Shown: one piece after another, positions 1-64,000 of the stretch
How the letters are laid out: every line of letters begins with the position of its first letter
Position numbering within the stretch: position 1 is the stretch's first letter
Assembly: GCF_000724625.1 (NCBI RefSeq)
Contig: NZ_CP007139.1
Span: forward strand, 3,224,001-3,288,000
Source: Fimbriimonas ginsengisoli Gsoil 348
Lineage (GTDB): Bacteria > Armatimonadota > Fimbriimonadia > Fimbriimonadales > Fimbriimonadaceae
Direction of reading: 5' to 3'
DNA length: 64,000 bases
The notes under the pieces: model-generated
The model's database searches: none
Told to the model about the DNA's origin: nothing
The model's input: the letters and a program-made list of their open reading frames with translations, nothing else
Made by a program: the position numbers and the translations under genes

Positions 1-556
1 CCATCGGATTGAGGGCGAGGTTGGCCAGGATGAGGAGGGTGGAGAGCAAGATGCCGGTGGTGACCAGCGGCAGACCCCGAGCGCCGGCCGGGATCGCACC
101 ATTCGTCAGGTACACGCCGAAAGGGGTGGCCATTCCACCCACCACTCCGGGGCGAGGGAGCGATCGCCGGCGCGGATAGAGGTCGGCGGCAGCGATGATC
201 CCCATAGGGCGGCCGAAGTCGTCGACGACGACGAGCGGTAATCCATCGCCATCGGCAAGGCGGCGCAATGCTTCCGCCGCCGTCGCGTACGGAGCGATCG
301 TCTCGGCGGAAATCGCGGCCCGCTCCGCCGGTTCGAGGTGGGGGATCGCGTCGATCAATGCGCGGGCGAGCGAGGCGTCGGTGACGACTCCGCGCAATAT
401 TCCGTGTTGGACCACGGGCAGCAAACCGCAGCCATTTCTCAACAATTCCGAAGCCGCTCGCTCGAGCGTATCCTCGGGCGCGATATCGGTGGTCGGGCGC
501 ATGAGCGAGCCAACCGGGGCGGCCAGAGAGACGGGTTGATACGAAGCTGTCAGCAC
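1..556 (-). CDS. CBS-domain protein with C-terminal membrane segment (3' end outside window)
   Basis: Reading the minus strand from a GTG at 556 gives MLTASYQPVSLAAPVGSLMR and then a tandem CBS pair: first around residues 15-70 (LLPVVQHGILRGVVTDASLA), second around 75-125 (LPLVVVDDFGRPMGIIAAADL). After it come a GGMATPFGVYLTNG stretch and a hydrophobic segment (VTTGILLSTLLILANLAL) that runs off the window. CBS pairs usually bind adenosyl ligands and regulate an attached domain; the attached part here is membrane-associated and I do not recognise it with certainty (a DUF1385-like domain is possible). An internal ATG at 502 is an alternative start. It is divergent from pfkA. Confidence 0.7.
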   Translation of the reverse strand, partial: MLTASYQPVSLAAPVGSLMRPTTDIAPEDTLERAASELLRNGCGLLPVVQHGILRGVVTDASLARALIDAIPHLEPAERAAISAETIAPYATAAEALRRLADGDGLPLVVVDDFGRPMGIIAAADLYPRRRSLPRPGVVGGMATPFGVYLTNGAIPAGARGLPLVTTGILLSTLLILANLALNPM

Positions 557-631
557 GGTAGGGGCGCGCACGTATTCTACTTACGCCGCGACTCGCTTCG
601 CGCTTCGACCATAATCGGCTCCATCAGCCAG

Positions 632-1594
632 ATGAAGAGAATTGGTGTCATCACAAGCGGAGGGGACGCTCCGGGGATGAACGCGGCGCTTCGAGCCGTC
701 GTAAGGGCGGCCTTGGGACGTGGGGCGGAAGTGATCGGCTTCAACCACGGGTACGAGGGGCTTATCAACGACGAGAGCCGCAACCTCGATTCCCCCAGTG
801 TGGGCGGAATCATCGACCGGGGCGGCACTATTCTTCGCACCGCACGCAGCGCTGCCTTTATGACCAGGGAGGGGCGCGATCAGGCGATGGCCGTTTTGAT
901 CAAAAACGGGTGCGAGGGGCTCGTGGTCATCGGCGGAGATGGTTCGCTGACCGGGGCTTTAAAACTTCAAGAAGAATTTGACTATCCGGTTTGCGGGGTT
1001 CCAGGCTCCATCGATAACGATATTTCGGGCACCGATTTTTCGATCGGGTTCGATACGGCGGTGAATACCGCGGTCGATGCCATCGACCGGGTACGAGATA
1101 CCGCTTACTCGCACGAGCGGGTCTTCGTCATCGAGGTGATGGGGCGCCGGAACGGCTTTATCGCGTTGGAAGCCGGCCTTGCCGGGGGCGCGGAGGCGAT
1201 CCTTGTGCCCGAAATGCCGTTCTCTTTGCCGGATATCGGAGCGGAGCTTTTGGAAGCCGCCAGCAAAGGGAAGCGAAGCTCGATTATCGTGGTCGCCGAA
1301 GGGGCCGCGAAGGCCGACGACGTTCGGGAGGCGCTTTCGGAATGCACCGGTTTTGAATGCCGCGCAGTGGTGCTGGGGCACATGCAGCGGGGCGGGAGTC
1401 CTACCGCGTTCGACCGCGTTTTGGCCCTTCGGCTCGGCCACCTGGCGACGAACCGCCTTCTCAGTGGCTTTCGCGGCGAAATGGCCGGCCTGGCCGGAAA
1501 TCTGCTGGTCAGCCATCCGCTCACCTTCGTCTTAAGCAGCGAACGTCAGATCGATCCGGAGAAGCTGCTTTTATCGGAAGCGATGGCGCAGTAG
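632..1594 (+). CDS. pfkA: ATP-dependent 6-phosphofructokinase
   Basis: 320 residues, the standard length for bacterial PfkA, which phosphorylates fructose 6-phosphate to fructose 1,6-bisphosphate in glycolysis. Visible motifs are the nucleotide loop SGGDAPGMN (residues 9-17), GGDGS (101-105), the substrate/catalytic segment PGSIDND (124-130, in place of the usual PKTIDND), MGRRNG, and the C-terminal GHMQRGGSPTAFDR. The glycine in GGDGS at the position that is Asp in PPi-dependent enzymes argues for ATP as donor. The ATG at 632 is chosen because the canonical MKRIGVITSGGDAPG N-terminus begins there; the frame stays open upstream without a recognisable sequence. Confidence 0.95.
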   Translation: MKRIGVITSGGDAPGMNAALRAVVRAALGRGAEVIGFNHGYEGLINDESRNLDSPSVGGIIDRGGTILRTARSAAFMTREGRDQAMAVLIKNGCEGLVVIGGDGSLTGALKLQEEFDYPVCGVPGSIDNDISGTDFSIGFDTAVNTAVDAIDRVRDTAYSHERVFVIEVMGRRNGFIALEAGLAGGAEAILVPEMPFSLPDIGAELLEAASKGKRSSIIVVAEGAAKADDVREALSECTGFECRAVVLGHMQRGGSPTAFDRVLALRLGHLATNRLLSGFRGEMAGLAGNLLVSHPLTFVLSSERQIDPEKLLLSEAMAQ

Positions 1595-1602
1595 GGCGCT
1601 CT

Positions 1603-3537
1603 TTACAACGTAAACCAAAACGTGGCGCCCGATCCTTCGATCGCCTCGGCGCGAACCGTGCCTCCATGGCGTTCGATGATCCGTTTGACGTTGGCGAGCC
1701 CGATCCCGGTGCCGGGATATTCGTCTTCCCGGTGCAGCCTTTCGAATGGGCGGAAGAGCTTATCGACAAACCGCGGATCGAAGCCGACGCCGTTGTCCCG
1801 AACGAAGAAAGCCCCTTCCTGGATTCCGAACTCGATCACCGCGGTTTCCCGGCTGCGGCTGAACTTGACCGCGTTTTCCAGTAAGTTTTGCAATGTGAGA
1901 CGCAACAACTGCCCGTCGCCCTGAACGGTGAGGTTCCGACAAACAATGAACTCGATCTTCCGGTCCGAGTGACGGTCCTTAAGCTCGGCGGCGAGCGAGG
2001 AAACAATATCGCTTAGGTCAACCTCGGCCCGGTTTAGGTGGGTGCGACCGAGGCGGGAGAATTGAAGTAAATCGTCGATCAGATCGCCCATTCGCTTCGC
2101 CGCGCGGCCAAGACGGTCGAGCTGGTCCACCGCTTCCTCGTCCAAGTTTCCGCGCTGCTCCTCGATCAATATTCTCGAGCTGGCCATCATCGCGCGTAGC
2201 GGCGATCGAAGGTCGTGAGAGACCGTATAGCAGAACCCTTCCATGTCGTCTTTGGCCGCCTGCAGCTCCTGCGTTCGCTCGACGACGCGCGATTCCAACT
2301 CCTCGTTGAGTCGCAGCATCTCACGGTCGGCGCGTGCGTGCTCCACCGCGTGCCATGCTCGCTGAGCCACCGTCTCCAAAAGGGCGACGTCTTGTGGGTC
2401 CCAGCTCCGGGGCGTTTTCGAGAGGACCGCAAGGGCGGCGACGAGCCGGCCCCTTCGGATAAGCGGAACGCAGGCGAGGGCTCGGACCTCGAGGCTGGCA
2501 TACCCTTCGAGCGACTTTGCCGTACGCAAATCGTTCTCGACGTCACGAATGAGGACGGTCCGCCCATCCCTCAGGTCGTCTACAACGGTTCCGAAATCGC
2601 GCATTAGGTGCATTCCGGCGAGGCTGGCGCAATTCTCAGCGTAGTCTCGCTCGACACTTACGCATTCGCCGGTGGAATCGAATTCGCCGTAAGCCGCCCG
2701 GCTTGCGCCGAGAAATTGTCCGATCCTCCCCACTACGGTGTCCACTACTTCGATCGGATCGCTCATCGCCCGAATCCGGTCGCTGAGGTCCATGAGGAAC
2801 GAGCGGCGATCGTCCTCCTGCTTCCGGTCCGTGATGTCCCGGTATGCGACGCCGATGCCGTCGGCGGCGGGAAAGACGTCCACATCGAACCAGCCCGCCT
2901 TTCCGTCCACTTCGAAGTGAAGCGGGATCCGGTCGGCCATGACTTTCTGGAAGAGTGGGCGGTACCACTCGTCCCACATGCCCGGCAACTCGGTCCATAG
3001 CTCCGTTCCGATGAGATCGTTCGGGGCTCGGTTCATGGAAGCAAAGCAGTTTCGATTTACGTAGACGAATCGAAAATCTCGATCCAGCAGGAAGAGCGCA
3101 TCCCGGACCCCTTCGGTGACGGCGACCATCCGTCGCTCGGTTTGTCTGAGGTCGTTTTGGATCCGAATCTCTTCGGTCCTGTCGATCGAGATCACGAGCG
3201 TCATCGAGCGGCCATTGTATTGAACTGAGCGCGTGACGATCTCGACGTCGAGGAGAGCTCCGTCGCGACGGCGGTGCTTCCACATCCCGCGATCGATGCC
3301 CTTGCCGGCTTGGGCCCGCAGATGCGATAGGACCTCGGCAAGATCGTCAGCGACGACCAAATCTGAGACCTGGAGGCGAAGAAACTCCTCCTTCGTGTAG
3401 CCGTAGAGGTCGCAGCTCGCCTGGTTGGCGGCCACATAGAACAGCGTGTCCAGATCTACGATCCGGGCCGCTACCGGGATCTCGTCAAGGTCAAGCCGTG
3501 CGACCTCTACACACGAAGTTTCTTCCGTCTTCGCCAA
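1603..3537 (-). CDS. Cytoplasmic PAS-PAS-GAF sensor histidine kinase
   Basis: 644 residues with no membrane segment. Two PAS domains (about 15-120, with NQASCDLYGYTKEEFL, and about 125-240) are followed by a GAF domain (about 250-400), a coiled coil (LNEELESRVVERTQELQAAK), a HisKA dimerisation domain whose phospho-acceptor lies in YTVSHDLRSPLRA (about 437-450), and a HATPase_c domain ending with DNGVGFDP and GTGIGLANVKRI. There is no receiver domain and no adjacent response regulator, so the partner is unknown. Translation appears to start at a TTG at 3537: there is no in-frame ATG before the first PAS, and a TAGAAT box lies just upstream. It converges with pfkA, 8 bp away. The same architecture minus the PAS domains recurs at 53922-55160. 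Confidence 0.9.
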   Translation of the reverse strand: MAKTEETSCVEVARLDLDEIPVAARIVDLDTLFYVAANQASCDLYGYTKEEFLRLQVSDLVVADDLAEVLSHLRAQAGKGIDRGMWKHRRRDGALLDVEIVTRSVQYNGRSMTLVISIDRTEEIRIQNDLRQTERRMVAVTEGVRDALFLLDRDFRFVYVNRNCFASMNRAPNDLIGTELWTELPGMWDEWYRPLFQKVMADRIPLHFEVDGKAGWFDVDVFPAADGIGVAYRDITDRKQEDDRRSFLMDLSDRIRAMSDPIEVVDTVVGRIGQFLGASRAAYGEFDSTGECVSVERDYAENCASLAGMHLMRDFGTVVDDLRDGRTVLIRDVENDLRTAKSLEGYASLEVRALACVPLIRRGRLVAALAVLSKTPRSWDPQDVALLETVAQRAWHAVEHARADREMLRLNEELESRVVERTQELQAAKDDMEGFCYTVSHDLRSPLRAMMASSRILIEEQRGNLDEEAVDQLDRLGRAAKRMGDLIDDLLQFSRLGRTHLNRAEVDLSDIVSSLAAELKDRHSDRKIEFIVCRNLTVQGDGQLLRLTLQNLLENAVKFSRSRETAVIEFGIQEGAFFVRDNGVGFDPRFVDKLFRPFERLHREDEYPGTGIGLANVKRIIERHGGTVRAEAIEGSGATFWFTL

Positions 3538-3588
3538 CTCCCCAATACATTCTACGGGAGGTCGGAGGTGAAACGTCTGCCGATAGAA

Positions 3589-3858
3589 TTAATGAGCGGC
3601 ATGACGGACTTCGGATTCTCGCACGAGCCAGTAGGCGAACTCTTCGCTGTAGCCTCTTTCGATGTACATGCGCGCCAGGGCCATGTCCTCTACGTCCGGG
3701 TCTTCGAGGTAATCCAACGCCTCGCGGATGAGCATGTCGAAGGAGACCGGGCTTCGGCGCAGCTCTTCTTCGATCTCCGGTGTCGGAGGAACCTCGTACT
3801 TGGTCGTCGGCATATCCGAAGTGACGAACCTTCCGGGGGTCGGGTTCGGACCCAGCAT
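3589..3858 (-). CDS. Small acidic protein of unknown function
   Basis: 89 residues from an ATG at 3858, or 74 from the ATG at 3813 (MPTTKYEVPPTPEIEEEL). The C-terminal half is helical and acidic (DMLIREALDYLEDPDVEDMALA, then an ARMYIERGYSEEFAYWLVRE-like segment). I do not recognise a family. Codon usage resembles the neighbours, and the aromatic/acidic pattern looks like a real small protein. Neither start has a convincing ribosome site. It lies upstream of and parallel to the sensor kinase, 51 bp away, without an evident functional link. Confidence 0.5.
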   Translation of the reverse strand: MLGPNPTPGRFVTSDMPTTKYEVPPTPEIEEELRRSPVSFDMLIREALDYLEDPDVEDMALARMYIERGYSEEFAYWLVRESEVRHAAH

Positions 3859-3999
3859 TTCACCGCAAAGTTCGGGTCGTCGGGGCCAGCCGGGCTATGT
3901 CGTGCGTATAGATCAAATGGACGCTACGGAGCCTCGCCGGTGGCCGAAAGAATATTTTTTCGACGCTTTGCGATTTACTAAGGCAGAATCAATAAAGAA

Positions 4000-4446
4000 A
4001 TGAAGCGCGCTCTCTTGGCCCTAACCCTACTCGCCGGCGCATCGCTGGCTTCCGCCGACGGCTGGCTGACCTCTTACGACGAGGCGCTGAAGCAGTCGAA
4101 GAAGAGCGGAAAGCCGGTGTTGGTAAATTTCACGGGCTCGGACTGGTGCACCTTCTGTATTCAACTTGACAAGGAAGTCTTCACCAAGCCGGTTTTTCGA
4201 GACTGGGCGAAGAAGAATGTGATCCTGCTTCGACTGGACTTCCCCCACAAGCCACAGCCTGCGAAGGTCGCCAAGACGAACCAGGGAATCGCGATGCGGT
4301 ACGGGATTACCGGGTTTCCCACGATCCTCTTTCTCTCCGCGACCGGCAATGTGATTGGCCACTACGGCTACGATCGAGGCGGGCCAACTTATTGGACGAA
4401 GAACGCCGAAGCGATCTTAAAGATGGGCGCCCGGCAAGGGGCTTGA
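4000..4446 (+). CDS. Secreted thioredoxin-fold protein
   Basis: 148 residues. A classical signal peptide (MKRALLALTLLAGASLASA) precedes a thioredoxin-like domain with the redox pair in DWCTFC (C50 and C53) and a cis-proline segment GITGFPTILF near residue 109. The motif and the extended KEVFTKPVFRDWAKKNVILL region fit the thioredoxin_7/DUF255-like branch of periplasmic thiol proteins. It probably reduces or isomerises disulfides of exported proteins; the partner is not visible. The TGA stop overlaps the TTG start of the next gene, so the two are translationally coupled. Confidence 0.85.
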   Translation: MKRALLALTLLAGASLASADGWLTSYDEALKQSKKSGKPVLVNFTGSDWCTFCIQLDKEVFTKPVFRDWAKKNVILLRLDFPHKPQPAKVAKTNQGIAMRYGITGFPTILFLSATGNVIGHYGYDRGGPTYWTKNAEAILKMGARQGA

Positions 4447-4730
4447 TCATCGGCACGCTGGAGGTGGAGCTAAGGCTGGACGGCTGCTTCAACCTCAAGG
4501 AGAAACGCCGGGTCCTGCAGAGCCTTTTGCAACGCCTGCGGAACGAAACGGGGGTTGCGGTCGCGGAAATTGCGGACCATGATCTGTGGAATAGCGCCGT
4601 CGTCGGCATCGCCACCGTCTCGGCCCACGTTTCGACCATCGAGAGCGTGTTAGATCATGTCCTCTCGCGTATCGACGCCGACCCGGGGGTGGAGATCGTC
4701 TCGCTCGATCGGCGGGTCGAGCGTACATAG
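4443..4730 (+). CDS. DUF503 family protein (YlxP-like)
   Basis: 95 residues matching DUF503/YlxP: an N-terminal GTLEVELRL strand, then the hallmark FNLKEKRRVLQSLLQRLRN, VAVAEIADHDLWNSAVVGIA and a C-terminal VEIVSLDRRVE. YlxP-like proteins are often encoded near translation and ribosome-maturation genes, and their function is poorly defined. The TTG at 4443 overlaps the preceding stop in a TTGA arrangement; no ATG precedes the conserved N-terminal strand, which decides the start. Association with a secreted thioredoxin is unusual and may reflect only compact packing. Confidence 0.85.
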   Translation: MIIGTLEVELRLDGCFNLKEKRRVLQSLLQRLRNETGVAVAEIADHDLWNSAVVGIATVSAHVSTIESVLDHVLSRIDADPGVEIVSLDRRVERT

Positions 4731-4789
4731 AGGGGTAACGCGTGAAACGTCGCGCGCGGGCGACGGCTACCGGCTTCGCCGTCCAGACA

Positions 4790-4921
4790 TTCCTCACCCC
4801 GGCCCTCTCCCTTCATCGCACATACGTCCGACGAGAGGTGAGGGAGACGGACTCCCTCACCCCCAACCCCTCTCCCTCGTCCAGCACATACATCTGGAGG
4901 AGGGAGAGGGGGCTCCGGAGG
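4790..4921. repeat. C/T-rich palindromic intergenic repeat, two tandem copies
   Basis: Two versions of an element that pairs a C/T-rich arm (CCCTCACCCC.. CCTCTCCCT) with a G/A-rich arm (GGAGGGAGAGGGGGCTCCG), separated by a loop containing CACATACGT or CACATACAT. The same element occurs at 9312-9380 (inverted), 25860-25945 (divergent loop) and 29919-29989. It has no coding potential and lies between the convergent DUF503 and glycosidase-like genes, where its RNA hairpin could act as a terminator. Confidence 0.75.
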
Positions 4922-4959
4922 ACTCGGGGGGAGCATCCATATTTCAGATGGATGTCATT

Positions 4960-6051
4960 TTAGATCTTTATCTTATACAGATGTACTTCGTAGGCGGAGA
5001 AGTGATCGGTGAAGGCGCCTTTGGCTAGTGGGACTGATCGATTTTCGTCTAGGACTGTTGTTTGATTGGTTCGGGAGGGGGTGAAAATCTCGGCTTGTGT
5101 CGGAGTGCTGGTCATGTTTATGGCGAAGATGTATAGCTCTTTGCCTTTTTTCTTGACCAAAACGTCGACGGTGGATCCGCCTCCGGCGACCTTGACTACG
5201 TCTTGAGCGTCGGGAGAGTTTAGTACAGGGGCGAGACTCTGAACCTGCTCATTGATCGCCTTGACTGCTTTCGACATTTCTTCGTCGGCGAGGATTCCGG
5301 CCTCGATGAAGGTGGGGGCAAATTGGTGGGAGAAGTAGATCAAACCCTGGGCGCCGTGGATGAGGGCCATCCAGACGAGGGTTTTCGTTTGAGCGGGGGT
5401 TGGCTTGGTCGCTGGGTTCGAGATCCGCGTTGCTTCGATGCATGCCCATACACGTTGCGCGGGCCGGGTCCATTTGCGGAGCCGGGCGGTTCCCTGCCCT
5501 ACGTACCAAAGATTTCCTTGCACCGGGGGTGGGGAAGTCACCGGATAGATGTCGAAGGAGGCGATATCCGCGCCCTTTGCGTATGCGGCGTAGTCTTCGG
5601 GGTGCCGAGTCCGGACTCCGCGTCCAAACCAGTCGTCCCAAGCGACGCCCTGGCCCAGATTCAAGAGGACCGGTCGCGATGAGTCGGTCTGCCGGATCCG
5701 GGCGTAGCCTTGCACGACCTGATCGGGCAGAATCGGCGGTCCGTATCCTTTACCGTCGGGCAAGGGTTGGGCGTTGTCGGGCTCGTCCTGGTGCATCCAA
5801 CCGGCAATGATCTTCCGGTCGAGGTGGGCCTTTGCCCAGTCGTTCATCTCGCAGGCAACCGGCATTTTCGCCTTTTCGAGCGCGGCGATCTGCTCGCCCG
5901 TGGGACCTTGCCAGAGGCCGACGTAGAGGTTGATTCCGATCGCTTGGTACCGGGGGGCGTTGGCGGGAGACTGCAGCCAAACGCCGATCGGAAAGTACGA
6001 CGGGTCCCCTCCCAAGAGCGGGGAGGTCAGGAGTAGGGCAGCGAGGATCAC
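4960..6051 (-). CDS. Secreted glycoside-hydrolase-like TIM-barrel protein
   Basis: 363 residues from a GTG at 6051 that gives a signal peptide (MILAALLLTSPLLGG), 2 nt after the stop of the aldo/keto reductase, so it is the second gene of an operon. The mature part looks like a clan GH-A barrel: a start strand FPIGVWLQSP, INLYVGLWQGPTG, AGWMHQDEPDN (the DEP glutamate would be the acid/base), ASFDIYPV, and RVWACIEATRI with a second Glu near the end of a strand as candidate nucleophile. The C-terminal 90 residues look like a beta-sandwich. Substrate cannot be read from sequence. The open frame extends upstream of 6051, but that part is a shadow of the preceding gene. Confidence 0.7.
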   Translation of the reverse strand: MILAALLLTSPLLGGDPSYFPIGVWLQSPANAPRYQAIGINLYVGLWQGPTGEQIAALEKAKMPVACEMNDWAKAHLDRKIIAGWMHQDEPDNAQPLPDGKGYGPPILPDQVVQGYARIRQTDSSRPVLLNLGQGVAWDDWFGRGVRTRHPEDYAAYAKGADIASFDIYPVTSPPPVQGNLWYVGQGTARLRKWTRPAQRVWACIEATRISNPATKPTPAQTKTLVWMALIHGAQGLIYFSHQFAPTFIEAGILADEEMSKAVKAINEQVQSLAPVLNSPDAQDVVKVAGGGSTVDVLVKKKGKELYIFAINMTSTPTQAEIFTPSRTNQTTVLDENRSVPLAKGAFTDHFSAYEVHLYKIKI

Positions 6052-6053
6052 GG

Positions 6054-7055
6054 CTAGCGCACCCGGCCATTCGGCCCGAAGTTGGCGGAATAGTAATTGA
6101 CGTGGTGGGATCCCGGTTCGAAGATTTCGTCGACCGCTTTGAGGAGTTTCGGACTCAACTTGCGCTCGCAAGCCGCGGCGGATTCGCGTAGCTGCTGCTC
6201 CGACCTCGCCCCGATGATCGGGCTTGTGATTCCCGGCTGACTGGCTACCCATGCGAGGCTGAGGGTGGCGAGCGACATTTCGTTTCTTTCCGCCAATGCC
6301 TTTAGCCGTCGCAGCTTGGCAACGGGAACTTGCTTGAGGCGGCCGCCCGGGTCGCTTGCGGAGTAGCGGGCTCCTTTGGTTCCCGGCTCCAGATACTTCC
6401 CGCTTAGCATCCCGCCGGCGAGCGGGGACCAAGGGATTACGCCGTAATCGTAGGTTCGGCAAAACGGCAGCAGCTCGCGTTCGACGCGGCGGTCGAGCAG
6501 GTTATAGGGCGGCTGCTCCGTAACGAACCCGGCCGCGCCGAGCTCTTTCGCGACGTAGTGCGCTTCGCAGACTTGCCAGGCGGCGAAGGTGGAGCATCCC
6601 GCATAGCGGATCTTGCCAGCGCGGCGCAAATCGTCCAATGCTCGCAGGGTTTCGTCGATCGGAACCGCGGGCTGGGGACGGTGGATTTGGTAGAGGTCGA
6701 TCCAGTCGGTTCCGAGGCGGCGCAAGCTGGCGTCGCATGCTTCGACAATATGACGGTAGCTGTTCCCCCATGCGTTTGGGTCCGCGTCGTCCATTTTCCC
6801 GTGGCACTTCGTGGCGAGAACCACTCGGTCACGGCGACCCTTGAGCGCCTTGCCAAGAATCGTTTCGCTGACCCCGCGGGCGTAGACGTCCGCAGTGTCG
6901 AAGAAATTGATGCCGATATCGTTCGCGACGTGGGTCAGGCGGATCGCCTCTTCTTCGTGAGACCCCCAATCGTCCGGCTCCCAACCGAACGTCATCGTTC
7001 CCATACAGGCTACCGAGACCTGAACTCCGGTTCGTCCAAGCGAGCGATACTCCAT
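6054..7055 (-). CDS. Aldo/keto reductase
   Basis: 333 residues, NADPH-dependent oxidoreductase of the AKR superfamily (YghZ/Tas-like). Motifs include MEYRSLGRTGVQVS at the N-terminus, the catalytic Asp/Tyr region FFDTADVYARGVSE, VLATKCHGKM (catalytic Lys), DWIDLYQIHRPQP (His), and the cofactor segment SPIIGARSEQQLRES near the C-terminus. The ATG at 7055 is preferred over the upstream ATG at 7112 because the family begins with this strand and AGAGG lies upstream. It heads a two-gene operon with the glycosidase-like protein, which may point to sugar or sugar-alcohol handling; that is inference. Confidence 0.9.
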   Translation of the reverse strand: MEYRSLGRTGVQVSVACMGTMTFGWEPDDWGSHEEEAIRLTHVANDIGINFFDTADVYARGVSETILGKALKGRRDRVVLATKCHGKMDDADPNAWGNSYRHIVEACDASLRRLGTDWIDLYQIHRPQPAVPIDETLRALDDLRRAGKIRYAGCSTFAAWQVCEAHYVAKELGAAGFVTEQPPYNLLDRRVERELLPFCRTYDYGVIPWSPLAGGMLSGKYLEPGTKGARYSASDPGGRLKQVPVAKLRRLKALAERNEMSLATLSLAWVASQPGITSPIIGARSEQQLRESAAACERKLSPKLLKAVDEIFEPGSHHVNYYSANFGPNGRVR

Positions 7056-7150
7056 TCCGCTCGGTTTACCTCTCTTCAGGAGCAAGATCGAACAAACTTC
7101 GGGCGCGAGCACGTGATATTGTTGTTGTGAAGGGAGGATAGGAATAAATC

Positions 7151-7642
7151 ATGAAGAATCAGAGGATTTTCACGGTCATCGCATTGGTTGCAGTTGCGGC
7201 GTGCGCTTCGGCGGAGGACGCCAAAAAGGCGATGCAAGGGATGGCCGCCGCATTCGATAAGGCGGTCATGGCAAAGGATCTGTCGTGGTTCGAGAAGACG
7301 GCGGCTCCGGACTACCACGAGATTGGTTTGAACGGCAGCCACATGGATCGGAAAGGCTCCATCGACACGATGAAGCAGATGTTCCAGATGATGACGGTCA
7401 AGAGCATTAAGAGCAAGATCGTCAGCGTGAAGCAGACCGGCAATACGATCAAAGCGGTTTGCGACACTAAGATGTCCGGCGAGATGATGGCGCCGAAGGC
7501 CAAGAAGCCGATGGTAATGAAGTCGAGCATGCGCTACCAAGAGCTGTGGAAGAAAGAGGGCGGCGCTTGGAAGATCCACGAGTTGAAGTCGATCACCGAG
7601 AACACGACCATCGACGGCAAGAAAGTTAAGGGCGGTATGTAG
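7151..7642 (+). CDS. Secreted SnoaL/DUF4440-like protein
   Basis: 163 residues with a signal peptide (MKNQRIFTVIALVAVAACASA) and a fold typical of the NTF2/SnoaL superfamily: MAAAFDKAVMAKDLSWFE helix, AAPDYHEIGLNG, a repeated strand KSKIVSVKQTGNTIKAVC, and YQELWKKEGGAWKIHELKS near the C-terminus. Family members range from enzymes to ligand-binding pockets, so no reaction is assigned. A GGAGG lies 13 nt before the ATG. The protein is methionine-rich (for example MKQMFQMMT), which is unusual but not diagnostic. Confidence 0.75.
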   Translation: MKNQRIFTVIALVAVAACASAEDAKKAMQGMAAAFDKAVMAKDLSWFEKTAAPDYHEIGLNGSHMDRKGSIDTMKQMFQMMTVKSIKSKIVSVKQTGNTIKAVCDTKMSGEMMAPKAKKPMVMKSSMRYQELWKKEGGAWKIHELKSITENTTIDGKKVKGGM

Positions 7643-7651
7643 ATCCGTGGG

Positions 7652-7716
7652 CTTTGCGCCTTTGCGAAAAATCTCTCTTTCCCGGAGTTTCTCGCAAAGG
7701 CGCGAAGACGCAAAGG
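7652..7716. repeat. Imperfect inverted repeat downstream of the SnoaL-like gene
   Basis: CTTTGCGCCTTTGCGA at 7652-7667 is answered by an inverted copy at 7691-7716 that carries an 8-nt insertion. It could form a terminator-like hairpin for the upstream gene; no clear U-tract follows. Single copy in this window. Confidence 0.6.
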
Positions 7717-7830
7717 AGTCTCAACGGGGCGTTGCGGATTTCTTAAACGTCGGACGAGATTGGAGCCCCAGCGGGTGGATTGGAGGGTGCGTCGTCGTGC
7801 CATAATCAACTGAAAAGCCAAGGAGCCCCA

Positions 7831-9309
7831 ATGCCCGCTTTTCGCGAAGGTCTTAGCTTCGACGACGTTCTTCTACTTCCTAAAGAAACTCAAGTTCTGC
7901 CGAGTGAGGTCGATCTTTCGACCCCTTTTCTTCCCGGCATCACCCTGAAAGTTCCGATCGTGTCCGCCCCGATGGACACCGTCACCGACGCCCGACTGGC
8001 TATCGCCATTGCCCGTGAGGGTGGAGTGGGCGTCCTGCATCGGAACATGACGATCGAGCAGCAGGCCTCCGCCGTGGATCGCGTGAAACGGTCCGAAAGC
8101 GGGGTCATCACCAAGCCGTTCAAGCTCGAGGCGGACAAAACGATCCAGGACGCCATGGATCTTATGGAGCGATTCCATATCTCCGGCGTACCGATCGTCT
8201 CCACCGACGGCCGCCTAGTGGGGATATTGACGAACCGGGATATCCGGTTCGAAACCGACTATTCCAAGCCGATCTCCTCGAGAATGACATCGAAGGGATT
8301 GATCACCGCCTCGGTGGGGACTACCCTCGAACAGGCCCAGGAAATGCTGGCCGAACATCGGATCGAGAAGCTGCCTCTGATCGACGATGAGGGTCAGTTA
8401 AAAGGTCTAATCACCATTAAAGATATCCTCAAAGTCGCACGTCATCCGCAGGCGACGAAGGATCGAAAGGGACGTTTGATCGTGGGCGCCGCAATCGGAT
8501 CGCTTCGTCAGTCCTATGAGCGCGCCAAGGCGCTTCATGACGCGGGCGCCGACTTCATTGTCATCGACGCCGCCCATGGCCACTCGGCCGGGGTGATGAA
8601 CTGCCTCAAGATGCTCAAGGAACGGTTGCCAGACCTTAAGGTAATCGCCGGCAATGTGGCGACCAAGGAGGGGGTTCGGGCGTTGGCTCAACTCGGGGCG
8701 GACGGTTTACGAATCGGCATCGGGGCGGGTTCTATCTGCACGACACGCGTCGTGGCGGGCGTCGGCGTTCCGCAGTTCACCTCCGTAATGGACTGCGCCG
8801 AGGAGGCGAACCGACTCGGGGTCCCGACCATTGCGGACGGCGGTATTCGATCTTCGGGCGACGTGGTCAAATGTTTGGCCGCCGGCGCAGGCTCGGTGAT
8901 GATGGGGAACATGTTCGCCGGGTGCGAAGAGAGCCCCGGCGAGGTCGAGATCTTCCGAAACCGCGCGTACAAGGTTTATCGCGGGATGGGAAGCGTGGGC
9001 GCGATGCGCCAAGGCTCTTCCGACCGATATATGCAGGTCAAGGAGGCGGGTGGTGTGATCGTTCCGGAAGGGGTCGAAGGCCGAGTGCCCTTCAAGGGCT
9101 CGCTTGCCGACACCATGAACCAGCTTGTCGGCGGCCTCCGGTCCGGCATGGGGTACGTGGGGGCGGAAAGTCTGGAAGAGTTAAGGAATCGCGCAGAATT
9201 CCTTAAGATTACGAACGCCGCCCTCCGCGAAAGCCACCCCCACGACGTCCAGATCACCAAGGAGCCACCGAACTACACTTCGCCTTACTCTACGTCCGAT
9301 AGCGAATAA
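7831..9309 (+). CDS. guaB: Inosine-5'-monophosphate dehydrogenase
   Basis: 492 residues; oxidises IMP to XMP with NAD+, the committed step of GMP synthesis. The TIM-barrel catalytic domain is split by two CBS domains (about 93-205). Visible motifs are FDDVLLLP at the N-terminus, the catalytic loop GIGAGSICTTR with Cys303, IADGGIRSSGD (IMP phosphate), and the flap segment SDRYMQ..GVEGRVPFKG. The ATG at 7831 is chosen because AAGGAG lies 6 nt upstream and the conserved FREGLSFDDVLLLP begins there; the open frame extends 17 codons further upstream without conservation. It is monocistronic in this window. Confidence 0.97.
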   Translation: MPAFREGLSFDDVLLLPKETQVLPSEVDLSTPFLPGITLKVPIVSAPMDTVTDARLAIAIAREGGVGVLHRNMTIEQQASAVDRVKRSESGVITKPFKLEADKTIQDAMDLMERFHISGVPIVSTDGRLVGILTNRDIRFETDYSKPISSRMTSKGLITASVGTTLEQAQEMLAEHRIEKLPLIDDEGQLKGLITIKDILKVARHPQATKDRKGRLIVGAAIGSLRQSYERAKALHDAGADFIVIDAAHGHSAGVMNCLKMLKERLPDLKVIAGNVATKEGVRALAQLGADGLRIGIGAGSICTTRVVAGVGVPQFTSVMDCAEEANRLGVPTIADGGIRSSGDVVKCLAAGAGSVMMGNMFAGCEESPGEVEIFRNRAYKVYRGMGSVGAMRQGSSDRYMQVKEAGGVIVPEGVEGRVPFKGSLADTMNQLVGGLRSGMGYVGAESLEELRNRAEFLKITNAALRESHPHDVQITKEPPNYTSPYSTSDSE

Positions 9310-9311
9310 CT

Positions 9312-9406
9312 CCGGAGCCCTCTCCCTGCTTCGGATGTATGTGCCGAACGAGGGAGGGGGGTTGGGGGTGAGGGAGTCCGGAAGGACCGCTGGCCTCCAG
9401 GCCGGC
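9312..9406. repeat. C/T-rich palindromic repeat plus short hairpin
   Basis: An inverted copy of the C/T-rich intergenic element (loop GGATGTATGTGCC) occupies 9312-9380. A separate short hairpin, GCTGGCCT-cc-AGGCCGGC, follows at 9389-9406. Both lie between the convergent guaB and mutY genes and could end both transcripts. Confidence 0.7.
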
Positions 9407-9445
9407 CGACGTAATACCCTCGCCGTTCCCGGAGAGCGAATCTAC

Positions 9446-10507
9446 TCACAGGACGTCGATCGCCATCTTGAGGACTCGCCTTTGCGGGTTTGGCATCGGT
9501 AGCGATGCCAGATCATCTGGACGGAACCACCGTAAGTCTGGTGACCTCGTCTCACATCGCACGAGGGAAACCTCGATCGTGATTCGATGGTGGGTCACCG
9601 AGTGCCGGATTTGGCCCAGGTGCTGAAGCCAGCCGGGGCCAACGAGCTCGCGGAGCTCGGGGATTTCGGCTTCTGCTAGTGCATCGGTTCTCGGGAACTC
9701 CCACATTCCCTGCCACCAGAGCCCTTCGGGAATCTGGCGCAGGCCCAACTCACCTTCGAAGGTTGGTACCCAGACCGCATGTTTCAGGCGCACGGCCTCC
9801 CGCTGGGCTTCTTTGGTGGGTAGTTCGTCTACCCGCCATGTTTGACGAGCGACGCACCGGCCTTCAAATGGACAAACTGTGCAATCGGGTTTAACAGGTT
9901 TGCAGACTGTAGCCCCGAGTTCCATGAGGGCTTGATTCCAGTCGCCGGGACGGGGCCGGTACAGCTCTCGCCTTGCCCAAGTCCACGCCGCTTTATGAAG
10001 CGAAGGCCCCGCGCTGGCGTCCCCGGCAAGGCGCGCGTAGACTCGCTCGACATTTCCATCGACGACCGGCGCCGGGTCCCCATGAGCTATCGAGGCGATT
10101 GCGCCAGCGGTGTACGGTCCGACCCCTGGCACCTCCAACCACCCGGTTGCAGTCGTCGGCGTTCCGTGCTCGGCCACCCAACGCGCGCCGGCGAGAAGCA
10201 ATCGGCAACGTCGGTAGTAGCCGAGCCCTTGCCAAAGGCTTAGCGCCTCCTGCTCATCGGATTCGGCAAGTGCTTGGATAGTGGGGAAGCGGGCTAGCCA
10301 TCGCTCCCAATAGGGAATGACGGTGGCGACCTGCGTTTGTTGGAGCATCACCTCGCTCACCCAGACCGCGTATGGGTCGCTGGTGCGCCGCCATGGAAGA
10401 TCACGGCGGTTCTGGTCGTACCACTTGAGCAGCGGGCCCCCGTTCGGTTGGTGGAGGGCGTCGTCGGATCGTGTGCTGCCAAGTCCCGGAGGAGCGGGCT
10501 TTGGCAT
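9446..10507 (-). CDS. mutY: A/G-specific adenine glycosylase
   Basis: 353 residues. Removes adenine mispaired with 8-oxoguanine in base-excision repair. The catalytic Glu52 sits in SEVMLQQTQ, the helix-hairpin-helix is LEVPGVGPYTAGA (124-136), the catalytic Asp150 follows in PAPVVDGNV, and the [4Fe-4S] ligands are C202, C209, C212 and C218 (C-X6-C-X2-C-X5-C). The C-terminal third resembles the MutT-like domain that reads 8-oxoG (GLWWQGMWEFPR). It starts 2 nt after the pyrF stop, so the two form an operon. Confidence 0.95.
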   Translation of the reverse strand: MPKPAPPGLGSTRSDDALHQPNGGPLLKWYDQNRRDLPWRRTSDPYAVWVSEVMLQQTQVATVIPYWERWLARFPTIQALAESDEQEALSLWQGLGYYRRCRLLLAGARWVAEHGTPTTATGWLEVPGVGPYTAGAIASIAHGDPAPVVDGNVERVYARLAGDASAGPSLHKAAWTWARRELYRPRPGDWNQALMELGATVCKPVKPDCTVCPFEGRCVARQTWRVDELPTKEAQREAVRLKHAVWVPTFEGELGLRQIPEGLWWQGMWEFPRTDALAEAEIPELRELVGPGWLQHLGQIRHSVTHHRITIEVSLVRCETRSPDLRWFRPDDLASLPMPNPQRRVLKMAIDVL

Positions 10508-10508
10508 G

Positions 10509-11219
10509 CTAGCGCGTCATGCCGAGCTGGGCCATCGTCTGCTCGATATCCGGGCTACTTGCGAGCGCGCGGCCGATCACGAGGTAGTCGGCCCCATCCG
10601 CCAACGCTTGGCCGGGATCTCCGACTCGCTTCTGGTCGTGGGTATCGCCCTGAGCGAGGCGGATGCCGGGGGTGACGATGACGCCACGCGGTCCGATCGC
10701 GGCGCGAATCGACTTGATTTCGTGGGCGGAGCAGACGACGCCGTCGAGCTCGTTCTCGATGGCCAGCTTGGAGAGCTGCACCATATGCTCCTCCAATTCT
10801 CGATTGATACCGAGGTGCTCGGTAAGGAAGTGTTGATCGAGGGAGGTCAGGACCGAGACTCCCACCAGTAGGGGGCGGGTTTCTTCGCCGAATGCTCTCG
10901 CCTGCTCGGCGGCGGCCGCCATCATGTGAGGTCCGCCGGTGATGTGCACCGTCATCATCCAGACGCCGTGTTTGGCGGCTTCGCGGACGGCGAGGGCAAC
11001 CGAGTTGGGGATGTCGTGAAACTTCAGGTCGAGAAAAATTCGGTCGGCGCCGGCGTCCCTTAGTCGTTCGACGACCTCCAAACCGTTTGGCAAGGTCAGG
11101 GCGTGGCCGATCTTAAAGGCTCCGACGTGGTCTTTCAGGCGCCGCACGGTGGCGATCGCTTCGTCGAGGTGCGGGGTATCGAGGGCGCAGATGATCTGTC
11201 GGTTCATCCTGCAAGTCAT
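10509..11219 (-). CDS. pyrF: Orotidine 5'-phosphate decarboxylase
   Basis: 236 residues, last step of UMP synthesis. The active-site array FLDLKFHDIPNSV supplies Asp64, Lys66 and Asp69 (the diagnostic D-x-K-x-x-D); FKIGHAL and VTPGIRLAQGD are the ligand-phosphate loops. The ATG at 11219 is used, with AAAGGG just upstream; an ATG at 11207 (MNRQIICALDTP) is an equally plausible start for the conserved part. It is the first gene of the pyrF-mutY pair; no other pyrimidine gene is nearby. Confidence 0.95.
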   Translation of the reverse strand: MTCRMNRQIICALDTPHLDEAIATVRRLKDHVGAFKIGHALTLPNGLEVVERLRDAGADRIFLDLKFHDIPNSVALAVREAAKHGVWMMTVHITGGPHMMAAAAEQARAFGEETRPLLVGVSVLTSLDQHFLTEHLGINRELEEHMVQLSKLAIENELDGVVCSAHEIKSIRAAIGPRGVIVTPGIRLAQGDTHDQKRVGDPGQALADGADYLVIGRALASSPDIEQTMAQLGMTR

Positions 11220-11299
11220 TTACCCTTTTCCTTTCCTCGCGGGTTGCGAGATGCGAATAACTCGACAAACGTCGCCTGTTTTGCCTGTGTTAAGAGTGT

Positions 11300-11305
11300 T
11301 AACGT
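11300..11305 (+). promoter_or_regulatory. Candidate -10 box of a leaderless gene
   Basis: TAACGT lies exactly 6 nt before the ATG at 11312; transcription would begin at or next to the start codon. Confidence 0.4.
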
Positions 11306-11311
11306 ACGAGC

Positions 11312-11491
11312 ATGACGGAGCTACCAAGGACGGTGCGCGCCCGCTCGGAGGCGCCGTGGACAAGGGAAGAGGAAGAGCTGCTCAAGCGGCGACTGGAGTC
11401 CGGTCGAACCGAGCGAGAACTGGCGCGATTACATGGACGCGAGTTGGAAACAATTCGCGCGATGATGCGAAAGATTGCCCCCGTTGAGTAA
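11312..11491 (+). CDS. 59-residue SANT/Myb-like helix-turn-helix protein
   Basis: A short ORF encoding MTELPRTVRARSEAPWTREE followed by EELLKRRLESGRTERELARL and a last helix ETIRAMMRKIAP. The W-T-x-E-E-E-E-L-L-x-R-R-L pattern and the spaced basic second and third helices resemble a single SANT/Myb or resolvase-type HTH, so DNA binding is likely. There is no partner gene. It converges with the nucleotidyltransferase gene, the stops being 3 nt apart. The reading frame is closed on both sides and has normal codon use, which supports a real gene despite its size. Confidence 0.6.
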   Translation: MTELPRTVRARSEAPWTREEEELLKRRLESGRTERELARLHGRELETIRAMMRKIAPVE

Positions 11492-11494
11492 TCG

Positions 11495-12031
11495 CTAGGT
11501 CTCTAACATCCTCAGGAAGAGTTCGAATTTCTCGCCTCCGCCCTCCCGGACGCACCAGGTTTGGACCAAGGCGAGATCTACTGAATGTAACTTGGCGACT
11601 TCCGCTGCTTGTCTGGCCGAGTTCAAGTCGTTCCAGTGAATTGCCGCGGCGAGGCGATCCCTGACGCAATCAGTGGCCGAGATTAGGTGAAGGATAACAC
11701 CCCCTTTGCGTCGTGTCTCCCATCTGACAACAACGTCATCGCCCACAGCGAGAGGTCCGTCGAGAAACTCAAGAGTGTAGGCGGTGTTCGGATGCCCATA
11801 GATCCCGCGGCTCTTCGTGGCAAAGAACCCGAGTGCAGCGATAGGAGATGCACTTGGAGCGGAGATCGCGAAAGGAAGGACGAAGTCCAAGTCGCGGGTT
11901 TGATGGGCATTGGGAGCGTAGATTGTAGCCGCCCCGCCCCCCGACAGGACCACCGTTACACCTGCCTTGTGCATCGCAGGGCAAACCTTGAATGCGATGT
12001 CTTCGACGGAATCCAGAGGCTCGATGGTCAT
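11495..12031 (-). CDS. AbiEii-like nucleotidyltransferase (candidate toxin)
   Basis: 178 residues. A nucleotidyltransferase core is visible: VVLSGGGAATIYAP (Gly-Gly at 31-33) followed by TRDLDFVLP with Asp47 and Asp49 forming the metal-binding D-x-D. The later SATDCVRDRLAAAIHWNDLNS segment matches the helical region seen in AbiEii/DUF6036-type proteins. Its ATG overlaps the stop of the winged-helix gene by 4 nt (ATGA), the usual layout of toxin-antitoxin operons. In known AbiE systems the toxin transfers nucleotides to tRNA; the substrate here is unknown. Lineage-specific divergence or a non-toxic role remains possible. Confidence 0.7.
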   Translation of the reverse strand: MTIEPLDSVEDIAFKVCPAMHKAGVTVVLSGGGAATIYAPNAHQTRDLDFVLPFAISAPSASPIAALGFFATKSRGIYGHPNTAYTLEFLDGPLAVGDDVVVRWETRRKGGVILHLISATDCVRDRLAAAIHWNDLNSARQAAEVAKLHSVDLALVQTWCVREGGGEKFELFLRMLET

Positions 12032-12366
12032 AGTGCTTTACCGGCACGCCGGGGGCGCCGGCGAAGCTCGGCGGTTTTTTCGACGAGCTCGGGACTTGCC
12101 AATGACATCTTGGTCAGGAGTGCCCCCAATTCCTGCTGGGCAAAGTAGCGGGGATTTAGTGAGACTCGCCTCTCCCGGCCCGTAACCACGCCAGAAACAA
12201 CGCCGACTTGCTCCAGAGAATCGAGCGTCTTCTGCACGTTGGATAAGCTTGTCCCAAGTAGACGGGATAGCTCAGCGGCATGGCTTTCTCCCAGGAGGGA
12301 AAGCAAAAGAAGGATGTTTGTACGGGTCCGGGTTCCGAATAGTCCGAATTTGCTCGTTAACTCCAT
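12028..12366 (-). CDS. Winged-helix regulator, candidate antitoxin
   Basis: 112 residues. The first 75 form an ArsR/MarR-like winged helix: TRTNILLLLSLLGESHAAEL, then a recognition helix LLGTSLSNVQKTLDSLEQVG and a wing VVTGRERRVSLNPRYF. The C-terminal tail is rich in Arg (ELRRRPRRAGKAL). It is translationally coupled to the nucleotidyltransferase. The start ATG (12364-12366) is 1 nt from a perfect 56-bp palindrome, so autorepression through that palindrome is the obvious hypothesis. A stand-alone regulator with an unrelated downstream gene is the alternative. Confidence 0.75.
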   Translation of the reverse strand: MELTSKFGLFGTRTRTNILLLLSLLGESHAAELSRLLGTSLSNVQKTLDSLEQVGVVSGVVTGRERRVSLNPRYFAQQELGALLTKMSLASPELVEKTAELRRRPRRAGKAL

Positions 12367-12367
12367 T

Positions 12368-12423
12368 CGAACATCATACCTCCAAGAGAGGTGATATCAC
12401 CTCTCTTGGAGGTATGATGTTCG
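12368..12423. promoter_or_regulatory. Perfect 56-bp palindrome before the winged-helix gene
   Basis: Two 28-nt arms meet at 12395/12396 with no spacer and no mismatch. The arms contain CATCATACCTCCAAGAGAGG and its complement. In the winged-helix mRNA the distal arm carries TTGGAGGT, the only good ribosome-binding sequence, so the RNA hairpin would hide it. It may be an operator for the winged-helix protein, a translational switch, or the end of the mcsB transcript that comes from the right. Confidence 0.9.
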
Positions 12424-12465
12424 TCTTAATTATCGCTCAATTCGACAACGACCCGACGGCCCCCG

Positions 12466-13488
12466 TCAAGCTCCCAGGGCGGCCCGCAAAGCGTCGGCGC
12501 GTTGGCGGGCGGCGTGTTCTTCGCCCATCGTTCCCCGGATATCGAGCGTGGTCAGGGCCGCGTCGGCGGCTCGGGGAGAAGATGGGAAGCCGGGGAGAGA
12601 CGAGACGCTGGCCCAGCGAATCCAGGCAAGCACCCGCAGGGCGTCTGCGAGAGACAACGAGCGGGAGGAGACGGCGAAGTCCCTCGCTTGGGTCGACTTC
12701 TCCGTCAGTGTCTCTCGCGGAACCAAGGTCCGGCTCTCGCGTTCTTCGCGAAGCAGATACTCGCATGCGCCGGCGAACTCGGTCTGGGCAAGTTCGAGGA
12801 CGCTAACCTGTACAAAGGCTCCGATCGCCCGACTCGATTCACCGAATAATCCTCGCACGGAAACCCCCATCGCACTGAGCGCGGTTAACACGGCGGGCAG
12901 CCGCTTGCTTTGGGCCAAGCCGATCAAATGGAACATCGCAGAGCGCCGCCGCCCGGAACCGCAGTTAAACGGGCTGGCGCTCAGGTAGCCGAACTCCGGT
13001 GAGAAAGAAAACGGAAGGCGGGACGAAAGGGCGTCGAGGCAAGCCCGAGCTTCGGCATCGGAAGCGGAAACCGACCACCCGGCGGAAAGGGATTGGATTC
13101 GAAGGTGGTCTTCCTCGTTCACCATCACGCTAAGCGACCGCCGGGCATCCACGAGCAGAGCTCGGCCCGGGAGGGTCCACTCAAAGTCCGGCGAAACGAG
13201 CCGGCAGGCCACGAGATGGTCGCGCTCCGCGTTCGTAAGACCTTTGAAGGTGTCCAGTGCCAGGTCGGCGTCGCGGGCCGCGTCCAATACTTGCCGCATC
13301 ACGTCCTGGAGTTCGCCGACGGTGGCACCGTTCGGAAAGCGATGCCCCACGAGGTTGCGCATTACCCGGGTGCGGGAGGACAAGACGACGTCGACGTGCG
13401 GTGCGTCGTCCGAAAGCCACGCCGGTCGCGGGGATGAGCCGAGAACCAATCGTTTCCAGGACTCGGGGTCCCGTTCGGCTTGCCGCAT
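12466..13488 (-). CDS. mcsB: McsB-like protein arginine kinase (divergent)
   Basis: 340 residues, phosphagen-kinase fold. Motifs in order: VDVVLSSRTRVMRNL, the catalytic-Glu loop MVNEEDHLRIQ, GYLSASPFNCGSGRRRSAMFHL and VRGLFGESSRAIGAFVQVS, which correspond to VLSSRxRLARN, NEEDHLRIQ, GYLTACPTNxGTG and VRGLYGEGSEA of McsB. McsB phosphorylates arginines on proteins and marks them for ClpCP. The cysteine of the CPTN motif is serine here and a cysteine appears three residues later. No mcsA, ctsR or clpC lies alongside, unlike in Firmicutes. The ATG is 7 nt after a TACCCT box. Confidence 0.85.
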   Translation of the reverse strand: MRQAERDPESWKRLVLGSSPRPAWLSDDAPHVDVVLSSRTRVMRNLVGHRFPNGATVGELQDVMRQVLDAARDADLALDTFKGLTNAERDHLVACRLVSPDFEWTLPGRALLVDARRSLSVMVNEEDHLRIQSLSAGWSVSASDAEARACLDALSSRLPFSFSPEFGYLSASPFNCGSGRRRSAMFHLIGLAQSKRLPAVLTALSAMGVSVRGLFGESSRAIGAFVQVSVLELAQTEFAGACEYLLREERESRTLVPRETLTEKSTQARDFAVSSRSLSLADALRVLAWIRWASVSSLPGFPSSPRAADAALTTLDIRGTMGEEHAARQRADALRAALGA

Positions 13489-13495
13489 TCCTCTA

Positions 13496-13501
13496 AGGGT
13501 A
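13496..13501 (-). promoter_or_regulatory. Candidate -10 box of mcsB
   Basis: TACCCT on the minus strand, 7 nt before the ATG at 13488; the short leader TAGAGGA also contains a weak ribosome site. Confidence 0.35.
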
Positions 13502-13532
13502 CCGGTTGAGGTTTGGAGACACGTCGCGGACG

Positions 13533-13538
13533 TACAAT
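13533..13538 (+). promoter_or_regulatory. Candidate -10 box of leaderless leuC
   Basis: TACAAT with AAGGTT (6 nt) between it and the ATG at 13545, leaving no room for a normal leader. Confidence 0.45.
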
Positions 13539-13544
13539 AAGGTT

Positions 13545-14930
13545 ATGCCTTCGACGCTTTTCGACAAGGTTTGGGACGCTCATCTCGTGGCCGAACTTCC
13601 TGGTGGTGGCGCGCTGCTCTACATCGACCGTCACCTGGTGCACGAAGTGACTTCGCCCCAAGCGTTCGATGGCCTTCGCGAAGCGGGTCGGCCGGTGCGG
13701 CGTCCGGATCTCACGTTTGCCACTGTCGATCACAACGTGCCGACCGATGGACGCCCGATCGACGAATCAAGCCTCAGCGGAAAGCAGCTCGCCGCGCTCG
13801 CTCGGAACTGCCTGGAGTTCGGAGTGCCGCTCTTCGGGTACGGCGAGGAGAAGCAGGGGATCGTACACGTGATCGGGCCGCAGCTCGGGATTACTCTTCC
13901 CGGACTCACCATCGTGTGCGGCGACAGCCACACAAGCACTCACGGGGCGTTCGGCGCGTTGGCGTTTGGCATCGGAACGACCGAGGTCGAGCACGTGCTG
14001 GCGACGCAAACGTTGCGAGCGAGCTCGAAACCGAAGTCACTGGGAATACGGATCGATGGCACGCTCGGCGAAGGGGTCAGCGCCAAGGATCTGATCCTCG
14101 CGATTATTCGCAAGCTGGGGGCGGGTGGGGCGACGGGTTACGTCGTCGAATATTTCGGACCGGCGATCGAGAAGTTGCCGATGAGCGGACGTCTTACGAT
14201 CTGCAATATGTCGATCGAGATGGGGGCCCGGGCGGGAATGATCGCGCCGGACGAAACCACCTTGGCTTACATCGCGGAGGGTGATCGGCCGTTCGCCCCC
14301 AAGGGGGAAGAGTTCGTGCGGATGGCGGCACATGCCCGTACGTTGCGCACCGACGACCCTACGGCGTTCGACCGTTTGGAGACGATCGACGTCGACGCCT
14401 TGAAACCTCAGGTCACGTGGGGAACGACCCCGGCGATGACGGTCGATATCGACCAACCGATTCCGGAGCCGCGCGATGCCGGCGAGGAGCGGGCGCTGAA
14501 GTACATGGGATTGAAGCCAGGCGTCTCGATGCGGGATCTTCCCGTGAATACCGTTTTCATTGGTTCATGTACCAATTCGAGGATCGAGGATCTGCGGGAA
14601 GCGGCCCGCGTGGTGCGCGGACATCACGTCGCGGCAGGGGTCCGGGCGATGGTGGTGCCGGGTTCCGAGGAAGTGAAGCGCCTGGCCGAGCGAGAAGGAC
14701 TGCGCGAGGTGTTTATCGAAGCCGGTTTCGAGTGGCACCGAGCCGGCTGCTCGATGTGCCTCGGGATGAACGGCGATATCCTTCGGCCCAACGAGCGAAG
14801 CGCCTCAACCTCGAACCGGCCCTACGAGGGTCGCCAGGGTCCGGGTTCGCGGACGCACCTGGTGTCGCCGGTCACGGCGGCGGCGACGGCCATCGCTGGC
14901 CATTTCGCCGATTCGAGAGACCTAAAGTAG
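13545..14930 (+). CDS. leuC: 3-isopropylmalate dehydratase large subunit
   Basis: 461 residues, aconitase family; isomerises 2-isopropylmalate to 3-isopropylmalate in leucine synthesis, with LeuD as partner. Cluster ligands C342 (FIGSCTNSR), C402 and C405 ([10 protein letters not shown]) are all present, with [20 protein letters not shown] and [12 protein letters not shown] as substrate motifs. No leuD follows: the next gene is on the opposite strand, so the small subunit must be elsewhere. Homoaconitase large subunit is the main alternative. The stop TAG belongs to a hairpin repeat (14927-14983). Confidence 0.93.
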
Positions 14931-14983
14931 CATCCGATCCCAGCCGATGAAGCGTTGGCTCATCGGCTGGGAGCCGATGCTAC
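14927..14983. repeat. Inverted-repeat hairpin element supplying both flanking stop codons
   Basis: Begins GTAGCATC and ends GATGCTAC. The right half is a perfect hairpin CATCGGCTgggAGCCGATG (14961-14979); the left half (14931-14949) is a degenerate copy. TAG at 14928-14930 stops leuC, and the complement CTA at 14980-14982 stops the class II aldolase on the other strand. Related elements are at 23627, 24403, 61545 and 63444. Confidence 0.85.
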
Positions 14984-15735
14984 GCTGAGCGCAGCTCCCA
15001 GAGCAGTTTCTGGCGGTAGTGCTCATCCGGGCGGTTGTGGATTCGGGCGACTTGATCGGCGGACATCGTGTGAATTGGGCGTCCAGTAGATAATGCTCCG
15101 AGCCAGGCTCGGGCGGCTTTGGCGGCCATTAGGGTTCCGCTTTCTACCTCTCGAGTGGACTTGCCCAAGACGATGAGGCCGTGGTTTTGCAGCCATATCG
15201 TCTTCGGTAGCGACCCGAGGCGTTGCGCGTATTCTACGACGGCGGTACGGATGCCGAGCGCGAGGGGGAGGCCCGGGTCGGCGTAGGGGACGTAACAGCT
15301 CTCCGGCCCGCAGAGGACGACTTCGTCCGGGAACAGTCGCTGGGACGCGATTTGCGGGGCGTCTTCTAGGCTTAGCAGCGAGATCAGCGGCGTGGGATGG
15401 GTGTGCCCCACGACATGGACATCCGGTAGCGACAGTAGGTAGGCGTGCATGAACGTCTCGACCGATGGGAGACGTTTCTCTGAGTCGGTGCAAGTCGCCA
15501 AAAGCGAGCGCACACCGGCATCGTCTAACTCCGGTCCATCGAAGGCGTCGAGGATCGGGCGGGATCGGACAAGGACGAATCCATCGGGGCCGATGCCGCA
15601 CATGGAGAAGCCGCTGGCCTTGACGTAGAACGTTTCGGCGTCTACGCGGGCGCTGGCGTTCCCTTCGGCGAGGATCGCAAGGTCGTGCTCGCGGGTTCCG
15701 AGGACACGGCTAAGGGCTACCAACTCATCGAGCAT
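14980..15735 (-). CDS. Class II aldolase/adducin family protein
   Basis: 251 residues. This family covers fuculose- and ribulose-phosphate aldolases, epimerases and relatives using a divalent metal. The metal ligands are visible in VGHTHPTP (two His) and in WLQNHGLIVLGKS (third His); the phosphate-binding N-terminus has ILAEGNASARVD. The acid residue position after FMHAYLL is not clear enough to separate aldolase from epimerase. It converges with leuC and ends inside the shared hairpin element. No sugar-kinase or isomerase neighbour indicates a substrate. Confidence 0.85.
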   Translation of the reverse strand: MLDELVALSRVLGTREHDLAILAEGNASARVDAETFYVKASGFSMCGIGPDGFVLVRSRPILDAFDGPELDDAGVRSLLATCTDSEKRLPSVETFMHAYLLSLPDVHVVGHTHPTPLISLLSLEDAPQIASQRLFPDEVVLCGPESCYVPYADPGLPLALGIRTAVVEYAQRLGSLPKTIWLQNHGLIVLGKSTREVESGTLMAAKAARAWLGALSTGRPIHTMSADQVARIHNRPDEHYRQKLLWELRSA

Positions 15736-15786
15736 TAGATTGTCGGCAATCTTAGCCCATCGATAGCGATAGAATGAGCCAACCCC

Positions 15787-17484
15787 ATGGCACTCGACGT
15801 CTCGCTCTCCCGGAAAGAGGTGCTCACCTCGCTTATCGTCGGCCTCTCCACGGCGGCTCTACCGGCCGCGGCGCTTGGCCAGGGAACGCCGCCGGTCCCG
15901 GCCCCCCAGGGAACGGAGCCCGTCAAGGTGGACCCGAACCTCGTGACATTGGACGACCTCAAGGCGGTCGCGAAGATCTCCGGATTGACCTTCACCGACG
16001 AGGAGCTGAAGGAAGTTTTAGATTCCGTCCGATCAGACCGCGAGGCTTACGCGCACGTCCGCGCGATGCCGATCAAAGAGACGACGAGCGTGCCGCTCGC
16101 CTTCGTGCCGAACGGCGGCGGAACCCGGGTGGGGAGCCGGGTCGAGGCGAAGGCCTCACCGACTAAGGGGTTCACGCGTCCGTCTCGCGACGAGGATGTG
16201 GCGTTCCTCTCGATTCGCGAGTTGGGGCACCTGCTGAGGACGAGGCAGATCACGTCGGTCGAGCTCACGAGGATCTATTTGAGCCGGCTAAAGCAGTACG
16301 GCGATGCGCTTCAATGCGTGGTCACGCTGACCGAAGACTTGGCGATCTCGCAGGCAGAAGAGGCCGATCGGGAGCTGCGCACTCGAACCGATCGCGGACC
16401 ACTCCACGGCATTCCGTACGGAGCGAAGGACCTGTTTGCGACCAAAGGGATCCTCACCACTTGGGGCGCGGACCCGTACGCGACTCAGGTTCCGAACTAC
16501 GATGCAGCCGCGATCGAGCGCTTGCGCGCCGCCGGCGCGGTGCTGGTGGCCAAGACCTCGCTTGGGTCGCTCGCCATGGGCGACGTTTGGCATAAGGGGG
16601 TGACTAAGAACCCGTGGAATCCGAAACAGGGCTCCAGCGGGTCGAGCGCCGGCTCGGCGTCGGCGACGGCGGCGGGCTTGATCGCCTTTGGAATCGGTAC
16701 CGAGACGTCGGGCAGTATTATGTCTCCCTCGCTTCGCTGCCGAGTCACCGGACTCCGGCCATCGTTCGGTCGCGTGAGCCGGTTTGGGGCGATGGAGCTG
16801 AGCTACAGCCTCGACAAGGTGGGTCCGCTCTGCCGGGAGGCGGAGGATTGCGCATTGGTACTCGCCGCCCTTTGCGGCGCCGATCCGCGCGATCCGTCGG
16901 CCGTCGACCGCCCGTTCGAGTACCCGGCGAAGGTGGATCTAAAGAAGGTCAAGGTCGGATGGGCGGGGCCGGCGGACAGGATGGCGGACGATCCGGCAGT
17001 AAAGAGGCTCCGGGATCTGGGAGTAGCGGTCGAGGCGATCAAGCTGACTCCGTTCCCCAACGAGTTGTACGCGATCCTAAACGTGGAGGCAGGGTCGGCG
17101 TTTGACGCTTTTACACGAACCGACCTTATTCACCAACTCAAGAATTCCTCGTGGCCGCAGACGTTCCGAGGTTCCCGCTTCGTGCCGGGAGTCGAATACC
17201 TCCAGGCGATGCGGGCGCGCACGATCGCGCAGCAAAAGTTCGAGCAGGAGTTCGGCGACTTCGACGCGATCTTGGGGACAGGAATCGGCGGGACAGCGTT
17301 CGCCCACGCCAACTTCGGCGGTTACCCGTCGATCCTGATCCCGATGGGGGACGACGGCAGCGGAAACAGCGTCGGACGTGCGCTCATCGGCCGCCTTTAT
17401 GGCGAGGACCGGCTGATCGTGTTGGCGAAGGCGCTTCAGGATGGGTTCGACTACCACCATCGCCGGCCGTCTTTGTCTCCGTAG
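15787..17484 (+). CDS. Exported amidase-signature hydrolase
   Basis: 565 residues. A signal-like N-terminus (LTSLIVGLSTAALPAAALG) is followed by about 100 residues of unassigned sequence and an amidase-signature domain. The Ser-cisSer-Lys triad is visible: Lys214 in GIPYGAKDLFATKG, the cis-Ser in QGSSGSSAGSASA (284-287) and the nucleophile Ser310 in GTETSGSIMSP. It resembles the GatA/6-aminohexanoate-hydrolase superfamily, but the export signal and the lack of gatB/gatC nearby argue against tRNA amidotransferase. It likely hydrolyses amides or peptides outside the cytoplasm; the substrate is unknown. Confidence 0.88.
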   Translation: MALDVSLSRKEVLTSLIVGLSTAALPAAALGQGTPPVPAPQGTEPVKVDPNLVTLDDLKAVAKISGLTFTDEELKEVLDSVRSDREAYAHVRAMPIKETTSVPLAFVPNGGGTRVGSRVEAKASPTKGFTRPSRDEDVAFLSIRELGHLLRTRQITSVELTRIYLSRLKQYGDALQCVVTLTEDLAISQAEEADRELRTRTDRGPLHGIPYGAKDLFATKGILTTWGADPYATQVPNYDAAAIERLRAAGAVLVAKTSLGSLAMGDVWHKGVTKNPWNPKQGSSGSSAGSASATAAGLIAFGIGTETSGSIMSPSLRCRVTGLRPSFGRVSRFGAMELSYSLDKVGPLCREAEDCALVLAALCGADPRDPSAVDRPFEYPAKVDLKKVKVGWAGPADRMADDPAVKRLRDLGVAVEAIKLTPFPNELYAILNVEAGSAFDAFTRTDLIHQLKNSSWPQTFRGSRFVPGVEYLQAMRARTIAQQKFEQEFGDFDAILGTGIGGTAFAHANFGGYPSILIPMGDDGSGNSVGRALIGRLYGEDRLIVLAKALQDGFDYHHRRPSLSP

Positions 17485-17537
17485 CGACGCATGAATCGTG
17501 GCTACAGCTGGCCTAACCAAAGGATCGTTTTCAGACG

Positions 17538-17566
17538 TATAATGTATTTCAACGCGTGTTGAAATA
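17538..17566 (+). promoter_or_regulatory. Promoter -10 and overlapping operator-like palindrome of the AbiEi-like gene
   Basis: TATAAT at 17538-17543 is followed one base later by TATTTCAAC-GCGT-GTTGAAATA (17545-17566), a 9-bp inverted repeat covering the expected transcription start. A protein bound here would block initiation, consistent with autoregulation by the winged-helix domain encoded downstream. Confidence 0.7.
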
Positions 17567-17582
17567 GGTCGTAACTCTGAAA

Positions 17583-18590
17583 ATGACGAACCCCCTTTTG
17601 CAAAGTGCTGCCGACCGGGTTCGAAGCGTGTTTTCCGATTTGGAGATACAGGCAGTTCCACTTTCCGCCGATTGCGGGATAGATCTGTCGGTCTCGGTAG
17701 GTAATCAGGTGATTCTGATCGAGGCGAAGAAACACCTCTGGCCAAACGAGGTAGCGTCTCTCGCGGCCTACATGAGGTCACGATGTCAGGAACATGCAGA
17801 AAAGCCATGTTTCCCGATGGTTGTGGCACCCGCCATCTCCGAGAAATCAGCCCTGATTTGCAAGAAAGTGGGACTTAACTGGGCGGACTTGGCCGGAAAC
17901 TGCCACATACAGACTGAGAACATTCTCATCCACGTCGAAGGCAAGAGTAATCCTCTTGCGAAGAAGCGAGGAACTGCCTCGCTCTATACGCCTCGGGCGG
18001 CGAGGGTCGTTCACGCACTTCTTCTAGATCCCATGAGGCGATGGAAGGTAGAGGAACTGGCCCATCGCTCGGAAGTTAGCCTTGGCCAGGTTTCAAATGT
18101 CCGCCAACTTCTCATCAAGAATGCGTTTGCCGAAGCTGGTCGCGAGGGTCTAGACGTGGTCGATCCCAGAGGCCTTCTTGCCGACTGGGCAAGCTCGTAC
18201 AAGCCGCGACACAATACGAAGACGTTCTTCACGCTCCAGCGACCTGCCGACATTGAGCGGTCCCTGTCCCGTCACCTAACCGACTACGCTCTTACCGAGA
18301 TGTCGGCCGCGGATCGCTATGCACCTTTTACGCGACATCAAAGAGTGAGCTTCTACGTGGCCGCCTGGCCATTGCACCTCGATAGGGTGCTTGAACTTCG
18401 ACCCGCCGAAGGAACTCCAAACCTTTTCATCTACGAGGATCCTGAAGGACTTCGATTTTCGGAGGATAGGGACGGTGCTCTTTGTGCTTCTCCCATCCTT
18501 ACCTATCTAGATCTGTCGAACATGGGTGGTCGAGGTCAAGACGCCGCCGAACACCTTTTGGATAACGTCATCCATCCGAGGTGGCAGTGA
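17583..18590 (+). CDS. AbiEi-like antitoxin with nuclease-like N-terminal domain
   Basis: 335 residues. The N-terminal part (about 10-110) carries a D-x12-ExK signature (Asp34, Glu47 and Lys49 in GIDLSVSVGNQVILIEAKK), as in PD-(D/E)XK nuclease folds. Residues about 130-205 are a winged helix (VHALLLDPMRRWKVEELAHR, VSLGQVSNVRQLLIKN), and the C-terminal part ends YLDLSNMGGRGQDAAEHLL, typical of AbiEi-family (COG5340-like) antitoxins. It overlaps the nucleotidyltransferase gene by 4 nt (GTGA). The nuclease-like block could be a degenerate scaffold rather than an active enzyme. Confidence 0.75.
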   Translation: MTNPLLQSAADRVRSVFSDLEIQAVPLSADCGIDLSVSVGNQVILIEAKKHLWPNEVASLAAYMRSRCQEHAEKPCFPMVVAPAISEKSALICKKVGLNWADLAGNCHIQTENILIHVEGKSNPLAKKRGTASLYTPRAARVVHALLLDPMRRWKVEELAHRSEVSLGQVSNVRQLLIKNAFAEAGREGLDVVDPRGLLADWASSYKPRHNTKTFFTLQRPADIERSLSRHLTDYALTEMSAADRYAPFTRHQRVSFYVAAWPLHLDRVLELRPAEGTPNLFIYEDPEGLRFSEDRDGALCASPILTYLDLSNMGGRGQDAAEHLLDNVIHPRWQ

Positions 18591-19378
18591 ACCGGGACGA
18601 GGCGAGCCGGACCCAAATTCAGGCAACCTACGCAGTCTTGCAAGAAGTAGCGGAAGTATTAGAAGACTTCGCCGGGGCTGTCATCGCGGGAGGAACGGCT
18701 CCCTTTCTTCTCATTCCACAGACCCTTGAGCCACATGAAGGAACCGTTGACGTCGACGTAGTTCTCGATCGTTTGAAGCTTCGCAGCAACTCGGAACTCA
18801 CATTGCACGAACTCTTCGAGCGGCGCCTATTTGTGCAGGACGTCAAGAAGCCGTTCAGGTACTCGAAAGTCCTCCAGATCCAGGGGGCGCCTCATATGGT
18901 GCATGTGGATCTACTGACCGGTGGTGTTCCAACGCCCGACGGTTTCGTGCAAATCGCTTCGGAAGATGTATATGCAACTGTGATCGAGGGAATGGAACTT
19001 GCCTTCGATCGGCCAAGTCGGGCTGAGCTTTCCGCGGGCGTATGCGTCGACGTCACCTCGATCGCAAGTTTTCCAGCGATGTAGGCGTTTGCCCTCGAAC
19101 GGCGAGACGATTCGATGAAATCGAAGGATGCCTATGACATTGTCTACTGTCTGCGTAACTACGCGGGCGGCGTACCTGCAATTGCGAACGAGGTCTTGGC
19201 ACGTTTGCCGAACGCGCTCCTAGAGCGAGGACTGGAGAGACTTTCAGCATCGTTCGCTTCCGTGACTTCTCTTGGGCCGGCTGTTTACGCTAGACGAGCT
19301 CTTTCTGCGGAGGAAGGGAGACTGTTGAGCCGTGAGGCCTTCGAACTTGTGAGTGATCTGCTGGACCTGCTTCCGTAG
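18587..19378 (+). pseudogene. AbiEii-like nucleotidyltransferase toxin gene interrupted by an amber codon
   Basis: Frame 18587-19378 is one gene of 264 codons broken only by TAG at codon 166 (19082-19084). Before it lie the nucleotidyltransferase motifs AVIAGGTAPFLL (Gly-Gly 35-36) and GTVDVDVVLD (Asp55, Asp57) and a third acid in MVHVDLLTGG. After it the frame continues AFALERRDDSMKSKDAYDIV, the helical segment expected directly after AMK in AbiEii-type toxins; a single A-to-T change would turn AAG (Lys) into TAG. The C-terminal part retains an ATG at 19115. Either the toxin is inactive, the protein is made in two pieces, or the stop is read through. Confidence 0.75.
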
Positions 19379-19415
19379 AAGTCCGAACACCAAACCACGT
19401 CGCTGGACTCGGGGC

Positions 19416-19421
19416 TACACT
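19416..19421 (+). promoter_or_regulatory. Candidate -10 box of the DUF6941 gene
   Basis: TACACT, 5 nt before the GTG at 19427. Confidence 0.35.
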
Positions 19422-19426
19422 AGGGT

Positions 19427-19834
19427 GTGGCTAGCGGATTCTTTTCGGATGGACCGGTGTGCGTGGCGACGCTCGTTTGCAACGAGGTGATCGAGGATAA
19501 GCGATCGGGAAATAAGACGGTCGTGGGGATCTTCAATGCGATCGGCGCGGCTCAGCTTCCCGCCACTCATCCGCGGATGAGCGTGATGGCGTCGGTCACG
19601 AACGCGGAGCGAGAAATCGGGGTCGAGCTTATCTTGCGCGGGCCGGAAGGAAAGGACATGCTGAACGTGGACGCGCAGGTCCCGGCGCGCGGGCCGGGCG
19701 ACGTCGTCGACCTGCTGTTCGAGCTGAACAACATCACTTTCAACGAGTTCGGCGACTACGCTTTCGAGGTCGTCTACAACGGCGTGGTGATCGGCGCGCG
19801 GAAGTTCCTCGTCATCGAGCACAAGCCGCAGTAG
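19427..19834 (+). CDS. DUF6941-like conserved protein
   Basis: 135 residues from GTG 19427. The sequence has an all-beta pattern with VCVATLVCNEVIEDKRSGNK, TVVGIFNAIGAAQLPATHPR, a central strand GVELILRGPEGKDML and a C-terminal FEVVYNGVVIGARKFLVIEH. This arrangement is that of the DUF6941 family, small cytoplasmic proteins of unknown role found in many soil bacteria. No catalytic motif is evident. It converges with the HhH protein gene over a 33-bp gap. Confidence 0.7.
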   Translation: MASGFFSDGPVCVATLVCNEVIEDKRSGNKTVVGIFNAIGAAQLPATHPRMSVMASVTNAEREIGVELILRGPEGKDMLNVDAQVPARGPGDVVDLLFELNNITFNEFGDYAFEVVYNGVVIGARKFLVIEHKPQ

Positions 19835-19867
19835 GTCGTACCGGAACCATCGGCGAGGGCGCCGACG

Positions 19868-20320
19868 CTACGGCCGTTCCGCTAGATACTCGCGGATCGT
19901 CTCGCGCAGCTTCGGACCGACGCCGGGGATGTCGTCTAGAATCCCATTTTCCTGCGCTTCGCGTAAGGTCTTGAGGCTATCGATGCCGTGGGCGTGGTAC
20001 ATGGTGGCGGCGGTCTTGGGGCCGAGGCCGGGGATTCGGACTAGTTCGAGAACGGAAATCGGAGCGAACGGCTCCCACTCCTTTTGCTTGGAGCTGGTGC
20101 CGGTCTCCAGGATTTCCTTGATGTAGAGCGCAATGAGGGAGCCGACTTGGGGAATCTCCTGCAGCCGTCCCTCGCGGCGCATATCTTCCACCTGCTCCGG
20201 CATCTTCTCGATGGTGCGGGCGATGTGCGAGTACCGGGTGGCGTGCGATTCCTCGTATCCGGCGATGATCAGGAAGTCCCGGAGATCCTTCAGCTTTTGG
20301 GCCAACTCGGCATTGGTCAT
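19868..20320 (-). CDS. Stand-alone PolX-type helix-hairpin-helix protein
   Basis: 150 residues that correspond to the N-terminal domains of bacterial family-X DNA polymerases: an 8-kDa-like domain (ATRYSHIARTIEKMPEQVED, QEIPQVGSLIALYIKEIL) followed by two HhH motifs, LVRIPGLGPKTAATMYHAHG and LDDIPGVGPKLRETIREYL. The nucleotidyltransferase palm and the C-terminal PHP domain of PolX are absent, and the stop codon is clean. It should bind DNA ends or gaps without polymerising. The ATG at 20320 is chosen because conservation starts at MTNAELAQKLKDL; the frame is open upstream only as a shadow of the neighbouring aldolase gene. Confidence 0.8.
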   Translation of the reverse strand: MTNAELAQKLKDLRDFLIIAGYEESHATRYSHIARTIEKMPEQVEDMRREGRLQEIPQVGSLIALYIKEILETGTSSKQKEWEPFAPISVLELVRIPGLGPKTAATMYHAHGIDSLKTLREAQENGILDDIPGVGPKLRETIREYLAERP

Positions 20321-20344
20321 GTAAGTATCGTGCACGATATGGGG

Positions 20345-21169
20345 ATGACCGCGCGCATGAATCGCCTGATGGGGGCGGATGGAAAACTGTTCGACGTCGC
20401 CATTGACCACGGATTCTTCAACGAACGAAGTTTTCTCGGCGGAATTGAAGACCTGCGCAAGGCGGTCGCCACCATCGTCGCGGCGGGACCCGATGCGATC
20501 CAGCTCCCTCCGGGAACCGCGCCGATTCTGCAGGCGATCCCCGGTAAATCTAAGCCGTCGTTGGTACTGCGGACCGACGTTGCGAATGTGTACGGCAAGG
20601 AGCTGCCGCGTCACCTATTCAGCCGGATGATCGAAGACGCGGTGGAGCAGGCGGTTCGGTTGGACGCCGCGTGCGTGGTCGTGAACCTGCTGTTGCTTCC
20701 GGATCAGCCCGAGCTACATCTGCAGTGTGTCGACAACGTGTGCCGGTTGAAGGCCCAAACTGAGCGTGCGGGAATGCCCCTCATGGTGGAGCCGCTGGTG
20801 ATGCAGTCGAACGACAAGGCGGGTGGCTATATGGTCGATGGGGACCTGGACAAGCTCCTTCCGTTGGTTCGCCAAGCGGTCGAGCTTGGCGCGGACGTCA
20901 TCAAGGCCGACCCGTGCGATCAAATCGAGGAGTACCACCGAGTGGTCGAGGTCACGTGCGGCATCCCGGTATTGGTTCGGGGCGGCGGGCGGGCGCCGGA
21001 CGACGAGATATTACGGCGCACCGAAGCGGTGATGCGGCAGGGGGCGAGTGGGATCGTTTATGGCCGGAACGTCATCCAGCATCCGAATCCGGCGGGGATG
21101 ACGCGGGCGCTTATGTCGATCGTCCACGATGGTGTGTCGGCTTCTGAGGCGTTTCGGTATTTGGCCTAG
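20345..21169 (+). CDS. Class I (DeoC/LacD/Fba-type) aldolase
   Basis: 274 residues, TIM-barrel aldolase of the archaeal-type fructose-bisphosphate aldolase/AroA' group. Key segments: FDVAIDHGFFNE at the first strand, DAIQLPPGTA, LRTDVANVYGKEL, DAACVVVNLLLLP, LMVEPLVMQ, ADVIKADPCDQ (the Lys here is the Schiff-base candidate) and VLVRGGGRAP at the phosphate site. It could serve as glycolytic aldolase, matching pfkA in the same window, or act on other phosphosugars. In-frame ATGs at 20339, 20345 and 20357 are possible starts. Its start is only 24 bp from that of the divergent HhH gene. Confidence 0.82.
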   Translation: MTARMNRLMGADGKLFDVAIDHGFFNERSFLGGIEDLRKAVATIVAAGPDAIQLPPGTAPILQAIPGKSKPSLVLRTDVANVYGKELPRHLFSRMIEDAVEQAVRLDAACVVVNLLLLPDQPELHLQCVDNVCRLKAQTERAGMPLMVEPLVMQSNDKAGGYMVDGDLDKLLPLVRQAVELGADVIKADPCDQIEEYHRVVEVTCGIPVLVRGGGRAPDDEILRRTEAVMRQGASGIVYGRNVIQHPNPAGMTRALMSIVHDGVSASEAFRYLA

Positions 21170-21345
21170 CGTTTGGATAGACGGCAGGTATGCGGCACGC
21201 GTAGGTGCCGGCTACACGTCCTTCGGACGTAGGAGAGGGCGGAAATTTGTTGATGGGGGCGGGTTCCGAAACGTAGAAGTAGCTGAACGGGTAAACCGTT
21301 ACTTCTGTGTGACCTCGGCCCCCCTTGCGATGACGGAGGCGGTGG

Positions 21346-23571
21346 GTGCGGGACCGCATTGTTGCGATCTATCCCATGGCCAGTCTCTTAGAACGTCCCG
21401 ATTCGGTCCCTGAGTCCGAAGAAACGCGGTTCACGGCGGCGGCGGATTTACGCCACGACAACCGCCTAGGGGAGTCGAGGCTGGTGGTTACGGACCGGCG
21501 TGCGTACCGGCTCGAGTCGACCCCGCTGGGCGAGGATCTGCTCGTCTCGTATGAACTCAGCGAGCTCAAGAATCCCCGTGTGGAAGACCTGGTCGACGCC
21601 TCCGCGCTGGTGGCCGACCATCAGGGGTCGAGCGTCGAGTTGATCCGCGCGACGAACAAGCGGAGCCTCATCGTTGCCGGGGCGGAAAAGCGGCTTTCAG
21701 CTCTCCTCAAGGGGGAGCCGATGCCGGAGCTGGAAGACCAGGTTCGGATTTGCCCCAAATGCGCGCGTCCGCTGCCGGAGCATAGCGACGTCTGTGAAGG
21801 GTGCGTCAACCGTGGAAAGACGCTGCTCAGGCTATTCGAGTACACGCATCCGTTTAAAAGCCGACTCATTTGGCAGACGATCTGCACGCTCGGCGGCACC
21901 GCCCTCGAGCTGATCCCGCCTTACCTGACGATGCACCTGGTCGACGACGTGCTGCGGCACGGAGCTCAAGCTAGTTTCGTGCCTCTCATCCTGGGCATGG
22001 TGGCGGCCCAGGCGGCGATCACGGTCGTTCGGATGGCGCGAGGACGGAACGTCGCTTACCTTGGCATGCAGATCACGATCTCGATCCGGCACTCACTGTT
22101 CGAGAAGCTTCAGGCGCTTAGCCTTAGCTTTTACGATAAGCGAAACGTCGGGTCGATCATGTCGCGGATGACCAATGACACCACCGCGCTGTACGACGTG
22201 CTGGTGGACGGCATTCCGGTCGTGTTGAACCAGATCGCGCTTTTGATCGGCATCCCGATCATGCTGCTCGTGATCAACTGGCAGGTGGCGGTGTGGGCGA
22301 TTCTTCCGCTGCCATTCGTGTTTATGGCGGTCCGTTGGTTCCGTCGGCGAATGCATCGGGTCTGGAGCCGGGTGCACCACCAGTGGTCACGCATGAGCGG
22401 GACGCTCAACGGGATTCTTCAGGGAACGCGCGTGGTGAAGGCGTTCCATGGAGAAAACCGGGAGGTCGCCCGTTTCAATCGGCGGATCGCCGATCTGGCG
22501 AACAGCGGCTATGACGCGGAAGCTTCTTGGGCCACCTTTTTCCCGTTCGTGACGTTCACGATGGCGCTCAGCACCATCGTCGTTTGGTACGTTGGGGGCC
22601 GGGGAGTGCTCAGCGGGGTGATGACCATCGGCGAGCTGATGGCGTTTCTCGCGTACGTGGGGCGGCTGGAAGGGCCGCTGATGATGCTGCAACGCATCAT
22701 CGACTGGTCGACCCGCGCCCTTACCGCGGCAGAGCGGGTGTTCGAGGTGATGGACACTCCGATCGACATCGAGGAAGCGCCGGACGCGGTCGCGATTCCG
22801 AAAGTGAAGGGAGGGGTGAAATTCGAGGACGTCCACTTCGGTTACGACAAGGCGCGCGAGGTGCTGCATGGAATAGACCTCGACGTTCTGCCGGGGGAGA
22901 TGATCGGCCTCGTCGGCCACTCGGGCGCGGGCAAGTCGACGCTGATCAACCTGCTGATGCGGTTCTACGATCCGACGCAAGGGACGATCTCGATTGATGG
23001 AATCGACCTGCGGAAGGTGAAGCTCGACGACTTCCGGCGGCAGGTCGGCGTGGTCCTTCAGGAGAGCTACCTTTTCCCAGGCACGGTGCGGGACAACATC
23101 GCCTACGGGCGCCCGACCGCCTCCTTGGAGGAGGTTTTGGCCGCCGCGAAAGCGGCGAATGCCCACGACTTCATCGTTAATTTCCCCGATGGGTACGACA
23201 CCTACGTGGGTGAGCGGGGTCAGCGACTGTCGGGCGGCGAGCGGCAACGGATCGCGATCGCTCGGGCGATCCTGCACAACCCGAAGGTGCTGATCCTCGA
23301 TGAGGCGACGGCGAGCGTCGACACGGAGACCGAACGGCAGATCCAAGAGGCACTCGAGAACCTTGTCGAGGGGCGAACGGTCTTCGCCATCGCCCACCGT
23401 TTGTCGACCCTCCGGAATGCCGACCGACTGGTCGTCATCGACGATGGGCGCGTCGCGGAGGTCGGCACCCACGAGGAGCTTCTGGCGAAAGATGACGGGA
23501 TTTATAAGAAGTTGGTCGACATGCAAATGGAAGTCAACAAAATCAAGTCGAACTACCTCGTTGAGGAGTAG
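21346..23571 (+). CDS. ABC exporter (permease-ATPase fusion) with N-terminal zinc ribbon
   Basis: 741 residues. Unusual N-terminal extension: about 130 residues of beta-rich sequence, then a zinc ribbon ICPKCARPLPEHSDVCEGC (about 136-155). Six membrane helices follow (about 170-470; FYDKRNVGSIMSRMTNDT coupling region), then the ATPase: Walker A GHSGAGKST near 524, Q-loop VLQESYLFPG, signature LSGGERQRIAIARA near 627, Walker B VLILDEATAS and the H-loop AHRLSTL. Such half-transporters dimerise and export lipids or drugs. The GTG at 21346 is supported by GGAGG 6 nt upstream. The zinc ribbon would lie in the cytoplasm, perhaps as a sensor. Confidence 0.92.
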   Translation: MRDRIVAIYPMASLLERPDSVPESEETRFTAAADLRHDNRLGESRLVVTDRRAYRLESTPLGEDLLVSYELSELKNPRVEDLVDASALVADHQGSSVELIRATNKRSLIVAGAEKRLSALLKGEPMPELEDQVRICPKCARPLPEHSDVCEGCVNRGKTLLRLFEYTHPFKSRLIWQTICTLGGTALELIPPYLTMHLVDDVLRHGAQASFVPLILGMVAAQAAITVVRMARGRNVAYLGMQITISIRHSLFEKLQALSLSFYDKRNVGSIMSRMTNDTTALYDVLVDGIPVVLNQIALLIGIPIMLLVINWQVAVWAILPLPFVFMAVRWFRRRMHRVWSRVHHQWSRMSGTLNGILQGTRVVKAFHGENREVARFNRRIADLANSGYDAEASWATFFPFVTFTMALSTIVVWYVGGRGVLSGVMTIGELMAFLAYVGRLEGPLMMLQRIIDWSTRALTAAERVFEVMDTPIDIEEAPDAVAIPKVKGGVKFEDVHFGYDKAREVLHGIDLDVLPGEMIGLVGHSGAGKSTLINLLMRFYDPTQGTISIDGIDLRKVKLDDFRRQVGVVLQESYLFPGTVRDNIAYGRPTASLEEVLAAAKAANAHDFIVNFPDGYDTYVGERGQRLSGGERQRIAIARAILHNPKVLILDEATASVDTETERQIQEALENLVEGRTVFAIAHRLSTLRNADRLVVIDDGRVAEVGTHEELLAKDDGIYKKLVDMQMEVNKIKSNYLVEE

Positions 23572-23722
23572 TGGCACGGGCTTCCAGCCCGTGTGTATCA
23601 CGACCATCCTGGTCGTGTGAACGTAGCATCGGCTCCCAGCCGATGAACCGCATGACCCTCTGATTGTGTGAAAAGGGCCAAGGGCAGGATGCCCTTGGGA
23701 CCCACTGGCAAGATGCCAGTGC
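23571..23722. repeat. Array of five distinct short hairpins
   Basis: Five hairpins in 150 bp: CACGGGCTtccAGCCCGTG (23575-23593), CACGACCAtccTGGTCGTG (23599-23617), CATCGGCTcccAGCCGATG (23627-23645), CCAAGGGCAggaTGCCCTTG(G) (23678-23698) and CACTGGCAagaTGCCAGTG (23703-23721). Stems are 8-9 bp, loops are 3 nt, and every stem has a different sequence. The array starts on the stop codon of the ABC exporter and ends 22 bp before the amidase start. Confidence 0.9.
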
Positions 23723-23731
23723 CACGGCGGG

Positions 23732-23737
23732 TACGGT
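23732..23737 (+). promoter_or_regulatory. Candidate -10 box of the cell-wall amidase gene
   Basis: TACGGT followed by AACGGG (6 nt) and the ATG at 23744. Confidence 0.35.
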
Positions 23738-23743
23738 AACGGG

Positions 23744-24406
23744 ATGAGAAGTTGGCTGTTGCTGTCTCTCCTTGGATTGGCCTCGGTGGCGTCGGCGCAG
23801 ACGGTTTGCATCGATCCGGGGCACCCTTCGGAGGTTGGAATTGGGACGCAGGGGAAGCGGTCGACCGAGGTTGGGATCGCTTGGCAGATCGCCAAGGCGC
23901 TTCAGATGCGCCTGCGGCGTGAAGGGATCGACGTGCTGCTTACGAAGCAGAGTCAGCGGGAGAAGGTCACCAACCGGCGGAGGGCCGAGATCGCGAATGC
24001 GGCCCACGCGGCCCTGATGATCCGGCTTCACTGCGACGCGAGTAACGGCTCCGGCTTCGCGGTTTACTACCCGGCGAAGCCGGGGACCACGGCCGGGGTG
24101 ACCGGTCCGTCGCAGGAGGTCATCGAAGCCAGCAAGCGGGCGGGCGGACTCGTTCACTCGGCGATGGCGAAAAGCCTCAAAGGATCGGTTCGCGATAATG
24201 GTTTGAAGACCGACGCCCAAACTGCCGTCGGGGCAAAGCAAGGCGCCTTAACGGGATCGATCTTCTCCCAGGTTCCGGCGGTGCTGGTCGAAATGGTCGT
24301 GCTTACGAACCGTAAGGACGAGGCGTTTATCTTGTCCAAATCGGGTCGAGCCAAGATGGTAGAGGCGCTCGCGGCCGGTGTATTGGCCGCCGTGAAGCAA
24401 AAGTAG
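23744..24406 (+). CDS. N-acetylmuramoyl-L-alanine amidase (Amidase_3)
   Basis: 220 residues with a signal peptide (MRSWLLLSLLGLASVASA). The zinc amidase fold is recognisable from IDPGHP (His27), STEVGIAW (Glu42), MIRLHCDAS (His96) and the catalytic Glu in PAVLVEMVVLTN. It cleaves the bond between muramic acid and L-alanine in peptidoglycan outside the cytoplasmic membrane. There is no AMIN or SPOR targeting domain, so it is a minimal enzyme. The stop TAG is part of the hairpin repeat that follows. Confidence 0.9.
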   Translation: MRSWLLLSLLGLASVASAQTVCIDPGHPSEVGIGTQGKRSTEVGIAWQIAKALQMRLRREGIDVLLTKQSQREKVTNRRRAEIANAAHAALMIRLHCDASNGSGFAVYYPAKPGTTAGVTGPSQEVIEASKRAGGLVHSAMAKSLKGSVRDNGLKTDAQTAVGAKQGALTGSIFSQVPAVLVEMVVLTNRKDEAFILSKSGRAKMVEALAAGVLAAVKQK

Positions 24407-24465
24407 CATCGGCTCCCAGCCGATGAAGGGAAGGGGTCCGTTCATCGGCTGGGAGCCGATGCTAC
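24403..24465. repeat. 25-bp perfect inverted repeat made of two hairpins
   Basis: The arms (24403-24427 and 24441-24465) are perfect complements starting GTAGCATCGGCTCCCAGCCG. Each arm is itself a hairpin, CATCGGCTcccAGCCGATG and CATCGGCTgggAGCCGATG. The left end gives the amidase its TAG stop. Confidence 0.9.
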
Positions 24466-24504
24466 TTAGAGGCCACCGACACGCGGTGGCAAGGTTGAAG
24501 TTGG

Positions 24505-25713
24505 TCACCCCTCTTCCATGGCGAACTGCTTTGTCGTGTTCTTCGCCGCCAGAAGAAGGAACTCGTAGTTCTCTTTCTCCTGCTTGGAGAGCGACTTGAG
24601 CGTGAACCTTGGGTTCGGTTTGTACCAGGGTAGCGACGAGAAGTAGTTCCGCAGGGCTCGGTCGGCGAAGACTTTGCCGTGGCGGGCGGGGATCTCGTTG
24701 GCGAGCTTGCGAAGGTCCTCGACGAACAGGCCAGTCAGGCGTTGATGGGGAATCGGCTTCTGAGTCAAATCGTCATGGAGACGCTGTTCGAGCTTGACGA
24801 TGGTTTTGAGGTTCTCCGAATCGGTGGCGGTTAGCTTTTCGTTCTGCCCTTCGGGGAGCGGGGAATACCACTCAACGTTCGCGAAGTATTCGCGGAGCCA
24901 GGGAGTCTTAAAGCGACGGCCGCGCATGGCGTAGATCGCGTTTCGGGTGACCCGCAACTCATAGAGCGAAAGGTTATGGAGCGCTTTCTCCGGAATCGGC
25001 TTGTCGGCGTACGTCATGACGTCGGCCGGAACGAACGTCGTTCCTCTGATCTTCTGTTCAACCGTCTTTAGGGCGGCGAGATTCTCTCGCTCGATCTTCG
25101 ACAAGCTCGATGCGCGATAGCTCGGGTCTGGCTTGTACCAATATCGCTCGTCGAAATACTTCTGAAGCAGCGGCTCGCCGGGAAAAGTTCGGCCGTGGAT
25201 CGCTTCGATTTCGGCTTGCATGATGCGGAGGTCCGCGATGCTGTAGCCCTGGTCGGCGGAAAGCTTCTTGTCGAAGCGCTTGGTCTGCCAAAACCGGAGG
25301 TCGCCGGGTTGGATCCGCCAGTGGTTATGGGATTCCGCTTCCCGGATGAGGTCGATGTTCTTTCGCTCGGTGTCGTTCAGCTCGGCGTTGCTGAATTTTG
25401 GGTCCGGGCGATACCAGGGACGCTTCTTAAGGAAATCCTGGATCTTCGGCTCGTGGAAGATCCGCCCGTGTTTGCCGAAAACGACACCGCGCAGCAAGAC
25501 GATCGAGGCCACCTCGTCGTCGCCCATCGGGTTGTCTTCTTTGTTGAGGCGGTCGAGGTCGGCCTTCGTCAGTAGCCGGTTTTTGAAGTCGAACGACTCG
25601 AGGCGGTGTAAAGCCGGGTAGGGATCTTGGGCAAACGCACAAGGGACGACGAACAAGAAGAGGCTCGCCAGAAGGGGGTGTTTCGTATATTTCCTCTGCA
25701 CCGTGGCTGCCAC
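24505..25713 (-). CDS. Secreted YARHG-repeat protein
   Basis: 402 residues from a GTG at 25713 (a second GTG is at 25701). A signal peptide (HPLLASLFLFVVPCAFA) precedes four copies of a YARHG-type unit, each reading roughly hydrophobic-RGxxF, a short helix, F-x(4)-WYxPxP and a Lys/Glu-rich helix: VVFGKHGRIF with RPWYRPDPKF, AIHGRTF with YWYKPDPSY, AIYAMRGRRF with VEWYSPLPE, and EIPARHGKVF with LPWYKPNPRF. YARHG domains are extracellular, mostly in surface proteins; their ligand is not established. Most family members have one or two copies, so four is on the long side. Confidence 0.8.
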   Translation of the reverse strand: MAATVQRKYTKHPLLASLFLFVVPCAFAQDPYPALHRLESFDFKNRLLTKADLDRLNKEDNPMGDDEVASIVLLRGVVFGKHGRIFHEPKIQDFLKKRPWYRPDPKFSNAELNDTERKNIDLIREAESHNHWRIQPGDLRFWQTKRFDKKLSADQGYSIADLRIMQAEIEAIHGRTFPGEPLLQKYFDERYWYKPDPSYRASSLSKIERENLAALKTVEQKIRGTTFVPADVMTYADKPIPEKALHNLSLYELRVTRNAIYAMRGRRFKTPWLREYFANVEWYSPLPEGQNEKLTATDSENLKTIVKLEQRLHDDLTQKPIPHQRLTGLFVEDLRKLANEIPARHGKVFADRALRNYFSSLPWYKPNPRFTLKSLSKQEKENYEFLLLAAKNTTKQFAMEEG

Positions 25714-25945
25714 TCGTTAGGCGTCCGCCAGCGCTTGTGCAGATTGTATTCGAGGTTTGATCCTCCAGCAATAGGCTTGGCGAAAGTCCTTTTATCTTTA
25801 CAGGGGCGAGCCGCCCCTGATACCCAGGGCGAGCCGCCCGTGCCACGTCCGGAATTCTCCACCCCCAACCCCCTCCTCATCGCAAATCGACCGTGACGGC
25901 GGTGACTGACGCTTTCGTGCGACGAGGAGGGGGCTCTGGAAGGTA
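25714..25945. other. Gene-free stretch with hairpins and a C/T-rich repeat
   Basis: No coding region is supported here. It holds a hairpin CAGGGGCGagcCGCCCCTG (25801-25819), a weaker neighbour CAGGGCGagcCGCCCGTG (from 25825), and a C/T-rich element at about 25860-25945 whose loop lacks the usual ACATAC. Promoters for the divergent YARHG gene and for the riboswitch RNA must lie in it; I could not single out a -35/-10 pair. Confidence 0.6.
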
Positions 25946-25949
25946 CTCT

Positions 25950-26112
25950 CTTTGGACTCGCGAGGGCCGTTCTGAAGAGATCGGTCTGAGCCGGGGGAAG
26001 TCCGGTGAGAATCCGGCACTGTGCCGCAATGGTGTTTCCGGCGGTCGACGATTTGGAGCATGTTTCCAAATTTCGGCCAGTCGGAAGAGTCCAACTACCC
26101 GCCTCGCGAGAG
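25950..26112 (+). ncRNA. Cobalamin riboswitch (adenosylcobalamin-type aptamer)
   Basis: The conserved core is present: GGGGGAAGTCCGGTGAGAAT leads into CCGGCACTGTGCCGCAATGG (25992-26031), and the B12-box side GGCCAGTCGGAAGAGTCCAA is at 26074-26093. The closing stem P1 pairs CTCGCGAGG (25957-25965) with CCTCGCGAG (26102-26110) perfectly. These are the universally conserved parts of the cobalamin riboswitch family. It is on the plus strand, about 140 nt before the prepilin-type gene at 26249, which it most probably controls. Confidence 0.85.
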
Positions 26113-26143
26113 GACATCGTGACGCTGTCGCCTACGAGCATAG

Positions 26144-26174
26144 GTGAGCAGGTGCGGGTTGGGCTTTTGCTCAC
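26144..26174 (+). promoter_or_regulatory. Hairpin between riboswitch and prepilin gene
   Basis: GTGAGCA (26144-26150) pairs with TGCTCAC (26168-26174), followed by the pyrimidine run TTCCGTTCCTCCTCCTGTTCC. It is a candidate expression platform (terminator) for the riboswitch, although the stem is short. Confidence 0.4.
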
Positions 26175-26248
26175 TTCCGTTCCTCCTCCTGTTCCGTTCG
26201 ACGGCCTCACCAAGACCGCGCCGTCACAGCGCATTGGGAGGTACGTAA

Positions 26249-27022
26249 ATGACCCGCTCTCGCAGAGCATTCACACTTATCGAGCTACTCGTCGTCATCG
26301 CGATCATCGCGATTTTGGCGGCGATCCTTTTCCCCGTCTTCGCCCAGGCCAAAGCCGCCGCGAAGAAGACGCAATCGACCTCGAACCTCAAGCAGACCGG
26401 TCTCGCTTGGCTGATGTACAACTCGGACTACGACGACACGCTTATGCGGATTCGTCTACCGGGGGCCGATGCGGATCACGCCGTCTATTTTTGGGGAGAG
26501 TGGAATAACGCGACCCAAACCCTTGATCCCAAGAAGGGCTTCTTGTTCCCGTACACCAGGAGCAAGGGGGTCGGCAGCGATCCCACGATGCCGGAGGGCT
26601 TTCGAGCCGCCCTCGGCGAAAACGGATACGGCTACAACTACGTGTATCTGTCGCCGTCGAACTACGATTCCAGCTACAACGAGATCCCGGTTCCGGTGAA
26701 CTACGGCCAGATCGGCGCGTCGGCCGACACGGTGGCGTTTGCCACATCCGCCCGAATGAGCTTCTTGACGCCGCACCACCCTGAGGCGAACGGCTACCTG
26801 GAGCCTCCGAGCAGCGAGTATCCGACATTCCAGGGCCGCCATGCGGGCCAGGGGCTGGTTCTATGGTGCGACGGCCATGTGAAGACGCGCCGACCGGTTC
26901 TCCGCGTCGGCGTCTTCGGATACGGCGGGGCTTACAACGCCGGCGAGTTCACCCCGATCTCGCTAGGCGAGATCGACGGTGACGGGGATCTCCATACGGA
27001 CGATTTATTCGACTTGGAGTAG
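26249..27022 (+). CDS. Prepilin-type H-X9-DG protein under cobalamin riboswitch
   Basis: 257 residues. The type IV prepilin signal [20 protein letters not shown] with Glu at +5 is cleaved by a prepilin peptidase and leaves a hydrophobic helix. [13 protein letters not shown] follows, as in the DUF1559-like family of Armatimonadota and Planctomycetota. Near the end, [16 protein letters not shown] is a true H-X9-DG motif. The role of the family is not known (surface or secretion pseudopilins). GGGAGG lies upstream of the ATG. Being preceded by a cobalamin aptamer is unexpected, since such RNAs normally control B12 synthesis, uptake or B12-independent enzymes. Confidence 0.88.
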
Positions 27023-27121
27023 TAGGTGTTGGGCGTTGGGCGCTGACTGGGCTTTGCCCTGACGATAGGTCAGATGGGGCACATGGGTCCTATCCGTCCC
27101 GCGGCGCTCGAGGCCAAGGCC

Positions 27122-27868
27122 TTAACGCCTCGCCCCCGCCGGCCACTTACCAAGAATCGTCACCGGGGTGCCTCGTTCGACCCAGTAGTAGAACCAACGG
27201 GCTGGATTGCCTCCCGACATCGGGAGGCGGATACAGCCGTGCGAGGAGTGGCCGGCCGACGCTCCGTAGCCGTGGATGAAGATGTTGCCGACGATGTGCA
27301 CCGCCCACGGTAGGGGAACGTTGGCGTACAGGTGAGAGAGGTGCACCTTCTCCTTTTGTCCATCCGCGCGGAAGATCCCGGAAGGGGTGTTCTTGCCTTC
27401 GCGGCCGGTACTGACTTTGCTTCGAAAGACCGTTCGGCGGCCCTGGAAGGCGACCATCATCTGAGTCTTCTTATTGACGAACACCCGCTTCATGCCCCGA
27501 CGCACGTAAAAGGCGCGGCCCACTCGTTTTGCATCTTTTACGGTCGTAAGGCCAGTCTTTGAATTCGAGTTGACAATCGCCCCTGCTTTGCTTAGCCATG
27601 AAACTGCGATGAGCCGCGCTCCCATTTGAGTAGAACGCAACGTGCTCATGGGCACGGAATGGCCGTGCAAGGTAAGTCCGGCGGCATTGCGGCCGATCTG
27701 CCAGCGCAGCATGTGAGAGACGTCGCGCATCGGCAAATAAAGGCGGTTGGGTTGGTCGGCGAAGGTAATCGCGTCAATGGTTGCAAGCGGGGCGGCGTGG
27801 GTCAAACAGGTGAATACAGTGGCGCTAAGCGTCAGTAAAAAGGAGGGCACGACCATCTGACCTTCCAT
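27122..27868 (-). CDS. L,D-transpeptidase (YkuD) with copper-amine-oxidase-like N-terminus
   Basis: 248 residues from ATG 27868; ATG 27856, with GGAAGG just upstream, is an alternative. After a signal peptide (MVVPSFLLTLSATVFTCLTHA) there is a stalk-type domain (FADQPNRLYLPMRDVSHMLRW) like the copper-amine-oxidase N-domain of cell-wall proteins. The YkuD catalytic domain ends with HIVGNIFIHGYGASAGHSSH directly followed by GCIRLP, giving the His and catalytic Cys. The enzyme would make 3-3 cross-links in peptidoglycan or attach proteins. It diverges from the MFS transporter gene. Confidence 0.9.
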   Translation of the reverse strand: MEGQMVVPSFLLTLSATVFTCLTHAAPLATIDAITFADQPNRLYLPMRDVSHMLRWQIGRNAAGLTLHGHSVPMSTLRSTQMGARLIAVSWLSKAGAIVNSNSKTGLTTVKDAKRVGRAFYVRRGMKRVFVNKKTQMMVAFQGRRTVFRSKVSTGREGKNTPSGIFRADGQKEKVHLSHLYANVPLPWAVHIVGNIFIHGYGASAGHSSHGCIRLPMSGGNPARWFYYWVERGTPVTILGKWPAGARR

Positions 27869-27921
27869 TGTCGAAGAGGTTCCTTGACGCGAGGCTCCTT
27901 TCCCCCTATCTTGGAGCCAAT

Positions 27922-29265
27922 ATGGCAATGAGCAACGTGGCTGGCCGGCGGACCGTTCTGGATATGAACGGGTACCAGTGGACCGTTCTTCTGGCGGCAT
28001 GGCTGGGGTGGGGGTTCGATGTATTCGACGGGTTGCTCTTTAATTACGTCGCCCCGAACTGCGTGCCGACCCTTCTCGGCATCACGCTCGGGACGCCGGC
28101 GGCCAAGTCGGCCACGTTGACTTGGACCGGCATCCTCACCTCGCTTCTCCTCGTCGGGTGGGGAGTCGGCGGAATCGTCTTCGGGAGAGTGTGCGACCGG
28201 ATCGGCCGTACCAAGACGCTGCTAATCACCATGCTTCTGTACGCGGTGGGCACCGCGCTTTGCGCGGTGGCGCCGAACATCTGGATGCTGATGCTGTTCA
28301 GGATCGTCGCAAGCCTTGGCATCGGAGGCGAGTGGGCGGCCGGAGCCGCGATGGTCGCCGAGGTGGTGCCCGAGAAGCGCCGGGTCGAGGCTGGCGCCTT
28401 GCTTTACACCTCCGGGCCGGTAGGGTTGTTTCTGGCTACTTACATCACCTTCCAAATCCAGGGAGTCTTTTTCAAGAGCGATCCTCACATGGCCTGGCGG
28501 TACGTCTTCCTGGCGGGCCTTATTCCCGCCGCGGTGGCGCTTGTCGTGCGGGTTTTTGTGAAGGAGCCGGAACGGTGGCAGGCGCTGGGAGAGGCGGCGC
28601 GCCCCCGAATCGCGGAGCTGTTCACTCCGGCTTACCGGCGGATTACATTGGGCGGACTGGCCATGGCGATGGTCGCTCTCATCTCCTGGTGGAGCGTCAA
28701 CGCCTTCATTCCGGTCGTCGCGACCGGCCTTGCCGCGAACTTCGCCGGACATGAGCATATGGCGGCCGATGCGGCAAGACAACTCGGCGAGGAATGGAAG
28801 AAGTTTGCCACCAACTGCTTCAACCTCGGCGGGCTCTTGGGGACGCTCATCACGATTCCCATCGCCAAGTTTTATGGCCGGAAGACGATGTTCCGGTTTT
28901 ACTTCTTCCTCGCCGCGTTGTCGATCTTGGGCACGTTTGGCTTAGACCTTGCTCCGCACGACCGGCTTTGGGGTTACTTCTTCATTGGCTTGTCGGTTTT
29001 CGGCGTTTTCGGCAGCTTCACCTTTTACCTCCCGGAGCTCTTTCCGACCCGTCTTCGGGGAACGGGCTCGGGGTTCTGTTACAACTCCGGGCGATTCGTG
29101 GCCGCGCTTGGCCCGTTCCTCGTCGGCAGCATCGCGGCGAGTGGCGCCAATGCCGACGAGATGGCGATCCGGGTGCTCTTTTGGGTCGGCGTGATCCCGT
29201 TGCTTGGGCTGTTCCTTGTTCCCTGGATTACGGAGACCAAGGGTCAATCGCTCGTCGACGTTTGA
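27922..29265 (+). CDS. MFS transporter (sugar/organic-acid type)
   Basis: 447 residues and twelve predicted helices. The first helix carries WLGWGFDVFDGLLFNYV, typical of MHS/NanT/aromatic-acid symporters; the loop 2-3 signature is GRVCDRIGRTKTL; helices 4-5 contain GIGGEWAAGAAMVAEVVPEK. The C-terminal half has IPIAKFYGRKTMFRF and LPELFPTRLRGTGSGFCYNS. Substrates of this branch include sialic acid, shikimate and benzoate derivatives; the neighbours give no hint. The ATG at 27922 is preceded by TTGGAG. A large insertion between helices 7 and 8 (HEHMAADAARQLGEEWKKF) is not standard. Confidence 0.88.
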   Translation: MAMSNVAGRRTVLDMNGYQWTVLLAAWLGWGFDVFDGLLFNYVAPNCVPTLLGITLGTPAAKSATLTWTGILTSLLLVGWGVGGIVFGRVCDRIGRTKTLLITMLLYAVGTALCAVAPNIWMLMLFRIVASLGIGGEWAAGAAMVAEVVPEKRRVEAGALLYTSGPVGLFLATYITFQIQGVFFKSDPHMAWRYVFLAGLIPAAVALVVRVFVKEPERWQALGEAARPRIAELFTPAYRRITLGGLAMAMVALISWWSVNAFIPVVATGLAANFAGHEHMAADAARQLGEEWKKFATNCFNLGGLLGTLITIPIAKFYGRKTMFRFYFFLAALSILGTFGLDLAPHDRLWGYFFIGLSVFGVFGSFTFYLPELFPTRLRGTGSGFCYNSGRFVAALGPFLVGSIAASGANADEMAIRVLFWVGVIPLLGLFLVPWITETKGQSLVDV

Positions 29266-29330
29266 GCCGTCGTGGCTCGAAGTCGTTTCCTCATAAAATT
29301 CAAATATCCGCCCTATAAGCTCCCCTCATC

Positions 29331-29915
29331 ATGGGATTTGCGGAGTTGGCCAAGGGCGGTTTCTTTTTGGGGCTGGCGGGCATTATCGGCGTTGCGATCG
29401 GACACGAGGCGCTGGATTACTCGGCAGAGCGGCGGGAACTGAGATTTTCCGGGGGGCACGAAACCGATCCCGTCGACCGGGGAAGACCGGTCGTTTTGGT
29501 AGCGGGCGCCCTTGGCGTGCCGGTCAAGGTCTTTCGGGAGGCGTTCTCTCACGTAACCCCTGCGCGCCCCGGCACGGAGCCGCAGCCGGAGCAAGTCCAG
29601 CGGAATAAGGCGGCCCTGTTGAACGCGCTGGCTCGCTATGGGGTCACGAACGAGCGTCTCGACGAGGTGTCCAATCGCTACCGCTACGATCCGGGTCGCG
29701 GTGAGCTCTGGCCCACCAAACCGGCTTCCGGCTATGCGCTTATGTCTAGAGATGGAACGATAAAGATCGTCATTACCGATGCCGGCTTTGGCTATAGCTC
29801 GGCGCCGATCGTCACCGTCGAGGGAAGTAGCGTGGTTGTCAAAGCTACGTTAGCCTTCGGACCAAATTTCAAGAAGAACGGCTCGGTCTCGTCGATCGCC
29901 GTGGTTTCCAAGTAG
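29331..29915 (+). CDS. Unknown protein with one membrane helix
   Basis: 194 residues. One hydrophobic segment (GGFFLGLAGIIGVAIGHEAL, 9-28) could anchor it. The middle is proline- and charge-rich, and the C-terminal 60 residues (GTIKIVITDAGFGYSSAPIV, ATLAFGPNFKKNG, GSVSSIAVVS) look like a beta-repeat in which a GxGYSSxPxV motif is prominent, as found in extracellular repeat domains of unrelated surface proteins. I do not recognise a family. The RNA would end at the C/T-rich repeat just after the stop. Confidence 0.65.
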   Translation: MGFAELAKGGFFLGLAGIIGVAIGHEALDYSAERRELRFSGGHETDPVDRGRPVVLVAGALGVPVKVFREAFSHVTPARPGTEPQPEQVQRNKAALLNALARYGVTNERLDEVSNRYRYDPGRGELWPTKPASGYALMSRDGTIKIVITDAGFGYSSAPIVTVEGSSVVVKATLAFGPNFKKNGSVSSIAVVSK

Positions 29916-29918
29916 CCC

Positions 29919-29989
29919 CGGACTCCCTCACCCCCAAAGCCCTCTCCCTCGTTCGGCACGTACATTCGAAGGAGGGAGAGGGGGCTCCG
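29919..29989. repeat. C/T-rich palindromic intergenic repeat
   Basis: Arms CCCTCTCCCTCGTTCG and GGAAGGAGGGAGAGGGG surround the loop GCACGTACATTC. It lies between convergent genes and could serve as a two-way terminator. Confidence 0.75.
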
Positions 29990-30003
29990 TTCTCCAGAGG
30001 AAG

Positions 30004-30855
30004 CTAATCTTTGCCAGAGCCTTCGAATAGCTTTCGCAGCCTCTCCTTTTCGTCGCGTTGGCGCTCGCGTTCGTACACTTCTTCGATGTAGGCGTCGTTT
30101 CGGGCGCGGGATTGCTGTTTGAAGGCGACCTCCTCCTTACGGGAGCGGCGGTCGGCGGCGAATTCGCCAAACTTGACGCCGCCGGAACTGAGGAGGGTCA
30201 TGAGGGAGGTGATGAAGCCGATGGCGGCGAATAGCTCGGCGAAGCCGCGGGCGGCGACGAGGCTGTAGATGAAGATCGGAGGCGTGATGATGAGGCCGAG
30301 GTGGGCCACCGCGCGCATCGCCTTGAACTCAGAATGCTTGTGCTCGAGGATCGCCTGAAGTGCTTGGCCGCCATCCCACGGGAGGCTGGGCACGAGATTC
30401 AGGAAACCCATCCAAATGTTGATGACGCCCACAAAGTGGATCAGGAAAAGTTGGTAGCCAAGTTCTGAGCCCAGGCCCGATCCCAGCGTTCCGAGACCGA
30501 GGCAGATCAGGCCGAGGGCGAAGGTCACGGCGGGGCCGGCCAAGACCACCTTGAGTCGTTGGGTCGGGTTGCGGTAGCCGCTGGAGGTGGCGAAACCGCC
30601 GAAGCCGTGCAGCATGATCGATAGACCACTCATCCCCAGCCTCTTCGCCGTTAGGGCGTGACCCAACTCGTGGCACAAGATGCTGAACACGATCAGTGCG
30701 GCGTACTCGATGCCGTGGAAGAGATCCATCCTTGCTCCCGACAAAGCGGGGAGCAAGAAGAATAGGAGGGAAATGTGGAGATCGATCGGGATTCCGAAGA
30801 TCCGGCCCACACGAACCGACCAATTCAGAAACGAGGTGATGCTGGAACGGTTCAT
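30004..30855 (-). CDS. Site-2 protease family (M50) membrane metalloprotease
   Basis: 283 residues, polytopic. The zinc motif ILCHELGHALTA gives His62, Glu63 and His66 within a membrane helix, and the third ligand region is NLVPSLPWDGGQALQ, the family's NxxPxxxxDGG. Site-2 proteases cut membrane-embedded substrates such as anti-sigma factors. There is no PDZ or CBS domain. After residue 220 comes a charged, coiled-coil-like tail (RRSRKEEVAFKQQSRARNDA, ERERQRDEKERLRKL), unusual for the family and cytoplasmic by topology. No anti-sigma substrate gene is adjacent. Confidence 0.9.
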   Translation of the reverse strand: MNRSSITSFLNWSVRVGRIFGIPIDLHISLLFFLLPALSGARMDLFHGIEYAALIVFSILCHELGHALTAKRLGMSGLSIMLHGFGGFATSSGYRNPTQRLKVVLAGPAVTFALGLICLGLGTLGSGLGSELGYQLFLIHFVGVINIWMGFLNLVPSLPWDGGQALQAILEHKHSEFKAMRAVAHLGLIITPPIFIYSLVAARGFAELFAAIGFITSLMTLLSSGGVKFGEFAADRRSRKEEVAFKQQSRARNDAYIEEVYERERQRDEKERLRKLFEGSGKD

Positions 30856-30925
30856 GGTGCGGCCGGTCTTTTCGATTTTCGAGACCTACTCCTTGCAACG
30901 TAACCTCCTGGGGAAACGATGCAGG

Positions 30926-30998
30926 TTTTCCTGAAAAGCCGGGAACGAGAATGAGGCAAGTTTCTCATTACCGCATGCCCGATTCCCGTTCAGGAAAA
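30926..30998. other. Large bulged hairpin in the GNAT-M50 gap
   Basis: Three nested pairings: TTTTCCTGAA (30926-30935) with TTCAGGAAAA (30989-30998), CGGGAA (30940-30945) with TTCCCG (30983-30988), and AATGAG (30950-30955) with CTCATT (30964-30969). It lies after the GNAT gene and before the M50 gene, both on the minus strand. It may be a terminator or leader structure. Confidence 0.6.
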
Positions 30999-31009
30999 AT
31001 TCGATGTAT

Positions 31010-31516
31010 CTACGTGGGGGATTTGAGGGTCCGGCGCATTCGAAATTCCCGGAGGGTGCTGCCGTCGGAGCGGGTGACGTCGATTTCATCGTACACCTGG
31101 AAGCCGAGGGAGCGGTAGAGGGAGACGGCGGGGGTTTGGAGCACGTTCACGTCGAGGATGGCGGTATCGAAATTCTCGCTCAGCTCTTCAAGAAGCGAGG
31201 TCATAAGTAGCCGAGATACACCCCGACCGCGTTCGGACGGCGTGACGTACATGCTGATCACGTACGCGGTGCGAGGCTCCTCGTCGGGAAAGCAGCCGAC
31301 CATGCCGACGGGGCGCTCCTCTTTCATTGCGAAGAGGAGGGAGTGTCCACTATCCGCGAGCGAGTCTTGCAGGCGGGCCGCCCAGTATTCGTCGGGCCTT
31401 TCCAAAGTGGTGGAGAGGAGGGCTCCAAACGCTTGGGGATCGGTGGAAAGCGACTCCATGCGGAGCGCTTTGTAAACCTTCCACTCTTGGGGACGTAACT
31501 TGCGGACGACGATCAT
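31010..31516 (-). CDS. GNAT-family N-acetyltransferase
   Basis: 168 residues. The acetyl-CoA site is AYVISMYVTPSERGRGVSRL with the R/Q-x-x-G-x-G/A pattern (ERGRGVSRLL), followed by the C-terminal strands TAILDVNVLQTPAVSLYRSL and GFQVYDEID. N-terminal residues MIVVRKLRPQEWKVYKALRM are standard for the family. The acceptor cannot be inferred. The segment DPQAFGALLSTTLERPDEYW resembles the RimI/YjaB-like subgroup that reports 'GNAT' in many soil genomes. No neighbour suggests a pathway. Confidence 0.88.
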   Translation of the reverse strand: MIVVRKLRPQEWKVYKALRMESLSTDPQAFGALLSTTLERPDEYWAARLQDSLADSGHSLLFAMKEERPVGMVGCFPDEEPRTAYVISMYVTPSERGRGVSRLLMTSLLEELSENFDTAILDVNVLQTPAVSLYRSLGFQVYDEIDVTRSDGSTLREFRMRRTLKSPT

Positions 31517-31623
31517 TTCGTTAAGCCGTGATCAGTGCAGACAACCGGAGCAGTAATCATTTGTCGAAGCCACTTCGCTCATCAAGTCCGTGTGGCATCG
31601 GTTCCTTACCGAGATTCGAATTC

Positions 31624-34020
31624 TTACTCAGGCACGGCTAGGTCTCGGTTGACGCTGGCCGCGAAGCCGGCGAGGGTTTGGCTGAGGGCGCCGAGGGTGA
31701 TCGGTTTGGCGAGGAATCCGTCCATTCCGGCGGCAAGACATTCGTCGCGATCTTCGCGCATGGCATTCGCGGTGAGCGCGACGACGGGAACGCGCCGACC
31801 TCCGGTCAGGGCCTCGCGACTGCGGATTGCTCGCGTCGCTTCCAAGCCGTCGCACAGGGGCATCTGCACGTCCATCAGGATGAGGTCGTATTCGTTTTCG
31901 GCGCACATGGCGATCGCTCGCAGGCCATCTTCCGCTACGTCGGCGGTGCAACCGCACCACTCGATCATTCGTTGCGCAACGAGCACGTTCACCTCATTGT
32001 CTTCCGCAAGCAGTATGCGCAGGCTGGTAGCAACCGGGCTGATTTCTTCCGAGTTCCATTCTTCCTGCGCCCGAGTGTCCGTGACTTCGAGGGGAAGTTG
32101 GACGGTAAAGCTCGTGCCTTTGCCTACCTCGCTCTGAACGGTGATTTGGCCTCCCATCAAACCGACTAACTGGCGGGAGATCGTAAGGCCGAGACCGGAC
32201 CCGCCGTACCGGCGTTGGGTAGAGCCGTCGGCTTGCGTAAAGCTGTCGAATACGGCCTGCAGCCGATCGGGGGAGATGCCGATGCCGGTGTCGACGATCT
32301 TGAAAACGGCGTCGACGTTTCCGTCGGAAAGGGTCCAACTCCAGGCAAGTTCCACGCTCCCTTGCTCCGTGAATTTGACGGCGTTAGAGACGAGGTTGGC
32401 GAGAACTTGGCGGAGACGCACAGGGTCGGCGAGTACCGCGGGAACGGCGGCGCTGGGGCCGATACACAGGAGCGAGAGCCCTTTTTGGCGGGCATGCTCT
32501 TGGTACAACGCTACGACGTCCGACGCGATCTTGGCTAAGTCGACCCCCACGCGCTCGATATCGAGACGTCCCGCCTCGATTCGCGAGAGATCCAAAATAT
32601 CGTCGATCACGCGCAAAAGGGTTTCGCCACTCGATGCGATGGTCCGAGCCGCCGCCAGCGCCTGGCCTTCGAGAGAACTGGAAAGCAGAAGCGAAGTCAT
32701 GCCGAGAACGCCGTTTAGCGGCGTTCGAATCTCGTGGCTCATGTTGGCCAGGAACTCCGATTTCGCTCTCGAAGCGGAGAGCGCCGCATCGCGCGCCGAT
32801 ACTAGGTTGACGTTGGCCGCCCGGAGCTCTCGCGTTCGTTCGTGGACGAGATCGTAAAGGCGGCTCTCCACCATTCGGCGCTCGTGGATATCCTCGGTGT
32901 CGCCGTACCAGCGGACGATCTTGCCTTCGGCGTCACGTCTCGGCACTGCCCGTGAGTGCATCCACCGGTAGGCGCCGTCGGCCATTCGCACACGGTGTTC
33001 GACTTCATAGAGCTCGCCCGTCCGGATGGAATGGGACCATGCCCGAGTCATGATCGGGAGGTCGTCCGGGTGTTGCACTTGCACCCAGCCCTCACCCATC
33101 GCCTCGTCTCTGGTGAGTCCGGTGATGGCGATCCACCTTTCTGAGAAGTCGCTGATTTTTCCGTCCGGATCGGCGGTCCAGGGGACCTGAAGATTCGAGT
33201 CGACCATGAACCGAAAGTGGTCTTCGCTTTCTTGTAGCGCCTCCGCGGTTTGCTTTCTTTCGCTGATGTCCTCGACGATGGAAACGTAGTGAACCGGCTC
33301 ACCGCGCTCGTCGCGAAGCATTGAAACGGTGAGGTTCACCCAGACCAGCGAGCCGTCGCTGCGGATGTAGCGCTTCTCCATAGAGTAGGTCGGGATTTCG
33401 CCGGCCGCTACGCTCTTAGCAAGGGCCCAATCGGCCTCTAAGTCGTCCGGGTGGGTAATGTCTCCGAATGTCCTTCCCAGGAGCTCTTCGCGGGTGTATC
33501 CCACGATCCGGCAGAGCGCATCGTTGATGCGGAGCCAACTACCGTCCAAGCCCACGTGGGCGATTCCGATGGGAGCGGCTTCGAATGTGCCGCGAAACCG
33601 GCGTTCGCTTTCCTTGAGGGCGTTTTCGGCTTCTCGCTCTCGCGTAACGTCTCGGCCGGTGCCGTAGGCGAGTCCCTCTTCGGGGTACACCTCGGCTCGC
33701 CACTCGATCCATCGGTACGAGCCATCCTTCGTTCGTAATCGATTCGCGAAATCGAGGGTGCGTTGGGTTGCAACAAGCTCTTGCCAGGCGGAAGTCGTGC
33801 GCTCCAAGTCGTCTGGGTGGACGAGCTCCGTCCAGGGGCGGCTGGTGAGTTCTTCTTCGCTCCAGCCCAACACTTCGACCCAGCGCGGATTCACGCGCAG
33901 TAAGAACCCGTCCAGGTTCGCTACGTGCCTCATGTCGATGCCGACACGAAAAAACCTTTCTCCTTCGACTCCCTCGTCGGGGGCCGGGTTTGGAATCTCG
34001 GGCGGCTCCGTTTTCGACAT
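31624..34020 (-). CDS. Three-PAS hybrid sensor kinase with receiver domain
   Basis: 798 residues and no membrane segment. PAS 1 (about 15-135; VLGWSEEELTSRPWTELVHP), PAS 2 (about 140-260; AAPIGIAHVGLDGSWLRIND), PAS 3 (about 265-390; ISDFSERWIAITGLTRDEAM), HisKA with the acceptor in [15 protein letters not shown], HATPase_c (GTGIGISPDR, GGSGLGLTISRQ), and a C-terminal receiver domain with the phospho-Asp in YDLILMDVQMPLCDG. This is a phosphorelay layout; an HPt partner is not in the window. Start ATG 34020 is preferred, with a TATAAC box at 34030-34035; an in-frame ATG at 34050 also exists. Confidence 0.93.
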   Translation of the reverse strand: MSKTEPPEIPNPAPDEGVEGERFFRVGIDMRHVANLDGFLLRVNPRWVEVLGWSEEELTSRPWTELVHPDDLERTTSAWQELVATQRTLDFANRLRTKDGSYRWIEWRAEVYPEEGLAYGTGRDVTREREAENALKESERRFRGTFEAAPIGIAHVGLDGSWLRINDALCRIVGYTREELLGRTFGDITHPDDLEADWALAKSVAAGEIPTYSMEKRYIRSDGSLVWVNLTVSMLRDERGEPVHYVSIVEDISERKQTAEALQESEDHFRFMVDSNLQVPWTADPDGKISDFSERWIAITGLTRDEAMGEGWVQVQHPDDLPIMTRAWSHSIRTGELYEVEHRVRMADGAYRWMHSRAVPRRDAEGKIVRWYGDTEDIHERRMVESRLYDLVHERTRELRAANVNLVSARDAALSASRAKSEFLANMSHEIRTPLNGVLGMTSLLLSSSLEGQALAAARTIASSGETLLRVIDDILDLSRIEAGRLDIERVGVDLAKIASDVVALYQEHARQKGLSLLCIGPSAAVPAVLADPVRLRQVLANLVSNAVKFTEQGSVELAWSWTLSDGNVDAVFKIVDTGIGISPDRLQAVFDSFTQADGSTQRRYGGSGLGLTISRQLVGLMGGQITVQSEVGKGTSFTVQLPLEVTDTRAQEEWNSEEISPVATSLRILLAEDNEVNVLVAQRMIEWCGCTADVAEDGLRAIAMCAENEYDLILMDVQMPLCDGLEATRAIRSREALTGGRRVPVVALTANAMREDRDECLAAGMDGFLAKPITLGALSQTLAGFAASVNRDLAVPE

Positions 34021-34098
34021 CTGGCCGTGGTTATACTTGAAGCCGCCCACTGCCTGGCGAATTGGGTGCGTTAGGCCGTTGTTAAGCGATTAACTAGG

Positions 34099-34119
34099 AA
34101 GGTCGGGCGATCCGACCTT
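34099..34119. other. Short hairpin AAGGTCGG-gcgat-CCGACCTT
   Basis: Eight paired bases with a 5-nt loop in the gap between the TlpA-like gene end and the hybrid kinase promoter. It may end transcription arriving from the TlpA-like gene. Confidence 0.45.
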
Positions 34120-34231
34120 GGGTGCGCGACTACTTTGCGGTTGTTACGCCGGGCGCTAAATTTCGGCGACGGCGGCTTTCGACGTCGACGTAGATCTGGA
34201 ACGAGACCGGCACCCTCAGCACATCGAAGAG

Positions 34232-34272
34232 CGACGAGGCGGAGGTAACCGGTGATTACCTCCGCCTCGTCG
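34232..34272 (-). terminator. Terminator-like hairpin after the TlpA-like gene
   Basis: A perfect 17-bp stem (CGACGAGGCGGAGGTAA at 34232-34248 with its complement at 34256-34272) and a 7-nt loop begins 20 nt after the minus-strand stop at 34292. The following sequence is only mildly T-rich. Confidence 0.7.
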
Positions 34273-34291
34273 TTCAGGCGCCGCAAGCCAG

Positions 34292-35374
34292 CTAAAGCGC
34301 CTTCGCCTTCTTTGCCTGGGCTCTGAATTCATCCAGCTTCTTCTTGAGGAACTGGACGAACTCGGCGGGGGCGTGGGTGTCGGATTCGGCTGCGGTGACC
34401 GCTTCTTCCTGAGATTTGACCGCCTCGGAAAACTCGCCGAGGCTCGAGCTCACTTCGGCGGACATCGCGAGGAACATGTACTTCATCTCGCCTTTTTCGA
34501 GCGCCTTCTCGGCGAGCTTCTTGCCGTACCGATAGACCGATGGGGTGAGGTCCTTTTGGCTGGCGAAGATCGAGACGATCATTCGGTAGGCGCCGATCTC
34601 GCCGTTCGATTGCTCGAGGATCTTCTCGGATGCGACCATCGCATCTTTGGGCGCGACGTGGTACTGGGCGACCAATCGATCGTAAGTGTAGAACCGCTCC
34701 TGATCCGGCTTCTTTGCGACGGCGGCGTCGATAAGCTTCAACGCCTTGCCGTAGTTCTTCGCCGCCATCGACTCCCGGATCGGCCGGGTGGTCTCGACGT
34801 CGGTCGCGCGCCGCGATCGAGCGGCGGCCACGTCGAACTTGCCGTCGATCACCTGAGTGAGGACAGCTTCCATATTTGCCGGATGACCGATCCAGGCGAT
34901 CTTGCCGTCTTTACCGACGATGAAAGAGGTTGGAATCCCGTTCTCGTCGGCGGCTCTCATCCATTCTTTGCCGACTTTTCCCTCGGGACCGTCGGCGCCG
35001 ACGTTGTAATCCATCCGGTCACCCTGGCTCTTGACGAACGCCTCAACCTTATCGAGGTAGGCCGACGAAGTAGGATCGTTCGATTCCCAGATGCTGATTC
35101 CGACGATGGAGGCGGCGCCTTTGTATTTCTTGGCGAGCTCGGTAAGGTGCGGAATGTTCTCCTTGCAAGGGCCGCACCAAGTCGCCCAGAACTCGACGAC
35201 GTAGACATCCCCTTTCTTGAATGAGGTGATTGGGACGCCCTTCAACCACTTTACGCCCGCGATGCTGGGCGCGGGATCGCCGATGTTGAGATAGGTCCGG
35301 ACGCCGGCGCCCGCATGGGCGCCGGCAGCGGCGGGGATGAGTCCGGAGAGGGCAAGTAGGCGAAGGTTGATCAT
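34292..35374 (-). CDS. Exported TlpA-like thioredoxin with helical repeat tail
   Basis: 360 residues. A signal peptide (LRLLALSGLIPAAAGAHA) is followed by a TlpA/ResA-type domain: NIGDPAPSIAGVKWLKG, VVEFWATWCGPCKENIPHL with Cys67 and Cys70, GISIWESND, and the cis-Pro in DENGIPTSFIVGKDG. From residue 195 on the protein is alpha-helical and resembles TPR repeats (NYGKALKLIDAAVAKKPDQE, GEFSEAVKSQEEAVTAAES). The ATG directly abuts the stop of the prepilin gene, so the two are coupled. It may reduce disulfides in secreted or pilin-like proteins. Confidence 0.88.
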   Translation of the reverse strand: MINLRLLALSGLIPAAAGAHAGAGVRTYLNIGDPAPSIAGVKWLKGVPITSFKKGDVYVVEFWATWCGPCKENIPHLTELAKKYKGAASIVGISIWESNDPTSSAYLDKVEAFVKSQGDRMDYNVGADGPEGKVGKEWMRAADENGIPTSFIVGKDGKIAWIGHPANMEAVLTQVIDGKFDVAAARSRRATDVETTRPIRESMAAKNYGKALKLIDAAVAKKPDQERFYTYDRLVAQYHVAPKDAMVASEKILEQSNGEIGAYRMIVSIFASQKDLTPSVYRYGKKLAEKALEKGEMKYMFLAMSAEVSSSLGEFSEAVKSQEEAVTAAESDTHAPAEFVQFLKKKLDEFRAQAKKAKAL

Positions 35375-36169
35375 CTAGTTCGGTTTGGCGAGCAGGTAGT
35401 GGTACTCGTCCTTGGCAGAGAGCATCGGCGAGGCGGGAATCTCCTTCGGGTACTTCAACAAGTAGCCGAGGTGCTTCGACTTCATCGTTTCGGGCGAGAT
35501 TCCATAGTTCGAGACGCCGCTGTAGTAAAGCTTGTGCGATTTGGCGTGGCCATCGAGCCAGGCGACGTTCGCCATGTCGCCGCCGTGAAGGGCGTGGACG
35601 AAATACGGTCCCATGTTGACCCAGAGGATATTGTATCGAGCGAGGTTAGGCCCGTAGAGCGCGGCGGCGTCGGCCATGAGGACGGTGTCGGCCGGCATTT
35701 CGACCGAGCTGAAGTTGGTGGAAATCCAACCGGTTGAGAGGTCTAGGAAGAGGTGATAGTTGACGGCGTAGGCGACCGGCATGTCGGCCGCGCCCTTGGT
35801 GATGCCGGTGGCGGAGGGGCAGTCGACGATCTGTCCGTTCTTCATGTAGGGGCCGACGAACCCGTTATTGAAATCCCACGTCGGGTTGCTGGCGCGAGAC
35901 TGTCCGAACCACATGCGCACCCCGGGATCTGCGCCGTCGATGTTGTATTGGAACGGGTAGATCGTGTCGTCGTAGTCGTTCGCGTACATGATCGTGGCGA
36001 GGCCGATCTGCTTGAGGTTCGAAAGACAGTTCGTCTTTTTGGCTGCCTCTTTGGCTTGGGCGAAAACCGGGAAGAGGATGGCGGCGAGGATCGCGATGAT
36101 CGCGATCACGACCAGAAGCTCAATGAGGGTGAACGCACGTCGCGCGGAGGGGGAATTGATACGGTTCAT
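35375..36169 (-). CDS. Prepilin-type protein (DUF1559-like)
   Basis: 264 residues. Prepilin cleavage signal [20 protein letters not shown], then [20 protein letters not shown] and a conserved segment [20 protein letters not shown]. The C-terminal motif reads [20 protein letters not shown], an H-X10-DG variant of the H-X9-DG signature. A GGAGC ribosome site lies 8 nt before the ATG. It is the first gene of a pair with the TlpA-like protein; two cysteines (in TNCLSN and VDCPSA) could be substrates for that thioredoxin. Confidence 0.88.
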
Positions 36170-36238
36170 AGAAAGGGCTCCAAAGCGAAATAACCCAGTG
36201 ACCGTATCTCGGGCCCGTCAACCAAATATCAACAACTT

Positions 36239-39200
36239 CTATTTGAAGCGCAAGGCGAGGCGAAATGCTTCTTCGGTGTCCATGGCCAAACCCCTAGCCC
36301 AAGCTCGCTCGAACTCTGCCGCGCCCAAGTGCAGCCGGATTTTGCCGATTGCCGCCGCATGGTCCCATTCGTCCGGCAATCGAGCCGCCCTTCCGATCCC
36401 TTGAGTGGTCGCCAAGAGAGTTGCCGCAACCTCCCATTCCTCGATATCGACGAGGATCAAGGCTTGTTGGAAGATGCCCACGAGGCTGTAATGGGAGAAA
36501 TCCGCTTGCCGAAATTTGGTCAGCGCTTCGAAACCGGTTGCCACGGCGGCGGCGAGATCTCGTTTTAGCCAGTGATAGCGGCTCACGAGCGAGAGGCAGG
36601 TCGCCATGCCGAAATCGTCGTGTAAGCGCCCGCAGATGCGCATCGTCTCGCCGAGTCTCGTCATCGCTTCATCGAGTCGCCCGGTGTCGAGAGAGACGCG
36701 GGCGAGGTTCGAGAGGATGAGCGCCTCGGGATCGCCGCCGAGCCGCTTCGCGGAGATGTCCGCCGCCCGTTGGAAGGCGCGATTGGCTTCGTCGAGCGCT
36801 CCGCGGCCCCAATGGACGGCGCCGATTCCCAAGTAGGCTCGCTCCCTCTGGAGAAGATTTTCTTCGGGGACGGTTGCCAGCACTTTTTCGCTTAAGACCA
36901 GGCACTCATCGAGGTTGCCCAGGTATCCCGCGCAGGTGGCGATCGCCGTATGGCACACGGCGATCTGGTCGCTGAGGGCGTGCCGTTCCGCGATGGCCAA
37001 CGCTTTTATACAGATCTGGTGCGCGGCGGCGTATTCCAGGCTGCGGATATGAGTCGTGCCGAGCATCCTGAGCAGCAGAATGTGCCGCGCCGGGTCGATC
37101 GTCTCCCCCTCTAACCGATTTGCGATGCGGCGGATGTAGCTCCGCTCGGCGCCTCGCGGGCCACGGCTCGCCCAAGTGGTCGCCAATATTTCCAAGAGCT
37201 CGATGCAGGGTTCGAAGGCCTGTTCGCGGAAGTAGAAGTCGATGGCCGCGATGTAGTTTTCGTATTCCGATTCAATCCAGAGATGGCGCTTTGTTCGCTC
37301 TTCGGCGGAGAGGGCAAAGGTCGTTTTTGGGGGTTGCCGGCGATAGAACTCTCCGTGCTGGGCGCATAGGTCATGGTGCTCAGCCTCGCTCAGGTGCTCC
37401 TCGGCGTACTCGCGGAACGACTCGAGCATGCGGAAGGAAAGCTCGCACTCTTCGTCGGCCTCCTCGGTTCGGAGGAGGGAGCGTTCCTGTAGCTCGATCA
37501 AGAGGTTGAGGCAGTCGTCCAGGGGGACCGTTCGCATGGAGGCGTCTTCGCACGCCGGTTCGAAGCGATCGCGGAAGCAGACCTCGTAGGCGGCTTCGAC
37601 CTTGAAACCGCCACGAAAAACCGAGAGCGATGCGAAGAAGCGTTGTAGAGCGGCGGGAAGCGTCTCGTAGCTGTAATCAATGGCCGCTCGCAAGCTGCGG
37701 TGTCTCGCGGGCAGGTCCCGTCGCCGGCTCGTCAGCGCGGTTAGCCGCTTTTGCAGGTGATAGACCATTTGGGACGGAGGGAAGGAGCCCGAGAGTCCCG
37801 CAGCAAGCTCGATGGCGAGGGGAACTCCCTCGAGCTTGCCGCAGATCGCCGCTATTGCCCGGGAATTGTGCGTCGTCAGTTGGAAATCGGGCCGGATGGC
37901 TTGGCATCGATCGACGAATAGCTGCACGCTCGGGCACTCCGCCAACCGGGCCAACTCGGTCAGGTCTTCGGGGGCGGAGATTGAGGGGGGAACCGGCAGG
38001 GGCGGGACGGGGATTTGATGTTCGACAGAAAGCCGGAGAGACTGACGCGAGGTCACGAGGAGCCGCACCTCAGGAACCTTTTGAGCGATCCGATCGATTA
38101 CAGGCGCCGCGTCCTCGACGATGTGCTCGAGGTTATCGAGAATGAGAAGATTGTTTTGCCGGCCGTGGAGGGTGTTTCGGAGGCGGTCGAGGGGATCCTG
38201 ATTTCCAGCGCCTCGGGCCTTAAGCAGTTCGAAGATGGCATCCATTACCGTGGAACCGTCCGAAACATCGGCCAAGGGTACAAACCAGACGTTCCATTCG
38301 CCGGTCTCCGCCAACCGCCGTCCGACCTCGGCGGCCAGCCGAGTTTTGCCGGTTCCGGCGGGGCCAAGGAGGGTGGTGAGGCGGACGTCTCGGTAGAGAA
38401 GGTGATCGAGGGTGTAGGCGACCTCCTCTTGCCGGCCGCAAAACCGCGTGAGGTGCACCGGAAGTCGTACGGTAGGCGCCGGCGCGCCTTCCTCTTCGAT
38501 TTCGGGTTGTAGGCGTGGCGGCGGGTTCGGAGCGGCTCGGCGCGTCGGCGTTTGAACCGATGGATCGGTCGTCCGTTGTGCCTTTTCGTAGAGGTCGAAG
38601 GCGGCTTGACCTGGCTCCTCTCCGAGGTGATCCTCTAGTTGACGCCGGAGGTCCTCGAACTGTTGTATCGCGCTCGCCGGGCGTCCGGAGGCGAGGTATT
38701 CCTCCATCAGGCAGACGTGGAGCTCTTCGTTTAGCCGCTCCTTTTCCAGGGCGAGCCGAAGGTAGTAAACGGATTCTTCGGGGTTCTTCGTCTGCTTGCA
38801 GTGGTCGATCAGCTTGCGTAGGGAATAGACGTAAAGATCGTCGAGCCGCAGACGCTCTTGAGTCACCCAATCTTCGCTGTAGCCGGGGAGGAACTCGCCT
38901 TTGTATAGGTCGATCGCCCGACGGAGCAGCGGGATGCGCTCGGGAGCGTCTCCCTTTCGGCGAGCTTCGGAAATCGACTGCTCGAATTCTCCGACGTCGG
39001 TGGAGACAAGCTCCGGATTGAGGCGCAGCCTCGCTTGCTGAACTTGAAGGATGGAGCCGGGGGGAAGGGGCGGCGGTTCGACGACGTGGCGGAGGGAGGT
39101 GAGCGCTTGCCGCAGGTTACGGCCGATGGCGACCGGGTCGGTTTCCGGCCATAGTAGCTCGCCGACCTCGTCGCGGAAATGGACCCGGTTTCGATAGCAG

Positions 39201-39313
39201 GCGAGATAGGCGAGGAGGAGGGCGACACGCCGCGTTCGAAAACGATCGATCGAGACGTCTTGGCCGGTGACCCGTAGGGCGCCCAGCATCTCGATCTGCC
39301 AAACTTTTGCCAC
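36239..39313 (-). CDS. SARP/AfsR-like transcriptional regulator (BTAD + ATPase + TPR)
   Basis: 1024 residues starting at GTG 39313 with GGAGAA just upstream. N-terminal winged-helix DNA-binding part (MLGALRVTGQDVSIDRFRTR, VGELLWPETDPVAIGRNLRQ), then a bacterial transcriptional activator domain (about 100-250; LYVYSLRKLIDHCKQTKNPE), an NB-ARC/STAND ATPase (P-loop LLGPAGTGKTRLA near 319; NLLILDNLEHI as Walker B), and about 400 residues of TPR-like helices at the C-terminus. Such proteins respond to a ligand bound at the repeats or to ATP and activate nearby genes. No metabolic cluster is adjacent, so its target is not apparent. Confidence 0.92.
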   Translation of the reverse strand: MAKVWQIEMLGALRVTGQDVSIDRFRTRRVALLLAYLACYRNRVHFRDEVGELLWPETDPVAIGRNLRQALTSLRHVVEPPPLPPGSILQVQQARLRLNPELVSTDVGEFEQSISEARRKGDAPERIPLLRRAIDLYKGEFLPGYSEDWVTQERLRLDDLYVYSLRKLIDHCKQTKNPEESVYYLRLALEKERLNEELHVCLMEEYLASGRPASAIQQFEDLRRQLEDHLGEEPGQAAFDLYEKAQRTTDPSVQTPTRRAAPNPPPRLQPEIEEEGAPAPTVRLPVHLTRFCGRQEEVAYTLDHLLYRDVRLTTLLGPAGTGKTRLAAEVGRRLAETGEWNVWFVPLADVSDGSTVMDAIFELLKARGAGNQDPLDRLRNTLHGRQNNLLILDNLEHIVEDAAPVIDRIAQKVPEVRLLVTSRQSLRLSVEHQIPVPPLPVPPSISAPEDLTELARLAECPSVQLFVDRCQAIRPDFQLTTHNSRAIAAICGKLEGVPLAIELAAGLSGSFPPSQMVYHLQKRLTALTSRRRDLPARHRSLRAAIDYSYETLPAALQRFFASLSVFRGGFKVEAAYEVCFRDRFEPACEDASMRTVPLDDCLNLLIELQERSLLRTEEADEECELSFRMLESFREYAEEHLSEAEHHDLCAQHGEFYRRQPPKTTFALSAEERTKRHLWIESEYENYIAAIDFYFREQAFEPCIELLEILATTWASRGPRGAERSYIRRIANRLEGETIDPARHILLLRMLGTTHIRSLEYAAAHQICIKALAIAERHALSDQIAVCHTAIATCAGYLGNLDECLVLSEKVLATVPEENLLQRERAYLGIGAVHWGRGALDEANRAFQRAADISAKRLGGDPEALILSNLARVSLDTGRLDEAMTRLGETMRICGRLHDDFGMATCLSLVSRYHWLKRDLAAAVATGFEALTKFRQADFSHYSLVGIFQQALILVDIEEWEVAATLLATTQGIGRAARLPDEWDHAAAIGKIRLHLGAAEFERAWARGLAMDTEEAFRLALRFK

Positions 39314-39324
39314 CTTCTCCGATC

Positions 39325-39957
39325 CTACGCCGGTTCTTCTCGCCAGTTACTGGGTCGCGTCTTGGCCCGATCGGGTCGGCGGATTTGGTTGGGCGAGACC
39401 CCTTTGCAGGGGTTGGTGCCCTTCTTGCGTTTCCCCTTCGATTCGGCAAGCTCCATCACGCGCGTCAGCACGTAGAGAGTCTTCGCACGCGCTTCGTCTG
39501 ACGGAAGGGCGGAGATCAGGTCGGCAACGGCGGCTTTGGTGAGCTCGTCGATTCGGATCTTTCCGATGCGGGGCACGATGTTGGATTGCACGACCTGGCG
39601 GAAGTTCACCAGCGATTCGTCGCTGTACTTGGGGCTCTTTCCGTTCTTTTGCGCGGGCATGGCAACGGTGAGGCAGTGCTCACACCAGGCGGCGACGGTG
39701 AGGACCCCGTCCTGCGTCTCAGGCTCCCCGACGCCATTGCCGCGAGCGAACTCGGCTTTGGCGCGAGCCAGGAAGTTAAGGGCGACCTTGAGCGCTTCAG
39801 GGTCGAAGTCTTTCGTCCGCCGGAACGCCGTGCCGTCGAGGAAGCGCTCCTGGAAGTCGACGTAAATTCGCCGGTTTTCTCCGCGCCGGATTCCGGCGGG
39901 AAGCTTCTCCCTATTTGCCGGCGCAGCCGGCCTGCGTCCCTTTGGTTTGTATTCCAT
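39325..39957 (-). CDS. Integrase core-binding domain without catalytic domain
   Basis: 210 residues. The N-terminal segment (PAGIRRGENRRIYVDFQERF, GTAFRRTKDFDPEALKVALN) resembles the arm-binding part of phage integrases. Residues about 95-180 match the SAM-like core-binding domain (EHCLTVAMPAQKNGKSPKYS, NIVPRIGKIRIDELTKAAVA, VMELAESKGKRKKGTNPCKG). The frame then stops before any of the catalytic residues R-H-R-Y of tyrosine recombinases. It is either the remnant of an integrated element or a DNA-binding protein built from that fold. The SARP-like gene begins 11 bp downstream. Confidence 0.7.
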   Translation of the reverse strand: MEYKPKGRRPAAPANREKLPAGIRRGENRRIYVDFQERFLDGTAFRRTKDFDPEALKVALNFLARAKAEFARGNGVGEPETQDGVLTVAAWCEHCLTVAMPAQKNGKSPKYSDESLVNFRQVVQSNIVPRIGKIRIDELTKAAVADLISALPSDEARAKTLYVLTRVMELAESKGKRKKGTNPCKGVSPNQIRRPDRAKTRPSNWREEPA

Positions 39958-40084
39958 TTATGTGCGGGGATTACCCCTTGGGTTCATTATGGTTCAGGGG
40001 CGGCGCAGTGTTTGGTAGTGGCGTCCCTTTCTAGAGTCGTGGGGCAGGATGCCAACCGTGATATAGGCTCGTTCGCGCCAGTGG

Positions 40085-40107
40085 ACTAAGTCTAGTAAAC
40101 TAAGTCT
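40085..40107 (+). promoter_or_regulatory. Direct repeat before vapB
   Basis: ACTAAGTCT occurs twice (40085-40093 and 40099-40107), spaced 14 nt centre to centre and ending 7 nt before the vapB ATG. It is a candidate operator for the VapBC complex. Confidence 0.5.
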
Positions 40108-40114
40108 GGCACCT

Positions 40115-40354
40115 ATGCGAACCTACAATATTCATGAGGCGAAGACCCACCTTTCTCGCTTGATCGAGATGGCGGCTAAGGGAGAGCCGTTTGTGATTGC
40201 GAAGGCGGGCAAACCGTTGGTTCGCGTGGTTCCGATCGACCCGGAGCCGCGCAAAGGAAGGATCGGATTTATGTCGGGTGAGATTTCTGTCCCTGAGGAT
40301 TTTGACCAGATGGGTGCGGAAGCTATCGAGGAGATGTTCGGACTTCGGCCATGA
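40115..40354 (+). CDS. vapB: Phd/YefM-type antitoxin of a VapBC module
   Basis: 79 residues. The N-terminal Phd/YefM fold is clear: MRTYNIHEAKTHLSRLIEMA then AAKGEPFVIAKAGKPLVRVV. The C-terminal tail (MSGEISVPEDFDQMGAEAIE) would wrap around the PIN toxin and neutralise it. The stop overlaps the toxin's ATG by 4 nt (ATGA). The antitoxin alone or with the toxin usually represses its own promoter; the repeat upstream fits. Confidence 0.92.
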   Translation: MRTYNIHEAKTHLSRLIEMAAKGEPFVIAKAGKPLVRVVPIDPEPRKGRIGFMSGEISVPEDFDQMGAEAIEEMFGLRP

Positions 40355-40737
40355 CTTGCCTCCTCGATACACAACTCCTGCTCTGGGCGGCGGCCGGAGA
40401 TCGGCGGCTCTCGACCAAAGCGCTGGCTCTAATCGAAGACGAGGCAAACGAGCTCTTCTTCAGCGTGGTCAGCCTCTGGGAGGTGGTGATTAAGCAATCA
40501 CTGAATCGGGACGATTTTCAGGTCGATGCCCGTATTCTCCGCAACCGCTTACAGGAACACGGATACATCGAACTGCCGGTCAGCGCGAATCAAGTCTTGG
40601 CCGTTGCCCGGCTTCCCAACATTCATCGCGATCCGTTCGACCGGCTGCTCATCGCGCAAGCCGGAGAAGAGCGAATGACACTCCTGACCCCCGATCCAAT
40701 GATCGGGAGATACGCAGGCAACATCGAGCTCGTTTAG
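40351..40737 (+). CDS. vapC: PIN-domain toxin of a VapBC module
   Basis: 128 residues, typical for VapC ribonucleases. The acidic metal-binding residues are Asp6 (CLLDTQLLLW), Glu44 (VVSLWEVVIKQ), Asp94 and Asp97 (NIHRDPFDRLLIAQA), followed by TLLTPDPMIGRY near the C-terminus. Known VapC toxins cut tRNA or rRNA; a tRNA-Pro gene lies immediately downstream, on the opposite strand, which may be coincidental. All catalytic residues are intact, so the module looks functional. Confidence 0.93.
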   Translation: MTCLLDTQLLLWAAAGDRRLSTKALALIEDEANELFFSVVSLWEVVIKQSLNRDDFQVDARILRNRLQEHGYIELPVSANQVLAVARLPNIHRDPFDRLLIAQAGEERMTLLTPDPMIGRYAGNIELV

Positions 40738-40753
40738 AGGAAGAAAAGGGGAT

Positions 40754-40830
40754 TGGTCGGGATGAAAGGATTCGAACCTTCGACCTCTGCGTCCCGAACG
40801 CAGCGCTCTACCAAGCTGAGCCACATCCCG
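40754..40830 (-). tRNA. tRNA-Pro (anticodon CGG)
   Basis: On the minus strand the acceptor CGGGATG pairs with CATCCCG, followed by discriminator A and an encoded CCA. The D arm is GGCTCAGCTTGGTAGAGC, the anticodon stem-loop is CTGCG-TTCGGGA-CGCAG with anticodon CGG, and the T arm contains GGTTCGAATCC. It reads proline codon CCG. The 77-nt length includes CCA. Confidence 0.97.
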
Positions 40831-40955
40831 ACTGAGGGTTAGACTATACCGCGAGGGTAGCGGCGATTGCATCCCCGGTCCGGGCCCTAAAAGGACCCGA
40901 GCGGTTTAGACCGCAAGACCGCCTTGTTTGTTGCAGTTGCCAAGAGGGAGGACCT

Positions 40956-40961
40956 TATAAT
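40956..40961 (+). promoter_or_regulatory. Candidate -10 box of the zinc-ribbon gene
   Basis: A perfect TATAAT, then GGGTCT (6 nt), then the ATG at 40968. A TTGCAG lies 19 nt upstream as a possible -35. Confidence 0.5.
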
Positions 40962-40967
40962 GGGTCT

Positions 40968-41693
40968 ATGGACCTAGATCGGTGCCCTAAATGCGGTGTT
41001 GCATGGATGGGCGGAGACAAATGCCGTTCGTGCGGCTTCGTTCCGGTCGGAGCAGGCCTAGATAAGCTGCCCAAAAAGAAGAAGAAGCGAAATCGAAAGT
41101 ACGTGGAGCCGGGTTCGGCGCGCGGACTCTTGGTAACCCTCGCGCTCGGAATGGCCGGAGTGGGGGCTTGGGTCTTCAAGCCATGGGAGGACGACTGGGA
41201 GTTGGTCCGTTCCCTCTTCGGTCAGGGCCGGCACCACAGCGTCGTAGGCGAGTGGGAGATCGTGAAGACGCTCGAAATCAAAAAAGGGAAGTCTGTTTTC
41301 GCGGCCAACCGGGTCAACAAAGGCACCCTAAAGTTCAGCAAAGACGGCAGCGTAAAGCTGGCTTTCCAGCGTGGGGGAGGGAAGACGGATGCCCAGGGCA
41401 AGTACCTGGTATCGGGTCGGCTCGTCGCAATGAACTCAATTCAAGCATCGGAGGCGCAGGCGGGAATTCTGCCGACCTCTATGAAGCTGGACCTCTCCTG
41501 GACGGGACCCGATTCCGTCGTCGCGTCGTGCAATGGAGCCGAGGCGATTTACCTTCGTCGACACCCGGAAGGAAATCCTTTGGTTCAATTGTTGCGAATG
41601 GGGCTTAAGCCGCAAAAGGCGGATTCTCCTGGCGCAATGCGCGGCTCACTCTCGACAATGCAAACCAACGACCAAAGCGATTCAGGTGAATGA
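40968..41693 (+). CDS. Zinc-ribbon membrane protein of unknown function
   Basis: 241 residues. It opens with a zinc ribbon (RCPKCGVAWMGGDKCRSCGF, two CxxC pairs), then a Lys-rich run (PKKKKKRNRK), one membrane helix (GLLVTLALGMAGVGAWVF, about 52-69), and an outward-facing beta domain starting VVGEWEIVKTLEIKKG, with GTLKFSKDGSVKLAF and GGKTDAQGKYLVSG. The second half resembles lipocalin-like 'expected-versus-model' beta proteins, but I cannot name a family. It precedes the prepilin gene by 16 bp and is probably co-transcribed with it. Confidence 0.7.
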   Translation: MDLDRCPKCGVAWMGGDKCRSCGFVPVGAGLDKLPKKKKKRNRKYVEPGSARGLLVTLALGMAGVGAWVFKPWEDDWELVRSLFGQGRHHSVVGEWEIVKTLEIKKGKSVFAANRVNKGTLKFSKDGSVKLAFQRGGGKTDAQGKYLVSGRLVAMNSIQASEAQAGILPTSMKLDLSWTGPDSVVASCNGAEAIYLRRHPEGNPLVQLLRMGLKPQKADSPGAMRGSLSTMQTNDQSDSGE

Positions 41694-41709
41694 GCTGAGG
41701 ACCCTTCTT

Positions 41710-42504
41710 ATGAGCCATCGAGCCACCTTCCGACGCGGTTTCACCATCATGGAACTGCTAGCCGTCATCGCGATTATCGCAATCCTCGCTGCAATCCTGT
41801 TTCCGGTGTTCGCCCGCGCCAAGGATAGCGGCCTTAAAACCACCGCCATGGCTCAAGCGAAGCAGCTTGGGACCTCTATGATCATGTACCTGGAGCAGGC
41901 CGACAACAAGCTGCTCCCTTCCACCAACTACACGGCGCCGGAAGGATCGCCCGAGCGGCTGTGGACCACGGTTCTCGAGCCGATGGTCAAGAGCGAAAAG
42001 GTCTTCATCGCCCCTGGCTCGGACGGGAAATTCGCCAGCAGTTGGGACCTCCGGGGTTGGCAGACGATCGGCTACAACAGCTCGACCGCCTACGACCACT
42101 CGCAGGGGTGCAAGGACAACGCGGCTGAGGATTGCGTCGCTTTCAAATCGGTCGCCGGGTTCGACAAGCAGGACCAGCCGTCTAATATGGCGCTGTTCGC
42201 TCTGACGCCCGGTGGCGAAGTGAGCGACAAATATTTGGGCTACGAGTTCAGCCCTTATAACGGCACTCCCCACCCGGAGAATCCGGCGCTATCTCCTCCC
42301 CTTGCCAGCGACCGGGACTTGATTAAAGAGCTGGGGCCGAGCGGGCTGCCTCCCGAAAAGCTGAAGCCGATCTACGCCCGTTACCTCAAGACGGGCAGCG
42401 ACGACGGCGTCTCGTTCGTGATCTTCGGGGACGGTCACGCCAAGGATTACTCAGCTAAAAAGATCAACGACGTAAATACCGGAATCGTCTGGCGGCTGCG
42501 ATAA
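41710..42504 (+). CDS. Prepilin-type protein (third copy, DUF1559-like)
   Basis: 264 residues from ATG 41710, with GAGG 10 nt upstream. Prepilin signal [20 protein letters not shown] with Glu at +5, then FPVFARAKDSGLKTTAMAQA. The final part VSFVIFGDGHAKDYSAKKIN keeps the DGH but lacks the preceding His of H-X9-DG. The FTIMELLA variant is less typical than that of the other two copies. The open frame extends back to 41533 inside the previous gene without conservation. Confidence 0.87.
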   Translation: MSHRATFRRGFTIMELLAVIAIIAILAAILFPVFARAKDSGLKTTAMAQAKQLGTSMIMYLEQADNKLLPSTNYTAPEGSPERLWTTVLEPMVKSEKVFIAPGSDGKFASSWDLRGWQTIGYNSSTAYDHSQGCKDNAAEDCVAFKSVAGFDKQDQPSNMALFALTPGGEVSDKYLGYEFSPYNGTPHPENPALSPPLASDRDLIKELGPSGLPPEKLKPIYARYLKTGSDDGVSFVIFGDGHAKDYSAKKINDVNTGIVWRLR

Positions 42505-42512
42505 GCCTCGGG

Positions 42513-42634
42513 CTTTGGAGTGCGAGACCTCTAGGTCTCGCACTCCAAAGCTGGTCCCTCTCCCGAAAAGTAGAGGGACCATTTCAGGGAAAAGCGCGAC
42601 CGAGGTCGCGCACTCCCAAGGCGAGCAAGCTCGC
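42513..42634. repeat. Cluster of four palindromes before the bet stop codon
   Basis: A 38-bp palindrome with 17-bp arms (42513-42550, containing GTGCGAGACC and GGTCTCGCAC), a hairpin TGGTCCCTCT...AGAGGGACCA (42552-42581), GCGCGACCgaGGTCGCGC (42594-42611) and GCGAGCaaGCTCGC (42621-42634). They lie between the convergent prepilin and bet genes; the last one touches the bet stop. Confidence 0.88.
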
Positions 42635-43627
42635 TTAATCCAGATCGAGCGGCTCGCCGGCGTTGATGGCTTCCGCGGCGGCGGTGGCCATATCCAGATG
42701 CTCCTCGTCGGCGTTGATGAGCCAGTCGATGAAGAGCGAGGCGACGGCCTTACTGGAGTCGTCCTCCAATCCGTACGCCTCCATGACGAGGTGGCGGATG
42801 GTGGGGACGTCTTCCTCGGGGATCATCCGCTCGCGAGCTTTGCTCGCCATCATCTTCCGCTGGCTGTCGGTCAGCGGGTCGGTGAACATCTTGGGCATCG
42901 GCCAGCGAACCGGCACGTAGCCAAAGGCGATCTTGCCTTCCGGAGACTCGGCCGTTTTTGGCGCCGAAACCGGCTCGGCGAAGGCTCTTGACGCGACATC
43001 CGCCAAGGCTCGTCCCTCGAGAATCTCGTTCGGATCGCGTTCAACCCGGGACGCGGGTTCCGGGGCCGGCAGGTCCGCCTGCTCCATTTCCTCATGGATG
43101 TAAAGGCCGCTCATGTCGGAAGGAAATGCCTTTCGGAGGGCGAGCGCTTCCGCGCACTTCGCGAGCATCGCGTGCGGCATCTTGCGCCATTGGAACCCTT
43201 GGTCGTCGCCGGGGTAGTACTCGTCCCACCGAGCGGTGGCGCTAAACGCGCAACGCTGCCCGGAGACCATCTTGTACACGGTCACCTTGGCTTTGGACGG
43301 ATAGCCTCGATCTGAGGCGCCTTCGAATTCGGCGTCGTCGCTTCCGGCGTACTTACCGGTTCGGTCGGCGATCAGCCGCAGGCCGTCGATGCCGACCTGA
43401 ATAACCCCTTTTCCTTTTCGCTTGACGAAGTAAATCTGCTTCGCCAGCGGATCAAGTCCGGCGCGTCGCGCTTGGTGGAAGAAGAGCTCGAGCTCGTCGT
43501 GAGTCGCGCCCGCGGCCACGGTGCGCTTGATGAGATCGATCTTCGCCTCCCAATCGGGTTGCGGCTCGACGGGTAGAGGCGAGATCCTCAATATTTCGGC
43601 GGTTTGGGTCGCCGCGTTGGCTGCCAT
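42635..43627 (-). CDS. Phage-type recombination protein Bet (Red-beta family)
   Basis: 330 residues. The conserved Bet core spans about 30-175: DLIKRTVAAGATHDELELFF, ARRAGLDPLAKQIYFVKRKG, VQVGIDGLRLIADRTGKYAG, RWDEYYPGDDQ, and HAMLAKCAEALALRKAFPSD. Such proteins anneal complementary single strands and work with an exonuclease. None is encoded beside it. The C-terminal 150 residues are acidic and unlike lambda Red-beta (KMMASKARERMIPEEDVPTI), perhaps a partner-binding tail. A GGAGG lies 12 nt before the ATG. Confidence 0.88.
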   Translation of the reverse strand: MAANAATQTAEILRISPLPVEPQPDWEAKIDLIKRTVAAGATHDELELFFHQARRAGLDPLAKQIYFVKRKGKGVIQVGIDGLRLIADRTGKYAGSDDAEFEGASDRGYPSKAKVTVYKMVSGQRCAFSATARWDEYYPGDDQGFQWRKMPHAMLAKCAEALALRKAFPSDMSGLYIHEEMEQADLPAPEPASRVERDPNEILEGRALADVASRAFAEPVSAPKTAESPEGKIAFGYVPVRWPMPKMFTDPLTDSQRKMMASKARERMIPEEDVPTIRHLVMEAYGLEDDSSKAVASLFIDWLINADEEHLDMATAAAEAINAGEPLDLD

Positions 43628-43649
43628 TTTGTTTCGTGTCCTCCATCGT

Positions 43650-43669
43650 CACCGGGCTCTCCCCCGGTG
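43650..43669 (-). promoter_or_regulatory. Hairpin in the bet leader
   Basis: CACCGGG-ggagag-CCCGGTG on the minus strand, directly upstream of the GGAGG ribosome site of bet. It could modulate translation; I do not match it to a known riboswitch. Confidence 0.45.
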
Positions 43670-43900
43670 GGAAACCTCGCTTTCTTAGTGGCCGCTCGGC
43701 GGCTAAAAATAGTAGACAAGATCTCCTGTTTTTCTACGTCTATTCCTCTTTCTCCGGTGCCGCATCGGCTCCGATTTCCGAGGAAAAGTATAGCTTTCTT
43801 CCATATTATAAGTCAGTTTGGCCCGAAAATGGTAGTGGTTGGAACGCTATGAAGTGGCTTTAAAATGTAACATGCGTGTCTACCTAAACGTAGGAACGGG

Positions 43901-44254
43901 GTGAGCATTCCGCAACAATTCGTTCTCCCCTTAGACGGGCGGAGGAAGGGGTCGCCGCACAGGGAAATTCGCCGGTGCGTACGTCGCGTTCACCTCGAGC
44001 CGACGGCCGATGGAACGTACGTCTTTCGCGCTCGAAGCTTTTCACGGCTTCGTGGACGTGTCTATTACTGCCGCGTCAATCCGGAAACCGGTTACGTCTG
44101 GTGCAACTGCAAAGACTTCATGTATCGCCACGGGCCGTCCGGGGCGACTTACTGGAGCGGCCATGTCTGCAAACACCTAAGGCGTGCCATCCGCACCGTG
44201 CGAATGGTAGAGCGCCGGAATCAGGAAGCCGCGTCGAGGCGCAGGCACGGCTAG
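43901..44254 (+). CDS. SWIM-type zinc-finger protein
   Basis: 117 residues from a GTG at 43901. The SWIM signature C-x-C-x(19)-C-x-H is complete: Cys68 and Cys70 (GYVWCNCKDF), Cys90 and His92 (SGHVCKHLRRA). The surrounding sequence is very basic (ARSFSRLRGRVYYCRVNPET; tail ERRNQEAASRRRHG), which suggests nucleic-acid binding. SWIM domains occur in recombination mediators and helicase partners. It is divergent from bet and shares a 273-bp promoter region with it, so a joint role in recombination is possible. Confidence 0.8.
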   Translation: MSIPQQFVLPLDGRRKGSPHREIRRCVRRVHLEPTADGTYVFRARSFSRLRGRVYYCRVNPETGYVWCNCKDFMYRHGPSGATYWSGHVCKHLRRAIRTVRMVERRNQEAASRRRHG

Positions 44255-44287
44255 CCGATCGTTCTCATAGGCGAGCCGTTCAAAAGG

Positions 44288-46462
44288 TTAATTCCGGAGA
44301 AGCGCGGCCAATTTGTCTAAGGATTCGGCTGCAATCTTGGCTTGTTCCTCGGCTTCCGGCCAGTTTCGCTGCTCGATTGCCTCGCGGATTCCGGGAAGCG
44401 TCTTCACTCCGTAACCGGTGTAAAAGCCTGGCGCATAGATCGTGTGCCGGTACCAGGTCCGTCGGGGCAAACCCGGTCCGAGGAGGGCGCGCTCGCACTG
44501 AATGAGCTTCGCGTCGTTCGGGCGAGAATTTTTCGCGGCTTCCTTCAATCGGGCGACCGCGTCCAGCAATGGCTTCAGATCCACCTTCGGGACCGCGGCT
44601 TTGGGAACTGGGATGATGTTTTTGTCGCGCGGATCGAAGGAGGCGGCTAAGGAGCCGTCGGCGATGGAGGCGTTAAGGTCATCGGTCTTCTGTCGCATCT
44701 CGTCCACGAGGGCGACGACCTCCTTCGCATACTTCTCGACGACAGTTGCGAATCGGCCGTAGTCCATCGGGAGCGAATCGGCGTTCGCCATGCGAAGAAC
44801 CGCGCGGCCACCGGTCTTGGCGAGCAGAACGCCGTAAGCATAGTCGGGGTCCAGGAATCGGGTGAACCACTCGAAGGTGTCGTAAGCTGAGTGGTACTGG
44901 TTGCCCTCCCCTTCGCCTCCGAAGCCGAAGTTTAACGATGCCACTCCGATGTGCTGAAGGAACGGGGAATAGTCGCTTCCCGATCCTAACGGCGAGATGG
45001 CGAGATCGTCGGCGCTGCGCGCTTTCTTCTTCTCTTCAGCAGCGCCGGTCACAATGGCGCGGGCGCGCAGCCGGGCTCCGATAGACATCGGCGCTTCGGC
45101 ATCGGGGACGTCGCGCATGATACCGTTCATGAATGGCTCCAGGCTGTGCGACCCGCCGACGCCGAAGAAGCCGCGAGAGTTGGAGTCGGAATTGATGTAG
45201 GCGACCGCCTTTTGCGATAGCTCCTCGGCGTGAGTCTCAACCCACTCGGTCGAACCGAGCAACCCCGGCTCTTCTCCGTCCCACGAGCAGTAGACGATGG
45301 TACGTTTCGGCTTCCATCCATTCTTGGCCAGCGCTCCGAGCGCCTTTGCTTCGGACAACATTGCGACTTGGCCGCTGAGAGGATCGTCGGCGCCACAGAC
45401 CCAGGCGTCGTGGTGGTTTCCACGAATCACCCACTGGTCTTTCAGATCTGTTCCGGGAAGGATCGCGATGACGTCTCGCGCCTCCACCAGCTGCCAATCA
45501 AACTCGACCTTCAACCGAACCGTGGATTTACCCGGTCCGATATGGTAGGTGAGGGGTAGCGCGCCGCGCCAGGCCTCCGGCGCGACGGGTCCCGTAAGAT
45601 CTTTTAGCAGTGGGATGGCATCCCCGTAAGAAATCGGAAGGGTCGGAATCTTAGTGATCGTCGGCGCTTCGGTGACAGCGAGCCGTTTGGCATCCTTGGT
45701 CGCTCCGATTCCCGGGGTGAGCGGGTCGCCCGGGTACACCGGCATGTCGGCGATCGAGCCTCGCTGGACGGAGTCCTCGTTTCGATAACCGCCCTGCGGG
45801 TAGACGTCTCCCTGGAAGTAGCCGTCGTCTTTCGGATCGGAGTAGATAAGGCACCCGATCGCGCCATGCTCGGCCGCGACTTTCGGCTTAATTCCGCGCC
45901 ATCCGCCGCCGTATCGGGCGATGACGATCTTGCCCTTAACCTCAATGCCGCGCTTTTCCAGTTCCTCATAGTCCGCCGGCATGCCGAAGTTGACATAAAC
46001 CAGCTTTCCACGTACGTCTCCGTCACGCGAGTAAGCGTTGTATGGGGGGAGTTCCTCGGCGGTTAGGCGGGCAGAGGTGTCGCCGACGATCGGTGGCTCG
46101 GTCAGCTTCGCCTTGAACATCCCCATCGTGAGGATTCGGGTGCGGGGAGAGGGGAAGAGGACGGTGAACGTCTCGATGTGGGCTTGGAGTCCAAAGGACT
46201 CGTAAAGCTTGAGCATGAAGTTTGCGTTTTCTAACCCGTAAGGAGATCCTACGTGGTGCGGACGCGCGCTCAGGCGTTTCATCCATCCGCGGAGGTCACC
46301 GGCGTTAATCGCGGCATCGAACTTAGTTTCGAGCTCGCGCTCGCGCACGGAGCCGACCGGGGAGAATCCAACCAGCGGGATCGGCTTCGGTTGAGGAAGC
46401 GGACTTTGGCTTGGGGTGGATTGGGGAAAGAGCAGGGCAAGGGAGGCAGCGACGATGCTCAT
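44288..46462 (-). CDS. M28-family peptidase, glutamate-carboxypeptidase-II-like
   Basis: 724 residues. A short hydrophobic start (IVAASLALLFPQSTPS) suggests export. After an apical/PA domain (about 120-290; YARYGGGWRGIKPKVAAEHG, SDPKDDGYFQGDVYPQGGYR) the zinc peptidase domain shows RGNHHDAWVCGADDPLSG (His, Asp ligands), SWDGEEPGLLGSTEWVE (Glu base and ligand), YINSDSNSRGFFGVGGSHSL, and FGGEGEGNQYHSAYDTFEWF (last His). The C-terminal helical domain matches the transferrin-receptor-like dimerisation domain (GPGLPRRTWYRHTIYAPGFY). It probably trims C-terminal acidic residues from peptides. Confidence 0.93.
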   Translation of the reverse strand: MSIVAASLALLFPQSTPSQSPLPQPKPIPLVGFSPVGSVRERELETKFDAAINAGDLRGWMKRLSARPHHVGSPYGLENANFMLKLYESFGLQAHIETFTVLFPSPRTRILTMGMFKAKLTEPPIVGDTSARLTAEELPPYNAYSRDGDVRGKLVYVNFGMPADYEELEKRGIEVKGKIVIARYGGGWRGIKPKVAAEHGAIGCLIYSDPKDDGYFQGDVYPQGGYRNEDSVQRGSIADMPVYPGDPLTPGIGATKDAKRLAVTEAPTITKIPTLPISYGDAIPLLKDLTGPVAPEAWRGALPLTYHIGPGKSTVRLKVEFDWQLVEARDVIAILPGTDLKDQWVIRGNHHDAWVCGADDPLSGQVAMLSEAKALGALAKNGWKPKRTIVYCSWDGEEPGLLGSTEWVETHAEELSQKAVAYINSDSNSRGFFGVGGSHSLEPFMNGIMRDVPDAEAPMSIGARLRARAIVTGAAEEKKKARSADDLAISPLGSGSDYSPFLQHIGVASLNFGFGGEGEGNQYHSAYDTFEWFTRFLDPDYAYGVLLAKTGGRAVLRMANADSLPMDYGRFATVVEKYAKEVVALVDEMRQKTDDLNASIADGSLAASFDPRDKNIIPVPKAAVPKVDLKPLLDAVARLKEAAKNSRPNDAKLIQCERALLGPGLPRRTWYRHTIYAPGFYTGYGVKTLPGIREAIEQRNWPEAEEQAKIAAESLDKLAALLRN

Positions 46463-46505
46463 AACCGAGCCCGGAGACTACCTCGGTCGGCTACCCTTAT
46501 GGGAA

Positions 46506-47141
46506 ATGGAATTCGACGGCATCATCGATATTTCGCGTACGATCACCGCGGAATCGGTCGTGTATCCGGGCGATCCTCGGTTGGAGATGTCGCCATTCCT
46601 GTCGATCGGCGAAGAGTCGCCTTGTAACGTGACCCGTCTTGGCTGGATTACCCACTTCCTCACCCATGTCGATCCGCCGCTCCATTTCGTAGCTGGTGGA
46701 TTATCGGTGGCCGAAATGAGCCTCGATTCGTTTTGTGGCCAAGCGGTGGTGGTTCACGCTCACGGGGCTGTGATCGAGCCCGCCGATCTTCCTATGGCGG
46801 AAGAAATCCGCGGGCGTTGCATTCTATTTAGAACATCCAACTCTGATCGATGGGACCCGCGTACGTTCATCGAAGACCACGTCTATGTGGCGCACGAGAC
46901 TGCGCTCAGCCTTGTCGAGATGGGTGCGAAGCTGGTTGGGATCGACTACCTTAGCCCCGATCGTTTCGGGGACGAGGAGTATCCAGTGCACCGCACTCTA
47001 CTTGGCGCGGGCATTCCGATCCTCGAGGGGATCGACCTCTTGCAGGTGGCTCCGGGGCGGTATAGCTTATTCGCGCTTCCCCTTAAGATCGCGGAGGGGG
47101 ATGGATCGCCTGTTCGGGCGATTTTGCTGCCCTTTAAATGA
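46506..47141 (+). CDS. Cyclase-family protein, kynurenine-formamidase-like
   Basis: 211 residues, the length of KynB. The metal site of the cyclase family (HxGTHxDxPxH) appears as THFLTHVDPPLHFVAGG; the N-terminal IIDISRTITAESVVYPGDPR and the C-terminal YSLFALPLKIAEGDGSPVRA are family hallmarks. KynB hydrolyses N-formylkynurenine, but other cyclase-family members act on different amides, and no kyn neighbour is present. ATG 46506 is used; the upstream ATG at 46458 would add an unconserved leader that overlaps the divergent peptidase gene. Confidence 0.85.
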   Translation: MEFDGIIDISRTITAESVVYPGDPRLEMSPFLSIGEESPCNVTRLGWITHFLTHVDPPLHFVAGGLSVAEMSLDSFCGQAVVVHAHGAVIEPADLPMAEEIRGRCILFRTSNSDRWDPRTFIEDHVYVAHETALSLVEMGAKLVGIDYLSPDRFGDEEYPVHRTLLGAGIPILEGIDLLQVAPGRYSLFALPLKIAEGDGSPVRAILLPFK

Positions 47142-47145
47142 AGCA

Positions 47146-47169
47146 GGGCCCCGTCGTGTGACGGGGCCC
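47146..47169. terminator. Bidirectional terminator-like hairpin
   Basis: GGGCCCCGTC-gtgt-GACGGGGCCC, a perfect 10-bp stem starting 5 nt after the cyclase stop and 46 bp before the pseudopilin stop on the other strand. Confidence 0.8.
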
Positions 47170-47214
47170 CAGGAGGTGCTTCGGTTTGGTTCTTTTTGGA
47201 AGGAACTTTTCGAC

Positions 47215-47625
47215 TTACTTGGTCATCACGCCAGGGATGAAGCCGTTGTGGCCGGCATGGCTGCAGCTGATGCCGAGGGAGCCGGTGGGGATGGCGGTGG
47301 AGGCGCCGCCCTCGTCGTTCACCGAACCGGTGGTGGCGACGGAGTACGTGCCGCCGTCCGGACAGCTCGGCACTGCGCCGAGGTCGGGAGTGAGAGCGGA
47401 GATCGTCATCGTGGTGAAGTCGGCGGCTCGGTTCTTCACTTTCCACGCCTGGGCGGCGTTGGCGATCGACTGCATGTTGGCTCGGCAGGTCTTCTTACTG
47501 GAGTCGGCGACCGAGCTCAGGTAGAGCGGCAACGCGACCGCCATGAGAGTGGCGAGGATCAGGACGACGACGAGGAGTTCGACGAGGGTGAAACCACGGC
47601 GATTGTTCTTCTTGAAGGATGGCAT
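47215..47625 (-). CDS. Type IV pseudopilin
   Basis: 136 residues. Prepilin signal NRRGFTLVELLVVVLILATL with Glu at +5, then MAVALPLYLSSVADSSKKTC and an AQAWKVKNRAA helix, closer to classical PilA/GspG/ComGC pilins than to the larger DUF1559-type copies in this window. Three cysteines (KKTC, VPSCPDGG, ISCSHAG) could form a disulfide-bonded loop at the C-terminus. It would be a minor component of a pilus or secretion filament; no assembly genes are nearby. A GGAG lies 11 nt before the ATG. Confidence 0.88.
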   Translation of the reverse strand: MPSFKKNNRRGFTLVELLVVVLILATLMAVALPLYLSSVADSSKKTCRANMQSIANAAQAWKVKNRAADFTTMTISALTPDLGAVPSCPDGGTYSVATTGSVNDEGGASTAIPTGSLGISCSHAGHNGFIPGVMTK

Positions 47626-47795
47626 TTTGGTCTGTTCTCCGGTTGAGGCGAGTTGCTTGAGCGTTCTTGTCTCGGTAGCTCTTCCTGTCTTTCGTTTTCG
47701 GCAATGCCCGGAGAAACCTTAGGGGGCGCAATTATTTCGGACAAAAAACGCCCAGAAAACGGCGATTTGAACCTACGCTCTAAGCCCTACCGGGC

Positions 47796-48215
47796 CTAGC
47801 GAAGTCCCAGACCGCTCATCCGCCGCTCGTCGCCGATCAACCCTCCGGTCCGGAGATCGAGCTCGAAAACCGTGCAAGTTCGGCCGGGCACCATCGCTTC
47901 GTCGTAGACGATCACGACGGCTCGGCGCGTGGGGTCTTGGTTGTCCATGGTGTCGACGACTTCGCGGGCGATACCGGAGAGGAGTCCCGGAACACCTTCC
48001 GCCTCGGCGACCAGCAGCCCTCGCGTTCGATATCCCAGTTCGGGCGTGCTGTGCAGGGAACGGACGGAAATCACCGCCGCTACCGGCCCGTGCGACGCTC
48101 GGAATTCTTGGATCGTGTCCCCGATCATGCCGGCGAAGCTGCGCGCCACCACCGTGTGGCGTCCTTCGATAGGTAGACGAGTCTGCCGAATAACCTTCCT
48201 GGTAAGCACCTGCAT
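47796..48215 (-). CDS. Conserved-looking protein of unknown function
   Basis: 139 residues from ATG 48215, chosen because a TATTAT box ends 7 nt upstream; ATG 48224 would add three residues. An N-terminal basic part (QVLTRKVIRQTRLPIEGRHT) is followed by alternating strands (AAVISVRSLHSTPELGYRTR, GLLVAEAEGVPGLLSGIARE) and RRAVVIVYDEAMVPGRTCTV. No motif points to a reaction. There are no neighbours on the same transcript. Confidence 0.6.
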   Translation of the reverse strand: MQVLTRKVIRQTRLPIEGRHTVVARSFAGMIGDTIQEFRASHGPVAAVISVRSLHSTPELGYRTRGLLVAEAEGVPGLLSGIAREVVDTMDNQDPTRRAVVIVYDEAMVPGRTCTVFELDLRTGGLIGDERRMSGLGLR

Positions 48216-48222
48216 GTCCACC

Positions 48223-48228
48223 ATAATA
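48223..48228 (-). promoter_or_regulatory. Candidate -10 box TATTAT
   Basis: Minus strand, 7 nt (GGTGGAC) before the ATG at 48215; it also overlaps the alternative ATG at 48224, which argues against that start. Confidence 0.4.
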
Positions 48229-48282
48229 TCAAGGAATGTGGACGAAACATGTAGACGCTATGTAAAGATGTGCGCCATTTTT

Positions 48283-49869
48283 CTAAAAGCCAACCGCCGC
48301 CCCGTCTTTCCTGGATTCGGTGCCGGCCACGTATCCGTCACCGTTTCGCCGTATGAGTTGAGCGCCTCCGAACGCTTGATTCGTCCAGCCCGGCTGGACC
48401 TCAACCTCGTGGCCCAGCGTGCGCAACCGCTCCACGACCGTTGGCGGCATCGCCGTTTCGACGGCGACGGAGCCGCCTTCCATTACTTGCCAACGGGGAG
48501 CGTCGGCCGCTTCCTGCGGGTTTTGTCCGTTCAGCAAAACTCGGATCGCCATCTGGAGATGCCCCTGAGCTTGCATCGCCCCGCCCATGACGCCAAAGCT
48601 CATCGCCGGCTGGCCACCTTGAGTGACGAATCCGGGGATGATGGTGTGGAATGGCCGTTTACGCGGTCCGACCGAGTTGGCATGTCCCGGCTGCGACCGG
48701 AAGCCGCATCCGCGGTTCTGGAGGCTGATGCCGGTCCCAGGGACTACGACGCCAGAGCCGAAACCCATGTAGTTGGATTGGATGAAGGAAACCATCATCC
48801 CGCGCTCGTCGGCGGCAGTGAGATACACCGTCCCGCTGTTAGGCGGCATCCCGAACTCCGGTTGGGCCGCGCGGGACCGATCGATGAGCCAGGCTCGACC
48901 ACGCAAGTAAGCGCCGTCGAGCAGGGAGGCCGGCGTCACTTCCATGTGGTCGGCGTCCGCCACGTATTGGTGAAGGTCTGCGAAGGCGAGCTTCATCGCT
49001 TCGATTTGGAGATGGATCGATTCGGGAGAGTCTGGAGAGATCCGATCAAGACCGCCGAACTCCTGCAGGATTCCAAGCGCGATCAGTGCCGCGATCCCCT
49101 GGCCGTTCGGCGGAATCTCGTGAATCTCGTACCCATACCACTCGAGCGAAACGGTGCCGCACCAGTCGGCTTGGTGGCCGGCAAGATCTTCCAGGCTCAT
49201 CACGCCTCCGCACCGGTTGGAAAAGTCGACCATTCGTCGGGCAAGGTCTCCCAGATAAAAATCCTCTCCACCGGTTTCGGCGATCCGGCTCAGCGTGTCG
49301 GCCATTGCGGGAAGCCGAAACGTTTGCCCGGCCGTAGGCGCCGATCCGCCAGGCATGAACGCCTCGGCAAAACCGGGCTGGTGGTGCAGAACCTCCGCCG
49401 CTCGCTGCCACGAGCGGGCGATGACGGGGGACACGGCGTAGCCTTCGCGGGCGTAGGCGATCGCGGGCTCGAACAGATCGCGAAAGGGGAGCCGCCCGAA
49501 CCGCTCCGAAAGCGCCCTCCAAGCCGAGACCGCGCCCGGGACGGTGACGGTATCCCAGCCGCGTTGCGGCATTGTTTGCAGGTTCGCAAAGCGCTCCGGC
49601 GTCCAGCCCGCGGGTGATCGTCCGGAGGCATTGAGCCCATGCAGCGCCTCGCCATCCCAAAGGATCGCGAACGCGTCACTCCCGATCCCGTTGCTGGTCG
49701 GCTCGACGACGGTGAGAGCGATCGCCGTTGCGACCGCCGCGTCGACGGCGTTGCCGCCGGCCCAAAGCATTCGGAGTCCCGCTTGCGCGGCCAGTGGCTG
49801 GGATGTGGCCACGACGTTCCGGGCCAAAAGTGGCTGGCGCACGCTTAGGTATCGAGAATCCTGAGTCAT
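48283..49869 (-). CDS. ggt: Gamma-glutamyltransferase (YwrD-like)
   Basis: 528 residues. Ntn-hydrolase precursor: large-subunit motifs AAQAGLRMLWAGGNAVDAAV, PTSNGIGSDAFAILWDG and NASGRSPAGWTPERF; the autocleavage/catalytic Thr is in PPNSGTVYLTAADERG; downstream QSNYMGFGSGVVVPGTGISL matches the oxyanion region. It transfers or hydrolyses gamma-glutamyl groups of glutathione-like thiols. There is no signal peptide, so it is either cytoplasmic (as in YwrD) or exported by an unknown route. The long N-terminal start MTQDSRYLSVRQPLLARNVV is standard for this group. Confidence 0.92.
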   Translation of the reverse strand: MTQDSRYLSVRQPLLARNVVATSQPLAAQAGLRMLWAGGNAVDAAVATAIALTVVEPTSNGIGSDAFAILWDGEALHGLNASGRSPAGWTPERFANLQTMPQRGWDTVTVPGAVSAWRALSERFGRLPFRDLFEPAIAYAREGYAVSPVIARSWQRAAEVLHHQPGFAEAFMPGGSAPTAGQTFRLPAMADTLSRIAETGGEDFYLGDLARRMVDFSNRCGGVMSLEDLAGHQADWCGTVSLEWYGYEIHEIPPNGQGIAALIALGILQEFGGLDRISPDSPESIHLQIEAMKLAFADLHQYVADADHMEVTPASLLDGAYLRGRAWLIDRSRAAQPEFGMPPNSGTVYLTAADERGMMVSFIQSNYMGFGSGVVVPGTGISLQNRGCGFRSQPGHANSVGPRKRPFHTIIPGFVTQGGQPAMSFGVMGGAMQAQGHLQMAIRVLLNGQNPQEAADAPRWQVMEGGSVAVETAMPPTVVERLRTLGHEVEVQPGWTNQAFGGAQLIRRNGDGYVAGTESRKDGAAVGF

Positions 49870-49900
49870 TGAGAACCAGACGATACCAAGCGAGCGCTAC

Positions 49901-51544
49901 TTAGAATTTATAGGCGAGACCGAAATTCAGCCGGGACGTACCGTCGACCCATTCGACGGATGCGCGGGCCAAGGGGCCCTTCGGAATCGCATACATACCG
50001 GTGACGGAGTAGGCCTGTTGCACGCCGCGTTTGCGCCCGTACTCGAGGAAGACATCGACTCCGGTCTTCTGGAACACCGCGGGAAGGTACGCGCCGACGG
50101 TTTCGTTGGTGGTGCCGTCGATTCCGTTTCCGAATTCGCCGTACCCGTCAAGAACGTTGCGGATTAGGGGCATGGAGAGGCTGGCCGCTCGACCGTGTCC
50201 GCCCCCTCGGATCCCGGATGTCTCCAGGAAGTGGCCGCCGATCACGCCGCCGTAGGCGCGGAAGAATACTGAGGCGAGCCCGCCGCTTTGAGCGCCCGAA
50301 ACGTACTTGTTCGCGTCATAGATGTACGCCGCCTCCACGGAGAGAGCTTTTTTGTCCATCCGGAATCCGGCGGACGAGAAGCGATCGGCGATGAGTTGGG
50401 TGTCAACGGTGTCGTTGAAGACAGGTCCATGGTAGAACCGCCGCCGACCGGCGAAGACCTTCACCTCGTCGGTCATCGGGCGCTCTAGGGCAAGCACCGA
50501 CCCGAAGCGACCCAAGACTCCGGTTTCAGGTTCGTGATAGAACTGGATAACGTTCGCTTCGTAGCTGTAGCGGGAGTCTCCGAGCATTCCGTCTACGTCG
50601 GCTCGGCCACCGGCGAAAGCCGGAGTGCCTGCAAATCCGAAAACGGTAGTCCTAAGCGCAGGGGCGTATAGCGGATATAGGTGGTCGTGGTCGGCGGCAA
50701 GGCTCGCGCCCAGGGCGATCGCGGGGATGAGGTACGAGGTTTCCGTATCGTCCACCAATGGCAGATCCCGCTTGGGGTCGATGCCGGGAGCCCGGTTCCC
50801 GCGAACGATCACGCTGAGAGATCCGGTGCCTACCGCGGTGTTTTTCGTCGACTCGTTTACGGGGTCGGAGCGGATGGTGACGAAGCTTTGGGTGCCTCCC
50901 AAGACGAGCTGGCCGGCTTCGTTCTCGAACCCTCCGAACCAGGTGTTACCGCCGGTAAGGGTTTCCCCGTTGCCTTTAACTCCCCCATCTTTGCCGGTCG
51001 GGGTTTCGGCGGGCGATAGCTGCGTAGGCTCCGAGGGCTGGCCATCGGCTCCTACGGTTACTTTTTGTCCGGCCGTGACCGAGATGGTGCGTCCGCCGAT
51101 GGTCATGTCGACGGTGCCTTCGTAGACGAGAAGGTCGCCGTTCGATCTGACCTCGAATGCGGTGCCGCGCGCGGTAGCCGTGGCGGTTGGAGTTTGGACC
51201 GTGGTGTTCACGCCCTTGGCGACCTTGACCCAGACGGCGCCCTGATGGAGTTGGATTTGTCGTAGGGACGCTGAGTCTTCGATGGTCATATCAGTCCGCT
51301 CGTTGATGCGGAGGATCGAATGATCGTCGAAATCGATTTGCGCGTGCGAGCGGCGCAACGTGCGGATGCCGTAGTGATTTTTTACTCGCTGCCCCTCGCG
51401 AGCGTCGACGTAATCGCTTCCTCCCGCTTCGCGGGTTATCTTGACTTGGCGGACGATGGAAAGCTTCCCAACTTCTTGGGCGTTCGCGACGGCGATGGTG
51501 GCGAAGGTGACGACGGCGAGTGCGACATTGCGTGATCGGGCCAT
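49901..51544 (-). CDS. FecR-domain protein with outer-membrane-barrel-like C-terminus
   Basis: 547 residues. Signal peptide (VALAVVTFATIAVANAQ), then a FecR domain (about 25-165): RVKNHYGIRTLRRSHAQIDF, DDHSILRINERTDM, HQGAVWVKV, TPTATATARGTAFEVRSNGD and GTVDMTIGGRTISVTAGQKV. The last 300 residues alternate polar and hydrophobic residues with many aromatic strand ends and finish LNFGLAYKF; a terminal Phe is the usual barrel signal. FecR domains typically pair with a CHASE2 sensor or sigma factor, and the CHASE2 cyclase gene lies directly upstream in the same operon. Confidence 0.82.
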   Translation of the reverse strand: MARSRNVALAVVTFATIAVANAQEVGKLSIVRQVKITREAGGSDYVDAREGQRVKNHYGIRTLRRSHAQIDFDDHSILRINERTDMTIEDSASLRQIQLHQGAVWVKVAKGVNTTVQTPTATATARGTAFEVRSNGDLLVYEGTVDMTIGGRTISVTAGQKVTVGADGQPSEPTQLSPAETPTGKDGGVKGNGETLTGGNTWFGGFENEAGQLVLGGTQSFVTIRSDPVNESTKNTAVGTGSLSVIVRGNRAPGIDPKRDLPLVDDTETSYLIPAIALGASLAADHDHLYPLYAPALRTTVFGFAGTPAFAGGRADVDGMLGDSRYSYEANVIQFYHEPETGVLGRFGSVLALERPMTDEVKVFAGRRRFYHGPVFNDTVDTQLIADRFSSAGFRMDKKALSVEAAYIYDANKYVSGAQSGGLASVFFRAYGGVIGGHFLETSGIRGGGHGRAASLSMPLIRNVLDGYGEFGNGIDGTTNETVGAYLPAVFQKTGVDVFLEYGRKRGVQQAYSVTGMYAIPKGPLARASVEWVDGTSRLNFGLAYKF

Positions 51545-51594
51545 TGTGTGCCTGGGCAGGAGTATTCCCGCCCAGGCCATTCTATGCCGTTTTC

Positions 51595-53640
51595 CTATTT
51601 GGTTGCTACGGAATCTCGTGCCGGCCTATCTTCGGATGGGTCTTCAAAGGGAGTTTCGGACCATTCGACGACCTTGAAACACGGAACCGGCTGCGATTTC
51701 CCCTTCAAAGTAACCGCGCCTAGGGACTCAACCCTGACGTGTCGTCTTACCAAGTCGTACGTTGGCTCGTCGATGATCACGTCTGGCTCGCCCGTTACCC
51801 CTTGCAACCGGGAGGCGAGGTTTACGGTGTCGCCGATAATCGTCCAGTTCCGCAGCTGCTTGCTGCCGATGTCGCCGCCGAGGAAGCCACCGGTGGTGAT
51901 TCCGAAGCCGGTGGCCAGGACGTGGGACTGACCTTCGGCATCGACGACCGGCCTCATTGCGGCCTCTCTCATCTGCCATGCCGCGCGTACGGCCGCGATC
52001 GCGCTTCCTTCGAATGAGATGGGAGCCCCGAAGACGGCGAGGATGCCGTCGCCGAGAAACTTGTCAATCGTTCCGTTAGCCTTGGCGATGATCGTCGTCA
52101 TCTTTTCGAGGTGCAGGTTCAGGAGGTCGACCACTTTTTCCGGCGAGTGCTTCTCGCTAAACGAGGTGAACCCGCGGATATCGCCGAACATGACCGACGC
52201 GTCGTACCGGCGGGCGCCGATGCTCTCCTCGCTCTGGAGAATCTGTTCGAGGACGGCGGGCGAAACATAGCCGGCCCACCGCCGCTTGATCGACCCGCTC
52301 TCAAGCCAGCCAACGCCGGCGGACGAGAGAAAGATGAGACCAATGGGCACGATCCAGGGGACGTGCAGCGACGAATACTTTAGCGACAGGTAGGAGAATC
52401 CAAAGACCAAGAATCCGCAGCCGAGGACCATTAGTAGGCCGACAAGATTGCTGTTCCTCCGCACCATCGCGATCGCCCCGAGGGTCGTGAGGAAAACCAT
52501 TCCCCAGATGCCGGCGAAGGTGGTTTCTCGTACAAAGGTGTGCTGAAGGAGGGCGTTAAAATGCAGCGCCTGCAGCACGACCCCGGGCATCTCCTGCCGT
52601 ACAACCGAACCGACTTTGTCGCCTCGAATGCTGGTGTAGGCGGTTGGATACTGCTCTCCAAGAGCTTTCATCAGGTCGAGGCCGGTGACCCCGACGAATA
52701 CGATCTTATCTTTGAAAACGCCGGGAGCAAAACTGGGAGCGCTGCCGGGAAGATAGTCCGGGGGCTGTCCGGCAGCTTGACTGAATGAGCCGGAATTCAT
52801 GTTCAGCGGAGAAGCGCTCGGATAGTCGATCTTGACGAACGGAATTTCGGTGTGGTCTTTAGGATCGGTAAGGGTGAACCCAGTGCGGGGAATTCTCAGC
52901 GAACCCAGGTTCACGGCATCTGGCCGAACTCGGATGCTTTTCTCATCTAGGTTGTGCAGGGCCATGTAGGCGGCAACCGGCAAGCTTGGAATCAACTCAC
53001 CCTGAACGGTCATCACGGGCACCATCGCGCGCACAACTCGGTCGTCGGCATCCGGTGTGACTTCGGCCAGCCCGACTCTGGCGTGGCCCTCGAAGTCGAT
53101 ACCGTTGTCTTCGTCATCGTGGTAGGGCGCCTCCACGGATTTGCGATCGCGGGCGATGTCGCGGTCGATGCGCATGGTGAGCACTACCTTCTTTGTGCTC
53201 CTCAAAACTTTGTCTAAAGCTAGATCGTCTTCCCGGCCGAAGGGGGAGGGGCCGGCAAAAAGGACGTCGTAAACGACGAGCTTCGCTCCATCCGCGAGAA
53301 TGTTCTTGATCACTTGGGCGTGAAAACGGCGTGGAACCGCCCAATTGTGCTTGAGCTCCACCTCATCGGCGTGATCGAAGCCGACTACGACAATACTTGG
53401 ATCGAGCCTTTCGGACATCGGACCACGCAACGCCATCATTGCGTCGTAGCCCTTTTCCTCCGCGAACCTTACCGGCCCGATCGCCGAGGCAATCATGGGT
53501 GGAACTTCGAAGCGTCCCGGCGGCCAAGCGAAAGCGCTTAGGGTTGCTGCAAACGCCGCCAAAGCGACGGCGACGAAGAACTTGCGGCCGAATTTAATGA
53601 ATTGCCGTGGCTCGCCGTTTGCCTGGACCTTCCGCTTCAC
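51595..53640 (-). CDS. CHASE2-domain adenylate/guanylate cyclase
   Basis: 681 residues from GTG 53640. One membrane helix (FFVAVALAAFAATLSAFAW), a CHASE2 sensor domain outside the membrane (SIVVVGFDHADEVELKHNWA, GAKLVVYDVLFAGPS, KIVFVGVTGLDLMKALGEQY), three more helices (about 415-490), and a class III cyclase domain: ASVMFGDIRGFTSFSEKHSP with metal Asp, FLGDGILAVFGAPISFEGSA with the second Asp and TIIGDTVNLASRLQG. It makes cAMP (or cGMP). The GTG is preferred because the open frame upstream runs into an inverted-repeat element, and a TACACT box ends 6 nt before it. Confidence 0.88.
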   Translation of the reverse strand: MKRKVQANGEPRQFIKFGRKFFVAVALAAFAATLSAFAWPPGRFEVPPMIASAIGPVRFAEEKGYDAMMALRGPMSERLDPSIVVVGFDHADEVELKHNWAVPRRFHAQVIKNILADGAKLVVYDVLFAGPSPFGREDDLALDKVLRSTKKVVLTMRIDRDIARDRKSVEAPYHDDEDNGIDFEGHARVGLAEVTPDADDRVVRAMVPVMTVQGELIPSLPVAAYMALHNLDEKSIRVRPDAVNLGSLRIPRTGFTLTDPKDHTEIPFVKIDYPSASPLNMNSGSFSQAAGQPPDYLPGSAPSFAPGVFKDKIVFVGVTGLDLMKALGEQYPTAYTSIRGDKVGSVVRQEMPGVVLQALHFNALLQHTFVRETTFAGIWGMVFLTTLGAIAMVRRNSNLVGLLMVLGCGFLVFGFSYLSLKYSSLHVPWIVPIGLIFLSSAGVGWLESGSIKRRWAGYVSPAVLEQILQSEESIGARRYDASVMFGDIRGFTSFSEKHSPEKVVDLLNLHLEKMTTIIAKANGTIDKFLGDGILAVFGAPISFEGSAIAAVRAAWQMREAAMRPVVDAEGQSHVLATGFGITTGGFLGGDIGSKQLRNWTIIGDTVNLASRLQGVTGEPDVIIDEPTYDLVRRHVRVESLGAVTLKGKSQPVPCFKVVEWSETPFEDPSEDRPARDSVATK

Positions 53641-53646
53641 AGTTGG

Positions 53647-53652
53647 AGTGTA
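53647..53652 (-). promoter_or_regulatory. Candidate -10 box of the CHASE2 cyclase gene
   Basis: TACACT then CCAACT (6 nt) then GTG at 53640. It makes the cyclase mRNA effectively leaderless. Confidence 0.45.
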
Positions 53653-53698
53653 GCGAGAAACCCTCTCGCCGGACGCAAAATCGTAAGGGACAAAGCTG

Positions 53699-53920
53699 TA
53701 TAGACTGCGGTGGCCTGCCACCGCTTTTGCTCAGCGAGCCTGCGAGCGCCGTGTTGCCATAATCTATTTCTGTGAAGCAGTGGCCCCACAGCCCATCCCG
53801 AGCCGTTGCTAGCCCCGGCGTTTCCTATCGATAAACTAAGCCTAGAAGACGATTACTAAGTGGCAAGCGGCGCTCGCAGGCTCGCTGGCCGAAAGCGGTG
53901 GCAGGCCACCGCAGTCTATA
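53699..53920. mobile_element. 222-bp element with roughly 60-bp imperfect inverted ends
   Basis: The left end starts TATAGACTGCGGTGGCCTGC (53699) and the right end is its inverted counterpart finishing GTCTATA (53920). The match continues inward through GCGGTGGCctGCCACCGC and AGCGAGCCTGCGAGCGCCG for about 60 bp with a few mismatches. The 100-bp interior has no ORF. No transposase is encoded, so a MITE-like non-autonomous element or a very large RNA hairpin are the options. No target-site duplication is evident. Confidence 0.65.
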
Positions 53921-53921
53921 T

Positions 53922-55160
53922 CTAGCCGAGGGTGAAATACAACGTGGTGCCGTGACCGGGTTCGCTTTCTACCCAGACAGAGCCTCGGTGGCGTTTGATG
54001 ATTCGGGAGACGTTGGCGAGGCCGATGCCGGTTCCTTCAAACTCGTGCTCGTGGACGAGCCGCTCGAAGGGGCGGAAGATCTTCTCGGCATATTGCATAT
54101 CGAAGCCGACGCCTTGGTCGCGCACGAAGAAGACCGTTTTCCCATCCCGGGGACACGAACCGACGGTGATCGTGCCGCCCTGCGGCGAATACTTGCAGGC
54201 GTTCTCCATCGCATTGTCGAGGAGGATCCTAATGAGGCCCGGGTCGGCCACGGCGCACATATTCGGCTCGATCTGGATATCGATCGGGCTGGGCCAAGGA
54301 CGATTCTTCAGTTCCTCCGCTACCGACGTAGCGATCTCGCTGATGTCGACCTGCTGAAGTTCCATGTTTTTGCGGCCGAGGCGGGAAAGCTGCAGCAGAT
54401 TGTCGATGAGCTCGGCTAGGCGGTTTGCCGCTTTCGACTGCCGCTCGAGGTATTCGCGCTCGTTCTCCGTGAGGCGGTCGGCGGCGTCTTCGAGCAGCAT
54501 CTTACTGGTCGAGCAGACCGTTCGCAACGGTGCACGCAGGTCGTGCGATACGGAGTAGCAGAACGCTTCCATCTCCTCGTTCGCCGCAACTAACTCGGTG
54601 GTTCGCTCCACCACGCGCCGTTCCAGCTCCTCGGCAAGATCGCGCATGTGCTGGTGCTCCAGCGCCTCTTGAGTTTCGCGCTGGCGGCGCTCCGCTTCCC
54701 GGAGCTCGCTTTCGTGGAGGAGGAGGGTTTGGATCCGCAACTGCTCGTTCGCCTTGTAGAGATCCACGAACACCCGGACTTTGGAGCGCAAAATCTCCGG
54801 ATTGAACGGTTTGGTGAGGTAGTCGACCGCTCCTACCGAATAGCTTAGGAACCGCTGCTGCTCTTCTTGACTGTGGGCGGTCACGAAAATGATAGGGACC
54901 GTGCGGGTCCGCTCTCTGCCGCGAATCAGTTCGGCGGTCTCGAACCCGTTCATCCCCGGCATTTGCGCGTCCATCAGAATTAGCGCGAAATCCTCCTTGA
55001 GAAGGTGCCGCAACGCCTCTTCGCCGGACGAAGCGAACCAGAGTCGCTCCCCCAGAGGCTCGAGCACCGCCTTGAGCGCCGTCAGATTTTCCCGCCGGTC
55101 GTCTACAAGGAGGATGTTAGCGCGGTGGCCGACCTCGACCGCCGCGTGTTCCATGAACAT
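53922..55160 (-). CDS. Response-regulator/histidine-kinase fusion
   Basis: 412 residues. The receiver domain comes first (about 14-130; ANILLVDDRRENLTALKAVL, phospho-Asp64 in FALILMDAQMPGMNGFE, Lys in YLTKPFNPE), then a long coiled coil (ELREAERRQRETQEALEHQH), HisKA (YSVSHDLRAPLRTVCSTSKM) and HATPase_c ending GTGIGLANVSRIIKRHRGSV. The kinase part closely resembles that at 1603-3537. Start ATG 55160 follows GGGGTGA. It begins 17 nt after the stop of the multi-HAMP kinase, so both lie in one operon; phosphate could pass from the big kinase to this receiver. Confidence 0.9.
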   Translation of the reverse strand: MFMEHAAVEVGHRANILLVDDRRENLTALKAVLEPLGERLWFASSGEEALRHLLKEDFALILMDAQMPGMNGFETAELIRGRERTRTVPIIFVTAHSQEEQQRFLSYSVGAVDYLTKPFNPEILRSKVRVFVDLYKANEQLRIQTLLLHESELREAERRQRETQEALEHQHMRDLAEELERRVVERTTELVAANEEMEAFCYSVSHDLRAPLRTVCSTSKMLLEDAADRLTENEREYLERQSKAANRLAELIDNLLQLSRLGRKNMELQQVDISEIATSVAEELKNRPWPSPIDIQIEPNMCAVADPGLIRILLDNAMENACKYSPQGGTITVGSCPRDGKTVFFVRDQGVGFDMQYAEKIFRPFERLVHEHEFEGTGIGLANVSRIIKRHRGSVWVESEPGHGTTLYFTLG

Positions 55161-58149
55161 AGTCACCCCATCATTTCCTACGTCTCGGAGATGCCGAGGT
55201 GTCGTCGAAGCATCGTCAATAGCGCCCCCGTGTCCACGGGCTTTGTGATGTAGTCGTTCGCCCCTGCGGTTATGCACTTCTCGCGGTCCCCCTCCATTGC
55301 CTTCGCGGTGAGGGCGATGATTGGAATGTTCTTCAGAGATGGAATGTTCCGGATCTTGCGGGTCGTTTCGTATCCGTCCATGTCCGGCATCATCACGTCC
55401 ATGAGGACAACGTCGATGTCCGGATGTTGGATGAGAGTTTGGATCGCGTCGTTCCCGCTTTCCTCAAATTGAACCGTTAGTCCCTGAGACTCCAACATGC
55501 TCGTAAGGGCGAAGATATTGCGTACATCGTCGTCCACCACGAGCACTTGACGCCCTACGAGCCCCTCCGGTTTCGTGAGCGTAGCCGTGGTTGCGCCGTT
55601 GCGCGACGGTATCGGCAGCGACTTTCGAGTTGGAACGGGCCTTGGCATCGACGGCATGCTGTCTTGCCATCGCCGTTCGAGGAATTCCCTCTGAGCCGGA
55701 GGCATCTTTTCAACGACCCGGTGGAGGAAGAGGGCGGTCTTATCAACCAACGGCTCGGTGGAGGCCGAACCCTTCGCGATGATCGTGGTGGCGTACCGCT
55801 TGAGCTGAGCTTCTTCCTGCTTCGTCAGATCCTTTCCGGTGTAGATGATTACCGGGAGCTCCTTGAGGCGCTCCTGCTTCCGGATCCGCTTAAGCACCTC
55901 GAAACCCGCCATGTCGGGCAGGGAAAGGTCGAGAATAAGGCAGTCGAAGGACCCGTTTTGGAGCGCTTTTAGCGCCTCTTCGCCAGTCGCGACGGCGGTG
56001 ATCTTCACCACCTCGGCGCCCAAGAGCTCGCCGATCGTGCTGCGCTGCACCTCGTCGTCCTCGACGATGAGCAACTCCTTGATCTCCCGGTTGACGTAAC
56101 CCTTGATATGGGCGAACGCACCCTCCAGCGCCGGTCTCGTAACCGGCTTTTCGAGATAGGAGATCGCGCCCATGGCAGCTCCTTTCTGGCGATCCATGAC
56201 GGAGATAACCTGGACCGGAATGTGGCGTGTGGCTGGGTCGCGCTTCAGTTGGTCGAGCACCTTCCACCCGTCCACGTCGGGCAGCTTCAGGTCGAGACTG
56301 ATCGCGTCGGGTTTATATTGGTTGGCAAGGTCGAGGGCGGTAAGGCCGTCGTAGGCGACCAAGCCCTTGAACCCCTGATTCCGAGCGACGTCCAGGAGGA
56401 TGTTCGAGAACGTCATGTCGTCCTCGACGATCAACACCACCCGATCCTTTTCAGTGATGTTGTTCCGGTCGTCTTCTCCTTCGATAAGCACGCTGGGGGC
56501 GGATCGGACGCCAGTGACGCTATCCGTGAACTTCGTCGGAATATCCGCGTAGGCCATTCCGGACGGCGTGTTCGAAGAGAAAGCGGTGGGGATCTCCGGA
56601 ACCGGCGGCGCCACGTAGGTGTGCGGCAGATAGAGGGTGAAGGTGCTCCCCTTGCCGACTTCGCTCTCTACCCGGATCCGTCCGCCGAGCAGCCTGGTGA
56701 TGGCGCTGCTGATCGAGAGCCCCAGACCGGTGCCGCCGTACTTCCGGCTGGTGGTGCCGTCGGCTTGCTGGAACGCCTCGAAGATGAGCTGATGCTTGTC
56801 CGCCGAGATTCCCACGCCGGTATCGGTGACCCGGAAGGCGATGAGATCGCCGGCCGGGCAAAGAATGCCGTTCTCGAGAACGATGTCTCGATCCGAGCGC
56901 TCGATGCTGAGCTCGACGAATCCCTTCTCGGTGAACTTGAACGCATTGCTGAGCAGGTTTCTTAGCACCTGCTGCAACCGTTGCGAATCGGTTGTGATCG
57001 CGGCGGGTGCGTCCGGCGCGAGCTGGACGCGGAACTCGAGCCCCTTTTGCTCCGCCATGTGGCGGATCGACCGGTTGACGTACTCCTGAACCTCCCGCAA
57101 CGGAACCCGAGTGACCTCGATCTCCATCTTGCCGGCTTCGATCTTCGACAGGTCGAGGATCTCGTTGATCAGATTGAGAAGGTCTTCGCCGGACTGGTGG
57201 ATCGTGGTGGCGAAGTCGATCTGCTTCTTGGTCAGATTCTTCTCGGTGTTGTCGCTCATCAGCTTCGCCAAGATCAGCATGCTGTTGAGCGGCGTTCGCA
57301 GCTCGTGCGACATGTTGGCGAGGAACTCGCTCTTGTAGCGAGAGCTGAGCGCAAGTTGCTCGGCCTTCTCTTCCAGGTCGGCGCGGGCTAGCTCGACTTC
57401 CCGATTCTTGAGCTCGACCTCCCGGTTCTGAGCTTCGAGCTGTTCGGCTTTCTCTTCGAGCTCATTCGCCTGCTTCTCCAGTTCGGAGTTGGTTCGGCGA
57501 AGCTGGTCTTGCTGGCTCTGCAGCTCTTGCGACTGGCTTTGAAGCTCTTGCGTAAGGCTTTGGGACTGCTTGAGCAGCTCCTCCGTCCTCATGTTCGCCT
57601 GGATCATGTTGATGACGACGCCGATGCTCTCCATCAACTGGTCGAGGAACGTTCGGTGGATCGCGCTGAACGGCAGGAAGCTGGCCAGCTCGATGACGGC
57701 GAGCACCTCGCCTTCGAACAAGACCGGCAGGACAATGATGTTGAGCGGAGACGCCGCCCCCAATCCAGAGTTGATCTGAATGTAGTCCGGCGGAACGTTA
57801 GTGAGCAGGATGCTCGTCTTTTCGAGGGCGCATTGGCCGACTAACCCTTCGCCTAGATGGAAGCGGTTCGAGACTGACTTCCTTTCCTTGTAGCCGAACG
57901 CACGCAGGAGCTTCAGCATCGTTTCGCCGGTCGTCGAATCGGCGATAAAGAAGACTCCGGCGTGAGCCGAGACGAGCGGCGTCAGCTCGCTCATGATGAG
58001 GCGGCCGACGGACTCCAGCGATTTTTGCCCTTGCATCATGCGGCTGAAGTTGGCAAGGTTCGTCTTTAACCAGTCTTGCTCCTTGTTCTGCTCGGTGGTC
58101 GAGCGGAGGTTGGAGATCATCTGGTTGATGTTGTCTTTGAGGGCTTGCA

Positions 58150-61344
<3,195 letters not shown>

Positions 61345-61487
61345 CGGTGCACTCGCAAGCCACCCAGCATGTTAGCTGGGCATATATCTTGCGTAGTGTA
61401 GCGCAAGAACCCGCAAGGTGGAAGGGGGTTGCGGCAAGTGTCCTCCTTTTGCTTCGGGGCTCAGCGCTGGCAGTAAGTTGGCAGGAG

Positions 61488-61606
61488 GGTCCAAGGACAT
61501 CTCTGCCCTTGGACCGATCCTACGACCAAGATGGTCGTAGGGATCATCGGCTGGGAGCCGATGCTACGTGGGGATGGGGGTGATACACATGGGCGGGAAG
61601 CCCATG
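61488..61606. repeat. Array of four short hairpins
   Basis: GGTCCAAGG...CCTTGGACC (61488-61515), CCTACGACCAagaTGGTCGTAG(G) (61519-61541), CATCGGCTgggAGCCGATG (61545-61563) and CATGGGCgggaaGCCCATG (61588-61606). Read on the minus strand, the order of modules parallels the array at 23571-23722. It lies between the divergent-looking ends of the multi-HAMP kinase promoter and the DUF3011 gene stop. Confidence 0.88.
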
Positions 61607-61615
61607 CCGCGACGG

Positions 61616-62263
61616 TTAATCGCGGATCCGATCCCCGTTCCGGCCCCAGTCGCCGCTTCGGCCGCGATAGCTGTTGATTTCGAAGATTGCGCGGCATCCC
61701 CGGCTTACCCAGATGCCGTTTTGGTCGTAACCCCAGGATCGGCCTTCCTCGCAGGGAGCGTCGGACAGGCGGCGAACCAGGCGCACTCCGCCCCGGGTAT
61801 CGATGCGCGTATAGGCCCGGCGCTCGCCTCGGCCCTGGATGGTGATTTGGCGAGTGTCGCCATTATTGCGGCGATTTCTCCAGCGCTCGTCGTACTGGCC
61901 GCCGTTCCATCGGCCGTTGTGCCAACCGCTGTTATTCCACGGATCGCCGTTTCCTCGATCGTCGCCCCAGTTCGAGGTGGTGATCTCAAACTCGGCGCGG
62001 CAGCCACGATCGACCCAGATGCCGTTGCGGTCGTAGCCCCACGACCGCCCTTCGATGCAGGCCGCGTCGGAAAGTCGACGGATAAGGCGGACGCGGAAAT
62101 TGCCGTTTTCGTATCGCCGGTCGTCGATGCGGCGATAGGCGCGGCGACCGTCGCGGCTCTCCACCGTCATGCGCGCCTGAACGAACGCAAATCCGAACGC
62201 CGCGATCGCAGCGCCTAAGACAACCGCCGTTCCTCGAACAGCCACCTTTGTGGTTTGTTTCAT
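61616..62263 (-). CDS. Exported protein with two DUF3011 repeats
   Basis: 215 residues. Signal-like N-terminus (GTAVVLGAAIAAFGFAFVQA), then two copies of a DUF3011-type unit: RLIRRLSDAACIEGRSWGYD with GIWVDRGCRAEFEI, and RLVRRLSDAPCEEGRSWGYD with GIWVSRGCRAIFEI. Each unit has two Cys that may pair. The linker is Asn/Gly/Trp-rich and disordered-looking (NGDPWNNSGWHNGRWNGGQY). DUF3011 resembles the carbohydrate-binding CVNH fold; binding of cell-wall sugars is a guess. AAAGGAGGAG before the ATG is the strongest ribosome site in the window. Confidence 0.82.
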   Translation of the reverse strand: MKQTTKVAVRGTAVVLGAAIAAFGFAFVQARMTVESRDGRRAYRRIDDRRYENGNFRVRLIRRLSDAACIEGRSWGYDRNGIWVDRGCRAEFEITTSNWGDDRGNGDPWNNSGWHNGRWNGGQYDERWRNRRNNGDTRQITIQGRGERRAYTRIDTRGGVRLVRRLSDAPCEEGRSWGYDQNGIWVSRGCRAIFEINSYRGRSGDWGRNGDRIRD

Positions 62264-62427
62264 TGTGATTCTCCTCCTTTTGGGAAATCGTTATCTAACC
62301 GGACGACCAGCGGACCGTCAAGTTTCTTTTCACCGCACCTATGGGCCCATTAACGGGGTTCGTCCGGAACTCTTCCCAATTCGCGGGGGGTCAAAAAAGC
62401 ACCGTTCTGGATAAGGGATCAACCGCG

Positions 62428-62997
62428 ATGAGACCGATGGAAAGCCGTGTCGAAACCGATTTTAATCAGGCATTGAGGTGCGTGGCCTACCGGCTGCCGA
62501 AGGGAAACCGGCTTAAGGAAACGGGAATCCTTCTCACACTGGGGTTGCGTTACGGACTCGTGGGAGCCGCGTCGGTGCACCACTTGCTCAGGTGTTCGCG
62601 CAGAGAGGAAGAGAGGCAGGTGATGGATTCTGCGGCAACCTGGCCCGGTATCGTCGCCGAGCACGTCCGAAGCGAAGCCGCTCCGATCCTCGGGCTTCCC
62701 GTCAGCATGGAAGTTGGGGAGCAGGTTGGGAAGTGGGCCCGGTATGTGCTGCGGGTCGCGGTTCCGCTCTACCACCGTTTGTGCCCCCTCGAAATGAGTC
62801 TTTCCACGGCCGCCGACGACTTTGTTTTGGACCACTCCAAGGAGATCCGGCAGGGATGGAATCCCTTTCTTGTGCGGCGAGGCGACCGTCTTTTCCGGGC
62901 CGAGGCCGACCGATCCATTAATTTCGCGATAAATTTTTTCGAGAGACGTCAACATGACCTCGAAGAGGTGCCCGAAATTGCGCTGTTAGGGGAATAA
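62428..62997 (+). CDS. Unknown cytoplasmic protein
   Basis: 189 residues from ATG 62428, with AAGGGA 9 nt upstream. Recognisable features are limited: a mixed helical N-terminus (VETDFNQALRCVAYRLPKGN), RYGLVGAASVHHLLRCSRRE, LYHRLCPLEMSLSTAADDFV and a C-terminal FFERRQHDLEEVPEIALLGE. It has no signal peptide or membrane helix and I do not recognise a family. The codon pattern is regular, so it is probably real. Confidence 0.6.
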   Translation: MRPMESRVETDFNQALRCVAYRLPKGNRLKETGILLTLGLRYGLVGAASVHHLLRCSRREEERQVMDSAATWPGIVAEHVRSEAAPILGLPVSMEVGEQVGKWARYVLRVAVPLYHRLCPLEMSLSTAADDFVLDHSKEIRQGWNPFLVRRGDRLFRAEADRSINFAINFFERRQHDLEEVPEIALLGE

Positions 62998-63065
62998 TAG
63001 TTCGGCCCCGCGACGATCGTCCTGCGTGGCCAGTCAGGATTTATAAGTCGGAGGGCCATCCCACA

Positions 63066-63437
63066 GTGATCCGGATCGTCGGTGTACAACGTCACGAATC
63101 GCCCCAGAAGGAGTTTATTCTCCTCCAGAACCAGGGATCTTTGCGGATCAACTTGAAAGGCCACGTCATCGCCAGCGAAAGCGCGATCGCGAATTCAGAT
63201 CTTTCGTTCGCCGCCCACGCGTTTCCCGACGAAGCCCTGATCCCTCCCGGCATGTACGTCCTTCTTTCCACCGGCTCCGGCGAGTCGCGATGGACCAAGA
63301 CGAAGGAAGGCGCCCTCCTGTATTACGCGTACATGAACCGCGAGACGCCAGTCTGGTTCCACACCAACGGCGCCGTCCACGTGCTAAGCCTGCAGCATAC
63401 GTACGCCGACCGTGGCCCGGCGCTCTTGCTTCGGTAG
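63066..63437 (+). CDS. Unknown beta-rich protein, lamin-tail-like
   Basis: 123 residues from GTG 63066. The order of strands RIVGVQRHESPQKEFILLQN, GSLRINLKGHVIASES, IPPGMYVLLSTGSGESRW and WFHTNGAVHVLSLQHTYADR resembles lamin-tail/intermediate-filament-like domains, which in bacteria occur in surface proteins and nucleases. This copy has no export signal and stands alone. The stop is 6 nt before a short hairpin. Confidence 0.55.
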   Translation: MIRIVGVQRHESPQKEFILLQNQGSLRINLKGHVIASESAIANSDLSFAAHAFPDEALIPPGMYVLLSTGSGESRWTKTKEGALLYYAYMNRETPVWFHTNGAVHVLSLQHTYADRGPALLLR

Positions 63438-63443
63438 CCGTAG

Positions 63444-63462
63444 CATCGCCTCCTAGGCGATG
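63444..63462. repeat. Short hairpin CATCGCCTcctAGGCGATG
   Basis: Same geometry (8-bp stem, 3-nt loop) and the same GTAG lead-in as the CATCGGCT hairpins, but with a compensated stem (GGC to GCC on one side, the complement on the other). Confidence 0.85.
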
Positions 63463-63469
63463 AAGGGAG

Positions 63470-64000
63470 TTACCCGGTCTGATTGACCACGTTCATGCCC
63501 GGCTCGAGGCCGTCTTGAACGGCCTTCTCGACGCCGTCGGCGGCTCGGTCGAGGGCGATGGCGATGACGTCGCGCTCGTCCCCCTTGAATGTGCTGAGGA
63601 CATGGTCGATGGTGTGGGATCGGTCGACGGAGCCGATGCCGATCTTCAGCCGGGGGTACTCCTCGGTTCCCAGCGATTGGATCAGGCTCTTGTGCCCGTT
63701 GTGCCCTCCGGCACTCCCTTTCGGCTTGAGACGCACCCGTCCTAGCTGCATATCGAGATCGTCGGCCACCACCAAGATGCGGTCCGGCTTCAGCCCATAC
63801 TCTCGCGCCAGCGGCGCGACGGCCTGACCGCTCAGGTTCATGAAGGTCATCGGCTTCACCAGGATTACCGGGGTGTCGCCGATCGAGCCGATTCCGAATC
63901 GAGCCCGGTGCTTCGCTTTGTCCAGCTTGATCCGATGCCGCTCCGCGAGCTCGTCGACGACGTGAAAGCCGACGTTGTGCCGGGTCCCCCGGTATTCCGG
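63470..64000 (-). CDS. pth: Peptidyl-tRNA hydrolase (5' end outside window)
   Basis: The visible part begins PEYRGTRHNVGFHVVDELAE at the right edge, containing the catalytic His of TRHNVGF, and continues with VKPMTFMNLSGQAV, VVADDLDMQLGRVRLKPKGS and AGGHNGHKSLIQSLGTEEYP, all diagnostic for bacterial Pth. The enzyme recycles peptidyl-tRNA released prematurely from ribosomes. The start codon and about 10-15 residues lie beyond position 64000. The C-terminal end (LEPGMNVVNQTG) is complete. Confidence 0.95.
   Translation of the reverse strand, partial: PEYRGTRHNVGFHVVDELAERHRIKLDKAKHRARFGIGSIGDTPVILVKPMTFMNLSGQAVAPLAREYGLKPDRILVVADDLDMQLGRVRLKPKGSAGGHNGHKSLIQSLGTEEYPRLKIGIGSVDRSHTIDHVLSTFKGDERDVIAIALDRAADGVEKAVQDGLEPGMNVVNQTG

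What the first reader, a model, noticed from the sequence alone, without database searches (positions are those of the whole stretch)
18587..19378. Toxin gene broken by a single amber codon while its antitoxin stays intact
The reading frame is continuous on both sides of TAG at 19082-19084 and the family-typical helix continues after it. One base (AAG to TAG) separates it from an intact gene. The stop falls after the catalytic core, so a truncated, still active or split protein is conceivable; recent inactivation or readthrough are alternatives.
Basis: partly seen in the sequence, partly recalled or inferred. Interest (0 to 1): 0.6.

Follow-up and report, generated by a model that had tools for sequence, protein, structure and literature searches.

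The report
Toxin gene freshly broken, antitoxin kept
A soil bacterium carries a borrowed toxin-antitoxin gene pair whose toxin gene is cut by a stop codon exactly at an active-site residue, so the toxin is almost certainly dead while the antitoxin and its switch remain intact: a tidy example of a known evolutionary outcome, not a new mechanism.

Summary
One reading frame (18581-19378) is interrupted by TAG at 19082-19084 and encodes a relative of AbiEii/MenT nucleotidyltransferase toxins. The overlapping upstream gene (17583-18590) is an intact AbiEi_2-type antitoxin, and its palindromic operator (17547-17564) is preserved. The genome matches Fimbriimonas ginsengisoli Gsoil 348 in size.

The stop does not fall after the catalytic core. 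It replaces the motif III lysine, conserved in every relative aligned over that site; motif IV and the C-terminal helical domain lie beyond it. A truncated, split or re-initiated product would lack an essential active-site residue. None of 45 tRNAs found has an amber anticodon, other broken homologues have stops elsewhere, and the gene itself ends in TAG; all this argues against readthrough.

After the stop the protein is as conserved as before it, with no second lesion, so inactivation is recent or, less likely, a sequencing error (454 data, stated accuracy 99.994%). The pair has foreign base composition, and toxins of this family are broken independently in several related genomes while the antitoxin is usually intact.

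Verdict: a recent loss-of-function allele leaving a self-regulated orphan antitoxin. Ordinary, low interest.

The parts
17547..17564 (.). Palindromic operator TTTCAACGCGTGTTGAAA, just downstream of a TATAAT-like -10 element; likely binding site of the autorepressing antitoxin
   Evidence: The same palindrome at the same place (after a TATACT/TATAAT-like box) occurs in relatives G094, G092, G080, G128, G039 and G021; unique at 0 mismatches in the genome, and 2-mismatch sites are near control level. Function inferred.
17583..18590 (+). AbiEi_2-type antitoxin / autoregulator, 335 aa, intact (wHTH around residues 137-192, AbiEi_2 C-terminal domain 192-330)
   Evidence: PF09952 20.4 bits, just under its cut-off of 21; all 5 sequences scanned match PF09952, best E 2.7e-6; homologues overlap the toxin start in the same way
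18581..19084 (+). 5' part of the broken toxin gene, 167 aa, with motif I (GG, about 18689-18694) and motif II (D-x-D, 18749-18757)
   Evidence: motifs as described in PMC3985639 and PMC10435456
19082..19084 (+). In-frame TAG at the motif III lysine position of the AbiEii/MenT family
   Evidence: Column is Lys in all 11 other toxins aligned over it; 15 residues before the motif IV Asp, the same spacing as K137-D152 in MenT1
19085..19378 (+). Still-open 3' part of the toxin gene, 97 aa, with motif IV KDAYD (19124-19138) and the C-terminal helices
   Evidence: 47-55% identical to the close relatives after the stop, as before it

Best explanation
This is a horizontally acquired AbiE/MenAT-like toxin-antitoxin operon whose nucleotidyltransferase toxin was recently inactivated by a nonsense mutation at its motif III active-site lysine. 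The antitoxin and its operator are intact, so what remains is in effect a self-repressing orphan antitoxin. The likely course is: the pair was acquired; carrying an active toxin was costly or no longer useful; a toxin-null allele was tolerated because losing the toxin first is safe, whereas losing the antitoxin first is not. Shown here: the lesion, its position, the intact partner and operator, foreign composition, and no further decay. Inferred: loss of toxicity, autorepression, and the selective reason.
For: Full-length homologues paired with the same antitoxin. Stop column is Lys in every relative aligned there. The fold of an intact relative's toxin matches MenT1 (Z 12.9) and MenT3 best, and K170 lies in helix 163-176. 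Mutating each motif abolishes toxicity in characterised members (PMC3985639, PMC10435456). GC3 is 0.56-0.59 against 0.80-0.84 in neighbouring genes, and none of the flanking genes lies beside the pair in relatives. No excess change at conserved sites: 13/63 before and 4/27 after the stop, against 12/62 and 6/29 in the comparably distant G123. Other family members have independent toxin lesions beside an intact antitoxin: G021 TAG, G043 frameshift, G128 C-terminal frameshift. In G095 the toxin's 5' end is replaced by a transposase gene.
Against: No raw reads or sister strain could be examined, so the base could be a sequencing error (stated accuracy 99.994%, PMC4072686). No second lesion and normal conservation are also what an intact, misread gene would show. 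Toxicity of this subfamily was not tested here and no test of it was found.
Confidence: 0.77

Rival explanations
1. Sequencing or assembly error: the gene is intact in the living strain and the pair works as an ordinary TA system.
For: The genome was read by 454 at about 22x plus Sanger, with a stated accuracy of 99.994% (PMC4072686), which implies roughly 300 errors in 5.23 Mb. There is no sign of decay anywhere else in the gene.
Against: 454 errors are mostly homopolymer insertions and deletions rather than substitutions (general knowledge), and the site is not a homopolymer. Independent toxin lesions in relatives make a true lesion plausible.
Confidence: 0.15
2. Amber readthrough or suppression yields a low level of full-length toxin.
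For: The frame after the stop is intact and conserved.
Against: 45 tRNAs found, none with a CTA anticodon (the genome paper counts 46 or 47). No relative has a stop at this position, and other broken toxins have different stops. The gene's own terminator and that of the next gene (19832-19834) are TAG, so TAG ends genes in this genome. The site needs a lysine, which near-cognate readthrough would give only part of the time (general knowledge).
Confidence: 0.04
3. The 5' or 3' fragment has a function of its own, as a split enzyme, a dominant-negative or a co-repressor working with the antitoxin.
For: ATG at 19115 could restart an 87-aa fragment carrying motif IV. The 5' fragment keeps motifs I and II.
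Against: Neither fragment contains the motif III lysine, because the stop sits on it, so a rejoined enzyme would still lack it. Conservation of the two halves is only what recent inactivation predicts.
Confidence: 0.04

Closest known systems
AbiE type IV toxin-antitoxin systems (AbiEi-AbiEii; the COG5340-COG2253 and COG4861-COG4849 pairs in PMC3985639)
   Same: Regulator gene upstream of and overlapping a DUF1814/AbiEii nucleotidyltransferase gene; motifs I-IV; inverted-repeat operator at the promoter.
   Different: Antitoxin has an extra N-terminal region and matches AbiEi_2 (PF09952); the toxin carries a nonsense codon at motif III.
MenAT systems of Mycobacterium tuberculosis (MenT1, MenT3/TglT)
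   Same: Predicted fold of an intact relative's toxin matches MenT1 and MenT3 best in the PDB; same T-x-D, K and D arrangement, with K-D spacing of 15 as in MenT1.
   Different: Low sequence identity (about 15-18%); no detectable match by sequence to solved structures; antitoxin is larger.
Orphan antitoxins, e.g. in Klebsiella pneumoniae (PMC7192599)
   Same: Antitoxin retained without a working partner toxin; proposed as decaying TA pairs or anti-addiction modules.
   Different: Here the broken toxin is still next to the antitoxin with a single lesion, so the loss is caught at an early stage.

Membership tests
AbiEii/DUF1814 nucleotidyltransferase toxin | Sequence match to PF08843 in intact relatives of the window protein | tested here: met
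   All 4 intact relatives match, best E 2.2e-9, L022 at 28.1 bits over the cut-off of 22.5. The window's own pieces are below the cut-off.
AbiEii/DUF1814 nucleotidyltransferase toxin | Motifs I (GG) and II (D-x-D) | tested here: met
   AGGTAPF and TVDVD in the window protein, aligned with the relatives
AbiEii/DUF1814 nucleotidyltransferase toxin | Motif III lysine and motif IV within one translated protein | tested here: not met
   The lysine position is TAG and motif IV lies after the stop. So it is a broken member, not a working one.
AbiEii/DUF1814 nucleotidyltransferase toxin | MenT-like fold | tested here: met
   Model of an intact relative (pLDDT 74.6) against MenT1 8an4: Z 12.9, 179 residues, rmsd 4.0. 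Not modelled for the window protein itself.
AbiEii/DUF1814 nucleotidyltransferase toxin | Inhibits growth when expressed alone and is neutralised by its partner | not testable with these tools
   Needs an expression assay
AbiEi antitoxin | wHTH plus AbiEi C-terminal domain, encoded directly upstream of the toxin | tested here: met
   PF09952 in all 5 members scanned, the window protein at 20.4 bits just under the cut-off of 21; overlapping arrangement in relatives; a Variovorax homologue's partner is annotated AbiEi family antitoxin. The wHTH itself rests on a model whose confident part is about residues 130-200.
AbiEi antitoxin | Autorepression through inverted repeats | tested here: inconclusive
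   Conserved palindrome at the promoter; binding not testable here
Programmed stop-codon readthrough | Stop conserved at the same codon in relatives | tested here: not met
   Lysine in all relatives aligned over the site; other lesions lie at other sites

The most novel reading that the evidence does not exclude
The 167-residue fragment is kept by selection as a nucleotide-binding, non-toxic partner of the antitoxin (co-repressor or decoy), so that the operon works as an anti-addiction or sensing module rather than as a decaying TA pair.
Probability: 0.04. Interest if true: 0.5.

Novelty: new member of a known kind. Interest (0 to 1): 0.2.

Why it matters
It is a clean snapshot of the first step in decay of a toxin-antitoxin pair: one lesion, on an active-site residue, with partner and operator untouched. 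Several independent toxin lesions in relatives suggest that toxin-first loss is common in this family. It also warns that an automatic count of TA systems would score this genome as having a working pair, or as having only an antitoxin.

Tried and rejected
Suppressor tRNA: none among 45 tRNAs. Recoding shared with relatives: no. Antitoxin turned into a wider regulator: its operator occurs once in the genome, and looser matches are near control level. Relaxed selection after the stop: no excess of changes. Phage origin: no relatives found in phage records or viral contigs; relatives occur on proteobacterial plasmids. Empty-site comparison: flanking genes are too diverged or lie elsewhere in relatives. 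A residue-level alignment to MenT1 by sequence was not found, so the K137 equivalence rests on motif spacing and fold. The antitoxin model is mostly low confidence and was not used for a fold search. The whole genome could not be loaded for a genome-wide count of interrupted genes.

Full report
Check of the observation. The window lies at 3224001-3288000 of a complete single-contig genome of 5,231,762 bases, exactly the size published for Fimbriimonas ginsengisoli Gsoil 348 (PMC4072686). The frame 18581-19378 is broken by one TAG at 19082-19084, and 97 codons stay open after it. The upstream ORF 17583-18590 overlaps the toxin start by ten bases and is complete.

What it is. Homologues of the read-through protein occur in 22 of 291 genomes of the phylum, eight of them in the same genus counting this one. 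In most cases where the contig allows, the same antitoxin gene lies directly upstream; G087, G090 and G095 are exceptions. Intact relatives match Pfam AbiEii and the antitoxins match AbiEi_2. A model of an intact relative's toxin (pLDDT 74.6) matches MenT1 (Z 12.9) and then MenT3/TglT best in the PDB. Proteobacterial relatives sit on plasmids; the one in Variovorax lies next to an annotated AbiEi family antitoxin and beside anti-phage genes.

Where the stop falls. In the alignment the stop column is lysine in all 11 other toxins aligned over it. It lies 15 residues before the first Asp of KDAYD, the spacing of K137 and D152 in MenT1; T55-x-D57 corresponds to T39-x-D41. D41A, K137A and D152A abolish MenT1 toxicity (PMC10435456), and mutation of each of motifs I-IV abolishes AbiEii toxicity (PMC3985639). 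So the stop is at the active site, not beyond it, and neither fragment can carry the lysine.

Readthrough. Rfam tRNA search gives 45 genes, and ARAGORN reads ordinary anticodons in them, none CTA. The published count is 46 or 47, so one or two were not seen. The gene itself and the next gene end in TAG, so TAG is a normal terminator here. Other homologues with in-frame stops (G021 TAG, G013 TGA) have them elsewhere.

Age of the lesion. Identity to G094 is 52.1% before the stop and 50.5% after it; other relatives show the same pattern. At columns invariant in the other sequences, the window departs at 13 of 63 before and 4 of 27 after the stop. G123, comparably distant, departs at 12 of 62 and 6 of 29. 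About 2-3% of random substitutions in this ORF would make a stop, so roughly 23 extra stops are expected per substitution per site (kappa 2). Zero extra stops gives only a loose bound of about 0.13 substitutions per site.

Origin and regulation. GC3 of both genes is 0.56-0.59 against 0.80-0.84 in neighbours, and no neighbour of the window pair lies beside the pair in relatives, which fits horizontal acquisition. A palindrome TTTCA-N8-TGAAA follows a TATACT/TATAAT-like box upstream of the antitoxin in the window and in relatives. In this genome it occurs without mismatch only here. Autorepression by the antitoxin is inferred from AbiE (PMC3985639).

Toxin-first loss. In-frame stops were reported in 4 of 25 toxin matches and 1 of 32 antitoxin matches, and with profiles in 3 of 28 against 1 of 39. 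The difference is suggestive, no test of significance was run, and many records are draft assemblies. Further lesions: a frameshifted toxin with intact antitoxin in G043, a C-terminal frameshift with intact antitoxin in G128, a toxin cut at a transposase gene in G095, and a remnant in G090. One opposite case exists (antitoxin with TGA in G259 C244). Orphan antitoxins are well known (PMC7192599).

Verdict. A real lesion is most likely, recent, and disabling; a sequencing error is the main rival. The retained antitoxin may be transient, or useful against related toxins; nothing here shows the latter. The finding is ordinary and its interest is low.

Noticed in passing
L112, genome position 287604-288404: A second, intact AbiEii gene (PF08843, 107 bits) lies elsewhere in the same genome, preceded by a wHTH-type AbiEi-like gene. 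It appears to belong to a different subfamily, so cross-neutralisation by the orphan antitoxin is open.
   Followed up: partly
17583-17740: The N-terminal part of the antitoxin has a D...ExK pattern (invariant D30 and E47 in five sequences) reminiscent of restriction-endonuclease-like folds. NucS is a weak hit and the model there is low confidence.
   Followed up: no
L076 2200-4653: In relative G095 the toxin's 5' end is replaced by what look like genes for a DDE-type transposase and an ATPase, and no antitoxin was found in that genome.
   Followed up: partly
L082 4766-5640: In G021, a one-contig genome, the toxin homologue has its own in-frame TAG at a different position beside an intact antitoxin.
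   Followed up: partly
17530-17583: In several relatives the antitoxin frame runs open through the operator palindrome (FQHVLK in translation), so translation may start inside the operator on a nearly leaderless mRNA.
   Followed up: no
L070, genome position 1498065-1498140: A low-scoring extra tRNA (41 bits) read by ARAGORN as tRNA-Asp with an oddly placed anticodon.
   Followed up: no

Follow-up and report, generated by a model that had tools for sequence, protein, structure and literature searches.

A divergent cobalamin riboswitch homolog ahead of a type IV prepilin gene in Fimbriimonas ginsengisoli, its recurrence in Armatimonadota, and a possible role in corrinoid capture

The window analyzed here, a stretch of 64,000 nucleotides (64 kb) from Fimbriimonas ginsengisoli Gsoil 348 (published genome size 5.23 Mb, according to an excerpt of PMC4072686), carries on its plus strand, at positions 26249–27022, a gene for a type IV prepilin of 257 amino acids, which has the N-terminus FTLIELL, a prepilin peptidase site and a hydrophobic N-terminal helix. 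The product matches N_methyl (PF07963; 34.7 bits, cut-off 21.2), DUF1559 (PF07596; 29.3 bits, cut-off 23.3) and TIGR02532 (31.7 bits, cut-off 16.3). The first-pass annotation, made from the sequence alone, had called it an H-X9-DG prepilin; the literal motif is present (H198-X9-D208-G209), whereas the family model TIGR04294 gives 18.7 bits against a cut-off of 19 and thus falls 0.3 bits short. The prepilin gene is indeed the only one before an opposite-strand gene, which lies on the minus strand and encodes an L,D-transpeptidase. An AlphaFold2 model of the prepilin (32 sequences, mean pLDDT 88) was compared with solved structures, and the five matches listed are all type IV pilins, the best being PilA4 of Thermus with a middling Z score of 5.1; Foldseek returned no match at E ≤0.001 for this model or for that of a PEP-CTERM protein (WAGSGSN) described below. 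A B12-binding domain within the pilin itself was considered and found no support, the fold searches giving a pilin-like fold and no known B12-binding domain. The closest paralog in the same genome also lies in the window, about 8.5 kb away on the minus strand (35501–36145; 44% identity, 115.7 bits).

Upstream of the prepilin gene, a homolog of the cobalamin riboswitches, probably of the Cbl-II type, extends from the P1 flank to P13 on the plus strand (25946–26148). A covariance model (R2) trained on 42 related RNAs, with the copy of the window excluded to avoid circularity, finds this segment as its sole match in the 64-kb window (97.5 bits, E 1.7e-20), and it is because of this match that we consider the RNA real, since by the Rfam model alone it would be doubtful. 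The cobalamin riboswitch ahead of the prepilin gene proposed by the first-pass annotation is accordingly upheld by an independent model. The Rfam model RF00174, which that annotation had suggested as a check, matches 25946–26120 when run on 601 bases (23.7 bits, E 0.0005) without reaching the gathering score of 31.5 bits, which is a curator's threshold rather than a structural feature; in a search of the whole genome (one contig of 5,231,762 bases), the window RNA is the only place with E <1 (E 0.001). An Rfam scan of the entire window at the gathering scores reported no cobalamin match and a tRNA alone, the tRNA gene being located at 40757–40830 on the minus strand (68 bits). Because the window copy lies below the gathering score, it is classed only as a divergent homolog within clan CL00101, of which the features P1, P4, P5/L5 and P13/L13 are all recognizable. 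Its relatives exceed the gathering scores, 14 of 15 hand-chosen related loci doing so for RF00174 or RF01689 (AdoCbl-II), and 13 of the 24 predicted pairs show two-sided changes. The single-strand fold of 25950–26262 is of ordinary stability (z −1.67; 9 of 100 shuffles equally good).

Within this putative aptamer, the conserved core GGTGAGAATCCGGCACTG at 26004–26021 and the perfect 9-bp P1 stem, formed by CTCGCGAGG (25957–25965) and CCTCGCGAG (26102–26110) with 9 of 9 pairs, are present as first described. The P4 hairpin CCGGTGAGAATCCGG at 26002–26016 corresponds to near-invariant columns of our alignment A1 (98–112) and is followed by the P5/L5 region (26022–26029), the proposed partner of L13 in the hairpin CCTA-CGAGCA-TAGG at 26131–26144 (A1 columns 236–249), whose stem pairs with two-sided changes. 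Kissing of L5 with L13 is typical of cobalamin riboswitches, and it is fitted by the joint change of the two loops between lineages, GC occurring with GAGC at 75 loci and CC with GAGA at 19, against 8 crossed loci, of which at least one (that in the window) is a pattern error catching P1 and others among the six "GC with GAGA" cases are possibly mis-scored in the same way, and 25 loci with no recognized L13. Immediately 5′ of the riboswitch, between it and a divergent YARHG-domain gene, lies a near-perfect inverted repeat (25869–25933; 16-nt arms, 94%) that could be a terminator or an operator.

The window copy differs from the Rfam families, and from most of its relatives, in two respects, and from the former also in the gene that follows it, a prepilin gene. 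Its P6 arm (26030–26089) is extended by about 40 nt beyond most relatives in the A1 and R2 alignments, and its J6/3 side, TCCAACTACC at 26090–26099, though recognizable, departs from the common TCCGAATGCC. The B12-box side reported earlier is thus non-canonical here, J6/3 reading CCAACTACC in place of the CCGAATGCC of most relatives and keeping 6 of its 9 letters; CCGAATGCC and ACGAGCA presumably resemble the env8 cobalamin riboswitch. Moreover, an exact 8-bp complement, TTGGACTC/GAGTCCAA, joins 25952–25959 to 26087–26094 and may compete with P1 and hide J6/3, and the minimum-free-energy fold adopts this helix instead of the aptamer, which counts against the explanation favored below. The affinity of the window RNA for corrinoid is the weakest point of the whole case. 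It is conceivable, though unlikely, that this copy is in decay, being homologous to the other riboswitches but with corrinoid binding lost, the pairing with the prepilin gene being functional in the relatives; in its favor are the deviant J6/3, the alternative helix and the lowest best RF00174 score among the 19 genomes of the genus with a match, whereas P1, P4, P5, L5, P13 and L13 are intact, J6/3 varies in a few relatives too, and the predicted sequestration of the Shine–Dalgarno sequence is strong.

That sequestration involves CCTC at 26205–26208 and the Shine–Dalgarno sequence GGGAGG at 26236–26241, 7 nt 5′ of the ATG, on the plus strand, with a predicted pairing probability of 0.998. At the 51 of 62 loci of the family that have a recognized Shine–Dalgarno sequence, its mean pairing is 0.85, compared with 0.74 after the 40 upstream bases were letter-shuffled 20 times per locus, and is higher than in the shuffles at 38 of the 51, a modest excess that modestly favors translational control. 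A consensus scan of 25700–27200 gave no terminator-like and no promoter-like site, so that no terminator-like site was seen between the RNA and the gene.

The pairing of RNA and prepilin gene recurs in Armatimonadota (in the following, G, L and f numbers denote genomes, loci and families of the phylum, f1 being the family of F. ginsengisoli). Of 131 loci with a Cbl-II-type RNA, 104 have a prepilin as the product of the first gene behind it, namely 62/71 in f1, 9/9 in f12, 12/17 in f13, 6/6 each in f10 and f19, 4/6 in f2, 2/3 in f6, 1/2 in f14 and 1/1 each in f24 and f26; against a capture role, it is so at none of the nine loci in f3 (0/5), f4 (0/1), f5 (0/1) and f11 (0/2). Behind the best RF00174 matches of the phylum, mostly of the class-I type, a prepilin is found at 34 of 50 loci, two of them in f3. 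The comparison suggested by the first-pass annotation thus finds many prepilin homologs behind cobalamin-type RNAs, and in both sets combined a prepilin lies within a few hundred bases at 138 of 181 loci. The two sets differ in a class-I signature, which was defined after stricter patterns had failed on most of the 50 and which is carried by 46 of these 50 as against none of the 131, although L130, which belongs to the 131, has a J6/3 of the class-I kind.

These counts are subject to several choices. The 131 loci exclude the weak RF00174 matches L002, L054–L057 and L107–L109 (E 0.07 to 3.4), judged false, and the counts omit G110:C3, G142:C68 and two places in G146, all equally weak, together with the f1 place G147:C417. 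Outside f1, 60 of the listed places of R1 (a model of 54 RNAs, that of the window among them) entered the count, and the top RF00174 set comprises 50 of about 150 listed. L116 (G087) was scored as non-prepilin for want of a usual start codon, though a prepilin-type frame is there. A second Cbl-II RNA in G148 (L166) and in G149 (L167) is followed by no recognizable gene, just a frame of 97 or 87 amino acids; both were scored as misses. As to the spread of the RNA, RF00174 matches at E ≤1 in 19 of 20 genomes of the genus and 68 of 85 of the family, R1 matches in 150 of 291 genomes of the phylum, and an exact Cbl-II pattern occurs in 38 stretches of public genome contigs, all in records of Armatimonadota or "bacterium" except for one labeled Methanoregulaceae. 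At five loci in f3–f5 (L234, L236, L237, L240 and L241), the Cbl-II-type RNA precedes, in place of a prepilin, a secreted-type protein of about 315–350 amino acids that by eye resembles a beta-propeller and might be a BtuG analog, with a second such protein behind it in f4 and f5. Homology of these proteins to BtuG was rejected: their sequence matches among solved structures are all short, the best (0.00016) spanning 37 positions with a Rab family protein, and Pfam named no propeller in the two examined.

The prepilins linked to these RNAs appear, from sequence comparison, to form orthologous groups distinct from the sampled paralogs. In both G096 and G150, the gene that matches the window prepilin best is the RNA-linked one (293.7 and 250.5 bits, compared with 115.7 for its best paralog at home), and in the distant G045 the RNA-linked prepilin is again at the top (97.3 versus 88.2 bits). 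A careful tree of 64 RNA-linked prepilins and 25 paralogs requires 3 changes of the label, compared with 22.1 in shuffles, and places the linked ones in three supported groups of 27, 30 and 7. In a quick tree that also includes class-I-linked members, a branch with SH-aLRT 93 has all 68 linked prepilins to one side, and among these the label for the riboswitch type must change 3 to 4 times. The two trees differ in giving three linked groups or one, and the paralogs in them are just 25, taken from the best matches in four genomes. Our reading of these trees is that B12 control of the prepilin was kept while the type of RNA in front of it was exchanged several times. What the comparisons show directly is the homology of the RNA, the keeping of its pairing with the prepilin gene, the orthology of the prepilins and the gene neighborhood.

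Cobalamin riboswitches usually control B12 transport, synthesis or B12-independent enzymes, and genes of these usual kinds also occur behind such RNAs in the phylum. Pfam identified a FecCD permease in G092 and G095, a BtuF-like periplasmic binding protein in G045 and G049, CbiX/CbiC with CbiD in G056, and class I ribonucleotide reductase as the small chain in G074 and the large chain in G048, G021 and G001; a TonB receptor is located behind the RNA in G020 and also, on the same contig and strand, in G121. Neighborhoods of up to 10 kb were inspected around 59 f1 loci. In G083, G082 and G127, the prepilin gene is followed by genes for a DUF4465 (PF14717) protein (8e-53, 4e-55 and 1e-50, respectively) and a second secreted-type protein. 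DUF4465 proteins, to which BtuJ1/J2 of Bacteroides belong, bind B12 across the family, as described in excerpts of PMC13398666 and PMC12751083.

In other genomes, the prepilin gene is followed by that of a PEP-CTERM family, here called WAGSGSN, whose members (≥95 bits, same strand as the RNA) accompany the RNA in 20 genomes of f1, f10, f13 and f31, 8 of these genomes having supplied the search profile itself. Its AlphaFold2 model (8 sequences, pLDDT 79) is matched by 2pmv with Z 11.4 (VIA); 13 of its best 14 matches are cobalamin carriers, the remaining one being 3u7z, a putative metal-binding protein (Z 9.7), after which the scores drop to 5.9, and Foldseek gives 3kq4 with a probability of 0.99 (E 0.026). 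The predicted fold thus matches the B12-binding beta domain of intrinsic factor and transcobalamin (2pmv, 3kq4 and 5no0; Z about 10–11 over about 100 residues), but at 10–13% identity, in a bacterial protein, and at loci other than that of the window. In the WAGSGSN protein, Pfam recognizes PEP-CTERM alone, bar a single weak hit to DUF5000 (0.042). A BLAST comparison of the partner families related FENG to SNLG (2.8e-6 over 43 residues) and to WAGSGSN (1e-5 over 26), with none of the remaining pairs significant. In f31 (G218 and G217; L003 and L024), the WAGSGSN protein is the longest frame near a class-I-type cobalamin riboswitch. No homolog of the five partner proteins was found in the window, where the prepilin gene stands alone behind the RNA without a B12-binding or transport gene.

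The presence of such secreted proteins behind the prepilin gene in some operons, DUF4465 and transcobalamin-fold proteins alike, would also suit a role in secretion, with the pilin as a pseudopilin in an apparatus akin to type II secretion through which the PEP-CTERM B12-binding proteins leave the cell, and with no contact between pilin and B12, and the genome paper reports a T2SS and 79 PulG-type genes (excerpt of PMC4072686). We consider this explanation improbable: no such protein was recognized in the same gene run at the window locus and at most of the 59 f1 loci, and in those genomes the pilin is therefore kept without recognized neighboring cargo.

The B12 physiology of the genus is in line with a need for external corrinoid. 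CbiC is found in none of the 20 genomes and the B12 domain of MetH in 17, so that any requirement for B12 would have to be covered by scavenged corrinoid. FecCD is above the cut-off in all 20, as a single copy except for G086 (two partial). DUF4465 occurs in 2 of the 20 and was not found in the genome of F. ginsengisoli, which again counts against a capture role. A TonB receptor was detected in 10 of 20 genomes of the genus and 24 of 85 of f1, so that the known outer-membrane route for B12 was not seen in many of these genomes. F. ginsengisoli has one TonB-dependent receptor (L320, genome positions 3368000–3380000), behind ExbB- and TonB-type genes; it is without an R2 match, and none was found near the FecCD gene of this genome. 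The idea that the pilin strictly replaces BtuB was not borne out: in f1, 18 of the 64 genomes that carry the RNA and 6 of the 21 that lack it have the receptor, and pilin and receptor occur together in f13 genomes such as G045 and G046; absence of the receptor does not track the RNA in f1, and the pilin is therefore not simply its substitute.

Referring to known systems, a close likeness is to the btu operons of Bacteroides thetaiotaomicron (BtuB, BtuG, BtuH, BtuJ and BtuK), in which a cobalamin riboswitch stands over several secreted B12-binding proteins (excerpts of PMC12751083, PMC13398666 and PMC8941943), one of these binders being a DUF4465 protein as in G083, G082 and G127. There, the outer-membrane step is performed by a TonB receptor, whereas in the present loci a prepilin gene usually comes first; the word "pilin" is absent from PMC12751083 and PMC13398666 on the btu systems. 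Planctomycete pili-like fibers that bind dextran have likewise been proposed as a means of extracellular nutrient capture, although neither a pilin gene nor a riboswitch is described for them in the excerpt of PMC5394234. In the open-licence literature, we found no report that joins a cobalamin riboswitch with a prepilin or with Armatimonadetes, or DUF1559 with a prepilin, and none, among the titles listed, of a B12-controlled pilin for corrinoid capture, a route that would be undescribed. A c-di-GMP riboswitch controls a type IV pilin in Clostridioides difficile. The c-di-GMP riboswitches of this organism are similarly placed over cell-surface genes, but with a different ligand and a different purpose (excerpts of PMC6200980 and PMC6366702).

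Taken together, the explanation that we favor, with a probability of roughly two in three, is that the gene at 26249–27022 encodes a B12-repressed pilin for corrinoid capture. The part in corrinoid capture or uptake that the first-pass annotation had proposed is supported, if not proven, by the recurring pairing, the orthology, the B12-binding neighbors, the transport, corrin-synthesis and ribonucleotide reductase genes behind other such RNAs, and the distribution of CbiC and MetH. In the predicted mechanism, for which we infer both repression by B12 and a translational mode of control, the RNA would bind corrinoid when it is plentiful, whereupon the Shine–Dalgarno hairpin would be closed and no pilin produced; when corrinoid is scarce, the pilin would be made. 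As a member of type IV pilin lineages that seem to have been kept under B12 control across Armatimonadota, it would serve corrinoid capture at the cell surface, where it may display or pull in the vitamin, or may export and anchor the secreted B12-binding proteins, with a BtuC-type (FecCD) inner-membrane permease as the step that follows.

Adhesion is a common function of type IV pilins. A pilin produced under B12 starvation might accordingly mediate attachment to surfaces or to B12-producing neighbors rather than uptake, and attachment is suggested for this non-motile strain in the genome paper (excerpt of PMC4072686); this alternative is rather implausible, in that the recurring partner genes that can be named encode B12 binders, not adhesion or signaling proteins, and the lineages linked to the RNA stand apart from the paralogs sampled. 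Chance adjacency, which the 99 prepilin-type matches in this 5.23-Mb genome (that of the present gene included) might suggest, can be dismissed, since a density of about one per 53 kb is far from accounting for a prepilin of particular lineages within a few hundred bases of the RNA at 138 of 181 loci.

A B12-repressed pilin for corrinoid capture would bear on several points of the biology of these bacteria. Most of the loci examined (138 of 181) precede a pilin gene, unlike what cobalamin riboswitches usually control. It becomes testable how B12 crosses the outer membrane of diderm corrinoid auxotrophs in which no TonB receptor is detected, as does the purpose of the dozens of DUF1559-type prepilins per genome, the ligand of one of which is guessable because of its regulator. 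The co-operonic proteins with the predicted intrinsic-factor fold would be bacterial fold relatives of the human B12 carriers. As a tentative and rather speculative extension, cobalamin import might be TonB-independent, a starvation pilin together with intrinsic-factor-fold or BtuJ-type binders catching corrinoid outside the cell and passing it via the pilus secretin to the single BtuC-type permease, and the DUF1559/H-X9-DG expansion might represent nutrient-specific capture pilins. If this is true, the greatly expanded prepilins of this kind in Armatimonadota and similar phyla would have a role comparable with that of the SusD-type proteins in Bacteroidetes.
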